From NCBI RefSeq assembly GCF_011059185.1, contig NZ_JAALFE010000012.1:40563-104562 (forward strand): a stretch of DNA of 64,000 nt. Reading direction: 5' to 3'. The stretch's first letter is position 1; each line of letters begins with the position of its first letter. This DNA comes from Paragemmobacter kunshanensis. GTDB lineage: Bacteria > Pseudomonadota > Alphaproteobacteria > Rhodobacterales > Rhodobacteraceae. The position numbers and the translations under genes were made by a program. This document shows positions 1 to 64,000 of this stretch, piece by piece. Below the pieces are notes generated by a model that made no database searches, had not been told where the DNA came from, and saw only the letters and a list, made by a program, of their open reading frames with translations.

Positions 1-7
1 TCTGCCC

Positions 8-24
8 GGGGGGGGGGGGGGGGG
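8..24. repeat. 17-base G homopolymer near window edge
   Basis: Positions 8-24 are an uninterrupted run of G, followed by C-rich runs up to about position 53. Nothing coding is recognisable in positions 1-213. Such runs are often unreliable in sequencing or mark a contig end, so this stretch should not be over-interpreted. Confidence 0.7.
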
Positions 25-213
25 CTGGCCCGCCCCCCCCCGCCCCCCCACCCATGCCCCGCGCCACACAGCCCTTGGCCTGTCCGGGGCTGACTTTCGG
101 ATGGGCGCGCGGCGCGCCGCCTAACAGTGCCCCGACAAGGTCCGTTGATCACCCCGAGAGGTTCCAGCCGCACTGGCGGCGCGGGGCCCGGGTTCAGGGT
201 GAAAGGTCGCGGC

Positions 214-486
214 ATGGCTATGGTTCAGCATGACTTGCAGGGCGACCTGCGCGCGGGCGATGCAGAGGGCCTGCGCGCGGCCCTTCTCATGGCCCTGCAG
301 GCGGGCGATCTGCGCATCGGGACGGCGGATGTCGTCTCGGCCGATACGGCGATCCTTCAGGTGCTGCTTTCGGCCCTGCAGAGCGCCCGGCAACTGGACC
401 GTGTCCTTGAGATCGACCTGCCCCCCGATGGCGCACTGGCCCGGCTCTTGCCGCGGCTTGCGCTGGAGGGGGCCTTTGCCGCCTGA
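214..486 (+). CDS. STAS-domain protein at head of chemotaxis operon
   Basis: A 90-residue protein that looks like a single STAS domain (the anti-anti-sigma antagonist fold). The segment VSADTAILQVLLSALQSAR around residues 22-41 matches the central STAS helix and loop, with Thr at the position often phosphorylated as Ser/Thr in antagonists. ATG 214 is chosen because AAAGG lies 7 bases upstream; an in-frame opening at 127 has no ribosome site. It lies 65 bp upstream of cheY on the same strand, so it probably belongs to the che operon, perhaps as a scaffold or phospho-regulated partner. The partner is unknown. The domain call is by pattern only. Confidence 0.72.
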   Translation: MAMVQHDLQGDLRAGDAEGLRAALLMALQAGDLRIGTADVVSADTAILQVLLSALQSARQLDRVLEIDLPPDGALARLLPRLALEGAFAA

Positions 487-551
487 GCGCGGCCCGATCC
501 CCCATGCCTGCCCCCGCCCCTGCACGACCCCTTCATCAAACCGAGTGTGAC

Positions 552-917
552 ATGACCAAGACCGTATTGACCGTTGATGACTCGCCTTCCATCCGGCGGA
601 TGATCGCGATGACGCTGCAGGAGGCCGGCTATGCCGTGATCGAGGCGGTGGACGGGCAGGATGGGCTGAGCAAGGCGCTGGCCCAGAAGGTGGATGCGAT
701 CATCACCGATCAGAACATGCCCAATCTGGACGGGCTGGGCTTCATCCGGGCGCTGCGCCAGCACCCGCAGGGCAAGGGCATCCCGATCGTGGTGCTGTCG
801 ACCGATTCCGAAGAGGGGCTGAAGACCCAGGCGCGCGAGGCCGGGGCGCTGGGCTGGATGGTGAAGCCCTTCTCGCAGGACAAGTTGCTGGCGGTGATGC
901 GGAAGGTGCTGGGCTGA
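552..917 (+). CDS. cheY: Chemotaxis response regulator CheY
   Basis: A 121-residue single receiver domain, the usual CheY length with no output domain. The acidic pair D9-D10, phospho-acceptor D53 (in ITDQNMPNLDG), the switch Ser/Thr in VVLSTDS and the conserved Lys in MVKPF are all present. CheA-phosphorylated CheY would signal to the flagellar switch or act as a phosphate sink. ATG 552 is chosen because the receiver fold begins at MTKTVLTVDD; the upstream in-frame ATG at 504 would add a non-homologous tail. The stop overlaps the cheA start by one base (TGATG), indicating translational coupling. Confidence 0.95.
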   Translation: MTKTVLTVDDSPSIRRMIAMTLQEAGYAVIEAVDGQDGLSKALAQKVDAIITDQNMPNLDGLGFIRALRQHPQGKGIPIVVLSTDSEEGLKTQAREAGALGWMVKPFSQDKLLAVMRKVLG

Positions 918-2959
918 TGACCGACGACATGGCGGCGATCTTCCGCGAGGAAGTGCGGGATCTTCTGGAAAGCCTGGAGAAGGGCCTGCTGGACCTGAAG
1001 GCGCGACCGGCCGACATGGGGCTGGTGAACCAGGTGTTCCGCGACCTGCATACGGTGAAGGGCAGCGGGGCGATGTTCGGCTTCACCGAACTGGCCGCCT
1101 TCATCCATGAATTCGAGACGGTCTTCGACCGGATCCGCGCGGGTGCCCTGGCCGTGACGCCTGAGATCCTGCGGCTGGCGCTGGCGGCGAAGGACGAGAT
1201 TCCGGGGCTGGTCGAGGGGCTGGCCGATCCCGAGGGGCGGCGGGGGCAGATCCTTGAGGGGCTGCAGGCCGTGATGGGCGGCGGAGCGGTGGCGGAGGAT
1301 GCGGCAGAGGTCGCGGAAGGCGCCGGGGCGGCAGGGATCGGGGCGGCGGGGCCGCAGCGGCTGCGCTTCCGGCTGTCGGGGGCGGCGCTGGCCATGGGGG
1401 CGCGGCCGGAACTGGTGCTGGATGAATTGCGCGGGCTGGGGGCCGAGGGGATCATCGCCGATCTGGCCGATCTGCCGCCGCTGGACCGGCTGGATCCCGA
1501 AGCCTGCGCCATCGGTTGGGAGATGGACCTGCCCGCCGGGGTGACCGAGGCGCAGGTGGAGGATGTGTTCCTTTTCGTTGATGCGGAGTGGAAACTGACG
1601 CCGGCCCCGGTGGCGGCGGCGGACGCGGCCCCTGCGGCGGCAGGCGTGGCAGAGGCAATGACCATTGCCGCGCCGCTGGCCGGGACGGCGACCGATGCGG
1701 TGGCCCCGGGGAGTGCGCCTGCGGCGGTGGCAGCGGCGGCGGCCCCGGCGCCCGCGGCGCGGGGTGATCAGGCGGGGGCGACGATCCGGGTTCCGGCCGA
1801 GCGGCTGGATGCGCTGATGGATTCGGTGGGCGAATTGGTCATCGTCGAGGCGCGGCTGACGGAACTGGCCCGCCAGAGCCGCGATCCGGCGCTGATCGCC
1901 ACGGCGGAACAGATCACCCGGCTGGCCGGGGGGCTGCGCGATGCCACGATGACGATGCGGATGGTGCCGCTGCGGTCGCTTGTCGGGCGGTTCCGGCGGC
2001 TGGTGATGGATCTGTCGGACAAGCTGGGCAAGCCGGTCGATTTCGTGGTGCTGGGCGAAGAGACGGAACTGGACAAGACCGTGATCGAAAAGCTGGCCGA
2101 TCCGCTGGTGCATATCCTGCGCAATGCCATCGACCACGGCATGGAAACGCAAGCGGAGCGCGCCGCGACGGAGAAGCCGCGCGAGGGGCTGATCGAGCTT
2201 TCGGCGCGCCATGCGGGGGCGGAAGTGCTGATCCGGCTGCGCGATGACGGGCGGGGCATGGATGTGGCGAAGATCCGCGCCAAGGCGGTGGCCAAGGGGC
2301 TGATCCCCGCCGATGCCGTGCTGAGCGAGGCGCAGACCTTCGCGCTGATCTTCGAGCCGGGCTTTTCCACCGCCGAATCCGTGACCGAGCTTTCGGGCCG
2401 GGGCGTGGGCATGGATGTGGTGCGCCGGACCATCGATTCCCTGCGCGGCAGCATCGAGATCGAGTCGAAGCCGGGGCTGGGAACATCGGTCACGCTGCGG
2501 CTGCCGCTGACGCTGGCCATCATCGAGGGGCTGCTGATCGAGGTGGCGGGCGAGCGCTATACGCTGCCCATGCCGACGGTGCAGGAAATCGTCGAACTGC
2601 CCCCCGAGAAGGCGCAGGCCCGGCGGGCGGGGGATTTCCTGGATATCCGGGGGCGGTTCGTGCCCTTCCTGCGCCTGCGCAGCCTGTTCGACTGCCCCGG
2701 CCAGCCGGGGGCGGCGCAGAATGTGGTGATCGTGCAATCGGGCGAGACGCGGGTGGGCATCGTCGTCGACCGGATCGTCGGCACGAACCAGACGGTGATC
2801 AAGCAGATGTCCAAGCTGCATGCCGGGGTGCGGGCGGTTTCGGGGGCCACGATCCTGGGCGACGGATCGGTCGCGCTGATCCTGGACGTGCAGCATCTGG
2901 TGGGAATGGGGCGGCTGCAGGGCGAGCCGGGGCAGGCACCGAAGGAGGTGGCGGCATGA
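917..2959 (+). CDS. cheA: Chemotaxis histidine kinase CheA
   Basis: A 680-residue CheA. The N-terminal Hpt (P1) domain carries the phosphorylated His45 in LHTVKGSG. A P2-like domain (about 145-225) follows, then an Ala/Pro linker, a P3 dimerisation region (from about 295), the ATPase with N box HILRNAIDHG (about 399), G1 DDGRGMD (about 443) and G2 GRGVGMD (about 494), and a C-terminal CheW-like P5 domain (about 530-670). It autophosphorylates under receptor control and passes phosphate to CheY and CheB. It starts inside the cheY stop and its end overlaps the next CheW start by 4 bp. Confidence 0.97.
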   Translation: MTDDMAAIFREEVRDLLESLEKGLLDLKARPADMGLVNQVFRDLHTVKGSGAMFGFTELAAFIHEFETVFDRIRAGALAVTPEILRLALAAKDEIPGLVEGLADPEGRRGQILEGLQAVMGGGAVAEDAAEVAEGAGAAGIGAAGPQRLRFRLSGAALAMGARPELVLDELRGLGAEGIIADLADLPPLDRLDPEACAIGWEMDLPAGVTEAQVEDVFLFVDAEWKLTPAPVAAADAAPAAAGVAEAMTIAAPLAGTATDAVAPGSAPAAVAAAAAPAPAARGDQAGATIRVPAERLDALMDSVGELVIVEARLTELARQSRDPALIATAEQITRLAGGLRDATMTMRMVPLRSLVGRFRRLVMDLSDKLGKPVDFVVLGEETELDKTVIEKLADPLVHILRNAIDHGMETQAERAATEKPREGLIELSARHAGAEVLIRLRDDGRGMDVAKIRAKAVAKGLIPADAVLSEAQTFALIFEPGFSTAESVTELSGRGVGMDVVRRTIDSLRGSIEIESKPGLGTSVTLRLPLTLAIIEGLLIEVAGERYTLPMPTVQEIVELPPEKAQARRAGDFLDIRGRFVPFLRLRSLFDCPGQPGAAQNVVIVQSGETRVGIVVDRIVGTNQTVIKQMSKLHAGVRAVSGATILGDGSVALILDVQHLVGMGRLQGEPGQAPKEVAA

Positions 2960-3444
2960 GCATCCATGACATGCACAGGGGCGGCAGCATGACGGTGGTC
3001 ACGCTGGCGCTGGGCAGCCAGACGCTGGCCATCCCGACGGATCTGCTGCGCGAGATCCTGGATCCCCTGCCGGTGACGCGGGTGCCGGGCGCGGGGGCGC
3101 TGGTGCCGGGGGTGGTGAATGTGCGCGGTTCGGTCGTGCCGCTGGCCGATCTGAAACAGGCGCTGTGCATTCCCGACGAAGGCCAGGACGACCGCAGCCG
3201 CGTTCTGGTTCTGGATGTGATGCTGGGCGGAGAGGCGGCCACGGTCGCCATTGCCGCCGATGCCGTGCATGAGGTGGCCACCATCGACGCGGGCGCAATC
3301 GAGGCGGTGCCCGCCTCGGCCCATGTCTGGCCGCCGGAATATCTGAGCGGTCTTTTCCGGGGGGCGCAGGGATTCATCCTGCTGCCCAATCTGGAACAGA
3401 TCTTTTCCAACCTTGCCAACCGGCCGCTGGCCGTCCAGCTCTGA
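2956..3444 (+). CDS. cheW: CheW coupling protein (first copy)
   Basis: A 162-residue single CheW domain that would link chemoreceptors to CheA P5. Typical features are the strand following [12 protein letters not shown], the [14 protein letters not shown] segment and the C-terminal [11 protein letters not shown]. The start at 2956 is supported by AAGGAGG upstream and by the ATGA overlap with cheA; a later Met at 2989 would also preserve the domain. The operon carries a second, divergent CheW at 5131, so the two copies may form different couplings or array positions. Confidence 0.93.
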
Positions 3445-3455
3445 AGGAGCGAAAC

Positions 3456-5120
3456 ATGAGACTTACGATCAAGGCGAAACTTGTGGCGACCTTCCTGCTG
3501 GTCTTCGGGCTGTGGGGTGTGTCGACCGGACTGGCGGTGATGTATCTGGGTGATGCCAATGCGCGCTATGCCCAGACGGTAAGCCGGGATGTGCCGCGGC
3601 TGCTGGAGATCGAGGATCTGCTCTCTTCCAAGGGCGAGGTGCGCACGATCGTCGGGCGCATCCTGATCGGGCTGCCCAATGCGCCGGCGGATCACATCCC
3701 CGGACTGACCAAGGAACTGGAGGCCACCGCGGCGCGGGTCGACACGTTGATCGAAGAGTTGCGCGGGCACAGCACGCGGCCCGACATCATCGCCAAGATC
3801 GACGAATTCGCCGAGTTGCACAAGGAAGCCTATGCGCTGAACAATCGGATCGTTCAGCTGGAACTGGCGGGCAACGGCGATACGGCCAATACGCTGTATC
3901 ACAAGGATCTGGGCGTGATGGCCGAGCGGATCCGCACCAATCTGGGCGAGTTGCGGACCATGGTTCGCGGCGTGATCGAAGAGAACGAGGCCGCGACCAA
4001 TGCCGAATTCGGTTCGGCGCGCACCAAGATGATCGCGATCTTCGTCGCCTCGGCGCTGCTGGCGCTGGTGCTGTCGGCCTGGGTTCTGATCGGGATGTCG
4101 CGCGGGCTGAAGCAATCGGTGGCGCTGGCGGAATCGATTGCCGAGGGCGATCTGCGCAAGACGCCCGAGATGAAGGGCAATGACGAGATCACCGATCTGC
4201 TGCGCGCCCAGAACGACATGATCGTGAAGCTGCGCGAGGTGGTGGCCAATGTGTCGGGCGCGGTGCGCAATGTCGCTTCGGGCTCCACGCAGATGGCCTC
4301 GACCTCGGAGGAACTGAGCCAGGGCGCGACGGAGCAGGCCTCTTCGACCGAGGAAGCCTCGGCCGCGGTGGAGCAGATGGCGGCCAATATCAAGCAGAGC
4401 GCCGAGAACGCGACCCTGACCGAGAAGATGGCGGTGAAATCGGCCGAGGATGCGCGCGCCAGCGGCAAGGCCGTGGCGGATGCGGTGCAGGCGATGCAGA
4501 CCATCGCGGACCGGATCATGATCGTGCAGGAAATCGCGCGGCAGACCGATCTGCTGGCGCTGAACGCGGCGGTGGAGGCCGCGCGGGCGGGCGAGCATGG
4601 CCGCGGCTTTGCGGTGGTGGCGGCAGAGGTGCGCAAGCTGGCGGAACGCAGCCAGACGGCGGCGGCGGAAATCTCGTCCCTGTCGGCATCGACGGTGCGG
4701 ACGGCGGCCAGCGCGGGCGAGATGCTGCTGGGGCTGGTGCCGGATATCGAGAAGACCTCGTCGCTGGTCACCGAAATCTCGGTCGCGTCGCGGGAACTGG
4801 CGACGGGATCGAGCCAGATCACCCTGTCGATCCAGCAGCTTGACAAGGTCACGCAGGAGAACACCTCGGCCGCCGAGCAGCTTTCGGCCAGCGCCACGGA
4901 ACTGGCCAGCCAGGCGGATGCGCTGCAGGATGCGATCAGCTTCTTCCGGGTGGAAGAGGGCGCGGCGGTGCGGTCGGCCCCGGCAGGGCGGGCGCGCGGC
5001 GCGGCTGCAGTGGCGCGGGTGCGGCCCGCGGCATCGCAGGGCGATGGCGGCTTCAGCTTTGACCTGGGCGAGGGCGCCGACGATCTGGATGCCCATTTCA
5101 AGCGCCGCGACGCGGCCTGA
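3456..5120 (+). CDS. Transmembrane methyl-accepting chemotaxis protein
   Basis: A 554-residue chemoreceptor. TM1 spans about residues 7-29. A helical periplasmic domain of about 160 residues (four-helix-bundle-like) follows, then TM2 at about 191-213, a HAMP domain (about 214-266) and a methylation/signalling domain to about 505. The hairpin tip is canonical ([20 protein letters not shown] near 363-382). The C-terminal tail is Ala/Arg-rich and lacks an obvious CheR-docking pentapeptide. AGGAG sits just before ATG 3456. Its place between two cheW genes suggests it is the cognate receptor of this pathway. The ligand cannot be inferred. Confidence 0.95.
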
Positions 5121-5130
5121 GGGGGGCGAG

Positions 5131-5637
5131 ATGACCGCACAGGCGGATGTCGTGACGTTCAACGCGGATGCGGGCCTTTATGCGGTGCCGGTCTGCCGGG
5201 TGCAGGAAATCCTTGACCTGCGCCCGGTGGCGGCGATGCCCAACGCGCCGCCGCATCTTCTGGGGATCATCGACCTGAGGGGCGAGAACATCCCGGTGGT
5301 GGACCTGCGCCGCCTGCTGGGCCGCCCGGATGGCGCGGATACGGGGCAGAGCCGAATCCTTGTCGTCTGGGTGGCGCATGGCGCGGGGCGGGCGATCATC
5401 GGGGTGAAGACCGACCGGGTGATCGAGGTGACGCTCCTGGACGAGGCGGAGTTGAAGCCGCTGGGCGAGGCGGACCTGCTGCGCTGGTCGGGCAGTGCGA
5501 TTGCCGGGATCGGGCGCTGCCGCGGCGAGGTGGTGAGCGTGCTGGATCTGGACCGGCTCTTTGCGCCGCTGGACCTGGCCCTGGCGGCGGGGCATCGGCA
5601 GGTGCCCGGAGGGGCCGTGCTGCCCGCGGTGGCCTGA
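5131..5637 (+). CDS. cheW: CheW coupling protein (second copy)
   Basis: A 168-residue CheW-domain protein with the diagnostic LLGIIDLRGENIPVVDLRRLL segment (given as LLGIIDLRGE then NIPVVDLRRLL) and a C-terminal VVSVLDLDRLF. It differs clearly from the copy at 2956, which argues against recent duplication. GGGGCGAG directly precedes ATG 5131, 10 bp after the receptor stop. It is expected to bridge the receptor at 3456 to CheA, or to fill CheW-only rings in the array. Confidence 0.93.
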   Translation: MTAQADVVTFNADAGLYAVPVCRVQEILDLRPVAAMPNAPPHLLGIIDLRGENIPVVDLRRLLGRPDGADTGQSRILVVWVAHGAGRAIIGVKTDRVIEVTLLDEAELKPLGEADLLRWSGSAIAGIGRCRGEVVSVLDLDRLFAPLDLALAAGHRQVPGGAVLPAVA

Positions 5638-5644
5638 GGGCGCG

Positions 5645-6487
5645 ATGATGCAGATGGCGACGCTGGGAAAATCCGGGGACCGGTTCCGCGACATGATCCG
5701 GTCGATCACCGGGATCAGCCTGCCCCCGAGCAAGGTGCAGATGATCGAACAGCGGCTGCGCCGCCGCGTGATCGACTGCGCGCAGCCCGATACCGAGACC
5801 TATCTGGATCAGCTTCTGGCCGGGGCGCTGGGCCAGGACGAGTTGCGCCGGGTGATCGACCTGATCACCACCAACACGACAAGCTTCTTCCGCGAGGCCG
5901 ATCATTTCGATCTGCTGGTCCGCTCGATCCTGCCGGAACGGCTGTCGCGGCCCGGGCGGGGGCAGCGGGGGCGGCTGAAGGTCTGGTCGGCGGCGGCCTC
6001 GGAAGGGGCAGAGGCCTTTACCGCGGCGATGGTGCTGGAAGAGGCGCGGCGGCGCGGCCCGGATTTCGACTATGCCATCCTTGGCACCGATATCAGCCAT
6101 CGCATGCTGGAACGGGCAGACGCCGCGATCTATGCCGACGAGCAACTGGCGACCGTGCCGCGCGACCTGCTGGCGCGATACTTCCTGCGGTCGCGCGATG
6201 CCAGCATGGCGGGCAAGTCGCGTGTGGTGCCGGAATTGCGGGCGAAGGTGCGCTTTCGCCATCTGAACCTGATGGATGCGCGCTATCCGGTGGATCGCGA
6301 TGTGGACGTGATCTTTCTGCGCAATGTGCTGATCTATTTCGACGTCGCGGACAAGGAAACGGTGGTGGACCGGCTGGCCGGGCATCTGGCACCGGGCGGC
6401 TATCTGCTGGTGGGACATGCCGAAAGCATGGTCGTCCGGCATGAGGGTCTGCGGCAGGTGAAACCGACAATCTTCCAGAAGTGCTGA
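5645..6487 (+). CDS. cheR: Chemoreceptor methyltransferase CheR
   Basis: A 280-residue SAM-dependent protein-glutamate O-methyltransferase that would methylate receptor glutamates during adaptation. It has an N-terminal helical domain (about 10-80, with TTNTTSFFRE) and a Rossmann C-domain (AILGTDIS, FLRNVLIYF, GGYLLVGHAES). The SAM-loop motif reads AASEGAEAF where many CheR proteins have S-x-G-E-E-P, a notable divergence. ATG 5645 follows the second cheW by 7 bp; ATG 5648 is an equally possible start. cheB follows after 1 bp, the usual adaptation pair. Confidence 0.95.
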   Translation: MMQMATLGKSGDRFRDMIRSITGISLPPSKVQMIEQRLRRRVIDCAQPDTETYLDQLLAGALGQDELRRVIDLITTNTTSFFREADHFDLLVRSILPERLSRPGRGQRGRLKVWSAAASEGAEAFTAAMVLEEARRRGPDFDYAILGTDISHRMLERADAAIYADEQLATVPRDLLARYFLRSRDASMAGKSRVVPELRAKVRFRHLNLMDARYPVDRDVDVIFLRNVLIYFDVADKETVVDRLAGHLAPGGYLLVGHAESMVVRHEGLRQVKPTIFQKC

Positions 6488-6488
6488 C

Positions 6489-7625
6489 ATGGCCATGATC
6501 CCCCATCCCAATCCGGCATCCGGCGGCCCCACGGCCGTCAAGGTTCTGATCGTGGACGATTCCACCTCGGCCCGGGCGATGCTGCGGGCCATCGTGGAAA
6601 GCGATCCCGCCCTGCGGGTGAGCGGGCTCGCCGCCGATGCCTATGCCGCGGCCAAGCTGATGCAGACCGACCTGCCCGACGTGATCCTGCTGGATCTGGA
6701 ACTGCCGGGGATGGATGGGGTGACCTTCCTGAAGAAGATCATGGCGCAGCGGCCCATTCCGGTGGTCGTCTGTTCCGGCCTGACGGCGCGGGGATCGGAG
6801 CAGAGCCTGGCCGCGCTGGAGGCGGGGGCGGTGGAGGTGATCCTGAAGCCCGGCGCGGGCGATGCGCAGGCGCGGGCCGAGGCGCAGCTGCGCATCTGCG
6901 ATGCGCTGCGCGCGGCCAGCCAGACGCGGGGGGCGCGGGCGCTGGCGGGTGCGGCGGGGCCGCGGCCGCAGGCGGCCAAGCTGACGGCGGACGAGATGCT
7001 GCCCCCACCCAACCCGGCGCGCGTGGTGCCGGTGACGGAGCCGGTGGTCTGCATCGGATCCTCGACCGGGGGGACCGAGGCGCTGCGCGCGATCCTGACC
7101 GCGCTGCCGCCCGATGCGCCGGGCATCTGCATCGTGCAGCACATGCCCGCAGGCTTTACCGCCGCCTTCGCGCGGCGGCTGGACGGGCTGTGCCAGGTGA
7201 AGGTGTCCGAGGCGGTGGATGGCGCCGTGCTGCGGCAGGGCGAGGTGCTGATCGCGCCGGGGGACCAGCACATGATGCTGCGCCGCCTGCCTTCGGGCTA
7301 TCGCGTCACCGTGGCGACGGGGCCCTATGTCAGCCGGCACCGGCCTTCGGTGGATGTGCTGTTCCGGTCGGGCGCGACGGCGGCGGGGCGCAATGCGATG
7401 GGGCTGATCCTGACGGGGATGGGCGATGACGGCGCGCGCTGCCTGGGCGAGATGCGGGCCGCGGGCGCGATGACCGTCGCGCAGGATGAGGCGAGTTCCG
7501 TCGTCTACGGAATGCCGCGCGAGGCGGTGCGGATGGGCAGCGTGACGCAGTCCATGGCGCTGGACAGGATGGCGGCGGCGATCATGGGCTTTGCCCGGCG
7601 CCACAGGGCAGAGGTGCAGGCATGA
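6489..7625 (+). CDS. cheB: Chemotaxis methylesterase/glutaminase CheB
   Basis: A 378-residue CheB with an N-terminal receiver domain (phospho-acceptor D69 in LLDLELPGMDG), a linker (about 140-183) and a C-terminal methylesterase. The catalytic triad is visible as S192 in IGSSTGG, H218 in QHMPAGFT and D314 in GMGDDG. Phosphorylated CheB removes receptor methyl groups and opposes CheR. Its stop overlaps the next ORF by 4 bp (ATGA), so translation of the downstream protein is probably coupled. Confidence 0.96.
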   Translation: MAMIPHPNPASGGPTAVKVLIVDDSTSARAMLRAIVESDPALRVSGLAADAYAAAKLMQTDLPDVILLDLELPGMDGVTFLKKIMAQRPIPVVVCSGLTARGSEQSLAALEAGAVEVILKPGAGDAQARAEAQLRICDALRAASQTRGARALAGAAGPRPQAAKLTADEMLPPPNPARVVPVTEPVVCIGSSTGGTEALRAILTALPPDAPGICIVQHMPAGFTAAFARRLDGLCQVKVSEAVDGAVLRQGEVLIAPGDQHMMLRRLPSGYRVTVATGPYVSRHRPSVDVLFRSGATAAGRNAMGLILTGMGDDGARCLGEMRAAGAMTVAQDEASSVVYGMPREAVRMGSVTQSMALDRMAAAIMGFARRHRAEVQA

Positions 7626-9352
7626 CGGCGGGCAGGATGGGCGCGGGCATGGCAACGGGCGGGGCTGACGCCCTGCAGCCGGTGCTGCGCATCACCGAGG
7701 ACAGCTTTGTCGCCGCAGGCGACGCGCTGGCGCGCGGCATCGACATCCTGCATGCGACCGAGGCGCAGTTCGCGCGGCTGGATCAGGGGCTGGGCGATGC
7801 GGCGGGGGCGGAACTGGGGCGGCTGATCACGCGGACCTTCGGCAATGTCGCGACGATCCGCGCCGATTTCGACGGCTTTCTCGCCCATAGCGATGCGCTG
7901 CGCGGGGCGGTGCGCGCCGTGCGGATGGAGGTGGCCGATCTGGACCGCGTGGTGCGGACGATTTCCAACGTGTCGATCAATGCGCGCATCCAGGGCAACG
8001 GGCTGGTGCCGCCGCGCCCGCAGGTGAATTCCTTCATCGAGCGGCTGGCCGCCATGTCGCAGGAGGCGGAGGCGATCCTGCAGGAGGTGAAGGAGGCCAT
8101 GGTCGGGATCGGGCATGACACCGGCGCGATGGAGGCCGCCCTGCAGGACTTGCGGCAGGAATTGCTGCTGCATGTGCTGCCGACGCTCAGCCGCTTTGCC
8201 GCGATTGCCCAGCGGGTGCAGGACGGCCGGGCCGAGATGGCGCGCACCAGCGGCGAGCTGGCGGCGCGGATGAAGGCGATATTTGCCGAAGTGTCGCGGC
8301 TGGTCATGGCGCTGCAGAGCGGGGATGCCACGCGGCAGCGGTTGGAGCGGGTGCAGGAGGTGCTGGGCGAGGCCGAAGCGGCGGGGGCGGAGCCGGGGCT
8401 GGAGGCGGTGCTGGTTGATCTGGCGCGGGCCCTGGCCGAGGCGGCGCGGACCGAGGGCGATGGCGAGGTGGCGGTTTCCGTCGCGGCGCTGGAGGCGGTG
8501 CAGGCGCGGGCCGATCAGGCCATGGCCGCGGCGCGGCAGGTCTATCTGGCGCAGGCGGGTGTGGGGCAGGCGGGAGGCGGCAGCGATGCCGAGGGGCTGG
8601 AGGCGAGCCTTGCGCGCGTGCAGCGCCATCTGGCGGCGATGCGCGGCCGGGCCGAGGCGCTGGGCGGGCGGCTGGATGTGATCCTGAAGCATGAGGCGAC
8701 GATCCGGCAGATCGCGCAGAGCGTGCGGCTGTCGGGGCTGAATGCGGTTCTGATCTGCGCCAAGCTGGGCGAAGAAGGGCGGTCGCTGCGGGAACTGGCG
8801 CAATGGCTGCGGACGCTGACGGATGAAAGCGATGCCATCGTGCAGCGCCTGCAGGGCGATCTGGCGCAGACGCGATCCTGCGCCGAGGCGGCGGGCCAGG
8901 CCGGGGTGGACCATCTGGAAGCCTCGCTTGCGGTCTTCATCGGCGATGCCGGGGCACTGAATGCGGCGATGGGGCGGATCACCGCGCTGGTGGCCGAGGC
9001 AGCGCAGGGCTTTGACGCGGCGGGGCGGGAATTGCCGATGCGGCTGGGCCAGGCTGCGGCCAGGCTGGGCGAGTTCCGCGCGGCGCTGGGGGATGTGGCG
9101 GCGCTGGGCGGGGTGCTGGGCCTGCGCCGGCTGATGCTGGCCGATCCCGCGCTGCCCCTGCCCGAGGGCGGCGCCGGGGCGGCGGTTCTGGCGCGGCTGC
9201 GCGCGCGCTGCACCATGCAGGCCGAGCGCGAGATCCTGGATCGCGTCACGGCGGCGGGCCGGGGCGCGGCGGTGCAGGCCATGCCCCCCGCGCCGGTGGC
9301 GGTGGCTGCGGCGGCGACGGACGAGGATCTGCTGGACGACATCCTGTTCTGA
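7622..9352 (+). CDS. Soluble helical chemotaxis-operon protein with degenerate receptor-tip motif
   Basis: A 576-residue, almost entirely helical, Ala/Glu/Arg-rich protein with no signal peptide or membrane segment. Residues about 367-405 read IAQSVRLSGLNAVLICAKLG then EEGRSLRELAQWLRTLTDES. This keeps the spacing of the MCP hairpin tip (IA....L..LNA....A..GE.GR....A...R.L...S) but not its exact sequence. A second, weaker LNA-like element (VSINARIQG) lies near 118. It may be a divergent cytoplasmic receptor or an array decoy/regulator; this is inference. It ends in an acidic DEDLLDDILF tail. Its start overlaps the cheB stop, so it is the last gene of the che operon. Confidence 0.85.
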   Translation: MTAGRMGAGMATGGADALQPVLRITEDSFVAAGDALARGIDILHATEAQFARLDQGLGDAAGAELGRLITRTFGNVATIRADFDGFLAHSDALRGAVRAVRMEVADLDRVVRTISNVSINARIQGNGLVPPRPQVNSFIERLAAMSQEAEAILQEVKEAMVGIGHDTGAMEAALQDLRQELLLHVLPTLSRFAAIAQRVQDGRAEMARTSGELAARMKAIFAEVSRLVMALQSGDATRQRLERVQEVLGEAEAAGAEPGLEAVLVDLARALAEAARTEGDGEVAVSVAALEAVQARADQAMAAARQVYLAQAGVGQAGGGSDAEGLEASLARVQRHLAAMRGRAEALGGRLDVILKHEATIRQIAQSVRLSGLNAVLICAKLGEEGRSLRELAQWLRTLTDESDAIVQRLQGDLAQTRSCAEAAGQAGVDHLEASLAVFIGDAGALNAAMGRITALVAEAAQGFDAAGRELPMRLGQAAARLGEFRAALGDVAALGGVLGLRRLMLADPALPLPEGGAGAAVLARLRARCTMQAEREILDRVTAAGRGAAVQAMPPAPVAVAAAATDEDLLDDILF

Positions 9353-9473
9353 GCGCCACGCGCGCGACGGAAGCGCGCGGTTGCGGCGTTCAATGCCCGG
9401 GACAGGCCGTTGCCCGCTGGCGCGGCTGGCCCAAGCGGGGCATGCTGCCCCTGTCAGCACAGGAGAGGGGCCG

Positions 9474-9959
9474 ATGGCACCGAAGGGATATTCACGAAGC
9501 CAGATCACCCTGCACTGGGTCATCGCGGGGTTGATCGCGGTCAACCTGATCTTCGAGGACTGGATCAAGGCCGGCTGGCGCGCGATCGAGACGGGCGGCG
9601 CGCCGGTCTATGATGCCGGGGCGCTGGCCCATATCGGCATCGGCGTGGCGGTGCTGGTGCTGGTGGCCTGGCGGCTGGGCCTGCGGCTGATGCGGGGCGT
9701 GCCGGACCTGCCCGCGGATGAACCCGCCGTGATGAAACTCGCCGCGGTCCTGGGGCATGCGGCGCTTTATGCGCTGATGATCGGGGTGCCGGTGCTGGGG
9801 CTGCTTGCGTGGTTCTGGGCATCCGAGGACCTGGCGGAACTGCATGAGCTGGGCAAGCCTGCCTTTGTCATCCTGATCCTGGGCCATGTCGGCGCGGCGC
9901 TCTGGCATCAGTTCATCCGCAAGGACGGGCTGATGAACCGGATGCGGCGGCCGGGCTGA
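9474..9959 (+). CDS. Cytochrome b561 family membrane protein
   Basis: A 161-residue, four-helix inner-membrane protein of the CybB/b561 family. Candidate haem-ligand histidines lie in the first helix (ITLHWVIAG), before the second (ALAHIGIG), in the third (LGHAALY) and in the last (LGHVGAALWHQF). Such proteins move electrons between quinol and membrane or periplasmic acceptors. AGGAGAGG precedes ATG 9474. It sits alone, 121 bp after the che operon and convergent with the hydrolase at 9982. Confidence 0.9.
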   Translation: MAPKGYSRSQITLHWVIAGLIAVNLIFEDWIKAGWRAIETGGAPVYDAGALAHIGIGVAVLVLVAWRLGLRLMRGVPDLPADEPAVMKLAAVLGHAALYALMIGVPVLGLLAWFWASEDLAELHELGKPAFVILILGHVGAALWHQFIRKDGLMNRMRRPG

Positions 9960-9981
9960 GGGCCGGTCAGGCGCGATCAGA

Positions 9982-10785
9982 TCAGGCGCGATCGGGGGCG
10001 GTCAGGAAGACGCGGACCGTCTCTTCGAATTCGCGCGGCTTCTCGGCATGCAGCCAATGCCCGGCATCGGGGATGCGGGCAAAGCGGGCGGCGGGAAAGT
10101 GGTGGCGGATCGTGTCGCGGTGTTCGGGGCGGACATAGTGGCTTTGCGCGCCGGTCAGGAAAAGCGTGGGATGGTCGAAGCGGCCTTCGGTGCCGGGCCA
10201 GCCGACGATATGGGGCATCTCACCCTCAAGCACATCAAGGTTGAGCCGCCAGCGCGGCCCGCCCTCGGCCTTGAGATCCAGCGATTGCAGGAAGAAGGCG
10301 CGCAGGCCCGGATCCTCGATCAGGGCGGAAAGGCGGTGGTCGGCCTCGGCCCTTGTGGTGAGGTTGGCCAGATCCAGCGCGCGCATCGCGTCGATATGGC
10401 GGGTCTGGTCATGGGCATAGGCGACGGGGGCGATATCGGCGACGATCAGGCGGCGGATCAGATCGGGTTCGGTCAGGGCAAGCTGCATCGCGGCCTTGCC
10501 GCCCATGGAATGGCCCAGAAGATCGGCCGGGGCGCCGATATGGGCGATCACCTCGGCCAGATCGGCGGCGAGATCGGGGTAGCGGTGGCGGGCGGCGCGG
10601 GGGCTTTCGCCATGGTTGCGCATGTCCACCGCCCAGACATCGCGGATATCGGCAAGGCGGCGGGCGATCACGCCCCAGTTCCGCCCCGAGCCGAACAGGC
10701 CATGCGCGATGACAAGCGGCGGCGCGGCCACGCTGTCGGCATCGGTGGCGGGCCGGGTGGCGGGATGGTGGATCAGCTTCAGCAT
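9982..10785 (-). CDS. Alpha/beta hydrolase (YbfF-type esterase)
   Basis: A 267-residue alpha/beta hydrolase. It has the oxyanion region LVIAHGLFGSGRNW, the HGES-type loop MRNHGESP, the nucleophile elbow LLGHSMGGKAA and the C-terminal catalytic His in DAGHWLHAEKP. This set matches small acyl-ester hydrolases of the YbfF group; the substrate is not predictable. The start at 10785 matches the family N-terminus; an in-frame extension to 10902 would run into the divergent neighbour's promoter region and is rejected. Confidence 0.92.
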   Translation of the reverse strand: MLKLIHHPATRPATDADSVAAPPLVIAHGLFGSGRNWGVIARRLADIRDVWAVDMRNHGESPRAARHRYPDLAADLAEVIAHIGAPADLLGHSMGGKAAMQLALTEPDLIRRLIVADIAPVAYAHDQTRHIDAMRALDLANLTTRAEADHRLSALIEDPGLRAFFLQSLDLKAEGGPRWRLNLDVLEGEMPHIVGWPGTEGRFDHPTLFLTGAQSHYVRPEHRDTIRHHFPAARFARIPDAGHWLHAEKPREFEETVRVFLTAPDRA

Positions 10786-10879
10786 TGTTTCGCCTTCGTC
10801 ACCCGGTCGTTTCCATCCGCCCGGTTTTTCCGCCCCAGTCTTGCCGCTATCCTGCCACAATCCATTAAGGGGTATTAAG

Positions 10880-11251
10880 ATGTCTGCCAGCGCGATCATC
10901 ATTCTTCAGAAAGCCAATCGCCTTGCCGAGTTGCTTGAGGAACGGGCGGGCGTCAAGGGGGCGACGTTGGAGGCGCGGCTGGGCCGGGCCGGGCGGATCC
11001 TGATGGGCGAGGCGCGGGCCGCGGGCTGGCGCATCGCCGTGGCCGAGCGCAAGGCGCGGGCGGGCGAGTTGCTGGATGTGGATCCGCAGCGCTTTGACGA
11101 GGATTACCGCGTCTGCCTGCGCCATCTTCAGGCGGTGGAGCCGGGCCATCCGGGCCTGCCCCCCATCCGCGGCGCGCTGCAAAGCGGGGTGACGGCCGTG
11201 CTGTCGGTGGTCATCCTCTATCTCGGGCTGGCCTTTGCGGGGCTGATCTGA
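10880..11251 (+). CDS. Small conserved protein with C-terminal membrane anchor
   Basis: A 123-residue protein that I do not recognise. The first ~95 residues are charged and helical; the last ~25 (VTAVLSVVILYLGLAFAGLI) form one membrane helix, so it looks tail-anchored with the N-terminus in the cytoplasm. ATG 10880 is preceded by AAGGGG 10 bases upstream. Its 3' end overlaps the convergent DUF817 gene by 41 bp, which could give antisense 3' ends. It may be a membrane-associated regulator, but there is no direct evidence. Confidence 0.7.
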   Translation: MSASAIIILQKANRLAELLEERAGVKGATLEARLGRAGRILMGEARAAGWRIAVAERKARAGELLDVDPQRFDEDYRVCLRHLQAVEPGHPGLPPIRGALQSGVTAVLSVVILYLGLAFAGLI

Positions 11252-12098
11252 CGGCGGGGGCCGCGCCGCCAAGGGCCGCGCGGCTGACCAGCGTCACCGT
11301 CACGAACGAGACGTAAAGCAACAGATACCACGAGCCGAGCTTGCCCAGGCCCACCATCTGGCCGGGCAACTGGCCGGAATAAAGCCAGGTGCCGGTGGCG
11401 GTGCCGACATTTTCCGCGATCCAGAGCGCGAGGCTGGCGAGGAAGGCCGCCAGCGGCATCGGCATCCAGAGCGGGTGATCGGTCACGCGGAACCAGACGC
11501 GCGTCCGGGCGAAAAGGACCAGCGTCGCCGCGAAGAGCAGAAGCCGGATATCGGGCAGGAAGTGGTGGGCAAAGAAGTTGCCATAGATCGCCACCGCCAG
11601 CAGGACCGTGAAGGCGAAGGGCGGATAGGGGGTGAAGCGCATGTCGAAGATGCGGATCACCCGGGCGATATAGCTGCCCACGGCGGCATACATGAAGCCG
11701 GAGAACAGCGGCACGCCCATCACCTTGAACAGGGCGGGTTCGGGATAGCCCCAGGATCCGGCGGAAACCTTGAACCATTCCATCGCCGTGCCGGTCAGGT
11801 GAAAGAGCAGGATCACCCGCGCCTCTTCCCAGGTTTCCAGCTTTTTCCAAAGAAACAGCGCCTGCGTGGCGATGGCGAAAAGGAAGAGCGCGTCATAGCG
11901 GTGCAGGGTCCAGCCCGGCTGCCAGATCAGGTGGCTGGCGATGATCGCGGCCAGCATCAGCCCGCCGAAGAGGCAGGCCCAGCCCTGTTTCAGCACGAAC
12001 ATGACGAATTCGGCCAGCGCATGGGGCAGGCGGGCGCGGGCCCAATCCCCCAGGCGGCGTTCGAGGTTGCGGGTGCCGGGGGCGGGGGATGGGGTCAT
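11211..12098 (-). CDS. DUF817 family integral membrane protein
   Basis: A 295-residue polytopic protein with about eight hydrophobic helices, matching the DUF817 family in length and in its WGYPEPALFKVMGVPLFSGF and IAENVGTATGTWLYSGQLPG segments (each a conserved loop). Function is unknown; the family is sometimes described as YoaT-like. The start at 12098 (MTPSPAPG) leaves a short cytoplasmic tail before the first helix. It lies downstream of glyA on the same strand, separated by a hairpin cluster, and overlaps the convergent gene at 10880-11251. Confidence 0.88.
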   Translation of the reverse strand: MTPSPAPGTRNLERRLGDWARARLPHALAEFVMFVLKQGWACLFGGLMLAAIIASHLIWQPGWTLHRYDALFLFAIATQALFLWKKLETWEEARVILLFHLTGTAMEWFKVSAGSWGYPEPALFKVMGVPLFSGFMYAAVGSYIARVIRIFDMRFTPYPPFAFTVLLAVAIYGNFFAHHFLPDIRLLLFAATLVLFARTRVWFRVTDHPLWMPMPLAAFLASLALWIAENVGTATGTWLYSGQLPGQMVGLGKLGSWYLLLYVSFVTVTLVSRAALGGAAPAVRSAPQRPARDRG

Positions 12099-12143
12099 GG
12101 ATCACTCGGGACAGCGAGATGTCTGGGCGGGGGCGCAGGGGGG

Positions 12144-12347
12144 GCGATTTCTGACGCAGAAATCGCGGCGGAAAATGACGCATTTTCCGGGGGCGCGCCC
12201 AGGGAGCGAGGGGTGGTCTGTTTGCGAAAGGGGCAGGGATTTTCCTGAAAATCCCTGCCCTTGCCCTGATCGGGTGCCCCGGATGCGATGCCGGGTGCCA
12301 CCGGTTTTTGTGTCAAAAACCGTTCCGGAAAATGCGTCATTTTCCGG
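12144..12347. repeat. Cluster of five perfect hairpins, mostly with TGACGCA-type core
   Basis: The 261 bp between glyA and the DUF817 gene holds no gene but five perfect inverted repeats. They are 12144-12166 (10-bp arm GCGATTTCTG, loop ACG), 12169-12189 (arm CGGAAAATG, loop ACG), 12231-12260 (14-bp arm GGGCAGGGATTTTC, loop CT), 12302-12322 (arm CGGTTTTTG, loop TGT) and 12325-12347 (arm CCGGAAAATG, loop CGT). Four share the centre TG-NNN-CA. Similar clusters occur at 41621 and 55502. Confidence 0.9.
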
Positions 12348-12359
12348 CACGGTCGGGGA

Positions 12360-13655
12360 TTACAGATCCGGGTAGATCGGGAAGCGCTGGCAGAGGGCCT
12401 CGACCTCGGCCTTCACCTTGGCCTCGACCGCGCTGTTGCCGTCTTCGCCGTTGGCGGCAAGGCCATCGACGACTTCGGTGATCCAGCGGGCGATCTGGCG
12501 GAACTCCGCCTCACCGAAGCCGCGCGTCGTGCCTGCGGGGGTGCCCAGACGGACGCCCGAGGTGATGGTGGGCTTTTCGGTATCGAAGGGGATGCCGTTC
12601 TTGTTGCAGGTGATATGGGCGCGGCCCAGGGCCTTTTCGGTGGCATTGCCCTTCACGCCCTTGGGGCGCAGGTCCACCAGCATAAGATGCGTGTCGGTGC
12701 CGCCGGTGACGATGTCGAGCCCGCCCTTCATCAGCTCATCCGCCAGCGCCTTGGCATTGGCGATGACCTGTTTCTGATAGGTGACGAAGCCGGGTTGCAG
12801 CGCCTCGCCGAAGGCCACGGCCTTTGCGGCGATCACATGCATCAGGGGGCCGCCCTGGATGCCCGGGAAGATGGCGGAATTGACCTTCTTCGCGATCTCT
12901 TCGCTGTCGGTCAGGATCATCCCGCCGCGCGGGCCGCGCAGGGTTTTATGCGTGGTGGTGGTGGCGACATGGGCATGCGGGAAGGGCGAGGGGTAGAGGC
13001 CCGCCGCCACGAGGCCCGCGAAATGTGCCATGTCCACAAGGAGATAGGCGCCGACCGAGTCGGCGATTTCGCGCATGCGCTTGAAATCGATCACCCGCGG
13101 GATGGCGGAGCCGCCGGCGATGATCAGCTTCGGCTTGTGCTCGGCCGCCAGTTCGGCGACCTGGTCATAGTTCAGTTCCAGATCCTGCTTGCGCACGCCG
13201 TATTGCACGGCCTTGAACCACTTGCCCGACTGGTTGGGGGCCGCGCCATGCGTCAGGTGGCCGCCCGCATCGAGCGACATGCCGAGGATGGTGTCGCCGG
13301 GCTGGATCAGCGCCTGGAACACGCCCTGGTTGGCCTGCGAACCGGAGTTCGGCTGCACGTTGGCAAAGCCGCAACCGAACAGCTTGCAGGCCCGTTCGAT
13401 CGCCAGATTTTCAGCGATATCAACGTATTGGCAGCCGCCATAATAGCGCTTGCCGGGATAGCCTTCGGCATATTTGTTGGTCATCACCGACCCTTGCGCT
13501 TCCATCACGGCGCGGGAGACGATGTTTTCCGAGGCGATCAGTTCGATCTCGTGCCGCTGGCGGCCAAGTTCCTGGGTGATCGCGCCGAAGAGTTCGGCAT
13601 CGCGGGTGGCGAGCGGTTCGGTGAAGAATCCGGTGTCGCGGTGGGGGGCGTTCAT
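12360..13655 (-). CDS. glyA: Serine hydroxymethyltransferase GlyA
   Basis: A 431-residue, full-length SHMT that interconverts serine and tetrahydrofolate with glycine and 5,10-methylene-THF using PLP. Conserved features are [10 protein letters not shown], the [13 protein letters not shown] substrate loop, [15 protein letters not shown] and the PLP lysine in [17 protein letters not shown] 13655 is preferred over GTG 13661 because GAGGAG is correctly spaced only from the ATG. It is transcribed alone from a short leader; no riboswitch was recognised. The 3' flank is the hairpin cluster at 12144-12347. Confidence 0.97.
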
Positions 13656-13859
13656 GGGCACTCCTCATGGCGGAATTCGCGGGCTTGGGCTGCATCTAGC
13701 GCAATGGGGGCAATGCGGGAAGGCAGGAAAACGACTCCAAAGGCGCACGGTGCGAAATAAATGTGCGCATCGGAACTTATGTCGCGGATCGGAACGGGGG
13801 TTGAGTTTGCGCCAAGCCGCCCGCAAGACTGCGGGGCAGGATCAGGGGAGGTTGGGCCG

Positions 13860-14627
13860 ATGGCCTTTTCACGCATCGCCTTCATGGCTTCGACGGCATC
13901 CGCGGCGACCGAGGCCCTGCGGGTGCTGACGGCGCGTTACGGGCAGGTGCCGCTGGAGAGGGCAGATGTTGTGGTGGCGCTGGGGGGGGACGGCTTCATG
14001 TTGCAGACGCTGCATGAAACCCAGGCGCTGGCGCTGCCCGTTTACGGGATGAATTGCGGCACCATCGGCTTTCTGATGAACACCTATGCCCCCGGCGACC
14101 TGCCCGCGCGGCTGGCGGCGGCGGAAGAGGCGGTGATCCATCCCCTGCGGATGCAGGCGCTGGATGTGGAGGGCGCGCGGCACGAGGCGCTGGCGATCAA
14201 CGAGGTGAGCCTGCTGCGCGCGGGGCCGCAGGCGGCGAAGCTGCGGGTCAGCGTCGATGGACGGGTGCGGATGGAGGAGCTTGTCTGCGACGGGGCGCTG
14301 GTGGCAACGCCTGCGGGATCAACGGCTTACAACTATTCGGCGCATGGGCCGATCCTGCCCATCGGGGCGGATGTGCTGGCCTTGACGGCGATGGCGGCCT
14401 TTCGGCCAAGGCGCTGGCGCGGGGCGCTGATCCCCAGCACATCGGTCGTGCGTTTCGACGTGCTGGAGGCGGAGAAGCGCCCGGTCATGGCCGATGCCGA
14501 CAGCCGCGGATCGGTGCGGGGTGTTGCAAGCGTCGAGGTGCGGTCGGAGCCGGGGGTGCGGCATCGCATCCTGTTCGATCCGGGGCATGGGCTGGAAGAG
14601 CGGCTGATCAACGAGCAATTCGTCTAA
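13860..14627 (+). CDS. nadK: NAD kinase
   Basis: A 255-residue ATP-NAD kinase that makes NADP from NAD. It shows the GGDG motif (VVALGGDGFMLQTLHE; Phe follows, as in some alphaproteobacterial forms), GMNCGTIGFLMN, the Asn-Glu pair in AINEVSLLR and the TPAGSTAYNYSAHGP signature. AGGGGAGG precedes ATG 13860. It diverges from glyA across about 200 bp. Within that gap the octamer ATCGGAAC occurs twice (around 13769 and 13788), of unknown meaning. Confidence 0.95.
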   Translation: MAFSRIAFMASTASAATEALRVLTARYGQVPLERADVVVALGGDGFMLQTLHETQALALPVYGMNCGTIGFLMNTYAPGDLPARLAAAEEAVIHPLRMQALDVEGARHEALAINEVSLLRAGPQAAKLRVSVDGRVRMEELVCDGALVATPAGSTAYNYSAHGPILPIGADVLALTAMAAFRPRRWRGALIPSTSVVRFDVLEAEKRPVMADADSRGSVRGVASVEVRSEPGVRHRILFDPGHGLEERLINEQFV

Positions 14628-14961
14628 CCCGCGGGGAACGCTGCATTCATTTTCGCGATTCCGTCCGGAGGGCGTGCCGCGCCCGGTGCAGACGGGCAGT
14701 GCAGCAGCCGGTGCAGACGCGCGCGCGGGTAGGGCTGCGTTAATCATGGCAGGCGGGGGGATGAGTCGGGCCGGGTGCCGGGCCAGCCCGGCGCCCCGGA
14801 CGTGAGCCGGGGCCTGTGGGCGGTTCTGGGTGGTTCGGGGCGGTTCGGGGCGGTTCGGGGAGGCCCCGGGTCAGGCCCGGGGCGGGCGCGCGGGGGGGCT
14901 TTCACGTCCATCCGTGATGCCCCCTTGATCGGGGGCGGAGAGTTGCGTTAGCGCTGTCGGC
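14628..14961. other. Gene-free spacer with short tandem and inverted repeats
   Basis: No gene was recognised in these 334 bp. They contain a tandem of GGTTCGGGGC-type units at about 14830-14862 and one copy of the CCCGGG-TCAGG-CCCGGG family at about 14866-14883. No convincing promoter or structured RNA was seen. Confidence 0.6.
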
Positions 14962-15351
14962 ATGTGGATGCCGCGCTTTCCATCGGTGATGCGGGCCGTG
15001 ATGGCCCTTCTGCTGGGCCTTGCGCTGGTGGGCGCAGGCGCGGCGCATCGCCCGCTGGAGCGGCCCGCCGAGGCGGCGGCGATGGCGGCCTTCCTCGCCT
15101 CGGGCGGATCGCTGGCCGATCTCTGCCATGATGCGGGAAGCCCGGGGCATCGCAACGGGCATGGCGCGATGGAGTGCCCGGCCTGCGTCTTGCAGAAATG
15201 CGCGATGGCGGCGGCAGGGATGGCCCTGCCCGCCCCCGTGCGGGGGCGGCTGGTCCTGGCGCTCTGGCCTGTCACGCGCGGGCAGCCGGTTCCCGACGAT
15301 CCGCTGATCCTGCCCCCGGCGCGGGGCCCCCCGGAGACGACCTTTTCCTGA
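14962..15351 (+). CDS. DUF2946-like exported protein with His/Cys motif
   Basis: A 129-residue protein with a hydrophobic N-terminal segment (VMRAVMALLLGLALVGAGAA) that is probably a signal peptide or anchor. Residues about 55-81 carry HDAGSPGHRNGHGAMECPAC followed by VLQKCAM, giving several His residues and a C-x2-C-x4-C pattern typical of DUF2946-like proteins and suggestive of metal binding. It is followed after 59 bp by a PepSY membrane protein, a frequent pairing in iron or copper uptake loci. The start is uncertain: no good ribosome site precedes 14962, and ATG 14989 is an alternative. Confidence 0.75.
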   Translation: MWMPRFPSVMRAVMALLLGLALVGAGAAHRPLERPAEAAAMAAFLASGGSLADLCHDAGSPGHRNGHGAMECPACVLQKCAMAAAGMALPAPVRGRLVLALWPVTRGQPVPDDPLILPPARGPPETTFS

Positions 15352-15410
15352 TGCGATCTTCAGGCTGCCGCGTGGTGCGGCGGCCAGCTCATGGACAAAG
15401 GATGGATCCC

Positions 15411-16802
15411 ATGGTTTCCACAACGGAAGATGTCGCCCGCGCGGCGACGGAACGGCGCTATTTCACGGTCTGGCGCTGGCATTTCTACAGTTCCCTTTAC
15501 GTGTTTCCCTTCCTGATCATGCTGGCGGTGACCGGCCTGATCATGCTGTGGATTTCGGCCCTGACCGAGATCAATGGCGAGCGGACGGTCATCCAGCCGG
15601 GCGATGCGCCGCTGGCGGTATCCGCCCTGCAGGCGGCGGCCGAGGCCGCCATTCCCGGCGGCGTGGCGGGGGCCTATATCGAGCCGATGGCGGCGGACCG
15701 GGTGGCCGTGTTCCGCGTGGCGGGCGAGGCGGGCGAGATGACGGTGGTCATCAATCCCTATACCGCCGAGGTGGTGGAGACCTTCCCCTGGCGGGCGGGC
15801 TGGTATGATTTCGCGACCGAGATCCATGGCACGCTGCTGATCGGCGATCTGGGCGACTGGCTGATCGAGGCGGCGGCCTCGCTGGGCGTGATCCTTGTCG
15901 TGACCGGCCTCTGGCTGCATTGGCCGCGCCGGGGCGCGGGCTGGCGCGAGGCGCTGTTGCCGAAGGTTGCCTTCTCGTCGCGCGGGGCGTGGAAGGCGCT
16001 GCATGGTGCGGTGGGGATGTGGATGTCGGTTGTGCTGCTGGTCTTCCTGATTTCGGGCCTGAGCTGGGCCGGGATCTGGGGCGGCAAGATGGTGCAGGCC
16101 TGGTCGACCTTTCCGGCCGAGAAATGGGATGCGGTGCCGCTGTCGGACAAGACCCATGCCGAGATGAACCATGGCGCGGAGAAGAGCGTGCCCTGGGGGC
16201 TGGAGCAGACGCCGATGCCGGAAAGCGGATCGCTGGCCGGGGTGCAGGCGGTGGCCGGGCCGGTGGATATCGACGGCGTGGCGGGGTTTGCGCGCGGCCT
16301 CGGGTTCGACGGGCGGTTCCAGATCGCCCTGCCGGGCGACGAGACCGGGGTCTGGACGATCAGCCATGACAGCATGTCGAATGACGGGCCGGACCCGAGC
16401 GCGGACCGGACGATCCATATCGACCAGTATACCGGCAATGTGCTGGCCGATGTGGGCTATGCCGATTACTCCCCCTGGGCCAAGGCCATGGCCTATGGCA
16501 TCGCCTTCCATGAAGGCGACATGGGGGTGTGGAACATCGCGCTGAACACGGTCTTCTGCCTGTCGATGATCTTCCTGCCGGTATCGGGGCTGGTGATGTG
16601 GTGGAAGCGGCGGCCCGAGCGGGCCTTCCGCCTGGCCGCGCCGCCCGCGCCGCAGGGTCTGGCCTTCTGGTGGGGGGCGGCGGCGCTGATCGTGGTGCTG
16701 GGGCTGGCCTTCCCGCTGGGCGGGGCGGCGATCGCGGCGGTGATCGTGCTGGATCTGGTGCTGCTGCGGCAGGTGCCGGCGCTGCGGCGGGTGCTGTCGT
16801 AA
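15411..16802 (+). CDS. PepSY-associated transmembrane protein
   Basis: A 463-residue PepSY_TM family protein. It has a first helix at about 25-48 (FYSSLYVFPFLIMLAVTGLI), a periplasmic PepSY-like segment, paired central helices with WLHWPRR and WKALHGAVGMW, another periplasmic domain, and C-terminal helices including SMIFLPVSGLVMWWKRRP. Family members are often linked to siderophore or metal uptake and to ferric reductase activity. ATG 15411 is chosen for AAGGA 8 bases upstream; ATG 15402 is too close to it. It probably forms a unit with the DUF2946-like gene. Confidence 0.92.
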   Translation: MVSTTEDVARAATERRYFTVWRWHFYSSLYVFPFLIMLAVTGLIMLWISALTEINGERTVIQPGDAPLAVSALQAAAEAAIPGGVAGAYIEPMAADRVAVFRVAGEAGEMTVVINPYTAEVVETFPWRAGWYDFATEIHGTLLIGDLGDWLIEAAASLGVILVVTGLWLHWPRRGAGWREALLPKVAFSSRGAWKALHGAVGMWMSVVLLVFLISGLSWAGIWGGKMVQAWSTFPAEKWDAVPLSDKTHAEMNHGAEKSVPWGLEQTPMPESGSLAGVQAVAGPVDIDGVAGFARGLGFDGRFQIALPGDETGVWTISHDSMSNDGPDPSADRTIHIDQYTGNVLADVGYADYSPWAKAMAYGIAFHEGDMGVWNIALNTVFCLSMIFLPVSGLVMWWKRRPERAFRLAAPPAPQGLAFWWGAAALIVVLGLAFPLGGAAIAAVIVLDLVLLRQVPALRRVLS

Positions 16803-16825
16803 GCCGAAGGCTTGCGGTGCGGCCG

Positions 16826-16965
16826 TAGGGCGGGGTTGACCCCGCCCTATGTCTTTTTTTTGGGGGGGGGTGGCGGGGTGAACCCCGCCCTACGGCGTTG
16901 CGCGGGGTGGGCAGGGTATGGCCGGAGCGGGGGCGCGTGGCGGGGTGAACCCCGCCCTACGGGTG
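16826..16965. repeat. Three copies of GGCGGGGTGAACCCCGCC palindrome
   Basis: Copies lie at about 16826-16850 (variant with TTGACC), 16869-16893 and 16939-16963, each a GGCGGGG/CCCCGCC inverted repeat followed by CTAC. A T8-G10 run at about 16853-16870 separates the first two. The same repeat recurs at 37965-38162. It fits a dispersed REP-like family rather than a gene-specific terminator. Confidence 0.85.
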
Positions 16966-17000
16966 TTCCGCATGGTGACCCCGCGCGCGCCGGGCCTGGC

Positions 17001-18482
17001 TTACTTCCAGCCGTCGATCTTGCGGTAGAGGGTGGAGGGTGCCAGTTCGAGGATGCGGGCGGCCTTGGGGACCGAGCCGTCGAAGCGTTTCAGCGTGGCC
17101 TCGATCACCAGGCGTTCGATTTCGGCCAGTGGCTTGCCGATCAGCGCATCGAGGGCGGGTTCCCGGTCCTGCCCGTCGATGGCAGGCAGAGGCGGCGCGG
17201 GGCCGGGCTCATCGGCCACGATATCGGGCAGCATCTCGGGCGTGACGAGGCCGCCTTCGTTCATCACCACCACATGGCGGATCACGTTCAGCACCTGGCG
17301 CACATTGCCGGGCCAGGGCAGGCGGCGGAAGAGGGCCTCTACCTCGGGCGAGAGGCCGTCGAAGCGACGGCCCTCTTCGGCGGCAAAGCGGGCGAGGGCG
17401 GTTTCGGCGATCTCGATCACGTCGTCGCCCCGGTCGCGCAGGGGCGGCATGTGGATCGGCACGACATAGAGCCGGTAGTAGAGATCCTCGCGGAAATGGC
17501 CGCGGCGGACGGCGTCGAGCGGATCCTGGTTGGTGGCGCAGACGATGCGGACATTCACCTTGCGCGGCCGGGTGGCGCCGACGGGCTGCACGGTGGAGGT
17601 TTGCAGGAAGCGCAGCAGCTTGGTCTGCAGGGCGGGGGCCATCTCGCAGATTTCATCCAGGAAGAGCGTGCCGCCATCGGCGGCGGCGGCGGCGCCCGGC
17701 TTGTCGGAGATGGCGCCGGTGAAGCTGCCCTTCACATGGCCGAACACCTCGGATTCCAGCAGGTCCTGCGGGATGGCGCCGCAGTTGAGCGCGATGAAGG
17801 GGCCGGAGGCGCGGGGGGAATATTCATGCACGGCGAGGGCGCAGAGTTCCTTGCCGGTGCCGCTTTCGCCGGTGATGAAGACCGTGGCCATGGAGCGCGC
17901 GACGGAACGGATCATGCCCTGCAGGCGCGCCATGCGTTCGGAGGAGCCGACGAAGGCGGTGGCGGGGCCGGGGGTGGTGGCGTTGATGGGGGCGGGAGGC
18001 GGTGGGGGGGCGGCCTCGCTGCGCGGGATCGGCCTGGGCGCTTCGGGCGTGCCGGGGCGGCGGGTGGCGGGCCGTGCGAGGCGGGGGCGGCCCGCCGCGC
18101 GGCCGGCGAGGGCATTTTCCACCGCGCCGAGGAAACGGGTTTCGTCGAAGGGTTTGACCAGGAATTCATAGGCCCCGGCGCGCATCGCCTCGACCGCCTT
18201 GTTGATGGAACCGTTGGCGGTGATCACGATGACGGCGGTTTCCGGGCGGAGGGCGAGCATCTCCTGCATGAGGTCGAGCCCGTCGCGATCGGGCAGCATC
18301 AGATCGAGCAGGACCACCGTCGCGCCGGTATCGCGAAAGGCGGAGAGCCCCTCGGCGGCGCTGCCCGCGCTGCGCACGGCATGGCCTGCATGGGTAAGGA
18401 CGGAGCGGTAGACCATCTGGAGCGAGGGCGTATCCTCGATCAGCAGGAGGGGCGGCTGGGGCGGGGAGGCGGCGGTGGTCAT
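17001..18482 (-). CDS. Sigma-54-dependent response regulator (LuxO/NtrC type)
   Basis: A 493-residue regulator. A receiver domain (D60 in [13 protein letters not shown], Lys in FLVKPFDE) is followed by a Pro/Ala linker, a sigma-54 AAA+ domain (Walker A GESGTGKE near 213, Walker [10 protein letters not shown], arginine-finger region) and a C-terminal Fis-type helix-turn-helix ([16 protein letters not shown]). The sigma-54 contact loop reads GSFTGA rather than GAFTGA. It activates sigma-54 promoters when phosphorylated. The upstream Hpt gene overlaps its start by 4 bp, so phosphate probably arrives by phosphorelay. No sensor kinase is adjacent; targets are unknown. Confidence 0.93.
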
Positions 18483-18859
18483 GCGACGACCCCGTGGCCT
18501 GGCAGGCGCAGGCCGACAAGCGCGATCAGGCCGGTGAGATCGGCCTCGAGCGGCGGCAGCAGGGCGGCGGCGCGGCTGCAGTCCTGATCATGGGCGGCGG
18601 TGTTCATCTCGATGGCGAGGCCATGCAGGCGCATCGCGCCGATGGTGCCTGCCAGCGAGATCAGCACATGGGTCTGGCGGCGGATCTGCGGCCAGTCATG
18701 GGGCGGGGGGAGGGCGGGCAGGAGAAGGGACGCGACCGCGACGAGATCGGCATGGATCTGCTGCAGCAGGCGCGGGGCGGTTTCCGGCCCGGCCAGAACG
18801 AGGATGTCGTGCAGGGCCGTGCTGGTGCCGAAGATGCCGGTCGGATCGTGGCCGGTCAT
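18479..18859 (-). CDS. Hpt-domain phosphotransfer protein (LuxU-like)
   Basis: A 126-residue helical protein. The segment RRQTHVLISLAGTIGAMRLH matches the Hpt pattern A-H-x-L-x-G-x-x-x-x-x-G-A-x-x-L, with H64 as the likely phosphorylated residue (Ser-Leu-Ala-Gly replaces the usual Lys-Gly-Ser). It would shuttle phosphate to the response regulator that it overlaps (ATGA). The start at 18859 is set by the fold; the frame stays open upstream to 19009 and the ribosome site is weak, so the N-terminus is uncertain. Confidence 0.8.
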   Translation of the reverse strand: MTGHDPTGIFGTSTALHDILVLAGPETAPRLLQQIHADLVAVASLLLPALPPPHDWPQIRRQTHVLISLAGTIGAMRLHGLAIEMNTAAHDQDCSRAAALLPPLEADLTGLIALVGLRLPGHGVVA

Positions 18860-19060
18860 TGCGGCGCGCGGCCCGCAGGGCCGCCCCCCCGGCGGGGGTA
18901 GGGGCAGGCGCAGGGGCCCCGCCGCGCGGGGCCGGTCGCTGCAAGGGGCGAAGCCGTCTGTTCCATGCGCCAAGACTATCCGCATGGGGCGGCTTGTCCA
19001 GTCCGGCATGCCCTACCCTTCCCGCAGTAGGCCCGCGCCCGCGGACCGGTTCAGGCGGGA

Positions 19061-20953
19061 TCAGCCGCGGGCGAGGCCGAGCCCCTGCAGCGCGGTGCGG
19101 ATCTCATCGAGGATGGCCGGATCGTCGATGGTGGCGGGCATCTTGAACTCTGCCCCGTCGGCGATCTTGACCATGGTGCCGCGCAGGATCTTGCCCGAGC
19201 GCGTCTTGGGCAGGCGGTCCACCACCACGGCGCGCTTGAAATCGGCGACGGGGCCGATCTTTTCGCGCATCAGGGCGACGCATTCCTTGACGATTTCTTC
19301 GGCCGGGCGGGTGCAGCCCTTGTTCAGGCAGAGGAAGCCCAAGGGCGACTGGCCCTTGAGATCGTCCGAGATGCCGATGACGGCGCATTCGGCGACATCC
19401 TTGTGGAAGCCCAGCACCTCTTCCATCGCGCCGGTGGAGAGGCGGTGGCCCGCGACGTTGATCACGTCATCGGTGCGGGCCATGATGTAGAGATAGCCGT
19501 CTTCGTCGATATAGCCCGCGTCGCCGGTTTCGTAATAGCCGGGGAAATGGGCGAGGTAGGATTTGCGGAACCGGTCCTCGGCGTTCCAGAGGGTGGGCAG
19601 GGTGCCGGGGGGCAAGGGCAGCTTGATCGCGATGGCGCCGAGTTGGCCGGGGGCGACGGGGTGGCCGCCTTCATCCAGCACCTGCACGTCAAAGCCCGGC
19701 ATGGCGACGGAGGGGGAGCCCACCTTGATGGGAAGCTGTTCGATGCCAAGGGGGTTGGCCGCGATGGCATAGCCGGTTTCGGTCTGCCACCAGTGATCGA
19801 CCACCGGCACATTCAGGTGGCGCCCGGCCCAGTTGACGGTATCGGGATCGGCGCGTTCGCCGGCAAGGTAGAGGGCCTGGAGGTTCTTCAGGTCATAATC
19901 CTTGACCAGCAGCCCTTCGGGATCGTCGCGCTTGATGGCGCGCAGCGCGGTGGGGGCGGTGAAGAAGGCGCGGACCTTGTGTTCGCTGATGACGCGCCAG
20001 AAGGCGCCCGCATCGGGGGTGCCGACGGGTTTGCCCTCATAGACGATGGTGGTGCAGCCCGCGATGAGGGGGGCGTAGCAGATATAGCTGTGGCCCACGA
20101 CCCAGCCCACGTCGGAGGCGGCCCAGAAGACATCGCCCACGCCGCAATTGTAGATGGCGCGCATCGTCCAGGCCAGCGCCACCAGATGGCCCGCGGTGGG
20201 GCGCACCACGCCCTTGGGCGCGCCGGTGGTGCCGGAGGTGTAGAGGATATAGGCCGGGTGGTTGCCTTCGACGGGTACGCATTCAGCGGGGTCTACGCCA
20301 TATTGGAAGGAATGCCAGGCGACGTCGCGGCCTTCGATGAGTTTCGCCACTTCCTGTTCGCGTTGCAGGATCACGCAGAAATCGGGCTTGTGCGCGGCCA
20401 TGTCGATGGCGGCGTCGAGGAGGGGTTTGTAATGGACGACGCGGTTCGGCTCGATCCCGCAGGAGGCGGCGAGGATGGCCTTGGGGGTGCAGTCGTCGAT
20501 GCGGACGGCGAGTTCATTGGCGGCAAAGCCGCCGAAGACGACGGAATGGATCGCGCCGATGCGGCCGCAGGCGAGCATGGCCTCCAGCGCCTCGGGGACC
20601 ATGGGCATGTAGATGATGACGCGGTCGCCCTTGCCCACGCCCCTGGCCTTCAGCGCGCCTGCGAGGCGGGCGACGCGGTCCTGCAATTCGGCATAGGTGA
20701 TGACATGCTTGGTGCCGGTGACGGGGCTGTCATGGATGATGGCGGGCTGCTTGCCGCGGCCGGCGAGGACATGGCGGTCGACCGCGTTCCAGCAGGTGTT
20801 GACGCTTGCGTCGGTGAACCATTCGTAAAGCGGCGCACGGGTGGCGTTCAGCGCGGTGGTCGGGCGTTCGACCCAGTCGATGGCCCCGGCGGCATCGAGC
20901 CAGTAGCCTTCGGGATCGGCCTTCCATTTCGCATAGAGTTCACGGTATGCCAT
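19061..20953 (-). CDS. prpE: Propionyl-CoA synthetase PrpE
   Basis: A 630-residue AMP-forming acyl-CoA synthetase of the propionate type: propionate + ATP + CoA gives propionyl-CoA. The P-loop is YILYTSGTTGAPKGVV, the adenylate region is DHWWQTETGY, the hinge YYETGDAGYIDEDGYLY is present, and the C-terminal catalytic Lys lies in LPKTRSGKILRG, also the site of lysine acetylation in this family. Length and the MAYRELYAKWKADPEGYWLD start fit PrpE better than Acs. GGAGGAGGG precedes ATG 20953. TTTGCAAA-type sites upstream (21042-21160) suggest control by a short-chain acyl-CoA regulator. Confidence 0.95.
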   Translation of the reverse strand: MAYRELYAKWKADPEGYWLDAAGAIDWVERPTTALNATRAPLYEWFTDASVNTCWNAVDRHVLAGRGKQPAIIHDSPVTGTKHVITYAELQDRVARLAGALKARGVGKGDRVIIYMPMVPEALEAMLACGRIGAIHSVVFGGFAANELAVRIDDCTPKAILAASCGIEPNRVVHYKPLLDAAIDMAAHKPDFCVILQREQEVAKLIEGRDVAWHSFQYGVDPAECVPVEGNHPAYILYTSGTTGAPKGVVRPTAGHLVALAWTMRAIYNCGVGDVFWAASDVGWVVGHSYICYAPLIAGCTTIVYEGKPVGTPDAGAFWRVISEHKVRAFFTAPTALRAIKRDDPEGLLVKDYDLKNLQALYLAGERADPDTVNWAGRHLNVPVVDHWWQTETGYAIAANPLGIEQLPIKVGSPSVAMPGFDVQVLDEGGHPVAPGQLGAIAIKLPLPPGTLPTLWNAEDRFRKSYLAHFPGYYETGDAGYIDEDGYLYIMARTDDVINVAGHRLSTGAMEEVLGFHKDVAECAVIGISDDLKGQSPLGFLCLNKGCTRPAEEIVKECVALMREKIGPVADFKRAVVVDRLPKTRSGKILRGTMVKIADGAEFKMPATIDDPAILDEIRTALQGLGLARG

Positions 20954-21041
20954 TGTATGCCCTCCTCCACGAGTTGGGGTTTGTTACGCGACGGGGGGCG
21001 GTTCGCGCAACGCTGTTACCGGGAACATCAGGCGGCTGCGG

Positions 21042-21160
21042 CAATTTGTTTTGCAGAATCTGCTGTAGATGGCTGCAAATTTTTGCAAATCATGGGGGAT
21101 TTCGCGGCGCGCCGCGAAAGGCGGGCCGGTTTGCAAACTTCCCGGCGACTCACTTTGCAT
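21042..21160. promoter_or_regulatory. TTTGCAAA-type operator cluster upstream of prpE
   Basis: Within 90-210 bp upstream of prpE are TGCAAA-TTTT-TGCAAA (21074-21089), a perfect TTTGCAAA (21130-21137), TTTGCA (21154-21159) and a weaker TTTGTTTTGCA (about 21045-21055). TTTGCAAA half-sites are the known motif of the ScfR/PccR/RamB regulators of propionyl-CoA genes in Rhodobacter. The spacing here (4 bp between TGCAAA cores) differs slightly from the published X4 arrangement of full TTTGCAAA boxes, so the assignment is inference. Confidence 0.6.
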
Positions 21161-21164
21161 TGAT

Positions 21165-21352
21165 GCCCCCCTCTCCCCGGCCCTCTCCCCCCGGATCGGG
21201 GGGAGAGGGAGGGGTGCTGTTCCAGGCCGCGGCGCGTGGGGGCGGTGGATTGGGTATTTGGGCCAGGACGAAGGGGCAATCCGCGCGCGGGTCGAAGGCC
21301 GGGGGAAGCTCCCTCTCCCCCCGCTTGGGGGGAGAGGGTTGGGGAGAGGGGG
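21165..21352. repeat. CTCTCCCC/GGGGAGAG palindromic repeats
   Basis: Two G-rich inverted repeats lie between the prpE promoter and the maeB 3' end: 21170-21214 (CCCTCTCCCC paired with GGGGGAGAGGG) and 21310-21352 (a second CCCTCTCCCCCC/GGGGGGAGAGGG pair). Between them, at about 21252-21275, is GGTATTTGGGCC followed by GACGAAGGGGC, a half-copy of the palindromic element seen at 49768. No gene is present. Confidence 0.75.
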
Positions 21353-21356
21353 GGCC

Positions 21357-23648
21357 TCAGCCGTAATGCGCGACGGGGGTTCCGGCGAGCGCCGAGATGT
21401 TCAGCAGGCCGCGCGCGGTGATGGCGGGGGTCACGATATGGGCCTTGTTGCCCATGCCCATCAGGATCGGCCCGACTTCCAGGCCGTTGGCCTTCATCTT
21501 CAGGATGTTGCGCGTGGCGGCCGCCGCATCGGTGGTGGCGAAGACAAGGACATTGGCCGCGCCTTCCATGCGGGAATTGGGCAGGAGCCTGTCGCGCAGG
21601 GATTGGTCGAGCGCGGAGTCCACGTTCATCTCGCCTTCATAGCAGAAGTCGGGTTCGCGGGCATCGAGCAGTTCCAGCGCGGCGCGCATCCGCTGGGCGG
21701 CGGAATTGTCCATGTTGCCGAACTGGCTTTGCGTACAAAGCGCGATCTTGGGCGTCAGGCCGAAGCGGCGGACATGGCGGGCGGCGCCGATGACGCTTTC
21801 CATGATCTGCTGGGGCGAGGGTTCGGGATTGACCTGGGTGTCGGCGATGAAGAGCGGGCCGTCTTCCAGGATCATCAGCGAGAGCGCGCCGACGGGATGC
21901 AGGCCGCCGCGGGCAAGCACCTGGCGGATGTAGTTCAGATGCCAGTGATACTGCCCGAAGGTGCCGCAGATCATGCTGTCGGCTTCGCCACGATGCACCA
22001 TGATGGCGGCGATGGCGGTGGTGTTGGTGCGCATGACGGCCCGCGCGATATCGGGCGAGACGCCGCGCCTTGCCATCAGATCGTGATAGGTGCCCCAGTA
22101 ATCGCGGTAGCGGGGATCGTTTTCCGGGTTCACCAGATGCACGTCGCGGCCCGGGCGGATGGGAAGGCCCGCGCGTTCGCAGCGCATCTCCACCACTTCG
22201 GGGCGGCCGATCAGGATGGGGATGTCGTTGGTTTCCTCCATCATCGCGTGCGCCGCGCGCAGGACGCGTTCATCCTCGCCCTCGGCAAAGACGATGGTGC
22301 GGGCGGCGATCTTCGACGCCTCGAAGACCGGGCGCATGATCAGGGCGGATTTGAAGACCGAACCGTCCAGCCCGCGCTTGTAGGCATCAAGATCGGCGAT
22401 GGGCCGGGTGGCGACGCCCGACTCCATCGCAGCCTTCGCCACGGCGGTGGCGACGACGCCGATCAGGCGCGGGTCGAAGGGTTTGGGGATCAGGTAATCC
22501 GCGCCGAAGGAGAGTTTCTCGCCGGAATAGGCGGCGGCGGCCTCGGCGCTGGTGGTGGCGCGGGCCAGCGCCGCGATGCCTTCGATGCAGGCCAGTTCCA
22601 TCTTCTTGTTGATCACGGTCGCGCCCACATCCAGCGCGCCGCGGAAGATGAAGGGGAAGCAGAGGACGTTGTTGACCTGATTGGGGAAATCCGACCGACC
22701 CGTGGCGATGATCGCATCGGGGGCCACGGCGCGGACCTGATCGGGCAGGATCTCGGGCGTGGGGTTGGCGAGCGCAAAGACGATGGGGCGGGGGGCCATC
22801 TTCGCCACCATCCCGGGCGTCAGCACGCCGGGGCCGGAAAGGCCGAGGAAGAGATCGGCCCCCGCGATGACATCATCGAGCGTGGCAGGGGTGGTGCCCT
22901 GGGCGAAGGCCTCTTTCTGGGCGGTCATCTGGTCGTGGCGGCCCTCGTAGACCAGCCCCGCCAGATCGCAGAGCCAGACATTCTCGCGCTTCACGCCGAG
23001 GTTGAGGAGCATGTTCAGGCAGGCGATGCCTGCCGCCCCCCCCCCGGTGGAGACGACCTTGATATCCTCGAACTTCTTGCCCGCCACGATGAGCGCGTTG
23101 GTGGCCGCCGCGCCCACCACGATGGCGGTGCCGTGCTGGTCATCGTGGAAGACGGGGATGTTCATCCGCTCGCGGCAGAGTTTTTCCACGATGAAGCAGT
23201 CGGGGGCCTTGATGTCTTCAAGGTTGATCGCGCCGAAGGTGGGTTCGAGGGCGCAGACGATCTCGGCCAGTTTCACCGGATCGGGTTCGTTCAACTCGAT
23301 GTCGAAGCAGTCGATATTGGCGAATTTCTTGAAGAGGACGGCCTTGCCCTCCATCACCGGTTTTGACGCCAGCGCGCCGATATTGCCAAGGCCCAGCACG
23401 GCGGTGCCGTTCGTCACCACGGCAACAAGGTTGCCGCGCGCGGTGTAGCGGGATGCGGTGGCGGGGTCGGCCTTGATTTCAAGGCAGGCCTCGGCCACGC
23501 CCGGCGAATAGGCGCGGGACAGGTCGCGCCCGTTGGCCAGCGGCTTTGTCGCGCGGATTTCCAGTTTTCCGGGCTTGGGAAATTCGTGATAATCCAGCGC
23601 CGCCTGGCGCGCATTGTCGCGACCGTCGCCCTTGGCCTGTTCGTCCAT
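21357..23648 (-). CDS. maeB: NADP-dependent malic enzyme with phosphotransacetylase-like domain
   Basis: A 763-residue MaeB-type enzyme that decarboxylates malate to pyruvate with NADP. The N-terminal malic enzyme half (about 1-430) has [12 protein letters not shown], the [11 protein letters not shown] motif, a GGGAAG dinucleotide loop and [10 protein letters not shown]. The C-terminal half (about 440-763) is a PTA-like domain, usually regulatory through acetyl-CoA in this family. GGAGGGCAGG precedes ATG 23648; the open frame extends to 24683 but that part lies over the divergent cupin gene and is a shadow. A lone CTTGCAAA box sits 85 bp upstream. Confidence 0.96.
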
Positions 23649-23732
23649 CCTGCCCTCCGCCCGTTTGTTCAACGTTAAACTACTTTCCGCCGAACCATTT
23701 CCCGTTCTTTCCAATAGGCGTTTTCGGGACGT

Positions 23733-23740
23733 CTTGCAAA
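23733..23740. promoter_or_regulatory. Single CTTGCAAA box between maeB and the cupin gene
   Basis: CTTGCAAA lies 85 bp upstream of maeB and 46 bp upstream of the divergent VOC-cupin gene. It resembles the half-sites in front of prpE and could extend the same regulation to malic enzyme. A single half-site is weak evidence. Confidence 0.3.
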
Positions 23741-23786
23741 TCCCGGAAGGGCGCGGCCATTCTGGCCCGGCAGAGCGGAGGGCGAG

Positions 23787-24881
23787 ATGTTTGAAGTCAA
23801 AGGCGAAACCCGGGCCGAGATGCGGCTGCCCACGCAGGAATTGCGCGAGGACCTGCCGTTCTGGACAAGGCGGCTGGGGTTCCGGCTGGACATGATCTAT
23901 CCGGCCGACGATCCGCAGGTGGCGGTGCTGTCGGGGCACGGGTTGCGGCTGCGGATCGAGAAGGGCGCGCAGGAACATCCCGGGACGGTGCGCATCCTGA
24001 CCGATGAGGAAGGATTCGCAGGGGGCGAGCGGCTGCTGATCGCGCCCAATGGCACGCGGGTGGAGATCGACCGGGCGAATCCGCCGCTGGTGCTGCCGCG
24101 CACGGAACATGCCTTCGTGGTGCGCAGGCTGGCGGAACAGGCGCCATGGATCATCGGACGGGCGGGGATGCAGTATCGCGATCTGGTGCCGTCGCGGCTG
24201 GGCGGCGCGATGATCGCGAGCCATATCCGCATCCCCGATGGCGGGCCGGTGCCGGACATGGTGCATTTCCACAAGGTGGGATTCCAGCTGATCTTCTGCA
24301 TCAATGGCTGGGTCGATGTGGTCTATGAGGATCAGGGCCCGCCGATCCGCCTGACCGCCGGGGATTGCTTCATCCAGCCGCCGGAGATCCGGCATCGGGT
24401 GCTGCATGCGAGCGACGGGATCGAGGTGATCGAGATCGGGGTTCCGGCGGAACATGTCACCGAGATCGACCACGAGATGGAATTGCCGACGCCGCATCTG
24501 CGCCCTGACCGCGAATGGCAGGGGCAGCGATTTGTCTATGACAAGGGGGCGGAGGGGGTGTTCCGGCCCTTCCGGCTGCCGGGCTTCGTGGCGCGGGATA
24601 CGGGGATCTGTGACGCGACGAAGGGCGTGGCCTCGGTCATGGTGGCGCGGCCGGATGGCGGGGAAACGGTCTGGACGAAACATGGGGGGGATATCCTTTT
24701 CACCTTCGTGATGGCGGGCAGCTTCACGCTGGAGGGCGAGGGGAAGGATCCCTTCCGCCTGTCGCCCGGGGATGCCTTCGTCATCCCGCCGGGGATGGCG
24801 ACGCGCTACGGCGATCCGACCAAGGATCTGGAACTGCTGGAGGTGACGCTGCCGGGCCGGCCCGCGACCGTGCCGCTCTGA
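23787..24881 (+). CDS. VOC-like/double-cupin fusion protein
   Basis: A 364-residue protein built from an N-terminal glyoxalase/VOC-like segment (about 14-60: ELREDLPFWTRRLGFRLDM then VAVLSGHGLRLRIEKG) and two cupin domains. Cupin 1 (about 165-235) has HFHKVGFQLIFCINGWVDVV and GDCFIQPPEIRHRVL. Cupin 2 (about 290-350) has TKHGGDILFTFVMAGSFTLE and GDAFVIPPGMATRYGDP. Cupin 1 keeps several metal-type His residues; cupin 2 keeps few. It may be a dioxygenase, an isomerase or a small-molecule sensor. GAGGGCGAG precedes ATG 23787. It diverges from maeB and has no obvious operon partner. Confidence 0.85.
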   Translation: MFEVKGETRAEMRLPTQELREDLPFWTRRLGFRLDMIYPADDPQVAVLSGHGLRLRIEKGAQEHPGTVRILTDEEGFAGGERLLIAPNGTRVEIDRANPPLVLPRTEHAFVVRRLAEQAPWIIGRAGMQYRDLVPSRLGGAMIASHIRIPDGGPVPDMVHFHKVGFQLIFCINGWVDVVYEDQGPPIRLTAGDCFIQPPEIRHRVLHASDGIEVIEIGVPAEHVTEIDHEMELPTPHLRPDREWQGQRFVYDKGAEGVFRPFRLPGFVARDTGICDATKGVASVMVARPDGGETVWTKHGGDILFTFVMAGSFTLEGEGKDPFRLSPGDAFVIPPGMATRYGDPTKDLELLEVTLPGRPATVPL

Positions 24882-24898
24882 CCAAACCGGCGGAGTTT

Positions 24899-25099
24899 GC
24901 GATTTTTCTGCGAAAAATCAGGGGGCTGTCTGCCCCCTCTTGGCCTGCGGCCAATTCACCCCCGAGGATATTTCAGGAACAGATGAAACAGGGGCGAGGG
25001 TTCTTTGTTCATCTGTTCGGCAAATATCCTGCAGGGGGTGAGGCGCGGCACGCGCCGAGGGGGACGCAAAGTCCCCCAGATTTTTCGCAGAAAAATCGT
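24899..25099. repeat. 200-bp imperfect palindrome bounded by GATTTTTC hairpins
   Basis: The spacer between the cupin gene and cdd begins with a hairpin (24901-24919, arm GATTTTTC, loop TGC) and ends with its inverse (25079-25097, same arm, loop GCA). Between them are nested inverted segments, including CCCCCGAGGATATTT against AAATATCCTGCAGGGGG and GAACAGATGAA against TTCATCTGTTC. It is a relative of the palindromic elements at 43568, 49768 and 58001. Confidence 0.85.
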
Positions 25100-25105
25100 C
25101 CCTTC

Positions 25106-25134
25106 TTGCCATTCCGGCGCGGGGCTTCCATCCT
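25106..25134 (+). promoter_or_regulatory. Possible promoter of the nucleoside salvage operon
   Basis: TTGCCA (25106-25111), a 17-bp spacer and CATCCT (25129-25134) lie 40 bp upstream of cdd. The -10 match is poor, so this is only a candidate for the housekeeping promoter of cdd-deoA-deoB-add-upp. Confidence 0.3.
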
Positions 25135-25173
25135 GTGACCGGATGGTCAGGATTGCCGAAGGAGCCCGCGCCC

Positions 25174-25566
25174 ATGTCCCTGCTTGCTGCTGCGACGGAG
25201 GTTCGTGAAAGGGCCTATGCGCCCTATTCCCGCTTCAAGGTGGGGGCTGCCCTGCGCACGGTGGAGGGGGCGGTCTTTGTCGGCTGCAATGTCGAGAATG
25301 TCGCCTACCCCGAAGGCACCTGCGCCGAGGCGGGGGCGATTGCCGCCATGGTGGCGGGGGGGGGCGCGCGGATTGCCGAGCTCTGCGTGATTGCCGACAG
25401 CCCCGATCCGGTGCCGCCCTGTGGGGGCTGCCGCCAGAAGATCGCGGAATTCGCGGCGCAGGATGTGAAGGTCACGCTTTGCACGACGGATGGGAAATCC
25501 CGCGTGATGACGGTGGCGGAACTGCTGCCCGGCGTGTTCACCGCCGCGCATATGGACCGGGCGTAA
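25174..25566 (+). CDS. cdd: Cytidine deaminase
   Basis: A 130-residue homotetrameric-type cytidine deaminase that converts (deoxy)cytidine to (deoxy)uridine. Zinc ligands and catalytic Glu are in EGTCAEAGAIAAM (Cys-Ala-Glu) and PCGGCRQKIAEF. The N-terminal APYSRFKVGAALRT and FVGCNVENVAYPEGT are typical. GGAG lies 10 bases before ATG 25174. It opens a five-gene salvage operon; deoA follows after 1 bp. Confidence 0.95.
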   Translation: MSLLAAATEVRERAYAPYSRFKVGAALRTVEGAVFVGCNVENVAYPEGTCAEAGAIAAMVAGGGARIAELCVIADSPDPVPPCGGCRQKIAEFAAQDVKVTLCTTDGKSRVMTVAELLPGVFTAAHMDRA

Positions 25567-25567
25567 G

Positions 25568-26875
25568 GTGGACGCGCGGGGGATCATCGCGAAGCTGCGG
25601 GATGGGGGGAAGCCTTCGTCCGAGGAACTGGGGTGGTTCGCGCGCGGGCTGGCCGATGGCACGGTGAGCGATGCCCAGGCCGGGGCCTTTGCAATGGCCG
25701 TGCTGCTGAAGGGGCTGGGCGAGGCGGGGCGCGTGGCGCTGACGCGGGCGATGCGGGATTCGGGGCATGTGCTGCACTGGGATCTGAACGGGCCGGTGGT
25801 GGACAAGCATTCCACCGGCGGGATCGGGGATTGCGTGTCCTTGCTGCTGGCGCCGGCGCTGGCGGCCTGCGGGGCCTATGTGCCGATGATCTCGGGCCGG
25901 GGGCTGGGCCATACCGGGGGGACGCTGGACAAGCTGGAGGCCATTCCGGGGTTCCGGACGGGGCTTTCGGAGGATCAGTTGCGCCGCCAGCTGGGCGAGG
26001 TGCGCTGTGCCATCGTGGCGGCCAGCGCCGAGATCGCCCCTGCCGACCGGCGGCTTTATGCGATCCGCGATGTCACCTCGACGGTGGAGAGCGTGGATCT
26101 GATCACCGCCTCGATCCTGTCGAAGAAGCTGTCGGCGGGGCTGGAGGCGTTGGTTCTGGATGTGAAATGCGGCTCTGGCGCCTTCATGGACACGCTGGAG
26201 AAGGCCGAGGAACTGGCCCGCGCGCTGGTGTCCACCGCGCAGGGGGCGGGCTGCATGACGGCGGCGCTGATCACCGACATGAGCCAGCCGCTTGCCACGG
26301 CGGCGGGCAATGCGCTGGAGGTGATCGAGGTGATGGAGACGCTGACGGGAACCTCGGTCAATGCCGCGCTGTGGGATCTGACGGCGGCGCTGGGGGGTGA
26401 GGCGCTGGCGCTGGGCGGGTTGGCGGCGGATGCCGAGGATGGCGAGGGGCGCATCATCGAGGCGCTGGAGAACGGGCAGGCGGCGGAATGGTTCGGGCGC
26501 ATGGTCGCGGCGCAGGGGGGGCCTGCGGATTTCGTGGAGCGCTGGCCGGACCGGCTGCCCGCCGCGCCGGTGGTGGTGGAGGTGCCCTGCGGGAGTGACG
26601 GGTTCATCGCGGCGATCGACGGGCGGGCGCTGGGCGAGGCGGTGGTGCATCTGGGCGGGGGCCGTTTGCGCGAGGGCGACCGGATCAACCCGTCCGTGGG
26701 GCTGAGCGATCTGGCGGGGCTGGGGGAAAGCGTCGCGCGGGGGGTGCCGCTGGCGCTGATCCATGCGGCGGATGAGGCGGCGGCGGAGCGGGCTGTCCGG
26801 GCGGTGGAGGCGGCCTATCGGGTGGGCTCCTCCGCGCCGGAGGAGCCGCCGCTGGTTCTGAAACGGGTGGGATGA
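25568..26875 (+). CDS. deoA: Thymidine phosphorylase
   Basis: A 435-residue pyrimidine nucleoside phosphorylase that splits thymidine with phosphate to thymine and deoxyribose 1-phosphate. It has the diagnostic [29 protein letters not shown] and [10 protein letters not shown] motifs at the usual positions and full family length. It starts with GTG, 1 bp after the cdd stop, and its end overlaps deoB (ATGA). Its product feeds the next enzyme, phosphopentomutase. Confidence 0.96.
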
Positions 26876-28071
26876 TGGCGCGGGCCTTTCTGATCGTGAT
26901 GGATAGCGTGGGCTGCGGCGGGGCGCCGGATGCGGCGGAATTCGGCGATGCGGGGGCCAATACGCTGGGCCATATCGCGGCGGAATGTGCGGCGGGCCGG
27001 GCGGAAGAGGGGCGGAGCGGGCCCTTGCGCCTGCCGAACCTGGATGTGCTGGGGCTGGGGGCGGCGATACGGCTGGCCTCGGGGGCCGAGGCGCCGGGGC
27101 TGGAGGCGGTGCCTCTGGGCCACTGGGGCGCGGCGACGGAGGTGTCGCGGGGCAAGGATACGCCGTCGGGGCATTGGGAATTGGCGGGGGTGCCGGTGCC
27201 ATGGGACTGGACCTATTTCCCCGATGCGGTGCCGGCCTTCCCGGAGGATCTGGTGGCGGAGGTGTGCCGTCTGGCGGGGGTTTCGGGCATCCTTGGCAAT
27301 TGCCATGCCTCGGGGACCGAGATCATCGACCGGCTGGGGGCAGAGCATCTGCGGACGGGCTGGCCCATCTGCTATACCAGCGCGGATTCGGTGTTCCAGA
27401 TCGCCGCGCATGAAGAGGTGTTCGGGCTGGAGCGGCTGGTGGCCCTGTGCCGTGACCTTGCGCCGCGCCTGCACGCCATGAAGGTGGGGCGGGCGATTGC
27501 GCGGCCTTTCCTGGGGGAGCCGGGGAGTTTCAAGCGCACGGGGAACCGGCGGGATTTCGCCATTGCGCCGCCCGCGCCCACGCTGCTGGATTGGGTGCAG
27601 GGGGCGGGGCGTGTGACCCATGCCGTGGGCAAGATCGGCGATATCTTCAGCCATCGGGGGATTTCCCATCTGCACAAAGGCAAGGATGACATTGCCCTTT
27701 TCGATCATCTGGACAGGCTGGGGGCCGAGGCGGAGGAGGGTTCCTTGACATTCGCCAACTTCGTGGAGTTCGACACGAATTTCGGCCATCGCCGCGACGT
27801 GGCGGGATATGCGCGGCAGCTGGAATGGTTCGATGCGCGGGTGGGGGCCTTTCTGGCGCGGTTGCGGCCCGGCGATCTGGCGGTGTTCACCGCCGATCAT
27901 GGCAATGATCCCACCTTTCGCGGCACCGAACATACGCGCGAGCGGGTGCCGGTCGTCTGTCATGGCGTCGGGTCGGGGTCGTTTGGCCTGCGCGGCTTTG
28001 TCGATGTGGGGGCATCGGTCGCGGCGCATCTGGGCGTGGCGGCGGAAGGGCCGGGGAGGAGTTTCCTGTGA
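26872..28071 (+). CDS. deoB: Phosphopentomutase
   Basis: A 399-residue DeoB of the alkaline-phosphatase superfamily that interconverts (deoxy)ribose 1- and 5-phosphates. Metal and substrate segments are [19 protein letters not shown] near the N-terminus, [13 protein letters not shown] (phosphorylated Thr region), [14 protein letters not shown] and [10 protein letters not shown]. Two adjacent ATGs (26872, 26875) are possible; both overlap the deoA stop. Its 3' end overlaps the GTG start of add. Confidence 0.96.
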
Positions 28072-29057
28072 TCACCGACCTGCCGAAGGTGGAATTGCAC
28101 CTGCATCTGGAAGGCGCGGCGCCGCCCGCCTTCATCCGGGGGCTGGCCAAGGAGAAGAAGGCCGATATCGGCGGCATCTTCGACGAGCGGGGCAATTACA
28201 AATACAAGGACTTCTGGGATTTCCTGAAGGTCTATGAGGCGGCGACCTCGGTGCTGACCAGCCCCGAGGATTATGCGCGGCTGACCTTGGCGGTGCTGGA
28301 GGAAAGTGCTGCGTCGGGGGTGGTTTACAGCGAGACCTTCCTGTCGCCCGATTTCTGCGGCGGGCGGGATGTCGGGGCCTGGCGGGAATACCTGCACGCG
28401 ATGCGCGAGGCGGCGGACAGGGCCGAGCGCGACATGGGGATCACCCTGCGCGGGATCATCACCTGCATCCGGCATTTCGGCCCCGACAAGGCGCGCGAGA
28501 CGGCGCTTTGCGCGGCGGAAACGGCGGGGGATTGGATCGTCGGTTTCGGGATCGCCGGGGATGAGAAGGTGGGCAAGCCCAGGGATTACCTCTGGTCCTT
28601 TGACTGTGCGCGCGAGGCAGGGTTGCGGCTGACGGCGCATGCGGGGGAATGGGGCGGGCCGGACTCGGTGCGCGATGCGGTGCGCGATCTGGGGGTGGAG
28701 CGGATCGGGCATGGCGTGCGGGCCATCGAGGATCTGGCGCTGGTGGATGAACTGGCGGAAAAGGGCATCGTGCTGGAGGTCTGCCCGGGATCGAACATCG
28801 CGCTGGGGATCTATCCCGGCTGGCGGCAGCATCCCATTGGCGAATTGCACCGGCGCGGGGTGAGGGTGACCATCTCGACCGATGATCCGCCCTTCTTTCA
28901 CACCACCATGGCGCGGGAATATGATCGGCTGAATGCCGCCTTCGACTGGGACGAGGGGGTTTTTGACGGCATCGCGCGCACCTCGCTTGACGCGGCCTTC
29001 TGCGATGGCGATACGCGGGAGCGCATCAGGAAGAAGCTGGAGGCCCGGAATGCTTGA
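28068..29057 (+). CDS. add: Adenosine deaminase
   Basis: A 329-residue metal-dependent deaminase (adenosine to inosine). Zinc and catalytic residues are visible in [21 protein letters not shown] (catalytic Glu-like position), ERIGHGVRA and the [10 protein letters not shown] aspartates. Adenine deaminase is close in sequence, but the nucleoside-salvage context favours adenosine. It starts with GTG within the deoB stop (GTGA), and upp begins 8 bp before its stop, so all five genes are probably co-translated. Confidence 0.92.
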
Positions 29058-29682
29058 CCATCTGACCGTCGTGACCCATCCGCTGGTCCAGCACAAGCTG
29101 ACGCTGATGCGCGAGAAGGACACCTCGACCGCGTCCTTCCGGCAGTTGTTGCGCGAGATCAGCCTGCTTCTGGCCTATGAGGTGACGCGCGAATTGCCGA
29201 TGACGACCAAGCGGATCGAGACGCCGCTTTGCGAGATGGATGCCCCGGCGATCGAGGGCAAGAAGCTGGCGCTGGTGTCGATCCTGCGGGCGGGGAACGG
29301 GCTGTTGGATGGTATCCTGGAACTGATCCCGGCGGCGCGGGTGGGGTTCGTCGGCCTTTATCGCGACCCCGAGACGCTGCAGCCGGTGCAATATTACTGC
29401 AAGCTGCCCGAACAGCTTGAGGATCGGGTGACGATTGTCGTCGATCCGATGCTGGCCACGGGCAATTCCAGCGCGGCGGCGGTGGATCTGATCAAGTCGA
29501 AGGGCGGGCGGAACATCCGGTTCCTGTGCCTTCTGGCCGCGCCCGAAGGCGTGGCGCGGATGCAGGCGGCGCATCCGGATGTGCCCATCGTGACGGCGGC
29601 GCTGGACAGTCATCTGAATGATCACGGTTACATCGTGCCCGGACTAGGCGATGCGGGCGACCGCATGTTCGGCACAAAATAA
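29050..29682 (+). CDS. upp: Uracil phosphoribosyltransferase
   Basis: A 210-residue UPRTase that makes UMP from uracil and PRPP. The PRPP loop [18 protein letters not shown] and the uracil-binding C-terminus [19 protein letters not shown] are canonical, as is the N-terminal [21 protein letters not shown] 29050 overlaps add by 8 bp. It ends the salvage operon; no strong terminator hairpin was seen in the 68 bp after it. Confidence 0.97.
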
Positions 29683-29750
29683 AGTAACGGCCCCCCTTTA
29701 CCCGGAAACAATCATCGCGCATTCTGCCCTGACGCTACTGGGGGGTAGTC

Positions 29751-30911
29751 ATGTTCGTGAAGGTTCTGACAGGGGCGATCCTGGCCTCTGTTCTGGGTGC
29801 GCTTGGCGCCCTTGCACAATCCGCTGGTGATATCGGGGGGCCGCGCGAGCTGCCGCCGCCCGGCTTTGCGGGACAGCAATATGTCGATAGCCGGGGCTGC
29901 GTCTTTCTGCGCGCCGGGATGGCGGGGCGGGTGACCTGGGTGCCGCGCGTGGATCGTGACCGGCGGGCGATGTGCGGCTATCCGCCGTCGACCGGCGGGC
30001 GGGCCGTCGCGGCGGCGGAGGCCGCGCCTGCGCCTGCGCCGACCCCTGCGCCTGCGCCTGCACCGCGTCGGGTTGCGGCGGCGGCAGAGCCCCCCGAATC
30101 AAGCTATGTGCCTGCGCCGGTGCGGGTGGCCCGGCCTGCGGCGGCCCCGATGGCGCCCGCAGCGCCGGTGGTGGCGGCCGCGCCCGTTGCCGCGCCCGTG
30201 CCGCGCGCCATGGCGGGCGGGCAGGGGCGGATCGCCTGCAGCACGGCCGCGCCGGTGGCGCAGCGCCTGCCGCTGACGAATGGCGGGACGGTGGTCGTCT
30301 GCACGCGGGGCGATGGCACGCTGGAAGGGCTGCGCGCCCCTGTCTATCCGCCGGGTTCGGCGGTGGGGGCCTCGCTTTCCCCGCCCGAGGGCGCGAGGCT
30401 GGTGCCGCTGGGCCAGCCTGCCGCGATCGGATCGGGCAGCCGCGAGGCGCGGGTGGCCCAGCATTCCGCCCCGGTTCCCAAGGGCTACAAGCCCGCCTGG
30501 GAGGATGACCGGCTGAACCCGCTGCGCGGGGTCGGCACGGCCGAAGGGCAGGCGGCGCAGGACCAGGTCTGGACGCGTGAATTGCCCGCGCGCCAGCAGG
30601 TGGAGGCACCGATGGCGGTGCAGGCCCCTGCCGTGACGCGGTCAACGAAATCGGCCCCGGCAGAGGCCGCGCCGCGGGCGGCGGCGGGTGGGATCTTCGT
30701 GCAGGTGGGCAGTTTCGGCGTGCCTGCCAATGCGGCGGGGGCTTCGTCCCGGCTGGCTGCGCTGGGCCTGCCGGTGGCGCTGTCGAAGGGGCGGATCGGG
30801 GGCAAGGCGGTGCAGGTCGTGCTGGCCGGGCCGTTTGGATCGGCTGCCGATGCGCAGGCGGCCCTGCGCGCGGCGCGGGGTGCGGGCTTCGGGGATGCCT
30901 TCCTGCGCTGA
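29751..30911 (+). CDS. Exported SPOR-domain protein
   Basis: A 386-residue protein with a signal peptide (FVKVLTGAILASVLGALGALA then Q), a short Cys-containing N-domain (GQQYVDSRGCVFLRAG and RRAMCGYPPS), a long Ala/Pro-rich linker (including an AP repeat at about 90-105) and a C-terminal SPOR domain (about 315-386: GGIFVQVGSFGVPANAAGAS). SPOR domains bind denuded septal peptidoglycan, so a role at the division site or in the envelope is likely. GGGGGGTAG precedes ATG 29751. Confidence 0.9.
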   Translation: MFVKVLTGAILASVLGALGALAQSAGDIGGPRELPPPGFAGQQYVDSRGCVFLRAGMAGRVTWVPRVDRDRRAMCGYPPSTGGRAVAAAEAAPAPAPTPAPAPAPRRVAAAAEPPESSYVPAPVRVARPAAAPMAPAAPVVAAAPVAAPVPRAMAGGQGRIACSTAAPVAQRLPLTNGGTVVVCTRGDGTLEGLRAPVYPPGSAVGASLSPPEGARLVPLGQPAAIGSGSREARVAQHSAPVPKGYKPAWEDDRLNPLRGVGTAEGQAAQDQVWTRELPARQQVEAPMAVQAPAVTRSTKSAPAEAAPRAAAGGIFVQVGSFGVPANAAGASSRLAALGLPVALSKGRIGGKAVQVVLAGPFGSAADAQAALRAARGAGFGDAFLR

Positions 30912-30936
30912 AGCCGGGCGGCGGTGACGGCGGGGG

Positions 30937-31953
30937 TCAGTCGCAGGTGGCCTGCAGGCTGGCCCAATCCTCGGCATTGAGCAATTCGCGGGGCGTGCCG
31001 CCGCGATAGGGATCGGCCTCGATCAGGCCGAGGGTGGTTTCGCCTGTGGGATCCAGCGCATAGCCATAGGCGGTAGAGGACAGCGCCGCGCTGTCGAAGG
31101 CGGCGAGAAGCGCGTCATCCGCCGGGCGCGGGCGCGCTGCGGCGAGGAAAGTTTCGCCGTAGCGATCAAGTGCCGCTTCGGGCAGGGTGCCGGTGGTCAG
31201 CAGGCGCACGGTGGCGGCAAAGCCCGCATGGCGCAGGATCGGCAGGAGCGGATCATCCGTCCCGGCGCGCAGGGTTTCGGCCAGGGCAAAGCCCGCGGGC
31301 ACATCCGGGCCAGGCGCATCCTTCAGCATCGGCAGGCCGAGAAGCAGGATATTGCCCGGCAGGCTGGCGGCCTGGGGCAAGGCCTCGGGCAGGATGACGA
31401 GTTGCACGCCACTGCCGCCGAACAGCCTTTCGGACAGGAGCGCAAGCGCGCGGTCACCCAGGGGCGTGTGACAGGCGGGCCCGGTGAGGCGCGACAGATC
31501 CTGCAGGGCGGCGGCCCCGATCTGCGCCCGCGTGGCCGTGGGCAGGACCGAGGCGGTATGGCGGACCAGCGCATCGGGCAGGAAGAAGGCCCCGACGGCC
31601 AGGATCGCCAGGGTCGCGCCGCCCAGCAGGCTGCCGCGCAGGCGGCCCGGGCGGGGGCGGGCGCGGACCAGCGCGCCGCGCACGGTTTCCAGCGCGGCGA
31701 TCATGTCGGGATCGTCGATTTCCAGCGTTTCATCGCTGTCGGCCCCGGGGCCATAGAGGGCGGGCAGGGAGCCCGGGTTCAGCCGCTCTACCGCTGGCAG
31801 CGACCAGTGGCTGAGGGCAAGTTCGGTGCGGGGATCGTTCAGGACAAGCGTCGCCTCGCGGAAGGCCACGACGACTTCGCGCCGCTGGGCATCGGGCATT
31901 TCCCGCCAGAGGCCCGGGCTTTCCAGCCTCTGGTATTTCTTCAGCGCTGTCAT
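30937..31953 (-). CDS. Conserved membrane protein with possible degenerate M48-like domain
   Basis: A 338-residue protein with a cytoplasmic N-domain (about 1-105), one membrane helix (about 108-128, LLGGATLAILAVGAFFLPDA) and a C-domain. The stretch QLVILPEALPQAASLPGNIL then LLGLPML resembles the strand before the active site in M48 peptidases, but there is no HExxH, so it would be inactive. That link is weak and is inference only. It is convergent with the SPOR gene, whose stop lies 25 bp away. Confidence 0.75.
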   Translation of the reverse strand: MTALKKYQRLESPGLWREMPDAQRREVVVAFREATLVLNDPRTELALSHWSLPAVERLNPGSLPALYGPGADSDETLEIDDPDMIAALETVRGALVRARPRPGRLRGSLLGGATLAILAVGAFFLPDALVRHTASVLPTATRAQIGAAALQDLSRLTGPACHTPLGDRALALLSERLFGGSGVQLVILPEALPQAASLPGNILLLGLPMLKDAPGPDVPAGFALAETLRAGTDDPLLPILRHAGFAATVRLLTTGTLPEAALDRYGETFLAAARPRPADDALLAAFDSAALSSTAYGYALDPTGETTLGLIEADPYRGGTPRELLNAEDWASLQATCD

Positions 31954-32094
31954 GCGCGGGTTCTGCCTCGGCTCGGCTTGGTTTCCTTGGGCGGAACGTT
32001 AGCGCAGCGCCTGTGCCGCCACAAGCGAAGGGGGGCGATTTGCCCGGCTTGACCCCGTCGCCGCCGCTTCGTTTCACGCCCCTGCGCGGGGGGA

Positions 32095-32215
32095 TCGGTG
32101 GAAGCTGGGTATTTGGGCCGAGACGAAGGCAGGTCTCTTCGTTTCGGGTTCAAATACCCCGGGGGTGAGCCCGCAGGGCGAGGGGGCTGGCCCCCTTTGC
32201 ATGGCCGGTCGCAAG
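32095..32215. repeat. GGTATTTGGGCC-type palindrome
   Basis: GGTATTTGGGCCGAGACGAAG at about 32107-32127 is followed by its near-inverse (CTTCGTTTCGGGTTCAAATACC region, 32136-32158) and by CCGGGGGTGAGCCC and GGGGGCTGGCCCCC. It belongs to the palindromic family at 49768 and lies directly after the acyl-CoA ligase gene. Confidence 0.75.
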
Positions 32216-32222
32216 CGCGCGG

Positions 32223-33851
32223 TCAGGCCTTTTCCATCAGCTTCGCCACGGCGCGGAGTTCGAATTTCTGGATCTTGCCGGTGGAGGTTTTGGGCAGGTC
32301 GGCAAAGACCACATGTTTCGGGGTCTTGAACCCGGCAAGGCGTTCGCGGCAGAAGGCGATGAGGTCTTTTTCCGTGACGCTCTGCCCCGGTTTCAACTCG
32401 ACGAAGGCGCAGGGGACTTCGCCCCATTTCTCGTCCGGTTTGGCGACCACCGCGCAGAGGAGGACGGCGGGGTGGTGCATGAGGACGCCCTCCACCTCGA
32501 CCGAGGACACATTCTCGCCGCCGGAGATGATGATGTCCTTGGCGCGGTCGGTGATCTTGATGTAGCCGTCGGGGTGCTGGAACGCGATGTCGCCGGAGCG
32601 GAACCAGCCGCCCTTGAAGGCCTCTCGCGTGGCCTGCGGGTTCTTGTAATAGCCCTTCATCACCATGTTGCCGCGCATGGCAATCTCGCCCAGATGCGCG
32701 CCGTCGCGGGGGACGGGGTTGCCGTTCGTGTCATGGACTTCCGCGCCTTCGAGCATGGGCATGGCGACGCCGGTGCGGGCCTTGTAGGCGGCGCGGTCGT
32801 CTTTCGTGGCGCCGTCCCATTCGTCGCGCCATGTGCATTCGGTGGCGGGGCCGTAGGTTTCGGTCAGGCCGTAGACTTGGGTGACGTTGAAGCCCAGGGG
32901 TTCGAAGGCGGCGAGCGTGGCGGCAGGGGGCGGAGCGCCGGCGGTGAAGACCTCGACGATGTGGGAGAAGGGGCGGCGGTCGGTTTCGGGGGCGTTGATG
33001 ATGGTGTTCAGCACGATGGGCGCGCCGCCGAAATGGGTGACGCCTTCGTCGGCGATGGCGTCGTAGATGGCCTTGGCCGTGATGTCGCGGCAGCAGACGA
33101 GGGTGCCGGCGAGGATGGGCGTCATCCAGGTATGCGTCCAGCCGTTGCAGTGGAAGAGCGGCACGATGGTCAGGTAGACGGGGTGCAGCACCATGCGCCA
33201 TGACAGGATGTTGGCGGTGGCGGACAGGTAGGCGCCGCGGTGGTGGTAGACCACGCCTTTGGGGCGTCCGGTGGTGCCGGAGGTGTAGTTGATGGCGATG
33301 GATTCCCATTCATCCTCGGGCATCACCCAGGGGGCGCTCGGGTCGCCTTCGGCGAGGAGGGCGTCGTAGGTCAGGTAATGGCCCGAGGGGGTGAAGCCTT
33401 CGTCCACCACCTCGATGATCTGGGGGGCGGGGCCTTCCATGCGTTTGATGGCCTCTTCCGCCAGCGGCAGGAAGGCCGTGTCGCACAGCACGATCTTGGC
33501 GCCTGCATGGCCGAAGATATAGGCCACGGTATCGGCATCAAGGCGGGTGTTGATCGTGTTCAGGATCGCGCCCGCGGCGGGGACGGCGAAATGCGCCACG
33601 GCCTGCGGCGGGATATTGGGCAGGAGGGTGGCGACCACATCGCCCGGCGCGATGCCTCGGCGGGCGAGGGAGGAGGCGAGGCGGCTGACCTGTTCGGCAT
33701 AGGCGGCATAGGTCAGGCGCGTGGATTTCCAGACCACTGCCAGACGGTTCGCGTGGATGTCGGCCGCGCGTTTCAGGAAGGAGAGCGGCGTCAGCGGCAC
33801 ATGGTTCGCCGCGCATTTTTCCAGCCCCGTTTCATCCGCCAGCCAGCCCAT
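32223..33851 (-). CDS. Acyl-CoA synthetase (AMP-forming, DmdB/AlkK-like)
   Basis: A 542-residue AMP-dependent acyl-CoA ligase. It has the P-loop INYTSGTTGRPKGVVYHHRG, QVYGLTETYGPATEC, the WFRSGDIAFQHPDGYI hinge and the catalytic Lys in LPKTSTGKIQKFELR. Sequence style fits medium-chain or methylmercaptopropionate-type ligases common in Rhodobacteraceae; the exact substrate cannot be told. The start at 33851 (MGWLADETGLEKCAANHVPL) matches this subgroup. It is divergent from the DMT transporter, with 106 bp between them. Confidence 0.93.
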   Translation of the reverse strand: MGWLADETGLEKCAANHVPLTPLSFLKRAADIHANRLAVVWKSTRLTYAAYAEQVSRLASSLARRGIAPGDVVATLLPNIPPQAVAHFAVPAAGAILNTINTRLDADTVAYIFGHAGAKIVLCDTAFLPLAEEAIKRMEGPAPQIIEVVDEGFTPSGHYLTYDALLAEGDPSAPWVMPEDEWESIAINYTSGTTGRPKGVVYHHRGAYLSATANILSWRMVLHPVYLTIVPLFHCNGWTHTWMTPILAGTLVCCRDITAKAIYDAIADEGVTHFGGAPIVLNTIINAPETDRRPFSHIVEVFTAGAPPPAATLAAFEPLGFNVTQVYGLTETYGPATECTWRDEWDGATKDDRAAYKARTGVAMPMLEGAEVHDTNGNPVPRDGAHLGEIAMRGNMVMKGYYKNPQATREAFKGGWFRSGDIAFQHPDGYIKITDRAKDIIISGGENVSSVEVEGVLMHHPAVLLCAVVAKPDEKWGEVPCAFVELKPGQSVTEKDLIAFCRERLAGFKTPKHVVFADLPKTSTGKIQKFELRAVAKLMEKA

Positions 33852-33957
33852 TCCGTCCCCCTTCCCGGTTTATCGCCCGTTCATGTCGCTTTCGGGCGCG
33901 CAAGGGGGAAGGTAGCAGGCTTCACACAGGAAGCGAGAGGGAGGAACGGGCATTTCC

Positions 33958-34875
33958 ATGGGCAATTCCGACAGGACATTGGCGGCGGCAGGGTTGATCC
34001 TTGTCTATGCCATGGTGATCGGCTTCACCGACAATTACGTGCGGGTCATCGCCGCCGAGGCGGGGCTGTGGCAGTTCCACCTGACGCGCAGCCTGATGGC
34101 GGCGGTGCTGCTGGGGCTGGCGATGGTGCCGCTGGGGCTGCGCCTGCGCCCGCAGCGCTGGGGCGCGGTGGTGGCGCGATCGTCGATCCATGGGGCGGCG
34201 ATGGTGATCTATTTCGGGGCACTGGCCTTTCTGGATGTGGCGCTGGTGGCGGCGGGGCTGTTCACCGCGCCGATCTGGGTGCTGCTGATTTCGCGGTTCG
34301 TCTATGGCCATGCCATCGGGCCGGTGCGGATCGTGGCGGTGATCCTGGGTTTCCTGGGCGTGGTGCTGGTGCTGGGGCCCGAGGCCTTGGCGGGCGCGTC
34401 GCTGCCCGCGGTGCTGCCGGTGCTGGCGGGGGCCATGTATGCGATGGGCAATATCGCGACGCGGGAATGGTGCGCGGGGGAAAGTGCCGAGACACTGCTG
34501 GCGGGGTTCTTTGCGGCGCTGGGCGTGATTGGCGCGGTGGGGATGGCGGTTCTGTGGATGCTGCCGCTGGCCGTGCCCGAGGGGGCGGACGGGTTCCTGC
34601 AGCGCGGGCCGGTCTGGCCTTCGGCGACCTTCTATTTCTGGACCTTCGTGCAGGCGGCGGGATCGTTGATCGGGGTGGGGATGATGATCCGGGCCTATCA
34701 GATCACCGAGGCATCGAAGGCGAGCGTGCTGGAATATGTGATCCTGCCGGCCTCGGCCTTCTGGACATGGGTGCTGTGGGGCACGGGGCTGGCGCCGCTG
34801 GCCGCTTTGGGGATGGTGCTGATCGTGGCGGCAGGGTCGATGATCGCGCTGCGGGCGAAGGCGGTGGAGGGGTAG
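33958..34875 (+). CDS. DMT superfamily (EamA) transporter
   Basis: A 305-residue inner-membrane protein with about ten helices arranged as two EamA repeats (first about 10-140, second about 155-295). The second-half start GAMYAMGNIATREW and the helix-end VLVLGPEALAG are typical. Such proteins export metabolites or amino acids; the substrate is unknown. GGAGGAA lies about 10-12 bases upstream of ATG 33958. It is followed by a double palindrome and the convergent tdk. Confidence 0.9.
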   Translation: MGNSDRTLAAAGLILVYAMVIGFTDNYVRVIAAEAGLWQFHLTRSLMAAVLLGLAMVPLGLRLRPQRWGAVVARSSIHGAAMVIYFGALAFLDVALVAAGLFTAPIWVLLISRFVYGHAIGPVRIVAVILGFLGVVLVLGPEALAGASLPAVLPVLAGAMYAMGNIATREWCAGESAETLLAGFFAALGVIGAVGMAVLWMLPLAVPEGADGFLQRGPVWPSATFYFWTFVQAAGSLIGVGMMIRAYQITEASKASVLEYVILPASAFWTWVLWGTGLAPLAALGMVLIVAAGSMIALRAKAVEG

Positions 34876-34950
34876 GGGGCAGGCACCCTGGGGGTGTCTG
34901 CGGGGCGAGGGTCGCCTTGAGAGATGCGGTTCTGGCCGGTTGGGGGGGGA

Positions 34951-34994
34951 CAAAAATCTTCGAAGATTTTTGCAAATTTCTTCGAAGAAATTTG
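34951..34994. terminator. Two adjacent TTCGAA-centred palindromes between convergent genes
   Basis: 34951-34972 has 11-bp arms beginning CAAAAATCTTC, and 34973-34994 has 11-bp arms beginning CAAATTTCTTC; both are perfect and centred on TTCGAA, and both end in runs of T on each strand. They lie between the 3' ends of the DMT transporter and tdk, so a bidirectional terminator role is reasonable. Confidence 0.65.
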
Positions 34995-34998
34995 GGGG

Positions 34999-35580
34999 TC
35001 AGGGATCGCCCACCGCTTCGCGCCAGTGTTTGCGGCAGAGGCTGACATAGGTTTCGTTGCCGCCGATCACCACCTGTTCGCCTGCCGTCAGCGCGCGGCC
35101 ATCCGGGCCGCGGCGGATGACCATGGTGGCCTTCTTTCCGCAATGGCAGATCGTGCGGACCTCGCGCATTTCATCGGCCCAGGCGAGCAGGGCGGCGGAG
35201 CCGGGGAAGAGGTTGCCCTGGAAATCCACGCGCAGGCCGTAGCACATGACGGGGACCTTGAGATCGTCCACGGCGCGGGCGAGTTGCCAGACCTGATCCT
35301 TGGACAGGAATTGCGCTTCGTCGACAAAGACGCAGGCGACGGGGCCTTTCCCGAGGCGCTGGCTGATCTTTTCGAACATGTCCTCGCCGGGGGCGAAGGT
35401 ATCGGCCTCCTCGCCGATGCCGATGCGCGAGGCGATGCGGCCTTCGCCCGCGCGGTTGTCGAATTGGGCGGTGATCAGGTAGGTGGCCATGCCGCCTTCG
35501 CGGTAGTTGTGCGAGGCCTGCAGGAGCAGGGTCGATTTGCCCGCGTTCATGGTGGAGTAGTGGAAGTAGAGCTTGGCCAT
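34999..35580 (-). CDS. tdk: Thymidine kinase
   Basis: A 193-residue type-II thymidine kinase that phosphorylates thymidine with ATP. The P-loop is YSTMNAGKSTLLLQ, the catalytic Glu lies in VFVDEAQFL, zinc Cys residues are in ICHCGKKAT and SLCRKHW, and the lasso-domain Tyr is in GGNETYVSLC. It complements the salvage operon at 25174. It is transcribed alone, convergent with the DMT transporter. Confidence 0.96.
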   Translation of the reverse strand: MAKLYFHYSTMNAGKSTLLLQASHNYREGGMATYLITAQFDNRAGEGRIASRIGIGEEADTFAPGEDMFEKISQRLGKGPVACVFVDEAQFLSKDQVWQLARAVDDLKVPVMCYGLRVDFQGNLFPGSAALLAWADEMREVRTICHCGKKATMVIRRGPDGRALTAGEQVVIGGNETYVSLCRKHWREAVGDP

Positions 35581-35690
35581 GGGCCGGGATTAGCGCAAAG
35601 GCGCGGGCAAGGCTAGGGGTGGCAAGCGCCGGGGGGGCAACGGCCCCCCGGACCCCCCATGGGGGACGATTTGTGAACGGATGAAGGGGG

Positions 35691-37097
35691 TTAGCCCCTG
35701 CGTCCCGCGCCCTGCTGGCGCGGTTTGCCACCATTGCCGGAGCGGGTGGGCGCGCCGCCGCCGCCCATCGGGCGGGCGGGTTTGGCGCCCGGCTTTGGCT
35801 GGGGTTTCGGGGCCTGCGACTGGTGTTCGGGGCGCTGGCCCTGGGGTTTGCCCTGCGGGCGCGCGCCCTGGGGTTTCTGGCCCTGCGGTTTCTGGCCGGG
35901 GCGGCCGCCGCCGGGGCGCTGGCCGCGGTTCTGGCCGGGCTTGGGCGCGGCTGCCACGATATCGGCCGCCCAGGGCGCGCCGCCGATCACCGGGATCTGC
36001 TTTTTCAGAACCTTTTCAATGGCCTGAAGTTCCCCCATCTCGGCCGGGGCGCAGAAGGCGACGGCATTCCCCTCGGCCCCCGCGCGCGCCGTGCGGCCGA
36101 TGCGGTGGACATAGTTTTCCGGCACATTGGGCAGGTCGTAGTTGTAGACATGGCGCACGCCGGGAATGTCGATCCCCCGCGCGGCGACATCGGTGGCCAC
36201 GAGGACATCGAGTTCGTTGTTGCGGAATTCCGTGAGCGTGCGGTCGCGCTGGTTCTGGCTTTTGTTGCCGTGGATGGAGCCGACCTTGAAGCCCCATTGC
36301 GCCAGCAATTTGCAAAGCTTTTCAGAGCCATGCTTGGTGCGGCCGAAGACCAGCGCCTGTTCGCCGGGATGTTTCTTGAGATACTCCTCCAGCAGTTTCG
36401 CCTTGTCGCCATTGGGGATGAAATGCACCCCCTGCACGATCTTTTCGGCGGGTTTGCCCGGGGGGGCCACCTGCACGCGGACGGGGTCGCGGAGATAGGT
36501 TCCGGCGATCTCCTCGATATCCTTGGGCATCGTGGCGGAGAAGAGAAGTGTCTGTCTTTTCAGGGGGATATGCTTGGCGATCTTCCGCAGCGCATGGATG
36601 AAGCCCATGTCGAGCATGTGGTCGGCCTCATCCAACACCAGATAGCCCGTGTTCTGCAGCGAGACATCGCCGCGTTCCAGCAGGTCGATCAGGCGACCCG
36701 GCGTGGCGACCAGCACATCGGCGCCGCGCGCCAGCGCCATGGCCTGCCGGTTGAGCGAGGCGCCGCCCACGACGGTGACGACCTTGACGGGCGTGCCTTT
36801 GGTGAAAATCGTAAGGTTATCAGAGATTTGCGTGACAAGCTCACGCGTGGGCGCAAGGATCAGGGCGCGCACGTTGCGCGGGCCCGGCGGGTGGCCGATA
36901 TCCAGCAGGCGGTGCAGAAGCGGCAGGCCGAAGGCCGCCGTCTTGCCGGTGCCGGTTTGCGCCAGACCCATCAGGTCACGGCCCTGCATGACATGGGGAA
37001 TGGCCTGAACCTGAATCGGCGTGGGCTGTTTGAGGGTGGTTTTTTCCAAGGCTTTCAAAAGCTTGGGCGAAAGGCCGAGATCGGCGAAGCTGGTCAT
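35691..37097 (-). CDS. rhlE: DEAD-box RNA helicase (RhlE-like)
   Basis: A 468-residue DEAD-box helicase. The Q motif (TPIQVQAIPHV), motif I (AQTGTGKTAAF), Ia PTRELVTQI, motif II VLDEADHMLDMGF, motif III FSATMP and motif VI HRIGRTARAG are all present. From about residue 385 the tail is a Gly/Pro/Gln/Arg/Lys-rich low-complexity RNA-binding extension. It is expected to act in ribosome assembly or mRNA decay. ATG 37097 (MTSFADLGL) matches the family start; an in-frame ATG at 37124 would add nine residues. Confidence 0.93.
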   Translation of the reverse strand: MTSFADLGLSPKLLKALEKTTLKQPTPIQVQAIPHVMQGRDLMGLAQTGTGKTAAFGLPLLHRLLDIGHPPGPRNVRALILAPTRELVTQISDNLTIFTKGTPVKVVTVVGGASLNRQAMALARGADVLVATPGRLIDLLERGDVSLQNTGYLVLDEADHMLDMGFIHALRKIAKHIPLKRQTLLFSATMPKDIEEIAGTYLRDPVRVQVAPPGKPAEKIVQGVHFIPNGDKAKLLEEYLKKHPGEQALVFGRTKHGSEKLCKLLAQWGFKVGSIHGNKSQNQRDRTLTEFRNNELDVLVATDVAARGIDIPGVRHVYNYDLPNVPENYVHRIGRTARAGAEGNAVAFCAPAEMGELQAIEKVLKKQIPVIGGAPWAADIVAAAPKPGQNRGQRPGGGRPGQKPQGQKPQGARPQGKPQGQRPEHQSQAPKPQPKPGAKPARPMGGGGAPTRSGNGGKPRQQGAGRRG

Positions 37098-37428
37098 GTG
37101 ATATGTCTTTCCGGCCCGTTTCATGGGCCAAGGGGGCCGCAGCAAGGGCGGCCGGTGGCAGGGATGCGCCGATTGCACGGCGCGGAACCCCTGCGTGAAG
37201 GTGGGAACCTGTGGCCCGATCCGGCTCCCCTTATGGGGCTGCTCACGCGGCAGCGGAGGGCGGGCGTGAGGGGCAGATGGGGGTTTTCGGGCCGGAAGTC
37301 AACCGTTCAGCCGCGCAGTGCAGCCGGGCAGTGCAGCCGGGCATATGCACGGGGCGGGCGCTGGGGCAGGGGTTGGTTAACGGTTCTCTGGCAGGGTGGG
37401 GCCTTGTCTGGGCGAGGGAGGCTGGCGG
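37098..37428. other. Spacer between divergent rhlE and brnA-like genes
   Basis: These 331 bp hold no gene that I recognise. They contain GCAGTGCAGCCGG repeated in tandem at about 37315-37341 and GGTTGGTTAACGGTT at about 37370-37384. No clear promoter can be assigned. Confidence 0.5.
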
Positions 37429-37890
37429 ATGGAGCCGGGGAAGATGCGTGGCAAGCAGGCGGAGCATTACCATTACATGGCCGATGCGATGCGGCGGCTG
37501 GAATGGGACCTGCACCACCGGATCGAGGCGACGGGGCGCATTCCGCTGGAATGGCACGAGATCGCGCAGACCCCGGTCAGGCCGGGGGCGGACCGGGTGG
37601 CGCTGCGGCTGGACCGGGATGTGCTGCGGTTCTTCCGCTCCATCGGGCCGGGATATGGGCCGCGGATCAACCTGGTGCTGCGGACCTATATGCATGCGCG
37701 GCTGGCGGGGGTGATCCGGGGGGCCGAGACGGCGCCGGAGTTCCGCTTTGCGCCGCCGCCGGAGCGGCCGCTTTGGGGCGAGACGGCGGCCGGGCTTGGG
37801 CTGGGCGCGGGGCCGGACGAGGCGGAGCGGGGGATGGAGGCCGCGGCGCGGGCCGCGGAGCGGGCGAAGGCGGCGCGGTTGGGGGGGTGA
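37429..37890 (+). CDS. BrnA-type antitoxin-like protein without adjacent toxin
   Basis: A 153-residue protein. Residues about 64-100 (VALRLDRDVLRFFRSIGPGY then GPRINLVLRTYMHARL) match the ribbon-helix-helix C-domain of the BrnA antitoxin family. The N-terminus (AEHYHYMADAMRRLEWDLHH) and an Ala/Glu-rich C-terminal tail extend beyond a normal BrnA (about 80-100 residues). No BrnT toxin ORF is adjacent on either strand. It is either an orphan or a repurposed DNA-binding regulator. GAGGGAGG precedes ATG 37429. Confidence 0.8.
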   Translation: MEPGKMRGKQAEHYHYMADAMRRLEWDLHHRIEATGRIPLEWHEIAQTPVRPGADRVALRLDRDVLRFFRSIGPGYGPRINLVLRTYMHARLAGVIRGAETAPEFRFAPPPERPLWGETAAGLGLGAGPDEAERGMEAAARAAERAKAARLGG

Positions 37891-37964
37891 GGGGGGCGGA
37901 AGGCTGGGCCATTGGACCTGCTCGCTGTGTCGGGCCTTGGGGGCGTGAACCCCGGTCTGCCCCG

Positions 37965-38162
37965 ATGGAGGGAGGGTAGGGCGGGGTTCACCCCGCCATG
38001 CGTTCGACGATCCGGGGAATTCTGTTTCTGGGGGAAGGTCCCGGGTCAGGCCCGGGACGGGGGCATCCGGGATGGCGGGGTGAACCCCGCCCTACGCCGC
38101 CCCGGTGGCGGGGTGAACCCCGCCCTACGGGGCGCGCGGCGGTAGGGCGGGGGTCTCCCCGC
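37965..38162. repeat. GGGGTGAACCCC repeat cluster after the brnA-like gene
   Basis: Copies of the GGCGGGGTGAACCCCGCC palindrome lie at about 37976-38000 (inverse orientation), 38073-38098 and 38107-38131, with a degenerate copy at 38141-38162. One CCCGGG-TCAGG-CCCGGG palindrome is at about 38039-38056. The cluster fills the spacer between the convergent brnA-like and carB genes. Confidence 0.85.
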
Positions 38163-38169
38163 CTTGGCC

Positions 38170-41100
38170 CTACCCTTGGAGCGTCCGCACCCCATAGCCC
38201 TCGCCCCGGGCCTTCATCGCCGCCACGGCGGCGATGCTGGCGGCGGCGGTGGTGAAATAGGGGATCTTGTCCATCAGGGACACGCGGCGGATGTCGCGGC
38301 TGTCGGAGACGGCCTGGCTGCCTTCGGTCGTGTTCATCACCAGCGCGATGTCGCCGTTCTTCAGCCGGTCCACGATGTTGGGGCGGCCTTCATAGACCTT
38401 GTTCACCGCCTCGGCCTTGACGCCCTGGCCTTTCAGCCAGTCGGCGGTGCCCTTGGTCGCCACGATGTCGAAGCCCATCGCCACGAGGTCGCGGGCGGCA
38501 TCGGCCAGGGCTGCGGTCTTGTCCATGTCCTTGACCGACAGGAAGACGCGGCCCGTCTCGGGCAGGATCGTGCCTGCGCCCATCTGGGCCTTGAGGAAGG
38601 CCAAGGGGAAGGTGCGGTCCCAACCCATCACCTCACCCGTGGAGCGCATCTCGGGGCCGAGCAGGGGATCGACGCCGGGGAAGCGGGCGAAGGGCAGCAC
38701 CGCCTCCTTGACCGAGAACCAGGGCGTCTGCGGGTTGGCCAGCGTCAGCGGATCGGCCAGCGGAAGATCGGTATCGGGGCCGACGCCCGCCGGATAGGGC
38801 GCGCGTTCGGGGAAGTTCGAAAGCGGCTCGCCCGCCATGAGGCGCGCGGCGATGGAGGCGATGGCAGAATCGGTCGCCTTGGCCACGAAGGGCACGGTGC
38901 GGCTGGCGCGGGGGTTCACCTCAAGCACGTAGATCGTGCCATCCTTGATGGCGAATTGCACGTTCATCAGCCCCACCACATGCAGGGCGCGGGCCATGAT
39001 GACGGTCTGGCGCTTCAGCTCTTCCACCGTTTCGGGCGAGAGGTGATGCGGCGGCAGGCAGCAGGCAGAGTCGCCGGAATGGACGCCCGCCTCTTCGATA
39101 TGTTCCATGATGCCCGCGACATGGACGTTCTGCCCGTCCGAGAGGGCATCGACATCCACCTCGACCGCGCCGGAGAGATAGCTGTCGAGCAGGACCGGGC
39201 TGTCGCCCGACACCTGCACGGCAGTGGAGATGTAGCGTTCGAGCTGGTCGTCGGAGCGGACGATTTCCATCGCGCGGCCGCCGAGGACGAAGGAGGGGCG
39301 GATGACGAGGGGATAGCCGACCTGGGCCGCGATGGCGAAGGCCTCGTCGCGGGAGCGGGCGGTGCCGTTGACGGGCTGTTTCAGGCCGAGGTCGTGGAGC
39401 AGCTTCTGGAAGCGTTCGCGGTCTTCGGCCAGGTCGATCGCGTCGGGCGTGGTGCCGAGGATCGGGATCCCCTCTTCATGCAGCGCATTGGCGAGTTTCA
39501 GGGGCGTCTGGCCGCCGAATTGCACGATGACGCCGTGCAGCGTGCCGTTTTCCTGTTCCACGCGCAGGATTTCGAGGACGTGTTCCAGCGTGAGGGGTTC
39601 GAAATACAGGCGATCCGAGGTGTCGTAGTCGGTGGACACGGTTTCGGGGTTGCAGTTGACCATGATGGTTTCATAGCCCGCGCCGGTCAGCGCATAGCAG
39701 GCATGGCAGCAGCAATAGTCGAATTCGATGCCCTGCCCGATGCGGTTTGGGCCGCCGCCAAGGATGACGACTTTCTTGGCGGTGGAGGGGCGGGCTTCGC
39801 ATTCCACGTCGCCCATGACGGGCGTTTCATAGGTGGAATACATGTAGGGGGTCTGCGCCTCGAACTCTGCCGCGCAGGTGTCGATGCGTTTGAAGACGGC
39901 CGTGACACCAAGGTTGCGGCGGGCGCGGCGGACCTGGCCTTCGTCGCGGCCCGTCAGCTTGGCGAGGCGGGCATCGGTGAAGCCCATCATCTTCAGGCGG
40001 CGCAGGCCGTCGGCGGTAACCGGCAGGCCGTCGCGGCGGATCTGCGCCTCGGCGTCGATGATTTCGCGGATGCGGGCGAGGAACCAGGGATCGAAGGCGG
40101 TGATGGCCTGGATATCGTCGTTGCTCAGGCCGTGGCGCATGGCCTGGGCGATGACGCGGAGCCGGTCGGGCGTGGCCTCGGACAGCGCCTTGGAGATGGC
40201 GGCGCGGTCGGGCGCGCCGGGGATGGCGATTTCGTCAAAGCCCGAAAGGCCGGTTTCGAGGCTGGCCAGCGCCTTTTGCAGGGATTCGTGGATGGTGCGG
40301 CCGATGGCCATGGCTTCGCCCACCGATTTCATGGCGGTGGTGAGGTTGGGCTGGGAGCCGGGGAATTTCTCGAAGGCGAAGCGCGGGATCTTGGTGACGA
40401 CATAGTCGATCGAGGGTTCGAACGACGCGGGGGTGACCTTGGTGATGTCGTTGTCCAGCTCGTCCAGCGTGTAGCCCACGGCCAGTTTCGCGGCGATCTT
40501 GGCGATGGGGAAGCCCGTGGCCTTCGACGCCAGCGCCGAGGAGCGGGAGACGCGGGGGTTCATCTCGATCACCACCATGCGGCCGTCTGCCGGGTTGATC
40601 GCCCATTGCACGTTGGACCCGCCGGTTTCCACGCCGATCTCGCGCAGGACGGCGATGGAGCCGTTGCGCATGATCTGGTATTCCTTGTCCGTCAGCGTCA
40701 GCGCCGGGGCCACGGTGATGCTGTCGCCCGTATGCACGCCCATCGGATCGACGTTTTCGATGGAGCAGACGATGATGGCATTGTCGGCGCGGTCGCGCAC
40801 CACCTCCATCTCGTATTCCTTCCAGCCGAGGAGGGATTCATCGACAAGGACCTGGGCCACGGGCGAGGCTTCGAGCCCGGATTTCACGATGGCCTCGTAA
40901 TCATCGCGGTTATAGGCGACGCCGCCGCCGGTGCCGCCAAGGGTGAAGGCGGGGCGGATGATGGCGGGGAGGCCCACATATTCCAGCGCGGCCATGGCCT
41001 CGGCGAGGCCGGCTGCGATGTCGTATTTGCCGGAAGGAAGCTTGGGGGCGGCGACGATGGTGGCTTTCGGGTTTTCAAGGCCGATGCGATCCATCGCCTC

Positions 41101-41499
41101 GCGGAACAGTTTCCGGTCTTCGGCCATCTCGATGGCCTGCCGGTTGGCGCCGATCAGTTGCACGCCGAACTGTTCCAGCACGCCCATATCGGCCAGCGCC
41201 AGCGCGGTGTTCAGCCCGGTCTGCCCGCCCATGGTGGGCAGGAGCGCGTCGGGGCGTTCCTTTTCGATGATCTTGGCCACCACTTCCGGGGTGATGGGTT
41301 CGATATAGGTGGCATCGGCAAGGCCCGGATCCGTCATGATCGTCGCGGGGTTCGAGTTGACGAGGATGACGCGGTAGCCTTCCTCCCGCAGGGCCTTGCA
41401 AGCCTGTGCGCCGGAGTAGTCGAATTCGCAGGCCTGCCCGATGACGATGGGACCGGCGCCGATGATCATGATGGAGGAGATATCGGTTCTTTTCGGCAT
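38170..41499 (-). CDS. carB: Carbamoyl-phosphate synthase large subunit
   Basis: A 1109-residue CarB that makes carbamoyl phosphate for arginine and pyrimidines from bicarbonate, ATP and CarA-derived ammonia. Two homologous ATP-grasp halves are visible, each with a pre-ATP-grasp start ([19 protein letters not shown] and [19 protein letters not shown]) and an [20 protein letters not shown]-like metal site; a C-terminal MGS-like allosteric domain (from about residue 970) follows. ATG 41499 ([14 protein letters not shown]) is the family start. carA is not in the window. It is divergent from pabB across a hairpin cluster. Confidence 0.97.
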
Positions 41500-41620
41500 G
41501 GTCCTGTCCCGCATGTGCCATCCCGCAGCATGAGTGCAGCGGGTGGAGGATTCGTGCTTCGCGCAAATTGACGGGGGTTTAGGGGAGTGGGGGCTGCTGC
41601 GCAAGCGGTTGTGGTGGTCA

Positions 41621-41742
41621 GCGATTTCTGACGCAGAAATCGCGCAAAATTCTGACGCAGAATTTTGCTGGGGGCTGGTGTCGCGCGGTTGGGGGGCGAA
41701 ATCTGCGTCAGATTTCGGCGCATTTTCTGCGTCAGAAAATGC
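41621..41742. repeat. Cluster of four TGACGCA-core hairpins
   Basis: Four perfect hairpins lie in the 341-bp gap between the divergent starts of carB and pabB: 41621-41643 (arm GCGATTTCTG, loop ACG; identical to the one at 12144), 41644-41668 (11-bp arm GCAAAATTCTG, loop ACG), 41697-41717 (arm CGAAATCTG, loop CGT) and 41720-41742 (arm GCATTTTCTG, loop CGT). The location between two gene starts argues against a simple terminator role. No gene lies in the gap. Confidence 0.92.
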
Positions 41743-41840
41743 CTGCGCGGGCGGATCGGGGCGGCAAGGCGTCGCGGCTGGGCTGGTCGGGGGGTGGGGG
41801 CGGTGCTATCTCGGCCCGCGATGGAACGGAGTGGGCTTGC

Positions 41841-42980
41841 GTGATCCTTTTCGAACATGGTCCGGGCGGGGTGCCTGCGCTTTTCGACGGCGCGCGCGAG
41901 GTGATCGTGGCGCGGCGGGCGGATCAGGTGCGCGCCGCTTTGGCCCGTGCCGACCGGGCGCGGGCGGCGGGGGCCTGGGTTGCGGGCTATGTCGCCTATG
42001 AGGCGGGCTATGCGCTGGAGCCGCGTCTGGCGCGGCTGATGCCCGCGCGGCGGCCTGCGCCGCTGGTCCTGCTGGGGGTGTTCGACGGGCCGGTTGACGC
42101 GGGCGCGCTGCTGGCGCGGGCGGCGGAAGAGGCGGGGGCGGCGCGGCTGTCGCGCCTACGGCGCGGGATCAGCCGCGCGGCCTATGGCGCGGCGATGGCG
42201 CGGGTGATGGGCTATATCGCCGCCGGGGATTGCTATCAGATCAACCTGACCTTCCCGCTTTCGGCGCGGCTGGAGGGTGGCACGGCGCTGGGTCTCTATG
42301 GCGCGCTGCGGGCGCGGCAGGCGGTGGGATACGGCGTCTTCTGCGATCTGGGCGCGGGGCCGGTGGTCATGTCGCGGTCGCCCGAGTTGTTCTTCCGGGT
42401 GGAGGGGGGCGTGATTTCCGCCCGGCCCATGAAGGGGACCGCGCCGCGCGATGCGGACCCCGCGCGGGATGCTGCGCTGGCGGCGGAGTTGTTCGCATCC
42501 GAGAAGGCGCGGGCGGAGAACCTGATGATCGTGGATCTGCTGCGCAACGACATCGCGCGGATCTCCGAGGTCGGGTCGGTGAAGGTGCCGGAGCTTTATG
42601 CGGTGGAGCCTTTCGCGACGGTGCATCAGATGAGTTCGACCGTGACGGGGCGGCTGGTGGCTGGGGCCGATCTGGCGGGGCTGATGGCGGCGCTGTTTCC
42701 CTGCGGGTCGATCACGGGGGCGCCGAAGATCCGCGCGATGGAGATCATCCGTGAGGTCGAGGGGCGCGCGCGGGGCGTCTATTGCGGGGCGATGGGTTGG
42801 ATGGCGCCTTCGGGCGATGCAGTGTGGAACGTGGCGATCCGCACGCTGTCGCTGTTTCCGGGCGGGCGCGTGGTGCTGAACGTGGGCGGGGGGGTGGTGC
42901 AGGACAGCACCGCCGATGGCGAATGGGAGGAGGCGCTGTGGAAGGCGCGCTACGCGGAGGGGCTGGCGACGTCCGGCTGA
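41841..42980 (+). CDS. pabB: Aminodeoxychorismate synthase component I
   Basis: A 379-residue chorismate-utilising enzyme that makes 4-amino-4-deoxychorismate for folate. Conserved blocks are the YIAAGDCYQINLTFPLSARL substrate segment, ARPMKGTAPR, ENLMIVDLLRNDIAR, MSSTVTGRL and CGSITGAPKIRAMEII. It is shorter at the N-terminus than E. coli PabB, as is common for alphaproteobacterial forms. GTG 41841 is chosen (GGAG 9 bases upstream); the open frame to 41739 runs through the hairpin cluster and is not homologous. pabC overlaps its end by 43 bp. Confidence 0.93.
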   Translation: MILFEHGPGGVPALFDGAREVIVARRADQVRAALARADRARAAGAWVAGYVAYEAGYALEPRLARLMPARRPAPLVLLGVFDGPVDAGALLARAAEEAGAARLSRLRRGISRAAYGAAMARVMGYIAAGDCYQINLTFPLSARLEGGTALGLYGALRARQAVGYGVFCDLGAGPVVMSRSPELFFRVEGGVISARPMKGTAPRDADPARDAALAAELFASEKARAENLMIVDLLRNDIARISEVGSVKVPELYAVEPFATVHQMSSTVTGRLVAGADLAGLMAALFPCGSITGAPKIRAMEIIREVEGRARGVYCGAMGWMAPSGDAVWNVAIRTLSLFPGGRVVLNVGGGVVQDSTADGEWEEALWKARYAEGLATSG

Positions 42981-43561
42981 TCGAGACGGCTCTGTGGGAC
43001 GGGGCGGCCTTCCCCCGGCTGGCGCTGCATCTGGCGCGGCTGGCGCGCGGGGCTGCGGCCCTGGGGTTCCCCTGCGATCCGGCGGCGGTGGAGCGGGCGC
43101 TGTTCGCGGCGGTGGGCGATGCGGCGCTGCGGGTGCGGCTGACGCTGGGGGCTGCGGGGGATATGGAGGTGACGGTGGCGCCCTTGCCTGCAGGGAAGGC
43201 GGAATGGCGGGTGGGGCTGGCGGCGGCGCGGCTGGCCTCGGGCGATCCGTGGTTGCGGGTGAAGACGACGCGGCGCGCGGCCTATGACGCGGCGCGGGCG
43301 GCGCTGCCTGCGGGGCTGGATGAGGTGGTCTTCCTGAATGAACGCGGCGAGGTCTGCGACGGGACGATCACGACGGTCTTCTTCGACCGGGGGCAGGGGA
43401 TGCGGACGCCGCCCTTGGCCTGCGGCCTGCTGCCGGGGGTTCTGCGGGCGGAACTGGCGGTGCCGGAGGAGGTGCTGCGGGCGGAGGATCTGCCGCGCGT
43501 GCGGCTGTGGGTGGGCAATGCGCTGCGCGGCCTGATCCCGGCGGTCTGGGCGGGGAATTGA
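42938..43561 (+). CDS. pabC: Aminodeoxychorismate lyase-like aminotransferase class IV
   Basis: A 207-residue PLP enzyme of fold type IV, expected to split aminodeoxychorismate to p-aminobenzoate and pyruvate. The PLP lysine is probably in LRVKTTRRAAYDAARAAL; EVVFLNERGEVCDGTITTVF is the conserved Glu/Thr segment. GTG 42938 with GGGAGGAGG just upstream is the likely start, giving a 43-bp overlap with pabB. At 207 residues it is shorter than the usual ~270, but all core motifs are present and Rhodobacteraceae forms are often short. Confidence 0.9.
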   Translation: MEGALRGGAGDVRLIETALWDGAAFPRLALHLARLARGAAALGFPCDPAAVERALFAAVGDAALRVRLTLGAAGDMEVTVAPLPAGKAEWRVGLAAARLASGDPWLRVKTTRRAAYDAARAALPAGLDEVVFLNERGEVCDGTITTVFFDRGQGMRTPPLACGLLPGVLRAELAVPEEVLRAEDLPRVRLWVGNALRGLIPAVWAGN

Positions 43562-43567
43562 GCGGAG

Positions 43568-43797
43568 CGCCGGCCGCGTGCCGCGTCCGGCGCAAGCCTT
43601 TCCTGTCGTCGGCGCCTGCGCGCCTCCTCCGGGGTCAGGGGGCCTTCTGCCCCCTCTTGTCCCGCCTGCGGCGTGCCAATTCACCCCCGAGGGTATTTGT
43701 CCCAAGATGAAGACCGGGCCATTTCATCTTGGCCGAAAATACCCTCGGGGGTGAGGAGCGCAGCGACGAGGGGGCGGACAGCCCCCTGCGACGGTGG
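43568..43797. repeat. Large palindromic element between pabC and the esterase gene
   Basis: The core 43683-43756 pairs CCCCCGAGGGTATTT with AAATACCCTCGGGGG around AAGATGAA/TTCATCTT. Flanks contain GGGGGCCTTCTGCCCCC (about 43637-43654) and GGGGGCGGACAGCCCCC (about 43771-43788), again mutually inverted. It fills the spacer between convergent genes and is a relative of the elements at 49768 and 58001. No gene is present. Confidence 0.85.
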
Positions 43798-43799
43798 GG

Positions 43800-44438
43800 T
43801 CAGGCGGTGAGGCAGCGGCGCAGGGCGCTGATGTCGTCGCGCATCACGCCATGGCCTGCGCCGGGGTAGACCTTCGTTTCCATGGCCGCGCCGAGGGCGC
43901 TGAGGGTGGCCGCCGTGTCCTGCACGCGTTGCACGGGAATGTGCGGGTCGCGTTCGTGGACGGAGAGCCAGACGCGGCCCTTGCGATTCCCTCCATAGTC
44001 GAAGCGTTTGGGGCGGTGGCCGTAGAGCGCTTCGGTCGGGGGGCCTTCGGCATCGCCCGTGCCGACGAGGCCGCCGGAGAAGGCGAGGAGGCCCGCGAGG
44101 GGTTCGCCCATGCGGGCATAGGCCTCGGACGCGAGGCAGGCGCCCTGGGAGAAGCCTGCGAGCCAGATGCGGCCCGGGGGGATGCCCTCGGATGTCAGGG
44201 TGGAGATGGCGTCCGTCACTTGCGCCAAGGCGCGGGTCACGAAGGGTTCCATCTGCGCTGATGGCGCGAGGAAGGAGGTGGGCCACCAGCTGTTGCCGGG
44301 GGCCTCGGGCGCGATGGCCGCCACATCGGGGAGGGCGGCGTGGGACATCAGCGACAGGATGTCGGCGGCCGAGCCGCCGCGACCGTGCAGCAGCACGATC
44401 CCGGCGGTGGCGTTCCTTGAGGGGCCCGCGCGATTCAT
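43800..44438 (-). CDS. Phospholipase/carboxylesterase family hydrolase (MhqD-like)
   Basis: A 212-residue alpha/beta hydrolase of the carboxylesterase/phospholipase group. It has GIVLLHGRGGSAADILSL, the nucleophile elbow LAGFSQGACLASE, a catalytic-acid region in SVHERDPHIPVQRV and the terminal His in GAGHGVMRDDI. It overlaps the upstream VOC dioxygenase gene by 4 bp. This hydrolase-plus-VOC pairing resembles the mhqD/mhqO pairs used in hydroquinone and quinone detoxification in Bacillus; the parallel is inference. Confidence 0.9.
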   Translation of the reverse strand: MNRAGPSRNATAGIVLLHGRGGSAADILSLMSHAALPDVAAIAPEAPGNSWWPTSFLAPSAQMEPFVTRALAQVTDAISTLTSEGIPPGRIWLAGFSQGACLASEAYARMGEPLAGLLAFSGGLVGTGDAEGPPTEALYGHRPKRFDYGGNRKGRVWLSVHERDPHIPVQRVQDTAATLSALGAAMETKVYPGAGHGVMRDDISALRRCLTA

Positions 44439-45346
44439 GCGGGGACCTTGAGTTTCGGCAGCGTGGCCTCAATCCGGTCGCGCAGGCGTTCGTGCTGCGG
44501 GGGGAGTTTCAGTGCGGTGCCGAGGGTTTCGACGGGCTCGTCCACCGCGAAGCCCGGCGGGTCGGTGGCGATTTCGAACAGCACGCCGCCCGGTTCGCGG
44601 AAGTAGATCGCGTTGAAATACTGCCGGTCGATGACGGGCGTGGTGCGGTGGCCGAATTTCAGCAGCGCCTCCTGCCAGTGGTGCTGATCCTCTTGCGTCT
44701 TGGCGCGGAAGGCGACGTGATGGATCGTTCCCTTGCCGGGGCGCGGGACGGTGGGGACATCGGCGCGCCAGATGTCGATGATGTTGGCGCGGTCATTGCC
44801 CGGCGCCTTGAGCCGGAGGCGTTCGCCGCCGGGGCTGCGTTCGCTGCCCTGCACCTCATAGCCGAAGGCCTCGGTCAGGAGGCGCGCGGTGGGGTCGGGG
44901 TCGCGTTCCCAGAGGGTGACGGAATGGAAGCCGTGCCGGTCAGCCGCGCCTTCGGTTTCGATCAGTTCCACGGGGGCGCCGTCGGGATCGCGCAGCGTGA
45001 GGACGCGCTGGCCGAAGCGCAGCGTCGGCGCGGGGAGGAAGTTGTCGCCTTCCGACATCTCGTCGATCATCGTGTCGAAGTCGCCCTTCGGGATGGCATA
45101 GGCATAGGCCGAGGCCATGCCGGGGCCGGCGCGGCCGGGGCCTGCTTCGGCGAAGGGGAAGAAGGTGAGGATGGTGCCCGCGCTGCCCGTATGGTCGCCG
45201 TAATAGAGGTGGTAGGTGTCGGGGGCGTCGAAGTTCACCGTCTTCTTCACGAGGCGCTGTTTCAGCGTGCCTGCGTAGAAGTCGACATTGGCCTGCGGCG
45301 GGCCGGAGATGGCGGTGACGTGGTGAAGGCCGGGGATCCTGGTCAT
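44435..45346 (-). CDS. Ring-cleaving dioxygenase of the VOC superfamily (MhqO-like)
   Basis: A 303-residue protein with two VOC modules (about 5-135 and 150-265). Metal-type residues lie in GLHHVTAISGPPQANVDFY, PVELIET, TIHHVAFRAKTQEDQHHW and GVLFEIATDPPGF. This architecture is the glyoxalase-type ring-cleaving dioxygenase group (MhqO/LinE-like) acting on hydroquinones. ATG 45346 follows AAAGGG; the open frame to 45553 crosses the aspS promoter region and is not homologous. It is translationally coupled to the esterase downstream. Confidence 0.9.
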   Translation of the reverse strand: MTRIPGLHHVTAISGPPQANVDFYAGTLKQRLVKKTVNFDAPDTYHLYYGDHTGSAGTILTFFPFAEAGPGRAGPGMASAYAYAIPKGDFDTMIDEMSEGDNFLPAPTLRFGQRVLTLRDPDGAPVELIETEGAADRHGFHSVTLWERDPDPTARLLTEAFGYEVQGSERSPGGERLRLKAPGNDRANIIDIWRADVPTVPRPGKGTIHHVAFRAKTQEDQHHWQEALLKFGHRTTPVIDRQYFNAIYFREPGGVLFEIATDPPGFAVDEPVETLGTALKLPPQHERLRDRIEATLPKLKVPA

Positions 45347-45487
45347 GGCTTTGCCCTTTCGGCTGATGTTTGCTGTTGCCACCCATATGGGGCCGGTGCG
45401 CGGATGTGGGAAGCGGGCAGGGGCGCGCGGGAGTTGTGCAGCGATGCACGAATGGGCCGCCGGTCCCGTGCGGCCCCCGTGCGGGCC

Positions 45488-45516
45488 TTGACTTCGTCTG
45501 CGCCAAGGGGTGTATC
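45488..45516 (+). promoter_or_regulatory. Probable housekeeping promoter of aspS
   Basis: TTGACT (45488-45493), a 17-bp spacer and TGTATC (45511-45516) lie 39 bp upstream of the aspS start. Both hexamers are close to the sigma-70 consensus and the spacing is ideal. Confidence 0.6.
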
Positions 45517-45554
45517 GGCGCGATGACCGAAGATGCCTCGCAAGGGGGAGCATG

Positions 45555-47336
45555 ATGCACGCCTATCGCAGCCATACCTGCGCCGAATTGAACAAAGCCC
45601 ATGTGGGCCAGACGGTCCGCCTGTCGGGCTGGGTGCATCGCGTGCGCGATCACGGGGGCGTGCTGTTCATCGACCTGCGCGACCATTACGGGATCACGCA
45701 GGTTCTGGCGGACAGTGACAGCCCCGCCTTTGCCGAGATCGAGAAGGTGCGGGCGGAGTGGGTCATCTGCATCGACGGGCGCGTGAAGGCGCGGGATGCG
45801 GCGCTGGTGAACCCCAAGATCCCGACCGGGGAGGTCGAGGTCTATGCCACCGGCATGACGGTGCTGGGGGCTGCGGAAGAGCTGCCGATGCCGGTCTTCG
45901 GCGAGGTGGATTATCCCGAAGAGACGCGGTTGACCTATCGCTTCCTCGATCTGCGGCGGGAGAAGCTGCATCGGAACATGATGCTGCGCTCGAACGTGGT
46001 GCGCAGCTTGCGCAACCGGATGTGGGGGCAGGGGTTCAACGAATTCCAGACGCCGATCATCACGGCGTCTTCGCCGGAAGGAGCGCGGGATTTCCTTGTT
46101 CCCAGCCGTCTGCATCCGGGCAAGTTCTATGCGCTGCCGCAGGCGCCGCAGCAGTTCAAGCAGTTGATCATGGTGGCGGGGTTCGACCGTTACTTCCAGA
46201 TCGCGCCCTGTTTCCGGGACGAGGATCCGCGCGCGGACCGGTCGCCCACCGATTTCTACCAGCTGGACGTGGAGATGAGCTTCGTCGAGCAGGAGGATGT
46301 CTTTGCCGCCGTGCAGCCCGTCATTCAGGGGCTGTTCGAGGAGTTCCGGCCGGATTGCAAGGTGCCGTCGGAATGGCCGCGCATCGCCTACAAGGATTCG
46401 CTGCTGTGGTATGGCAGCGACAAGCCGGACCTGCGCAACCCGATCAGGATGCAGGTGGTGAGCGAGCATTTCCGGGGGTCGGGCTTTGCAGTGTTCGCGA
46501 AGCTGCTGGAGAACGAGGGGACCGAGGTGCGGGCGATCCCCGCGCCGACGGGGGGCAGCCGGAAGTTCTGTGACCGGATGAATGCCTTTGCCCAGAAGGA
46601 AGGTCTGCCGGGGATGGGGTATATCTTCTGGCGGGAGGCCGAGGATGGGTCGGGGATGGAGGCGGCGGGGCCGCTGGCCAAGAATATCGGACCCGAACGG
46701 ACCGAGGCGATCCGGCAGCAGCTTGGGCTGGGGCTGGGCGATGCGGCCTTCTTCCTTGGCGGCAAGCCCGAGCAGTTCGTGTCCTTTGCGGGCAAAGCGC
46801 GCAACGAGATCGGGCGCGAGTTGGGGCTGGCGGAGACGGATACGTTCCGTTTCGCCTGGATCGTGGACTTCCCGATGTATGAGAAGACCGATGACGGGAA
46901 GATCGACTTTTCCCACAACCCCTTCTCCATGCCGCAGGGGGGGATGGAGGCGCTGATGGGCGATCCCTTGGCGGTGCATGCCTATCAGTATGACCTTGCC
47001 TGCAACGGCTATGAGCTGATTTCGGGCGGCATCCGCAACCACAAGCCCGAGATCATGTACAAGGCCTTTGAATTGGCCGGATACCCCAACAGCGAAGTGG
47101 ACAAGCGGTTCGGGGGGATGGTGAAGGCGTTCAAATATGGCGCGCCGCCGCACGGGGGTTGCGCCATGGGGATCGACCGGGCGGTGATGCTCTTGGCGGA
47201 TGAACAGAACATCCGCGAGGTGATCATGTTCCCGATGAACCAGCGCGCCGAGGACCTGCTGATGGGCGCGCCGAGCGAGCCCTTGAACGAGCAGCTGCGC
47301 GAGTTGCGGCTGCGGGTCGTGCCGAAGGATCAGTAA
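45555..47336 (+). CDS. aspS: Aspartyl-tRNA synthetase (probably non-discriminating)
   Basis: A 593-residue class-II synthetase. It has an N-terminal OB-fold anticodon domain ([18 protein letters not shown]), the motif-2 region [19 protein letters not shown], a GAD insertion domain (about 290-420) and motif 3 ([15 protein letters not shown]). The His in RDHGG aligns with His31 of Pseudomonas AspRS, a residue tied to relaxed Asp/Asn tRNA choice; the discriminating E. coli enzyme has Leu there. ATG 45555 is preferred over 45552 because GGAG is better spaced. It is transcribed alone. Confidence 0.96.
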
Positions 47337-47390
47337 TGGGGAGGGGCGCCGGGGGCGCCCCTTCTGCTTTGGGGGTCTGCGGTTTGTTGG

Positions 47391-47462
47391 GCCGAACACC
47401 CCCTCCCGCCGAACACCCCCTCCCGCCAAACACCCCCTCCGCCGAACACCCCCTCCCCAGCC
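47391..47462. repeat. Tandem repeat of GCCGAACACCCCCTCCC units
   Basis: About four copies of a 15-17 bp unit (GCCGAACACCCCCTCCC and slight variants) follow aspS, then a CCTCCCCCATGCTGGGGGAGG hairpin at about 47463-47485. No gene lies in 47337-47550. Unit length varies, as expected from replication slippage. Confidence 0.85.
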
Positions 47463-47550
47463 CTCCCCCATGCTGGGGGAGGGGGTTTTGGGCCCCCCTC
47501 GCCAAGCCGGGCATTCCCTGCCAGTCTGTCGCCCTGACCCGAGGTGATCC

Positions 47551-48036
47551 ATGCTGCCGCATCCGCCGCTTTATTCCGCATCCGTCCCCGTCTTCCGGCA
47601 TTACCTGGAGCGGGTATCGCTGATCGTGGAGCGGGCGGGGCAAGCGGCGATGGGGGCGCGGATCGCGGATGCCTTTCCCGCCGAGCAGCAATTCGGCACG
47701 GCGGCGGGCTTCGCGCTGCGGGTGGCCTGTCCGCTGGCCGGGCGCGAGGTGCCGGACCTGCCCGCCGCGCTGGGCCCGCGGCTGGCGGTGGCGCGGGCGG
47801 TGCTGGGGGCGATGAAGCCCGCGGAGTTCGAAGGGGCGGAGGCGCGGCTGATCCGGCATCGGGCGGGCGAGGCCTGGCTGGAGCAGGAGGGGGCGGCCTT
47901 CCTGCATCTCTACGGGATGCCGAACTTCCTGTTCCACCTGACCATGGGCTATGCCGCGCTGCGGGCGGCGGGGGTGGCGCTGGGCAAGGCGGATTTCGAC
48001 GGGTTCCATGCCTATCCCCCGGGATTTGCGTTCTGA
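47551..48036 (+). CDS. DUF1993 family protein
   Basis: A 161-residue helical protein matching DUF1993 (a DinB-like four-helix fold). The segments FPAEQQFGTAAGFALRVAC, MKPAEFEGAE and FLHLYGMPNFLFHLTMGYAAL are typical. The family has no established function; DinB-like folds are often metal-dependent thiol enzymes. The upstream site is weak (GAGGTGATCC before ATG 47551). A GNAT gene follows on the same strand after 56 bp. Confidence 0.88.
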   Translation: MLPHPPLYSASVPVFRHYLERVSLIVERAGQAAMGARIADAFPAEQQFGTAAGFALRVACPLAGREVPDLPAALGPRLAVARAVLGAMKPAEFEGAEARLIRHRAGEAWLEQEGAAFLHLYGMPNFLFHLTMGYAALRAAGVALGKADFDGFHAYPPGFAF

Positions 48037-48092
48037 TCTTGCGATTGTGGCCCGGGGCGGGGCAGAAGGGGGAAAGGCTGGGGAGGCGGGCA

Positions 48093-48791
48093 ATGGCGGG
48101 CAAATTGATCGAGGGATGGCAGGCGGCGGACTGGCCGGGGGAGGCGCCCCTGGAGGGGCGCCATGCGCGGCTGGTGCGGCTGGATGCCGATGCCCATGCG
48201 GCGGATCTTTTCGCGGCCTTTGCCGGGCATGACGGGCTGTGGGATTACATGCCCTATGGCCCCTTCCATTCCGCCGCCGCCTATCACCGCTGGGCGAAGG
48301 AGGCGACGGCGGGCAAGGATCCGGTGTTCTGGGCCATCCACGCCGAAGGGGCGGCGCATCCCTCGGGCGTGGCCTCCTTCCTGCGGATCACGCCCGACCA
48401 TGGCAGCATCGAGGTGGGGCATATCTGCCTGTCGCCCGCGCTGCAGCGGGGGCGGGCGGCGACCGAGGCCATGTTCCTGATGATGGACTGGGCCTTTGCG
48501 CATGGCTATCGGCGCTATGAATGGAAATGCAACGCGCTGAACCTGCCGTCGCGGCGGGCGGCGCAGCGGTTGGGCTTTTCCTATGAGGGCGTGTTCCGCC
48601 AGCATATGGTGATCAAGGGGGCGAACCGGGATTCGGCCTGGTTCTCGATCATCGACAGCGAATGGCCTGCCCTGCGCGAGGCCTATGCGGCCTGGCTGTC
48701 GCCCGCGAATTTCGACGCAGGCGGGCGCCAGCGCGAGCGGCTGTCGGACCTGACGCAACTGGTGCGCGCGGCATCGGACCCGGCGCTGTAA
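48093..48791 (+). CDS. GNAT family N-acetyltransferase (RimJ/RimL-like)
   Basis: A 232-residue acetyltransferase of the RimJ-like subgroup. It has an N-terminal strand ARLVRLDADAHAADLF, a DYMPYGPF loop, the acetyl-CoA segment LSPALQRGRAATEAMFLMM (Q/R-x-x-G-x-A type) and WKCNALNLPSRRAAQRLGF. The ligand is probably a protein N-terminus or a small amine, not predictable here. GGGGAGG precedes ATG 48093; a longer open frame from 47544 covers DUF1993 and is a shadow. Confidence 0.9.
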   Translation: MAGKLIEGWQAADWPGEAPLEGRHARLVRLDADAHAADLFAAFAGHDGLWDYMPYGPFHSAAAYHRWAKEATAGKDPVFWAIHAEGAAHPSGVASFLRITPDHGSIEVGHICLSPALQRGRAATEAMFLMMDWAFAHGYRRYEWKCNALNLPSRRAAQRLGFSYEGVFRQHMVIKGANRDSAWFSIIDSEWPALREAYAAWLSPANFDAGGRQRERLSDLTQLVRAASDPAL

Positions 48792-48799
48792 CCCGCGCC

Positions 48800-48904
48800 T
48801 CAATCCGGGTAGAGCGTCACCAGCCGCAGGTTGACGGCATCGCGCAGCGCCGGGGGAAGCGGCGGGGGCGGGGCGGGCGGCATCTGGGGGGCGGCCTGGG
48901 TCAT
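48800..48904 (-). CDS. Possible 34-residue proline-rich small protein
   Basis: A short ORF encodes MTQAAPQMPPAPPPPLPPAL followed by RDAVNLRLVTLYPD. It lies in the gap between the GNAT and epimerase genes, 9 bp after the convergent GNAT stop. The C-terminal RDAVNLRLVTLYPD looks like structured sequence rather than random GC-rich translation. There is no strong ribosome site. It could be chance. Confidence 0.35.
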   Translation of the reverse strand: MTQAAPQMPPAPPPPLPPALRDAVNLRLVTLYPD

Positions 48905-49070
48905 GGGGCGATCCTGCGCGGCGGCTGTGGCGAATCTTTGGCAAGTCCTGCGCCAATCCTGCGGCGAGAGGCGTTAAGCGCCGGTAAAGGCCCCTGCGAC
49001 CGCCCGGCCCCTTGCGCGGGGGGCGGGGCGCACCCATAACCCGGGACGAGAGCTTGTGAGGGAGTGACCG

Positions 49071-49475
49071 ATGATCGGACGACTGAACCATGTGGCCATT
49101 GCCGTGCCGGATCTGGCGGCGGCGGCAGAGCAGTATCGCGGCACGCTGGGCGCGAAGGTCGGCGCGCCGCAGGACGAGCCCGATCATGGGGTGACGGTGG
49201 TCTTCATCGAATTGCCGAACACGAAGATCGAACTCCTCTATCCCCTCGGCGAGACTTCCCCCATCGCGGGCTTCCTGGAGAAGAACCCGGCGGGGGGCAT
49301 CCATCACATCTGCTATGAGGTGGAGGATATCCTTGCGGCGCGCGACCGGCTGAAGGCCTCGGGCGCGCGGGTGCTGGGCTCGGGTGAGCCGAAGATCGGG
49401 GCGCATGGCAAGCCGGTGCTGTTCCTGCATCCCAAGGATTTCAACGGCTGCCTTGTCGAGCTGGAACAGGTGTGA
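49071..49475 (+). CDS. mce: Methylmalonyl-CoA epimerase
   Basis: A 134-residue VOC-fold epimerase that interconverts (R)- and (S)-methylmalonyl-CoA. Metal ligands are visible in GRLNHVAIAVPDLAAA, GGIHHICYEVEDI and CLVELEQV, and the length is exact for the family. It links propionyl-CoA carboxylation to methylmalonyl-CoA mutase and therefore complements prpE at 19061. GAGGGAGTGACCG precedes ATG 49071. DUF1467 follows after 4 bp, a conserved pairing in Rhodobacterales. Confidence 0.95.
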   Translation: MIGRLNHVAIAVPDLAAAAEQYRGTLGAKVGAPQDEPDHGVTVVFIELPNTKIELLYPLGETSPIAGFLEKNPAGGIHHICYEVEDILAARDRLKASGARVLGSGEPKIGAHGKPVLFLHPKDFNGCLVELEQV

Positions 49476-49479
49476 CGCG

Positions 49480-49749
49480 ATGAGCATCACCTCGGCCATG
49501 GTGCTTTATGCCGTGACCTGGTTCATGGTCTTCTTCATCGTGCTGCCCTTGCGCTTTGTCAGCCAGGGCGATGCGGGCGATGTGGTGCCCGGCACGCCGA
49601 AAAGCGCCCCGGCGACCGAGATCGTGGGGCGGAAGGCGAAGCTGACGACGCTGATCGCGACGCTGGTCTGGGCGGTTCTGGCGGGGATCATCCTGTCGGG
49701 GGTGATCTCGATCCGCGATATCGACCTGCGCGGGGTGATGACGGGGTGA
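49480..49749 (+). CDS. DUF1467 family small membrane protein
   Basis: An 89-residue protein with two membrane helices (about 5-26, ITSAMVLYAVTWFMVFFIVLP, and about 56-77). Between them is a loop with FVSQGDAGDVVPGTPKSAPA, the DUF1467 signature. Function is unknown; in alphaproteobacteria it often follows methylmalonyl-CoA epimerase, as here (4-bp gap). The ATG start at 49480 is set by homology, with no strong ribosome site, which suggests coupling to mce translation. Confidence 0.9.
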   Translation: MSITSAMVLYAVTWFMVFFIVLPLRFVSQGDAGDVVPGTPKSAPATEIVGRKAKLTTLIATLVWAVLAGIILSGVISIRDIDLRGVMTG

Positions 49750-49767
49750 TCAACCCCTGCCCGCGGT

Positions 49768-50043
49768 GATCCGGCGGAGCGGCGTGCCGCCGCAAGGTTT
49801 TCCTCTCGCCTGCGCGCCTGCGCGCTTCGGCTCGGTTGCCGGGGGTTCCCCCCGGACCCCCGGGGTATTTGGGCCAAGATGAAGTGGCATGGTCTTCATC
49901 TTGGGAAAAATACCCTCGGGGGTGAATTGGCCCGCGAAGCGGGACAAGAGGGGGCGGAACGCCCCCTGAACACCGAGCCGGACGCGCGGCACGCGCGGGA
50001 GGCGAGAGGAAAGGCTTGCGGCGGCACGCCGCTCCGCCGGATC
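49768..50043. repeat. 276-bp palindromic element with perfect 29-bp terminal inverted repeats
   Basis: The left terminus 49768-49796 (starts GATCCGGCGGAGCGGCG) and the right terminus 50015-50043 are perfect inverses over 29 bp; pairing continues inward through TTTTCCTCTCGCC. The centre (49862-49922) pairs GGTATTTGGGCCAAGATGAAG with CTTCATCTTGGGAAAAATACC. The right end supplies the first two bases of the stop codon of the EI24 gene. It has no ORF for a transposase. A close copy is at 58001-58267. Confidence 0.92.
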
Positions 50044-50737
50044 AGCGGCGGGTCAGGCGGTGGAAGAGATGGGTGAAGGTCGCCACGCCGAGGACCGGGA
50101 TCACGAGGTTCACGAGCGGGATCGAGAGCGGCGCCGCCATCAGGATGCCCGCGCCCCAGATGCGGGCCTTGTTGGCGCGCCAGAGATCGCGCGCCTCGGT
50201 CCGCGGCATGCGGCGCTGGGCGACGAGGGTGAAATATTCCCGCCCCAGCAGATAGCCGTTCAGCCCCCAGAACAGCACCGGCACCAGTGGCCCGGCAAAG
50301 GGCCAGAGCAGGAGCGCCACGAGGTTCGCGACCAGCGCCACGCCGAAGAAGTTGACCGCGCCGATCAGCCCGTCGGCCGCGCCCTGCGGGCGGGCGGGCG
50401 CAAGGCCGGGATAGTGGCGATCCTCGACCGCATCGGCCACGGTTTCGAGGAAGAGCCCGGTGAAGGCCGAGGCGACGGGCACCATCAGGAAGACCGAGGC
50501 GAGCAGCATCAGCAGGATCGAGCCGATGGAGAGCAGCGTATCCAGCCCCCCGACCGGGCCGAGCAGCGGCAGGTCGGTGGTTTCGGGCACCAGCCACTGG
50601 ATCGCCCCCAGCATCAGCGCATAGAGCGCGACCAGAAGCGCCAGGGTCAGCGCCACGCCCAGAAGGACGACGCGGCGGAAGCGGGCATCGCCCCATTGGC
50701 CGAGCGCGGCAAGGAAGGAGGACAGGATCAGGCCCAT
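50042..50737 (-). CDS. EI24/CysZ-like membrane protein
   Basis: A 231-residue EI24-domain inner-membrane protein with four to six helices (for example VVLLGVALTLALLVALYALM, LLSIGSILLMLLASVFLMV, FFGVALVANLVALLLWPFAG). NGYLLGREYFTLVAQRR is the conserved EI24/CysZ segment. CysZ imports sulfate; family members in Rhodobacteraceae are not proven transporters. The start at 50737 begins MGLILSSF; the frame upstream to 50863 is not homologous. Its stop codon overlaps the end of the palindromic element at 49768-50043. Confidence 0.9.
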   Translation of the reverse strand: MGLILSSFLAALGQWGDARFRRVVLLGVALTLALLVALYALMLGAIQWLVPETTDLPLLGPVGGLDTLLSIGSILLMLLASVFLMVPVASAFTGLFLETVADAVEDRHYPGLAPARPQGAADGLIGAVNFFGVALVANLVALLLWPFAGPLVPVLFWGLNGYLLGREYFTLVAQRRMPRTEARDLWRANKARIWGAGILMAAPLSIPLVNLVIPVLGVATFTHLFHRLTRR

Positions 50738-50754
50738 GCGGCGGCGCCTCCGGT

Positions 50755-51318
50755 TCAGGCCCAGTGGACGACCCGCGCGAGATCGGGGCGCGGGCGATCG
50801 GGGGCGGGGGCGGCCTTGCTGCCGATATGGATGATGCCCGCCACCCATTCCCGCGCGTCGCAATCGAAGGCGCGGGTGATGAAGGGGCGGTCATGGCTGA
50901 CCCAGCCGGTCAGCCATTGCGCGCCCCATCCGGCGGCCGAGGCGGCATTGACCAGCCCGGCGCAGAGCGCGCCTGCCGAGAGGGTCTGTTCGATTTCGGG
51001 GATCTTGTCGGAGGCCTTGGGCGCGGCGATCACCACCACGGCCAGATGCGAGCGGTCGAACTGGCCGCGGCCCTTCTCGATCCGTTCCGGATCGCTGCCC
51101 TCTTCGCGCGCCCGCGCCTCGGCCAGATCGGCCCAGCGGGCCAGCGCCGGGCGATAGCCCACGATGAGCCGCCAGGGTTCGAGCTTGCCGTGATCGGGCA
51201 CGCGCAGCGCGGCCTGCAGGATCGGCTGGAGCGCGGCGCGGTCGGGGGCGGGGCCTGTCATGGCCTTGGAGGGATAGGAGAGGCGGGTGGAGAGGAAGGT
51301 GAACGCGTCCTGGTTCAT
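50755..51318 (-). CDS. Nitroreductase family protein
   Basis: A 187-residue FMN-dependent nitroreductase-fold protein of the small YdjA-like group. It has LSYPSKAMTGPAPDRAAL, VPDHGKLEPWRLIV (FMN-binding) and the LVNAASAAGWGAQWLTGW helix. The physiological substrate is unknown. It lies 17 bp upstream of the EI24 gene and is probably co-transcribed with it. The start at 51318 (MNQDAFTFLSTR) agrees with the family. Confidence 0.92.
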   Translation of the reverse strand: MNQDAFTFLSTRLSYPSKAMTGPAPDRAALQPILQAALRVPDHGKLEPWRLIVGYRPALARWADLAEARAREEGSDPERIEKGRGQFDRSHLAVVVIAAPKASDKIPEIEQTLSAGALCAGLVNAASAAGWGAQWLTGWVSHDRPFITRAFDCDAREWVAGIIHIGSKAAPAPDRPRPDLARVVHWA

Positions 51319-51364
51319 GCTTTCGTGCCTTGTCCCCCGGCCTTGGCGCGGGGCGGTGGGGTGG

Positions 51365-51480
51365 GGTTTCTGGCGGAGCGGGCCTTGGCCCGCATTGCTT
51401 TTGTCTCGCCTGCGCGCCTGCGCGCTTCGGCCTGGTGGTTTGGGTATTTGAGCCGGGATGAAGGGGCAAGGGGGGTGTTG
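51365..51480. repeat. Truncated copy of the palindromic element
   Basis: CTCGCCTGCGCGCCTGCGCG and the following TTCGGC (about 51410-51435), then GGTATTTGAGCCGGGATGAAG (about 51443-51463), match the left half of the elements at 49768 and 58001. The right half is missing. No gene lies in 51319-51485. Confidence 0.75.
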
Positions 51481-51485
51481 GGGGA

Positions 51486-52601
51486 TCAGGGGGTTGTGAA
51501 GAGGGTTTCCAGATCGTCGATCCAGGCCGAGAGGAAGGCATCGAAGCGGGCGTCGGGCTGGCGCGCGGAGAGGGTGGCGGCCAGCGGATCGGGGATGGTG
51601 ACGGGGCTTTGGGCCAGATCCTCGATCACGGCATGGCCGCAGAAGGGGACATAGACCTCGGAATAGCCGCCTTCATGGACGCAGAGCAGGCGGCCCGCGC
51701 AGAGCGATTCGGCGGCCTCGCGGGTGAGGCGGGTCATCTGGCGGAAGGTGTCGGCAGTGGCGAGCATGCGGCCCAGCGGATCGAGGGCCGCGGCATCGAA
51801 GCCGCAGGCCACGATGATGACATCGGGGCGGTGGGCATGAAGGGCGGGCAGGACGAGGCGCGTGAAGGCCTCGAGATAGCCGCGATGGCCGGTGCCGGGG
51901 GGCAGGGGGATGTTGCGGTTGCTGCCGCGCGCCGGGCCTGCGCCGCGGACCGTCGCCGCGCCGGTATCGGTGGGATAGTTGCGGTCCTGGTGCAGCGAGA
52001 TGGTCAGCACATCGGGATCGGCAAGGAAGATCGCCTCGGTCCCGTTGCCGTGATGCACGTCCCAGTCGATCACGGCGAAGCGGCGGGCCTGGCCCGCGGC
52101 GCGGGCGGCCTCGATCGCGATGGCGATATTGGCCAGCAGGCAGAAGCCGTTGGGATGATCGGGCAGGCAGTGATGGCCGGGCGGCCGGGTGAGGGCATAG
52201 GCATTGGTCACCTCGCCCGACAGGATGTCGCCGAGGGCGCGCAGCGCGAGGCCCGCGGAGAGGGCGGCGATCTCGAACCCGCCGCGGCCGAAGGGGGCGC
52301 GGGGGCCAAGCTCGCCGCCTTCGGCATCGGACAGCGCCTTGAAACGGTCGAGATAGGCGGCGGGATGGACGCGCAGCAGATCGTCGCGCGTGGCGGGATC
52401 GGCCCCGCGCAGGGAGAGGTGGCGCAGGAGGCCCGTCGCCTCGATCAGGTTCTTCAGGCGGCGCTTGGTTTCGGGGCTTTCGGGCAGGCCGCCGCCGGGC
52501 TGGACGAACTGGCCGAGGGGGCCGCCCACCGGCAGGGTCAGGGCGTAGTTGCCGCCATGGTGCCAGAAGGTGCGTTCGTCGGTGTAGAAGGCGGTGGTCA
52601 T
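51486..52601 (-). CDS. Histone deacetylase family protein (acetylpolyamine amidohydrolase-like)
   Basis: A 371-residue zinc deacetylase of the arginase/deacetylase fold. Active-site segments are YALTRPPGHHCLPD (His pair), AVIDWDVHHGNGTEAIF (zinc Asp/His), SLHQDRNYP, VIIVACGFDAAALDPLGRM (zinc Asp) and CVHEGGYSEVYVPFCG (Gly-Gly-Tyr). Bacterial members deacetylate polyamines or other small amides, not histones. ATG 52601 (MTTAFYTDERTFWHHGG) is the family start; upstream frame to 52697 is not homologous. It is transcribed alone. Confidence 0.93.
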   Translation of the reverse strand: MTTAFYTDERTFWHHGGNYALTLPVGGPLGQFVQPGGGLPESPETKRRLKNLIEATGLLRHLSLRGADPATRDDLLRVHPAAYLDRFKALSDAEGGELGPRAPFGRGGFEIAALSAGLALRALGDILSGEVTNAYALTRPPGHHCLPDHPNGFCLLANIAIAIEAARAAGQARRFAVIDWDVHHGNGTEAIFLADPDVLTISLHQDRNYPTDTGAATVRGAGPARGSNRNIPLPPGTGHRGYLEAFTRLVLPALHAHRPDVIIVACGFDAAALDPLGRMLATADTFRQMTRLTREAAESLCAGRLLCVHEGGYSEVYVPFCGHAVIEDLAQSPVTIPDPLAATLSARQPDARFDAFLSAWIDDLETLFTTP

Positions 52602-52625
52602 GCAGGGATCCTGTGGGCAGTCTGG

Positions 52626-52672
52626 GGTGGGGCTTGCGGCGGGTCTTGCGGCGGGTCTTGCGGCGGGGGGCT
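52626..52672. repeat. Tandem 12-bp repeat CTTGCGGCGGGT
   Basis: Three head-to-tail copies of CTTGCGGCGGGT (the last ending in GGGGG) lie in the promoter region of the deacetylase gene, 25-60 bp upstream of its start. The number of copies could vary by slippage and change promoter or leader spacing. Confidence 0.8.
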
Positions 52673-52743
52673 TTCCAGCGGGCGGGAATTGGCGCAACTG
52701 TCGGCGGCAAGGTTAGGGGCGCGCGGGCGGGAAGGCCAGAGGG

Positions 52744-52998
52744 ATGCGGAAGGGCGAGCGGGCGGATCTGGCGGTGCCGGGGGCGGAATTCGCGGTGCGG
52801 GCCGTGCCGCGGGCGCGGCTGGCCGGGGTGAGCCTGGAGGGCGGGGTCTGGCGGATCGCCGTCTCGGCCCCGGCCGAGGACGGGCGGGCCAATGCCGCCG
52901 TGGCCGAGGCGCTGGCCCATGCGCTGGGGGTGGCGAAGGGGCGGCTGGTGCTGATCCGGGGGGCCACGTCGCGCGACAAGCGGTTCCGGCTGGAGTGA
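52744..52998 (+). CDS. DUF167 (YggU/UPF0235) family protein
   Basis: An 84-residue protein matching UPF0235. It has the strand FAVRAVPRARLAGVSLEGG, the signature AVSAPAEDGRANAAVAEALA and KGRLVLIRGATSRDKRFRLE. The fold is known from E. coli YggU; function is not established. It diverges from the deacetylase gene. ATG 52744 follows GAGGGATG-type spacing, and an extended frame is not supported. Confidence 0.9.
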   Translation: MRKGERADLAVPGAEFAVRAVPRARLAGVSLEGGVWRIAVSAPAEDGRANAAVAEALAHALGVAKGRLVLIRGATSRDKRFRLE

Positions 52999-53190
52999 CG
53001 GGGCGCGGGGCTGCGCCGGGTCGGGATCGGGACGGGGGGCGGGAGGTCCCGGGTCAGGCCCGGGACGGGGGGCGGGATCAGCCCTTGGGGGGGCGGGGCT
53101 GCGCCGGGTTGGGATCGGGACGGGGGGCGGGAGCTGGGGCGGGAGGTCGCGGGGCAGGCCCCGGGACGGGGTTCGGGATCAGCCCTTGGG
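52990..53190. repeat. 101-bp tandem duplication including a gene 3' end
   Basis: The block ending in GGGATCAGCCCTTGGGGGGG occurs at about 53075-53093 and again at 53176-53194, offset by 101 bp. Both copies follow GGGGCTGCGCCGGGT and GGGATCGGGACGGGGGGCGGG. The second copy contains the true stop of the small gene at 53179-53424. Each copy also carries a CCCGGG-TCAGG-CCCGGG-type palindrome (53046-53066, and a variant at 53147-53166). Confidence 0.85.
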
Positions 53191-53424
53191 GGGGCGTGTC
53201 TCGATCCGGTAGCTGCCTTCGGGCAGGTCCAGCGCGGCGGCGAGATCGCGCAACTGGGCCATGGACAGGGTGATGCGGGCGGGTTCCTCGGTCATCGGGT
53301 CGATCTGTTCCAGCGTCACGCAATCGTCGAAGGCGAGGATGGTGATGTCTTCCATCAGGCCTTCATGCCCCTCGTCGATGAGGGTGATCACGGTGGCGTC
53401 GAAATCGTGCTCGATGGTGAACAT
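53179..53424 (-). CDS. Small conserved acidic protein of unknown function
   Basis: An 81-residue protein with a net negative charge (MFTIEHDFDATVITLIDEGH, MEDITILAFDDCVTLEQIDP) and a helix LSMAQLRDLAAALDLPEGSY. I do not recognise a named family, although the composition and codon use look genuine and it resembles small Rhodobacteraceae conserved proteins. Its 3' end has been duplicated in tandem (101-bp offset) downstream. It diverges from the M48 gene. Confidence 0.75.
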   Translation of the reverse strand: MFTIEHDFDATVITLIDEGHEGLMEDITILAFDDCVTLEQIDPMTEEPARITLSMAQLRDLAAALDLPEGSYRIETRPPKG

Positions 53425-53631
53425 GGGGCAAGGCTAGACCGGGCGGGGGCGGCGGTGCAATGGGAAATGCGGGGGGGAATGAGGGGGGCGTAGGAGAGGC
53501 CGGTGGCGGGGCCTTGCTGACATGGATGTGAGCGGGGCGCGGGGGGGCTGTGCTTGGCGGGCGGCTTTGCTAGATTGGGAAAAACGAGAAAGGCCGCGCG
53601 GCAAGCGGGCGGCAGGCATGAGGTCGGGTCG

Positions 53632-54360
53632 ATGCGGGCAATCGTGACGGCAATCGCGCTGGCGGTGACGGGGGTTTCGGCCTGTGTGCCGACCCAGCAG
53701 GCGGGATATCCCGCGCCGGTGCCGGTGGCCGCGCCGGTGGATCCCGGCGCGCCCCTGACGCCGCGGCAGGCGGCGGACAATTTCATCCGCGTCGTGGGCC
53801 GGGTGGAGCCGATGACGGAAGAGATCTGCCGCGCCCGCACGCGCGGCGTGAATTGCGATTTCCGCATCGTCATCGACGATCGTCCGGGGCAGGGGCCCAA
53901 TGCCTTTCAGACGCTGGATGAAAGCGGGCGGCCGGTGCTGGGCTTCACGCTGGCGCTGGTGGCCGATGCGCGCAACGAGGACGAGATCGCCTTCGTCCTT
54001 GGCCATGAGGCAAGCCATCACATCCTGGGCCATATCCCGCAAAGCCAGCAGACGGCCATGGCCGGCGCGATGGTGGCGGGGATCCTGGCGCAGGCGACGG
54101 GCGCGGATGCCGCGGCGGTGCAATCGGCGCAGCGTCTGGGGGCCACGGTGGGGGCGCGGCGCTATTCGCGGGGCTTCGAGCTGGAGGCCGATGCGCTGGG
54201 GGCCGAGATCGCGCTGATGGCGGGCTATGATCCGGTGCTGGGGACGGGTTTCTTTGACCGGCTGCCCGATCCGGGCGACCAGTTCCTGGGCAGTCATCCG
54301 CCCAATGCGCAGAGGAAGGCGCAGGTTCAGGCCGTGGTGGCGCGGCTGCGCGGCTATTGA
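53632..54360 (+). CDS. M48 family metallopeptidase, predicted lipoprotein
   Basis: A 242-residue zinc peptidase. The N-terminal signal ends in a lipobox-like VSAC at residues 15-18, so it is probably anchored to a membrane on the periplasmic side. The active site is HEASHH (HExxH form) at about residues 125-130, with the third ligand Glu in FELEADALGAEIALMAGYDP. It resembles the LoiP/YggG/BepA group of outer-membrane quality-control proteases. ATG 53632 fits the signal peptide; an in-frame extension to 53554 does not. Confidence 0.92.
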   Translation: MRAIVTAIALAVTGVSACVPTQQAGYPAPVPVAAPVDPGAPLTPRQAADNFIRVVGRVEPMTEEICRARTRGVNCDFRIVIDDRPGQGPNAFQTLDESGRPVLGFTLALVADARNEDEIAFVLGHEASHHILGHIPQSQQTAMAGAMVAGILAQATGADAAAVQSAQRLGATVGARRYSRGFELEADALGAEIALMAGYDPVLGTGFFDRLPDPGDQFLGSHPPNAQRKAQVQAVVARLRGY

Positions 54361-54450
54361 TCGCCCGGCGCGCCCGCTTGATTTGCGTCAATGCGTCGCG
54401 GGGGCGGCCGGGGCATGCTTGGCCTGCGGGAACGACTGAGGATGACGGCG

Positions 54451-54705
54451 ATGATCGGTTATGTGGAAGCCCCGAGGGCCTGGGGCCTGACGCGCGGCAT
54501 GGGGCGCGCGGTGGGCGTGAACCTGACGGATGCGGTGATCGAGGGCTGGCTGAGCCGGGCGGAACTGGCCGAACTGGTGGAGCGCTGCCAGGCCTGCGAG
54601 AGATCGGCCGAGTGTCAGGGCTGGCTGGCGCGCAATGTGACGGCCGAGGCGCTGCCCGCCTTCTGCCCGAACAAGGCGGGGATCGAGGCGCTGGTGGCGC
54701 GCTGA
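54451..54705 (+). CDS. DUF6455 family small protein
   Basis: An 84-residue protein with the Cys pattern CQACERSAECQGWL and the conserved end ALPAFCPNKAGIEALVA, as in DUF6455 proteins of Rhodobacteraceae. The Cys residues may bind metal; function is unknown. GAGGA lies 9 bases before ATG 54451; ATG 54442 overlaps that site and is less likely. The YigZ-family pseudogene follows after 40 bp. Confidence 0.85.
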   Translation: MIGYVEAPRAWGLTRGMGRAVGVNLTDAVIEGWLSRAELAELVERCQACERSAECQGWLARNVTAEALPAFCPNKAGIEALVAR

Positions 54706-54745
54706 GCCCATGGCCAAGGCCGCCCTGCCGGGCTATGGCGGGGGC

Positions 54746-55108
54746 ATGAGAAAGCTGGGCGAAGTGCTGCGCGACCGCGGATCGCGCTATGCCGTCTCGG
54801 GCGGGCCGGTGGCGGGCCGCGCGGGGGTGGAGGCGTTCCTGGCGGAGCTGAAGCGGGAAAAGAAATACGCCAAGGCCACGCATAACAGCTAGGCCGTGCT
54901 GCTGAGCGAGGGCGGCGCGCAGAAGGGCGATGACGGCGAATCCGGCGCGGGGGCGGTGATGCTGAAGATGCTGGAGCGGGCCGGGTTGCGCGATCAAGTG
55001 GTGGTTGTCACGCGCTGGTATGGCGGCGTGCATCTGGGGGGCGACCGCTTTGCCCATGTGGTGACCTGCATGCGCGCCTATCTCGACGCGCTGGGGCGGA
55101 GCGGGTAA
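54746..55108 (+). pseudogene. YigZ/IMPACT family gene broken by in-frame TAG
   Basis: The reading frame encodes a YigZ (UPF0029) type protein: MRKLGEVLRDRGSRYAVSGG, then KKYAKATHNS, a TAG at 54890-54892, then AVLLSEGGAQKGDDGESGAG and VVVVTRWYGGVHLGGDRFAH. Frame and homology continue on both sides of the stop. In relatives the position after ATHNS is Trp, so TGG to TAG is a single-base change inside the signature motif. It is a recent nonsense mutation, an error, or an amber read-through. An earlier in-frame ATG is at 54710. Confidence 0.85.
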
Positions 55109-55138
55109 TCCTTGACGCCACGGCAAGGGATGGGCGCA

Positions 55139-55501
55139 ATGATCGACTGGCTGAAGGCCGAGGTGCGGCGGATCGGGAACACGACCAAATGGTCGTGGGA
55201 GGGCTGGGTTTCGGCCTGGGCGCGCGAGAAATCGTTGCGGCAATGGGTGCTGGTGAATGTGCTTTCGGCGGCGCTGGCCTTCGCGCTGGATCTGACGCCG
55301 GGGGAGCGGGCGCTGATCCTGGCGCTGGGATTGCTGCTGCTGGCGGCAGAGTTGATGAACACCGCCATCGAGGAGGTGGTGGATTACATCTCGGAAGAGA
55401 TCGACCCGCGGGCGAAGCGGGCGAAGGATGCGGGATCGGCGGTGGTGGCGGTGACGGCCATCGCGGGGGGCGTGGCCTGGCTGGTGGTGCTGATCGGCTA
55501 G
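55139..55501 (+). CDS. dgkA: Diacylglycerol kinase DgkA
   Basis: A 120-residue integral-membrane diacylglycerol kinase with three helices. It recycles diacylglycerol to phosphatidate. The signature AAELMNTAIEEVVDYISEEI (E-x-x-N-[TS]-A-I-E) and RAKRAKDAGSAVV are the catalytic core. ATG 55139 with AAGGGA 9 bases upstream is preferred; ATG 55130 and TTG 55112 are in frame. Its last 30 bp and the following hairpins are duplicated 155 bp downstream. Confidence 0.94.
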   Translation: MIDWLKAEVRRIGNTTKWSWEGWVSAWAREKSLRQWVLVNVLSAALAFALDLTPGERALILALGLLLLAAELMNTAIEEVVDYISEEIDPRAKRAKDAGSAVVAVTAIAGGVAWLVVLIG

Positions 55502-55757
55502 GCGATTTCTGACGCAGAAATCGCGTCGGAATTTGGCGCAAATTCCGGGTGGCAGGCCGGTTGCGGCCTGCGGGGACGGGGGAGGATTGCGTCGGCTGTC
55601 ACTTTCTGCCCCTGCTTGTGGTTCGCGTGGCCTCGCTGGTGATCCTGATCGGCCAGGCGATTTCTGACGCAGAAATCGCGTCGGAATTTGGCGCAAATTC
55701 CGGCTTGGGCACCGTTTCCTGCGTCAGGAAACGGCGCGAAATCTGCGTCAGATTTCG
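55471..55757. repeat. TGACGCA-core hairpin cluster with duplication of the dgkA tail
   Basis: Six hairpins lie between the convergent dgkA and DUF393 genes: 55502-55524 and 55657-55679 (arm GCGATTTCTG, loop ACG), 55527-55547 and 55682-55702 (arm CGGAATTTG, loop GCG), 55712-55734 (arm CCGTTTCCTG, loop CGT) and 55737-55757 (arm CGAAATCTG, loop CGT). Block 55471-55548 is repeated at 55626-55703 with four mismatches; the copy carries the last codons of dgkA with TAG changed to CAG. No gene lies in 55502-55842. Confidence 0.92.
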
Positions 55758-55842
55758 CCCTCGCGCGGGTGCCGGGCAGAAGAGGGGCGTTCCAGTCCAG
55801 GGGGGGCGGGTTTGCAACGCGTGGGGCGCGCTGCGCCCCGGG

Positions 55843-56226
55843 TCAGACCCGGGGTGGGGTTGTTGCGGCCTTGGCCTGCCTGCGCCGATGGGCGCGGTAG
55901 AGGAGGGGGGCTGCGATCCTGTCATAGAGCAGGGTCACGACCGGGCGGATGACGGGCCAGCCGGTCACCCGCGCCAGCCAGCGCCAGCGCGGCAGGGCGG
56001 CCCAGATCGCGCGGAAGGCTTCCAGCCCGGACAGGAGATTGCCGTCCTGCAGCACATGCAGGCGGCGCGCGGCCTGATCTTCGGTCAGGCCCCAGCGGGC
56101 GGCCTCCTGCAGGGTGTCAAAGCGCAGGGGCGCGCCGTCGCGGGTGGCGGCGGCGCGGTAATGATCCACCTCGAAGCGGCAGAGCGGGCAGGTGTCGTTA
56201 TAGAGAATGCGGGTGTCTTCGGTCAT
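55843..56226 (-). CDS. DUF393 (DCC family) thiol-disulfide oxidoreductase-like protein
   Basis: A 127-residue protein with the DCC signature near the N-terminus, YNDTCPLCRFEVDHYR (C-x-x-C), and the downstream DGNLLSGLEAFRAIWAALP, matching DUF393. The family is predicted to be thiol-disulfide oxidoreductases with a thioredoxin-like fold; substrates are unknown. The C-terminus is Arg-rich. It lies downstream of the CDGSH gene on the same strand (46-bp gap). Confidence 0.9.
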   Translation of the reverse strand: MTEDTRILYNDTCPLCRFEVDHYRAAATRDGAPLRFDTLQEAARWGLTEDQAARRLHVLQDGNLLSGLEAFRAIWAALPRWRWLARVTGWPVIRPVVTLLYDRIAAPLLYRAHRRRQAKAATTPPRV

Positions 56227-56272
56227 GGCGCAAAGCTAGGCGCGGGGCGACCCGCGCCAAGCCCCTGCGACA

Positions 56273-56515
56273 TCAGAGCCGGGAATGGGACCCGTCGCAG
56301 AAGGGGGCCTTCGCGCTGGCCTTGCAGCCGCAGAAGAACATGCGCTTCCCCTCTTCCGCCGTCACCTTGACCGGTGTGAAGGCGGTGCCCTTGTGGCTGC
56401 CATCGCAGAAGGGCTGGGTCTTCGACTGGCCGCAGGCGCACCAGAAGTAGGATTTTCCCGCCTCTACCTCCACCGGGTAGGGGGCGCGCTGGGCGATCTT
56501 GGGGGCGTCGGTCAT
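56273..56515 (-). CDS. Double CDGSH iron-sulfur domain protein
   Basis: An 80-residue protein with two CDGSH-type [2Fe-2S] sites. The first is WCACGQSKTQPFCDGSH, the second FFCGCKASAKAPFCDGSH; each gives C-x-C-x9-C-x3-H ligands. Such proteins transfer clusters or electrons and sense redox state. The length fits one compact two-site domain. It is followed by DUF393, another redox-type protein, on the same strand. Confidence 0.94.
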   Translation of the reverse strand: MTDAPKIAQRAPYPVEVEAGKSYFWCACGQSKTQPFCDGSHKGTAFTPVKVTAEEGKRMFFCGCKASAKAPFCDGSHSRL

Positions 56516-56577
56516 GGCTGCTCCTGCGGAATGGCTATGGCCGAGGATGTGCAGCGCGGCGCGCGGCGGTCAAGCCG

Positions 56578-57957
<1,380 letters not shown>

Positions 57958-58000
57958 GCGCTCGCCCATAGCGCAAAGGCCGCGCTTCGTGAAGGGCGGT

Positions 58001-58267
58001 GATCTGGCGGAGCGGCGTGCCGCCGCAAGGTTTTCCTCTCGCCTGCGCGCCTGCGCGCTTCGGCTCGGTCGCCGGGGGTTCCCCCCGGACCCCCTGGGTA
58101 TTTGGGCCAAGATGAAGCGGCATGGTCTTCATCTTGGGGAAAATACCCTCGGGGGTGAATTGGCCCGCGAAGCGGGACAAGAGGGGGCGCGAGCGCCCCC
58201 TAACATCCGAGCCGGAGCGGATGCGGAGGCGAGAGGAAAGGCTTGCGTGGAACACGCGCAATCGGAT
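58001..58267. repeat. Second long copy of the palindromic element
   Basis: This copy is nearly identical to 49768-50043 through its left half (GATCTGGCGGAGCGGCG onward, CTCGCCTGCGCGCCTGCGCG, GGTATTTGGGCCAAGATGAAG) and centre (CTTCATCTTGGGGAAAATACC). Its right end has diverged (CTTGCGTGGAACACGCGC), so the terminal inverted repeat is no longer perfect. It lies between the start of rimO and the hydroxyacid dehydrogenase gene. No gene is present in 57958-58332. Confidence 0.9.
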
Positions 58268-58332
58268 CGCCGGCGGTGGCTTGCCCCGGGGCGGGGGGCG
58301 GCATAGCGTGCCGGGCGAGAGGAGACCTGCCG

Positions 58333-59361
58333 ATGACCGATCCCCGCCCGCTGATCCTGTCCTGCCCCCTGCCGCGCAGCCTGCCGCTGATCCTTGCGCC
58401 GGATCGGCTGGCCGAGTTGCGCGCGCGCTACCGGATCGTGGAGACCACCGATGCGGACCTGCCCGGCCTGCCGGATGCGGTGCTGGGCGAGGCGCGCTAC
58501 ATCATCGGGCAGCCGCCGCTGGACGCGGCCACGCTGGCGCGGCTGTCCTCCTTGCGCTGCATCTTCAACGTGGAATCGAACCTGCTGAACAACATGCCCT
58601 ATGACGAGGTCTTTCGCCGGGGCATCCATGTCGTCACCACCGGGGCGGTCTTTGCCCAGCCGGTGGCCGAGATCGGGCTGGGTTTTGCGCTGTCGCTCTT
58701 GCGCAATATCCATGGGGCGGATGCGGATTTCCGCGCCGGGCGCGAGCTTTGGGGGGGCGAGGGGAACGGCGCGGCGCGGCTTCTGACCGGGGCGGAGGTC
58801 GGCATCCTGGGCTTCGGCGATCTGGGGCGGGCCTCGGCGCGGGTGCTGGCGGGATTTGCGCCGCGCCTGCGGGTCTTCGACCCCTGGCTGCCCGCCTCGC
58901 GCATCCGCGAGGCCGGGGCGGAGCCCGCCTCTCTGGAGGCGGTGATGGCGCAGTCGGATGTGGTCTTCTGCACGGCGGCCGTCACCAGCGAGAACCGGGG
59001 CTTTCTTGGCGCGGCGGAATTCGCCGCCATGCGGCGGGGCGCGATCTTCCTGCTTCTGTCCCGCGCCGATGTGGTGGATTTCGGCGCGCTGATGGCGGCG
59101 GTCAGGGGCGGGCATATCCTGGCCGCCTCGGATGTGTTCCCCGAAGAGCCCCTGCCCGCGGATCATCCTGTGCGCGCGATCCCCGGCTTCCTTCTGTCGG
59201 CGCATCGGGCGGGGGCGCTGGACGTGGCCTTCCGGCGGATGGGCGAGATGGTGCTGGAGGATCTGGCGCTGCTTGACCGGGGCCTGCCGCCCATGGTCTG
59301 CAAGCGGGCCGAGCGCGAGACGGTGGCGCGGTTCCGCTCGCGCCCGGTGGCGGTGAACTGA
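58333..59361 (+). CDS. D-2-hydroxyacid dehydrogenase family protein
   Basis: A 342-residue NAD(P)-dependent D-isomer-specific hydroxyacid dehydrogenase. The dinucleotide loop is VGILGFGDLGRASARVLAGF (G-x-G-x-x-G). The catalytic Arg/Glu/His are in FLLLSRADVVDFGAL, DVFPEEPLPADHP and LLSAHRAGALDVAF. The N-domain (about 1-115) and the NAD domain are both complete. The substrate is unknown. GAGAGGAG precedes ATG 58333. It stands upstream of the AsmA gene on the same strand (79-bp gap). Confidence 0.92.
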   Translation: MTDPRPLILSCPLPRSLPLILAPDRLAELRARYRIVETTDADLPGLPDAVLGEARYIIGQPPLDAATLARLSSLRCIFNVESNLLNNMPYDEVFRRGIHVVTTGAVFAQPVAEIGLGFALSLLRNIHGADADFRAGRELWGGEGNGAARLLTGAEVGILGFGDLGRASARVLAGFAPRLRVFDPWLPASRIREAGAEPASLEAVMAQSDVVFCTAAVTSENRGFLGAAEFAAMRRGAIFLLLSRADVVDFGALMAAVRGGHILAASDVFPEEPLPADHPVRAIPGFLLSAHRAGALDVAFRRMGEMVLEDLALLDRGLPPMVCKRAERETVARFRSRPVAVN

Positions 59362-59440
59362 TCCGTCGGGCGGCGGGTTGGGCGCTTGCGGCGGGGGCCG
59401 CGCGGCGCGTAACCTGACGGGGGCAGGGGCAGGAGGAATG

Positions 59441-61414
59441 ATGCGCTGGGTTTTCCGGATCCTTGGGGTGCTGGCGGTGCTGGTGGTGATCGGCGCGGCG
59501 GCGCTGCTGTTGATCCCGTCGGACAGGGTGGCGGCGCTGGCCGTGGGGCAGTTCGAGAAGGTGACGGGGCGGCAGCTTACGATCGAGGGCGGGGTGACGC
59601 CCACGCTCTGGCCCGTGCTGGGGGTGGAGACGGGGCGGATCACGATTTCCAATGCCGACTGGTCCGACGAGGGGCCGATGCTGGTGGCCGATGCGCTGGC
59701 CATCCGGATTGATGCTAATGCGCTGTTCGGGGGCGCGGTGCGCATCACCGGGCTGGAACTGACGCGGCCCGAGATCCTGATCGAAAGCGGCGAGGAGGGG
59801 ATGGGCAACTGGGTCTTTGGCGGTGCCGCCGGGGGCACGGCTGCGCCCGACATGGCCACGGCGGAGACGCCCTTCACGCTGGATCTGGGGGTGATCCGCG
59901 ATGGCAGCATCGGCTATGTCGATCATGCGACGGGGCGGCGGGTGCAATTGACCGGGGTCGATCTGGAGGCGCGGCTGGCCGATTATGAGGGGCCGCTGGA
60001 CCTTGTCCTCAGCGCCGAATCGGCGGGGCAGGCGGTGGAGATGGAGGCGCAGCTGGCGGCCTTTCGCACCGCCTATGAGGGGGGCGTCTCGCCGGTCACG
60101 CTGGCCCTGCGGGCGGGGGCGGCGGAGATCACCTTCGCGGGGCGGGCCGGGTTCCGCCCGATGGTGGCCGAGGGGCGGCTGGAGGCGGATCTGGGCGATC
60201 TGTCGGCCGTCTCGGCGCTGGCCGGGATCGACCGGCCCGCGCTGCCGCAGGGTTTCGGGGCGGAACGGGTGGCGGTGGCGGGCGATGTGACGCTGACGGC
60301 GGAAGGATCGGCCCATCTGCGCGGCGGCAGGATCACGCTGGACGGCACGGCGATCACCGGCGATCTGGACCTGACGCAGGGCGCGGCGCGGCCGAAGCTG
60401 GTGGCGCGGCTGGCCATGGGCGATCTGGTGGTGGCGGGCAATGTGGCCGAAGGAACGGGCGCGGGCGAGGGCGGCGGGGCGGTGGCCACGGCGGGCTGGT
60501 CGGACCGGGCGATCGAGGCGGGGGGGCTTTCGGCGCTGGATGCCGAGATCGGGCTGCGCGCGGATTCGGTCGCGCTGGGGCCGGTGCGGCTGGGCCCGGT
60601 GGCGGCGGGGATATCGGTCGACAATGCGCGCGCGGTGTTCCGGCTGGACGAGGTGGGGGCCTATGGCGGATCGGTCACCGGGCAATTCGTGGTGAATGCG
60701 CGGTGGGGCCTGTCGGTCGGGGGGGACATGGTCTTTCGCGGCATCAGCCTGCAGCCGATGCTTTCCGACCTGACGGGCTTTGCGCGGCTGATCGGGACGG
60801 GGGATCTGACGCTGGATTTCCTCGGCTCGGGGGATTCGGTGGCGGCGATCATGAACAGCCTGTCGGGATCGGGGGTGCTGAACCTTGGCCCGGGCGAGAT
60901 CGTGGGGCTGGATATCGCGGGGATGATCCGCAGCCTGGATGCGGGTTTCGTGGGCGAGGGGCAGAAGACGATCTTCGACAGCCTTTCGGCCAGTTTCACC
61001 ATCGAGGCGGGCGATCTGTTCAACCGCGACCTGCTGATGGCCGGGCCGGTGATCAGCGCGGAAGGATCGGGCCGGATCGGGCTGGGCGCGCGGGATATCG
61101 AATACCGCATCCGCCCCACGGCCCTGCGCGGGGCGGATGGAACGGGGGGGATTTCGGTGCCGCTCTGGATCACGGGGTCCTGGGCTGCGCCCAGCTTCGC
61201 GCTGGATCTGGAGGCGCTGGCGCAGGAGAACCTGAAGGAAGAGGCGGCGGCGCTGGAGGACAGCCTGAAGGAAAGGGCGGCGGCGGAGTTCGACCAGCAG
61301 GAGGGCGAATCCCTGGAGGATGCGGCGAAGCGCAAGCTGGAGGAGCAATTGCGCGAGGAACTGGGCGAGGGCACGGGCGGGCTGCTGCTGGACCTGCTGG
61401 GGGGCGGCAACTGA
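59441..61414 (+). CDS. AsmA family envelope protein
   Basis: A 657-residue AsmA-like protein. One N-terminal membrane helix (about 5-28, VFRILGVLAVLVVIGAAALL) anchors a long beta-rich periplasmic domain with TGRQLTIEGGVTPTLWPVLG and GSVTGQFVVNARWGLSVGGD repeats. The last ~70 residues form a Glu/Lys-rich coiled coil (EEAAALEDSLKERAAAEFDQ). Family members bridge inner and outer membranes for lipid transport or outer-membrane assembly. ATG 59441 is favoured over 59438 because AGGAGG is spaced better. Confidence 0.92.
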   Translation: MRWVFRILGVLAVLVVIGAAALLLIPSDRVAALAVGQFEKVTGRQLTIEGGVTPTLWPVLGVETGRITISNADWSDEGPMLVADALAIRIDANALFGGAVRITGLELTRPEILIESGEEGMGNWVFGGAAGGTAAPDMATAETPFTLDLGVIRDGSIGYVDHATGRRVQLTGVDLEARLADYEGPLDLVLSAESAGQAVEMEAQLAAFRTAYEGGVSPVTLALRAGAAEITFAGRAGFRPMVAEGRLEADLGDLSAVSALAGIDRPALPQGFGAERVAVAGDVTLTAEGSAHLRGGRITLDGTAITGDLDLTQGAARPKLVARLAMGDLVVAGNVAEGTGAGEGGGAVATAGWSDRAIEAGGLSALDAEIGLRADSVALGPVRLGPVAAGISVDNARAVFRLDEVGAYGGSVTGQFVVNARWGLSVGGDMVFRGISLQPMLSDLTGFARLIGTGDLTLDFLGSGDSVAAIMNSLSGSGVLNLGPGEIVGLDIAGMIRSLDAGFVGEGQKTIFDSLSASFTIEAGDLFNRDLLMAGPVISAEGSGRIGLGARDIEYRIRPTALRGADGTGGISVPLWITGSWAAPSFALDLEALAQENLKEEAAALEDSLKERAAAEFDQQEGESLEDAAKRKLEEQLREELGEGTGGLLLDLLGGGN

Positions 61415-61439
61415 GCCTCTGACCTTGGCGCGGGGGGGC

Positions 61440-61510
61440 GATTTTTCTCGCGAAAAATCCGGGGATCCTTCCGGGGAAGGATCCCTTGGCGAAATTTCGC
61501 AGAAATTTCG
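61440..61510. terminator. Three hairpins after the AsmA gene
   Basis: 61440-61459 (arm GATTTTTC, loop TCGC), 61462-61485 (9-bp arm GGGATCCTT) and 61490-61510 (9-bp arm CGAAATTTC, loop GCA) follow the asmA-like stop and precede speB. The arrangement resembles the spacers at 24899 and 62531. Termination is plausible, though the hairpins also sit just upstream of the speB ribosome site. Confidence 0.6.
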
Positions 61511-61545
61511 TGGGGCGGGCGGCTTGAGATCAGGGAGAGGGTGAC

Positions 61546-62514
61546 ATGGGCAAGGATGTGGGCGAGGCGCTGACGGATGCGGCCTTCACGCGGACGCGGT
61601 TGAAAGGGTCGCTGATCGAGAATTCATGGTCCGGCGCGCAGAGTTTCTTCCGCCGGAAATACAGCAAGGATCTGACCGGGGTGGATGTGGCCATCAGCGG
61701 CATCCCCTTCGACACCTCGGTCAGCAACCGCCCGGGCGCGCGGCTGGGGCCGGAGGCGATACGGCGGGCGAGTGCGCCCCATGCCTGGGGGCCGATCTGG
61801 CCCTGGCGCTTTGATCCTTTCGACACGCTGGCCTGCATCGACTATGGCGATTGCGCCTTCGACTGGGGCGAGCCGATGGAGGTGCCCGCCGCCATCGAGG
61901 CGCATGTGGCGGGGATTCTGGCGGCGGGGGCGGCGACGCTGAACCTGGGCGGGGACCATTTCACCACCTATCCGACGCTGAAAGCCCATGCCGCAAAATT
62001 CGGGCCGATGGGGATGGTGCAGTTCGATGCCCATCGCGACGTGGAACAGGATGCGGGCGGGCGCATCGACCATGGGTCGATGTTCTACTATGCGGTGCGC
62101 GACGGGATCCTGGATCCCGAACGCGTGGTGCAGGTGGGGATCCGGACCTGTTTCCACGGCGAAGAGACGCATGGCATGACGATCCTGCATGCCGACCGGG
62201 TGCATGACATGCCGGCGGAAGAGGTGGCGGCGGTGATCCGCGATGTGCTGGGCGACGGGCCGTCCTACCTGACCTTCGACATTGATTGCCTTGACCCCTC
62301 CACCGCGCCGGGGACGGGGACGCCGGTGCCCGGGGGGCTGACCTCGCATCAGGCCTTGTCGATCCTGCGGGCGATGAAGGGGCTGGATTTCACCGGCATG
62401 GATGTGGTGGAAGTCTCGCCGCCCTTTGATCATGCCGAGATGACATCGACCGCCGCGGCGATCATCGCGGTGGAGATGCTGTGCCTGAAGGCCTGGGCGC
62501 GCGGGGCGGGGTGA
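61546..62514 (+). CDS. speB: Agmatinase / ureohydrolase
   Basis: A 322-residue ureohydrolase (arginase/agmatinase family). Binuclear manganese ligands are in LNLGGDHFTTYPT, VQFDAHRDV (DAHxD form) and TFDIDCLDPSTAPGTGTP. The N-terminal GIPFDTSVSNRPGARLGPEA is typical for agmatinase and guanidinobutyrase types. It would release urea from agmatine to give putrescine, although related guanidino-acid substrates cannot be excluded. GGAGAGGGTGAC precedes ATG 61546. Confidence 0.93.
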   Translation: MGKDVGEALTDAAFTRTRLKGSLIENSWSGAQSFFRRKYSKDLTGVDVAISGIPFDTSVSNRPGARLGPEAIRRASAPHAWGPIWPWRFDPFDTLACIDYGDCAFDWGEPMEVPAAIEAHVAGILAAGAATLNLGGDHFTTYPTLKAHAAKFGPMGMVQFDAHRDVEQDAGGRIDHGSMFYYAVRDGILDPERVVQVGIRTCFHGEETHGMTILHADRVHDMPAEEVAAVIRDVLGDGPSYLTFDIDCLDPSTAPGTGTPVPGGLTSHQALSILRAMKGLDFTGMDVVEVSPPFDHAEMTSTAAAIIAVEMLCLKAWARGAG

Positions 62515-62530
62515 ACGGGCGCGGGGGGGG

Positions 62531-62578
62531 CGATTTTGTCTCGCGAAAAATCAGGCGATCCTTCGGGGAAGGATCGCC
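62531..62578. terminator. Hairpins between convergent speB and gcrA
   Basis: An imperfect GATTTT/AAAAATC stem (about 62531-62552) is followed by a perfect hairpin at 62554-62578 with 10-bp arms GGCGATCCTT. They are placed between the 3' ends of speB and gcrA, consistent with bidirectional termination. Confidence 0.6.
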
Positions 62579-62623
62579 AAGGCGCGGGAGTTTCGGGCCG
62601 GATTGCCCGGGCTGGGCTGCGGA

Positions 62624-63235
62624 TCAGCGGCGGCGGTCGCGGCGCGCGCTCATCGGCTGGAAGGCCACGCCGACATGCGCCTCGCAATAGGGCTTGCCCG
62701 GCAGCGAGGGCAGGCCGCAGAACCAGAAGTCATCCGTTGCCGGATCGCCGATGGGCCATTTGCAGGTGCGTTCGGTCAGTTCCATCAGCGTCAGGCGACG
62801 CGCGCGCTTTTCCACCTCGCGCACCGAGGCCAGGGCTTCGGGGCTGATCTCGTTGGCCGAGGGTTGCGGCGGCAGCGGCTGGCCTGCGGGGACGATGGCC
62901 TTGCGGATCGGCAGCGGCGTCACGTTCGAGGGCGCGGCGGCCGGGGCCGGGCGGTCTGCGCCCCGGCTCGGGGCGGGTTCGGCCCTTGCGGCGGGTTCGG
63001 GGCGCGGCTCGGCCCGGGGGCTGGCCGTGGCGGTGGCGGCGGGCGCGGCGGTGGCGGGGCTGTCCTCATCCTCGTCCTTGCCGCCCGCGACGCGGTTCGA
63101 CAGACCGAGGCGATGCACCTTGCCGATCACGGCATTGCGCGTGACGCCGCCCAGTTCCTTGGCGATCTGCGAGGCCGACTGGCCTTCGGCCCACATGCGC
63201 TTGAGCGTCTCGACGCGCTCATCGGTCCAGGACAT
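62624..63235 (-). CDS. gcrA: Cell-cycle regulator GcrA
   Basis: A 203-residue GcrA. The N-terminal DNA-binding domain (MSWTDERVETLKRMWAEGQS, ASQIAKELGGVTRNAVIGKV, HRLGLS) is canonical. A long Ala/Pro linker follows (about 50-140), then the RNA-polymerase-binding C-domain with CKWPIGDP, FWFCG and KPYCEAHVGVAF. GcrA recruits sigma-70 polymerase to promoters with methylated GANTC sites in alphaproteobacteria. A strong promoter lies just upstream (63266-63293). Confidence 0.96.
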   Translation of the reverse strand: MSWTDERVETLKRMWAEGQSASQIAKELGGVTRNAVIGKVHRLGLSNRVAGGKDEDEDSPATAAPAATATASPRAEPRPEPAARAEPAPSRGADRPAPAAAPSNVTPLPIRKAIVPAGQPLPPQPSANEISPEALASVREVEKRARRLTLMELTERTCKWPIGDPATDDFWFCGLPSLPGKPYCEAHVGVAFQPMSARRDRRR

Positions 63236-63265
63236 GGCAACCCCTTTGGTGGAACATTCCCCGCC

Positions 63266-63293
63266 ATTCTAGACGGGACGGCACGGGATACAA
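63266..63293 (-). promoter_or_regulatory. Sigma-70 promoter of gcrA
   Basis: On the minus strand TTGTAT (63293-63288), a 16-bp spacer and TAGAAT (63271-63266) lie 31 bp upstream of the gcrA start. Both hexamers are close to consensus, which is unusual in this GC-rich window. Confidence 0.65.
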
Positions 63294-63372
63294 GCGGCGC
63301 GCGGCAAGATCAAGCGCTGCAGGGGGCAAGCCCGGGCTTTCCTTTCGCGCCAACCTGCGCTAGGGAAGCCGC

Positions 63373-63420
63373 ATGAGCCATCGGACCCGCCCCTTCGCGC
63401 TGCCCCGACGCCGACGCTGA
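63373..63420 (+). CDS. Possible arginine-rich leader peptide upstream of argD
   Basis: A 15-codon ORF encodes MSHRTRPFALPRRRR and ends in TGA. AGGGA lies 7 bases upstream of its ATG. The last four codons alternate CGA and CGC; CGA is a low-use codon in this GC-rich DNA. Downstream, GCGGG (63455-63459) can pair with either CCCGC at 63444 or CCCGC at 63421, an arrangement like attenuators. Against this, a TTGACA promoter lies between it and argD. The role in arginine sensing is inference. Confidence 0.4.
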   Translation: MSHRTRPFALPRRRR

Positions 63421-63472
63421 CCCGCGCCGGACGCTCTGCCTTGCCCGCGCCGCAGCGGGCCGCCTTCCCAAG

Positions 63473-63501
63473 TTGACACCCCCCCCGCCCGGCCATTACG
63501 G
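63473..63501 (+). promoter_or_regulatory. Candidate promoter of argD
   Basis: A consensus -35 TTGACA (63473-63478) is followed after 17 bp by TTACGG (63496-63501), 30 bp before the argD start. The -35 is perfect; the -10 is weak. Confidence 0.5.
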
Positions 63502-63530
63502 CTAGGGCTTCGCTTTCAAGGACATATCCC

Positions 63531-64000
63531 ATGATCCCTGCCGTCCTGCCGACCTACAATCGCGCGCCCCTTGCCTTTACCAAGGGCGAAGGCTCCTGGC
63601 TTACGGCAGAGGACGGGACGCGATACCTCGATCTGGGGGCCGGGATCGCGGTGAACGCGCTGGGCCATGCCCATCCGGCCTTGGTGGCCACGCTGACGGA
63701 ACAGGCGGGCAGGCTGTGGCATGTGTCGAACCTCTACCGCATTCCGGAACAGGAGCGGCTGGCGGAGCTGCTGGTCGAGAACACCTTCGCCGACACCGTC
63801 TTCTTCACCAATTCGGGGACGGAGGCTGCGGAACTGGCGATCAAGATGGTGCGCAAATACTGGTACGAGAAGGGCCAGCCGGAGCGGGTGGAGATCGTCA
63901 CCTTCGAGGGGTCGTTCCACGGGCGGTCGACGGGGGCCATCGCGGCGGCGGGGGCGGAGAAGATGGTCAAGGGCTTCGGCCCGCTGATGCCGGGCTTCAC
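63531..64000 (+). CDS. argD: Acetylornithine aminotransferase, N-terminal part (cut by window end)
   Basis: The first 156 residues of a class-III PLP aminotransferase, open at the window edge. [60 protein letters not shown] and [18 protein letters not shown] match ArgD, which makes N-acetylornithine in arginine synthesis. AAGGA lies about 10 bases before ATG 63531. argF commonly follows in this group but is outside the window. Confidence 0.93.

Follow-up and report, generated by a model that had tools for sequence, protein, structure and literature searches.

The perfect hairpins with a TG-NNN-CA centre that recur between the genes of Paragemmobacter kunshanensis are best accounted for as a REP/BIME-like family of DNA hairpins at gene ends, in which the inherited unit is a pair of hairpins at a pitch of 24 bp. 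The property that is passed on would then be a DNA hairpin structure and not the sequence of its arms: the unit would consist of two perfect hairpins of around 23 nt with their cores 24 bp apart, and within the genus two such units would usually face each other. What was observed directly is that the stems at orthologous loci change in a compensated way, that pitch and loop are nearly fixed, that the two halves carry their cores in mirrored orientation, that the elements adjoin stop codons and that equal arms are avoided within a half. The first-pass annotation of this DNA had taken the hairpins for a selected structure or for a site with a fixed core. Its interpretation is partly supported overall, and the 24-bp core pitch, the mirrored halves and the abutment on stop codons in most cases go beyond what it had claimed.

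Hairpins of the window and plan of the element

The window, i.e. the whole stretch of 64,000 nt that was analyzed, has a GC content of 68.6%. Among its perfect hairpins whose arms measure 8 bp or more, 14 had a TG-NNN-CA centre, spread over three clusters, with ACG (6), CGT (5), GCG (2) or TGT (1) as the central triplet. The earlier count of four out of five hairpins at 12144-12347 and ten elsewhere was thereby reproduced (four at 41621-41742 and six at 55502-55758), and the count dropped to 0 in the control, for which each sequence set was subjected to one dinucleotide shuffle. The same enrichment was found in 400 kb of the P. kunshanensis genome (G000; 27 hairpins, including a few with other loops, vs 2 after shuffling) and in 400 kb of a relative (G008; 61 vs 0), the G008 stretches having been chosen to contain matches. 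Gene starts and ends were derived with our own codon-usage caller and not from the annotation (62 genes and 87% coding in the window); together with Pfam these calls agree with the positions that had been described for the clusters, namely after a gene, between divergent starts and between convergent ends.

Element 1 (12144-12347, like the other two without an assigned strand) is a four-hairpin element that follows glyA, a minus-strand gene with its stop at 12360, and lies upstream of a DUF817 gene. The plus-strand hairpin at 12144-12166 (arms GCGATTTC/GAAATCGC) is followed by one at 12169-12189 (arms CGGAAAA/TTTTCCG), both with the core TGACGCA and with the second core 24 bp from the first. 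The hairpins at 12302-12322 and 12325-12347 have the cores TGTGTCA and TGCGTCA, which read TGACACA and TGACGCA on the minus strand. The spacer holds a minus-strand hairpin outside the family (12231-12260; 13-bp stem and four-base loop CCTG), which by eye is terminator-like in the direction of glyA. Element 2 (41621-41742) is located between the divergent genes for carbamoyl-phosphate synthase and a chorismate-binding enzyme, a minority context among the elements, and has its four hairpins at 41621-41643, 41644-41668, 41697-41717 and 41720-41742. Element 3 (55502-55758) lies in a convergent gap between a diacylglycerol kinase gene and a DCC1-like gene and begins immediately past the TAG stop codon of the former. 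It contains six TG-NNN-CA hairpins, as the left half is present in two copies with an offset of 155 bp (55502-55547 and 55657-55702), followed by the right half at 55712-55734 and 55736-55758.

Rather than being independent, the TG-NNN-CA hairpins belong together as parts of a single element. Its plan is H1-H2-spacer-H3-H4, with TGACGCA on the plus strand in H1 and H2 and on the minus strand in H3 and H4. Neighbouring hairpins with the same loop had their cores 24 bp apart in 31 out of 33 cases, the exceptions being one distance of 25 and one of 116 across a tandem duplication, and across nine genomes the 79 full elements had distances between the cores of H2 and H3 of 25 to 133 (37 to 52 in 63 of these). 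The paired stem comprises seven to eight bases outside the closing TG/CA, giving approximately C-G-(five variable bases)-TG-ACG-CA. Within the full set of 132 elements, which includes orthologues of one another, the cores of the 479 hairpins were mostly TGACGCA (367), TGGCGCA (49) or TGACACA (42); seven perfect pairs were present in 436 hairpins, with 47 distinct arms among them. The 5' arm can be A-rich or T-rich, and stem pair 4, in the middle of the stem, was A/T in 471 of the 474 paired cells, and this in a GC-rich genome.

Some further features of the sequence can be mentioned. Within the five variable arm bases purines come first and pyrimidines after, and a pyrimidine-to-purine step occurred in 13 of the 436 hairpins, compared to a column-shuffled mean of 155. 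The 158 outer flanks that were examined are weakly purine-rich and show no conserved unpaired GTAG or CGTC tag at the stem end; the string CGTC was found solely within the core TGCGTCA, i.e. in the loop. An outer closing helix (GGGRAG/CTTCCC) was considered and rejected, as flanks of the same element paired worse than shuffled partners (mean run 2.19 vs 2.54), and folding of the spacer was not convincing (mean z of -0.62 across 70 spacers). Two loci (L057 and L058) hold an element of two hairpins with opposed cores, TGACGCA and then TGCGTCA, 24 bp apart, which resembles the outcome of an inner deletion; locus L049 of genome G014 resembles this form by eye.

Compensated stems and unequal neighbours

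Covariation was assessed on orthologous loci, which is a stronger test than an alignment of 121 halves, and on such an alignment as well. Flank similarity linked 81 pairs of elements across genomes, and in 36 pairs both elements were full, giving 144 hairpin pairs or, over seven base pairs, 1008 cells. There were 912 identical cells, 67 compensated ones (changed on both sides and still paired) and 29 uncompensated ones (17 one-sided mismatches, 8 wobbles and 4 others). Exactly one compensated base pair and no other difference was found in 24 of the 144 hairpin pairs, and H1 of element 2 differs from its orthologue in G002 by a single compensated change. With one pair per orthology group and with the pair L019/L055 omitted, 35 compensated and 9 uncompensated cells were counted among 560 cells from 20 groups. 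The omitted pair supplies 6 of the 67 compensated cells, so that 61 compensated and 28 uncompensated ones are left without it. In this pair of orthologues from G000 and G006 (L019:1472-1586 and L055:1430-1542) the inner hairpins H2 and H3 seem exchanged, as in an inner inversion.

In the alignment (A1) each orthology group was represented by a single half for either side (121 of the 123 halves prepared, two halves of genome G318 being omitted). In these distinct halves 97.4% of the 2420 cells were paired, a share that is flattered by the detection rule, since this requires most stem pairs and lets poorly paired hairpins escape. Cells changed on both sides numbered 514, compared to a shuffled mean of 163, and none of 500 shuffles reached 514; the covariation score was 0.542 vs 0.158 after shuffling, and pairing fell to 25-57% when the partner was shifted by one to three columns. 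The claim that pairing is kept and sequence is not was thus borne out on both sets, and the arm covariation that had been anticipated for relatives appears as an excess of compensated over uncompensated stem changes at orthologous loci. With respect to the two origins that had been offered, the structure is indeed kept, whereas a recombination site with protein-bound arms fits poorly, since it is the arms that vary, and they do so in matched pairs. The elements present a clear natural case, on a bacterial chromosome, of a nucleic-acid shape that is inherited at fixed sites while its stem sequence is renewed through matching changes on both sides.

The predominance of compensated changes would also be expected if the hairpins had no function and old palindromes were kept perfect by quasi-palindrome correction through template switching alone. 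The eight-base centres point in the same direction: 19 out of 21 are TGCACGCA or TGCGCGCA, palindromes that were made more perfect, as template-switch copying between the arms would do. These centres share few arms and may therefore be one old subfamily. Considering that correction alone predicts neither the 24-bp pitch nor the constant asymmetric loop and the mirrored cores, and neither the adjacency to stop codons nor the avoidance of equal arms, we deem an explanation without function very improbable.

The two hairpins within a half were never equal. When the five variable bases were compared, 0 of 208 halves had equal arms, where 19.7 were expected and the smallest of 20000 permutations gave 7; when each orthology group contributed one half for either side, the numbers were 0 of 129 vs 11.8 expected. 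Neighbouring hairpins therefore must differ. Equal neighbours would either mispair or get lost as direct repeats. According to PMC3733652, unequal partners are preferred in most families of REP dimers as well, for which protection from SbcCD-type removal was proposed as the reason. The rule that arms are not shared within a half provides a testable reason for their variability.

Arms were also compared between opposite halves; the P values given are not corrected for six tests. The inner hairpins were equal less often than expected (3.0 vs 6.9, P 0.046), an outer arm and the opposite inner arm were equal more often (10.9 vs 4.9, P 0.008, and 8.6 vs 4.5, P 0.038), and the outer arms showed nothing (4.0 vs 5.1 expected). 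The excess of equal outer and opposite inner arms, as well as the fact that the cores of the two halves are exact complements, would suit a loop-loop kissing interaction, in which TGACGCA would pair with TGCGTCA, so that the element would be closed up as a bundle. The loops, however, do not covary: in 79 elements loop variants lacked significant covariation in each of the six slot pairs, and H1 and H3 were both variant in 0 cases where 3.2 were expected. We consider kissing hardly credible and have dropped it.

Position at gene ends and the level of pairing

The genomic context was established for 115 elements in four genomes (G000, G002, G006 and G008), of which one that had no gene on one side was omitted. 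The remaining 114 comprised 47 convergent, 53 tandem and 14 divergent cases (29, 30 and 8 when the 67 orthology groups were represented by one element each). The background of 326 gaps of at least 100 bp, drawn from 464 kb of G000 and from 400 kb of G008 that were chosen around matches, included 55 convergent and 102 divergent ones. A facing gene end was present for 100 elements; 76 of these started at most 8 nt from the nearest facing stop codon or overlapped it, and 13 started more than 20 nt away. Tandem elements were nearer to the 3' end than to the next start in 52 out of 53 cases, and the TGA of a core serves as the stop codon itself in 21 of the 147 facing gene ends. TAG stops are over-represented beside the elements (36 of 97, core-TGA cases omitted, vs 54 of 428 in the background), an excess that may reflect a purine-purine-G flank.

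Such tight adjacency to stop codons speaks against a role at the DNA level, as it is more easily explained by a function in RNA. Hairpins in the mRNA just past the stop codon would terminate transcription or block exonucleases, and convergent genes would share a mirrored copy. The predicted RNA folds agree with this, as both hairpins form in 206 of 208 halves. In addition, a crude U-tract finder reported terminator-like sites at 35 of 115 gene ends with an element within 40 nt, compared to 39 of 335 background ends; around 8 of 12 inspected examples counted the arm of the neighbouring hairpin as a tract. A U-tract replacement test was dropped because the finder is too crude; taken at face value, the excess near elements speaks for the RNA explanation.

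The mismatches in the stems point elsewhere. Over 3353 stem cells, read in the direction of TGACGCA, we counted 16 G-T, 13 A-C and 25 other mismatches. In the halves that face a gene, G-T (7) was not above A-C (10), and the distal and divergent halves had 6 and 2, respectively. In the terminators of Bacillus cereus, for which selection acts on the RNA (PMC5381666), switches between AU and GC went via GU in 68 cases and via AC in 8, with GU as the main intermediate at around 4% of the inferred ancestral pairs. The ratio of 16:13 differs from 68:8 with a binomial P of 2.6e-6, calculated on 29 mismatches of which some are common to orthologues. Given that G-T hardly exceeds A-C, unlike in RNA terminators, it is apparently in DNA that the pairing is maintained, and on these sequence counts the stems appear to be policed at that level. 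The comparison of G-T with A-C per strand can tell pairing at the DNA level from pairing at the RNA level and could be applied to other repeats as well.

The other differences from intrinsic terminators are in line with the earlier statement that the hairpins are 'not just terminators'. These are alike in that they are gene-end hairpins, in some cases bidirectional, which can be shared by convergent genes and show compensated stem changes (PMC5381666). In that paper most changed pairs are altered on one side, whereas 67 of the 96 changed pairs in the present element were altered on both and still paired, and GU makes up around 4% of ancestral pairs vs 0.5% here. The element has no constant U-tract. 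An A/T pair in mid-stem, in a window with 68.6% GC, hardly suggests selection for maximal RNA stability, for which G/C would be better, and neither does the occurrence of both A-rich and T-rich 5' arms fit a role in RNA. Of the 114 elements, 14 are divergent, and the G008 element after glyA sits beyond a U-tract terminator; such positions count against the RNA explanation, and they weigh against a DNA boundary at the ends of transcription units as well. A Rho rut-like spacer was rejected, as spacers have no bias of C over G in the gene direction (17 positive and 20 negative out of 38).

In tandem elements the far half comprised 107 hairpins with 76 exact cores and 10 of 749 cells unpaired, compared to 102 hairpins with 80 exact cores and 17 of 714 cells unpaired for the near half; in three-hairpin elements the missing hairpin belonged to the far half in 7 cases and to the near half in 4. 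The far half being about as intact as the near one, the whole element seems to be kept and not a 3'-UTR piece alone. Based on the above, we regard a role of the hairpins at RNA 3' ends as possible but rather doubtful. It should be added that the DNA and RNA readings are not exclusive, because copying at the DNA level could maintain hairpins that work in RNA.

The reading that we prefer, tentatively and short of calling it probable, is that the element acts in DNA at the ends of transcription units, where it would form a structural boundary or a dock for a protein. Upon strand separation each palindrome would fold on its own strand and display its loop, and a putative factor would read the pair of loops at the gene end from either side. 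The stems may be kept perfect with the aid of template switching, by which one arm is copied from the other as the DNA replicates, and a difference between neighbouring arms would let the hairpins fold separately and prevent their deletion as direct repeats.

Spread, history and relation to known repeats

The exact pattern TGACGCA-N17-TGACGCA occurs 36 times in the 4.46 Mb of G000 (reversed control 0) and 18 times in G002. The sequence TTCTGACGCAGAA has 38 copies in G000 (reversed control 0) and was present in all 19 genomes of the genus; outside the genus it was found in 6 of 42 genomes, once in each, with the reversed control in 3 of 42. Allowing up to two mismatches in the spaced pattern gave 135 matches in G000 vs 33 reversed, and the looser matches therefore include chance ones. 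The exact spaced pattern was recovered from 17 of 295 family genomes; 15 of these belong to other genera, for which the comparison with the reversed control is 15 vs 5 of 293. Matches from two of these 15 genomes were folded: the match in G091 did not form hairpins, and the two exact matches in G318 form four-hairpin elements that adjoin stop codons. Pattern matches are also present in G336, which belongs to the same genus as G318. Beyond the four genomes used for the context analysis, the sample of elements was confined to loci that a search had returned; the close pair G007/G018 yielded three halves in around 266 kb.

A covariance model of a half had hits at E<=0.001 in 19 of 198 family genomes, including 17 of 196 in other genera. 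The best locus held two to four perfect hairpins at a pitch of 23-24 bp in 16 of these 17 genomes and a single hairpin in one. The loops vary between and partly within genomes (GCG, TCG, GCGC, TCGA and others). Hairpin clusters from four other genera had a pitch of 23-25 bp in 19 out of 23 cases, and a facing stop codon lay within 15 nt of 19 of the 23, an adjacency that again suits a role at RNA 3' ends. As the covariance-model loci were found by their structure, their pairing follows from the way in which they were picked, which does not hold for their loops and positions. Rfam 15 gave 0 matches in the window at the gathering score, and at 41400-41900 with E<=10 the one match, sR53, lay outside element 2 and below the cut-off. 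Literature searches of partial coverage returned no description of a four-hairpin element.

Inspection by eye of the glyA loci revealed an ordinary U-tract terminator without an element in most species, a decayed copy in G017 and pairs of hairpins of the CTTCGAAG type in G001 and G014. A pair of the latter type also replaces element 2 at its site in G007 and G018, and different hairpin families therefore occupy the same sites. Given this replacement and the variable loops within G020, the exact loop is not needed everywhere, which tells against the preferred reading. In the window the CTTCGAAG centre occurs in two adjacent perfect hairpins at 34951-34994, with unlike arms and centres 22 bp apart, and similar pairs of this second family were seen at L061:1309 and L067:18815.

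It is conceivable, if unlikely in this full form, that Rhodobacteraceae mark gene ends by a DNA sign consisting of structure only: pairs of hairpins 23-24 bp apart, with loops that vary from genus to genus and with stems that change freely but differ mutually, maintained on DNA by arm-to-arm copying and selection and read by a putative hairpin-binding factor, with loop families interchangeable at the same site. Should the pair at 24-bp pitch serve several genera as a signal at gene ends, it would be a recurrent intergenic component of the Rhodobacteraceae without a known reader.

The elements could also be non-autonomous mobile elements, whose hairpins are recognised in single-stranded DNA by a transposase-like enzyme, as REPs are by RAYTs, and whose insertions survive at gene ends. 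Their presence or absence between species at glyA, the tandem duplications in element 3 and in L094 and the preference for heterodimers in most REP families, mentioned above (PMC3733652), would be compatible with this. Spacers within a genome are mostly unrelated, and two different loci of G008 have 15 of 16 spacer bases in common although three of their four arms differ, which may also be taken as a trace of mobility. Against it, 29 of the 36 G000 elements have an orthologue in another sampled genome, and the copies are therefore old and kept. Five loci aligned with relatives, some of which lack all or part of the element, displayed no clean insertion with target-site duplication, and adjacency to stop codons is not an insertion preference known to us. 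An origin from phages or plasmids was rejected as well: a half had no blastn match in PLSDB, and one other half none in INPHARED; at least 120 stretches in IMG/VR hold the pattern, and among the pattern matches listed 0 of 80 fetched viral loci have a hairpin pair by the detection rule. The RAYT-like protein that the first-pass annotation had suggested did not turn up: the Y1_Tnp domain was absent from G000 and over the cut-off in 0 of the 19 genus genomes, with one sub-threshold match in G009. Mobility is thus quite unlikely to explain the family.

Among known systems, integron attC sites bear a likeness to the present element, being folded single-strand hairpins just past stop codons whose structure is more conserved than their sequence. 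The likeness to REP/BIME/REPIN repeats with their GTAG- or CGTC-tagged palindromes is that of short palindromic extragenic repeats in inverted dimers (PMC3733652). The family shares these REP-like traits (36 exact halves in G000, extragenic and palindromic, and mirrored halves), but it differs by a constant loop core with a variable stem and by the 24-bp pitch. It has no terminal unpaired tag, and no RAYT was found over the cut-off in the genus; with neither the transposase nor the end tag found, it cannot be classified as a RAYT-driven REP. For organellar double-hairpin units we know of no core, pitch or stop-codon rule. Their likeness, judging from a mention in PMC7218506, lies in the two adjacent hairpins that form a dispersed unit.

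Besides these families, the window contains several other repeated hairpins. Those of the type GATTTTTC at 24901-25097, with loops TGC and GCA, are 178 bp apart and mirrored around other inverted repeats; similar hairpins occur at 61490 and at L066:7785 and L070:14767. Three adjacent hairpins with loops TCGC, CGGG and GCA lie at 61440-61510, and a GATCCTTC hairpin at 62554-62578 is related to this run. An 8-bp hairpin that contains CCCGGG and has the loop TCAGG is present in three copies (14863, 38038 and 53046), and the 11-bp hairpin CCAAGATGAAG, with a loop of nine bases, in two (49874-49904 and 58107-58137).
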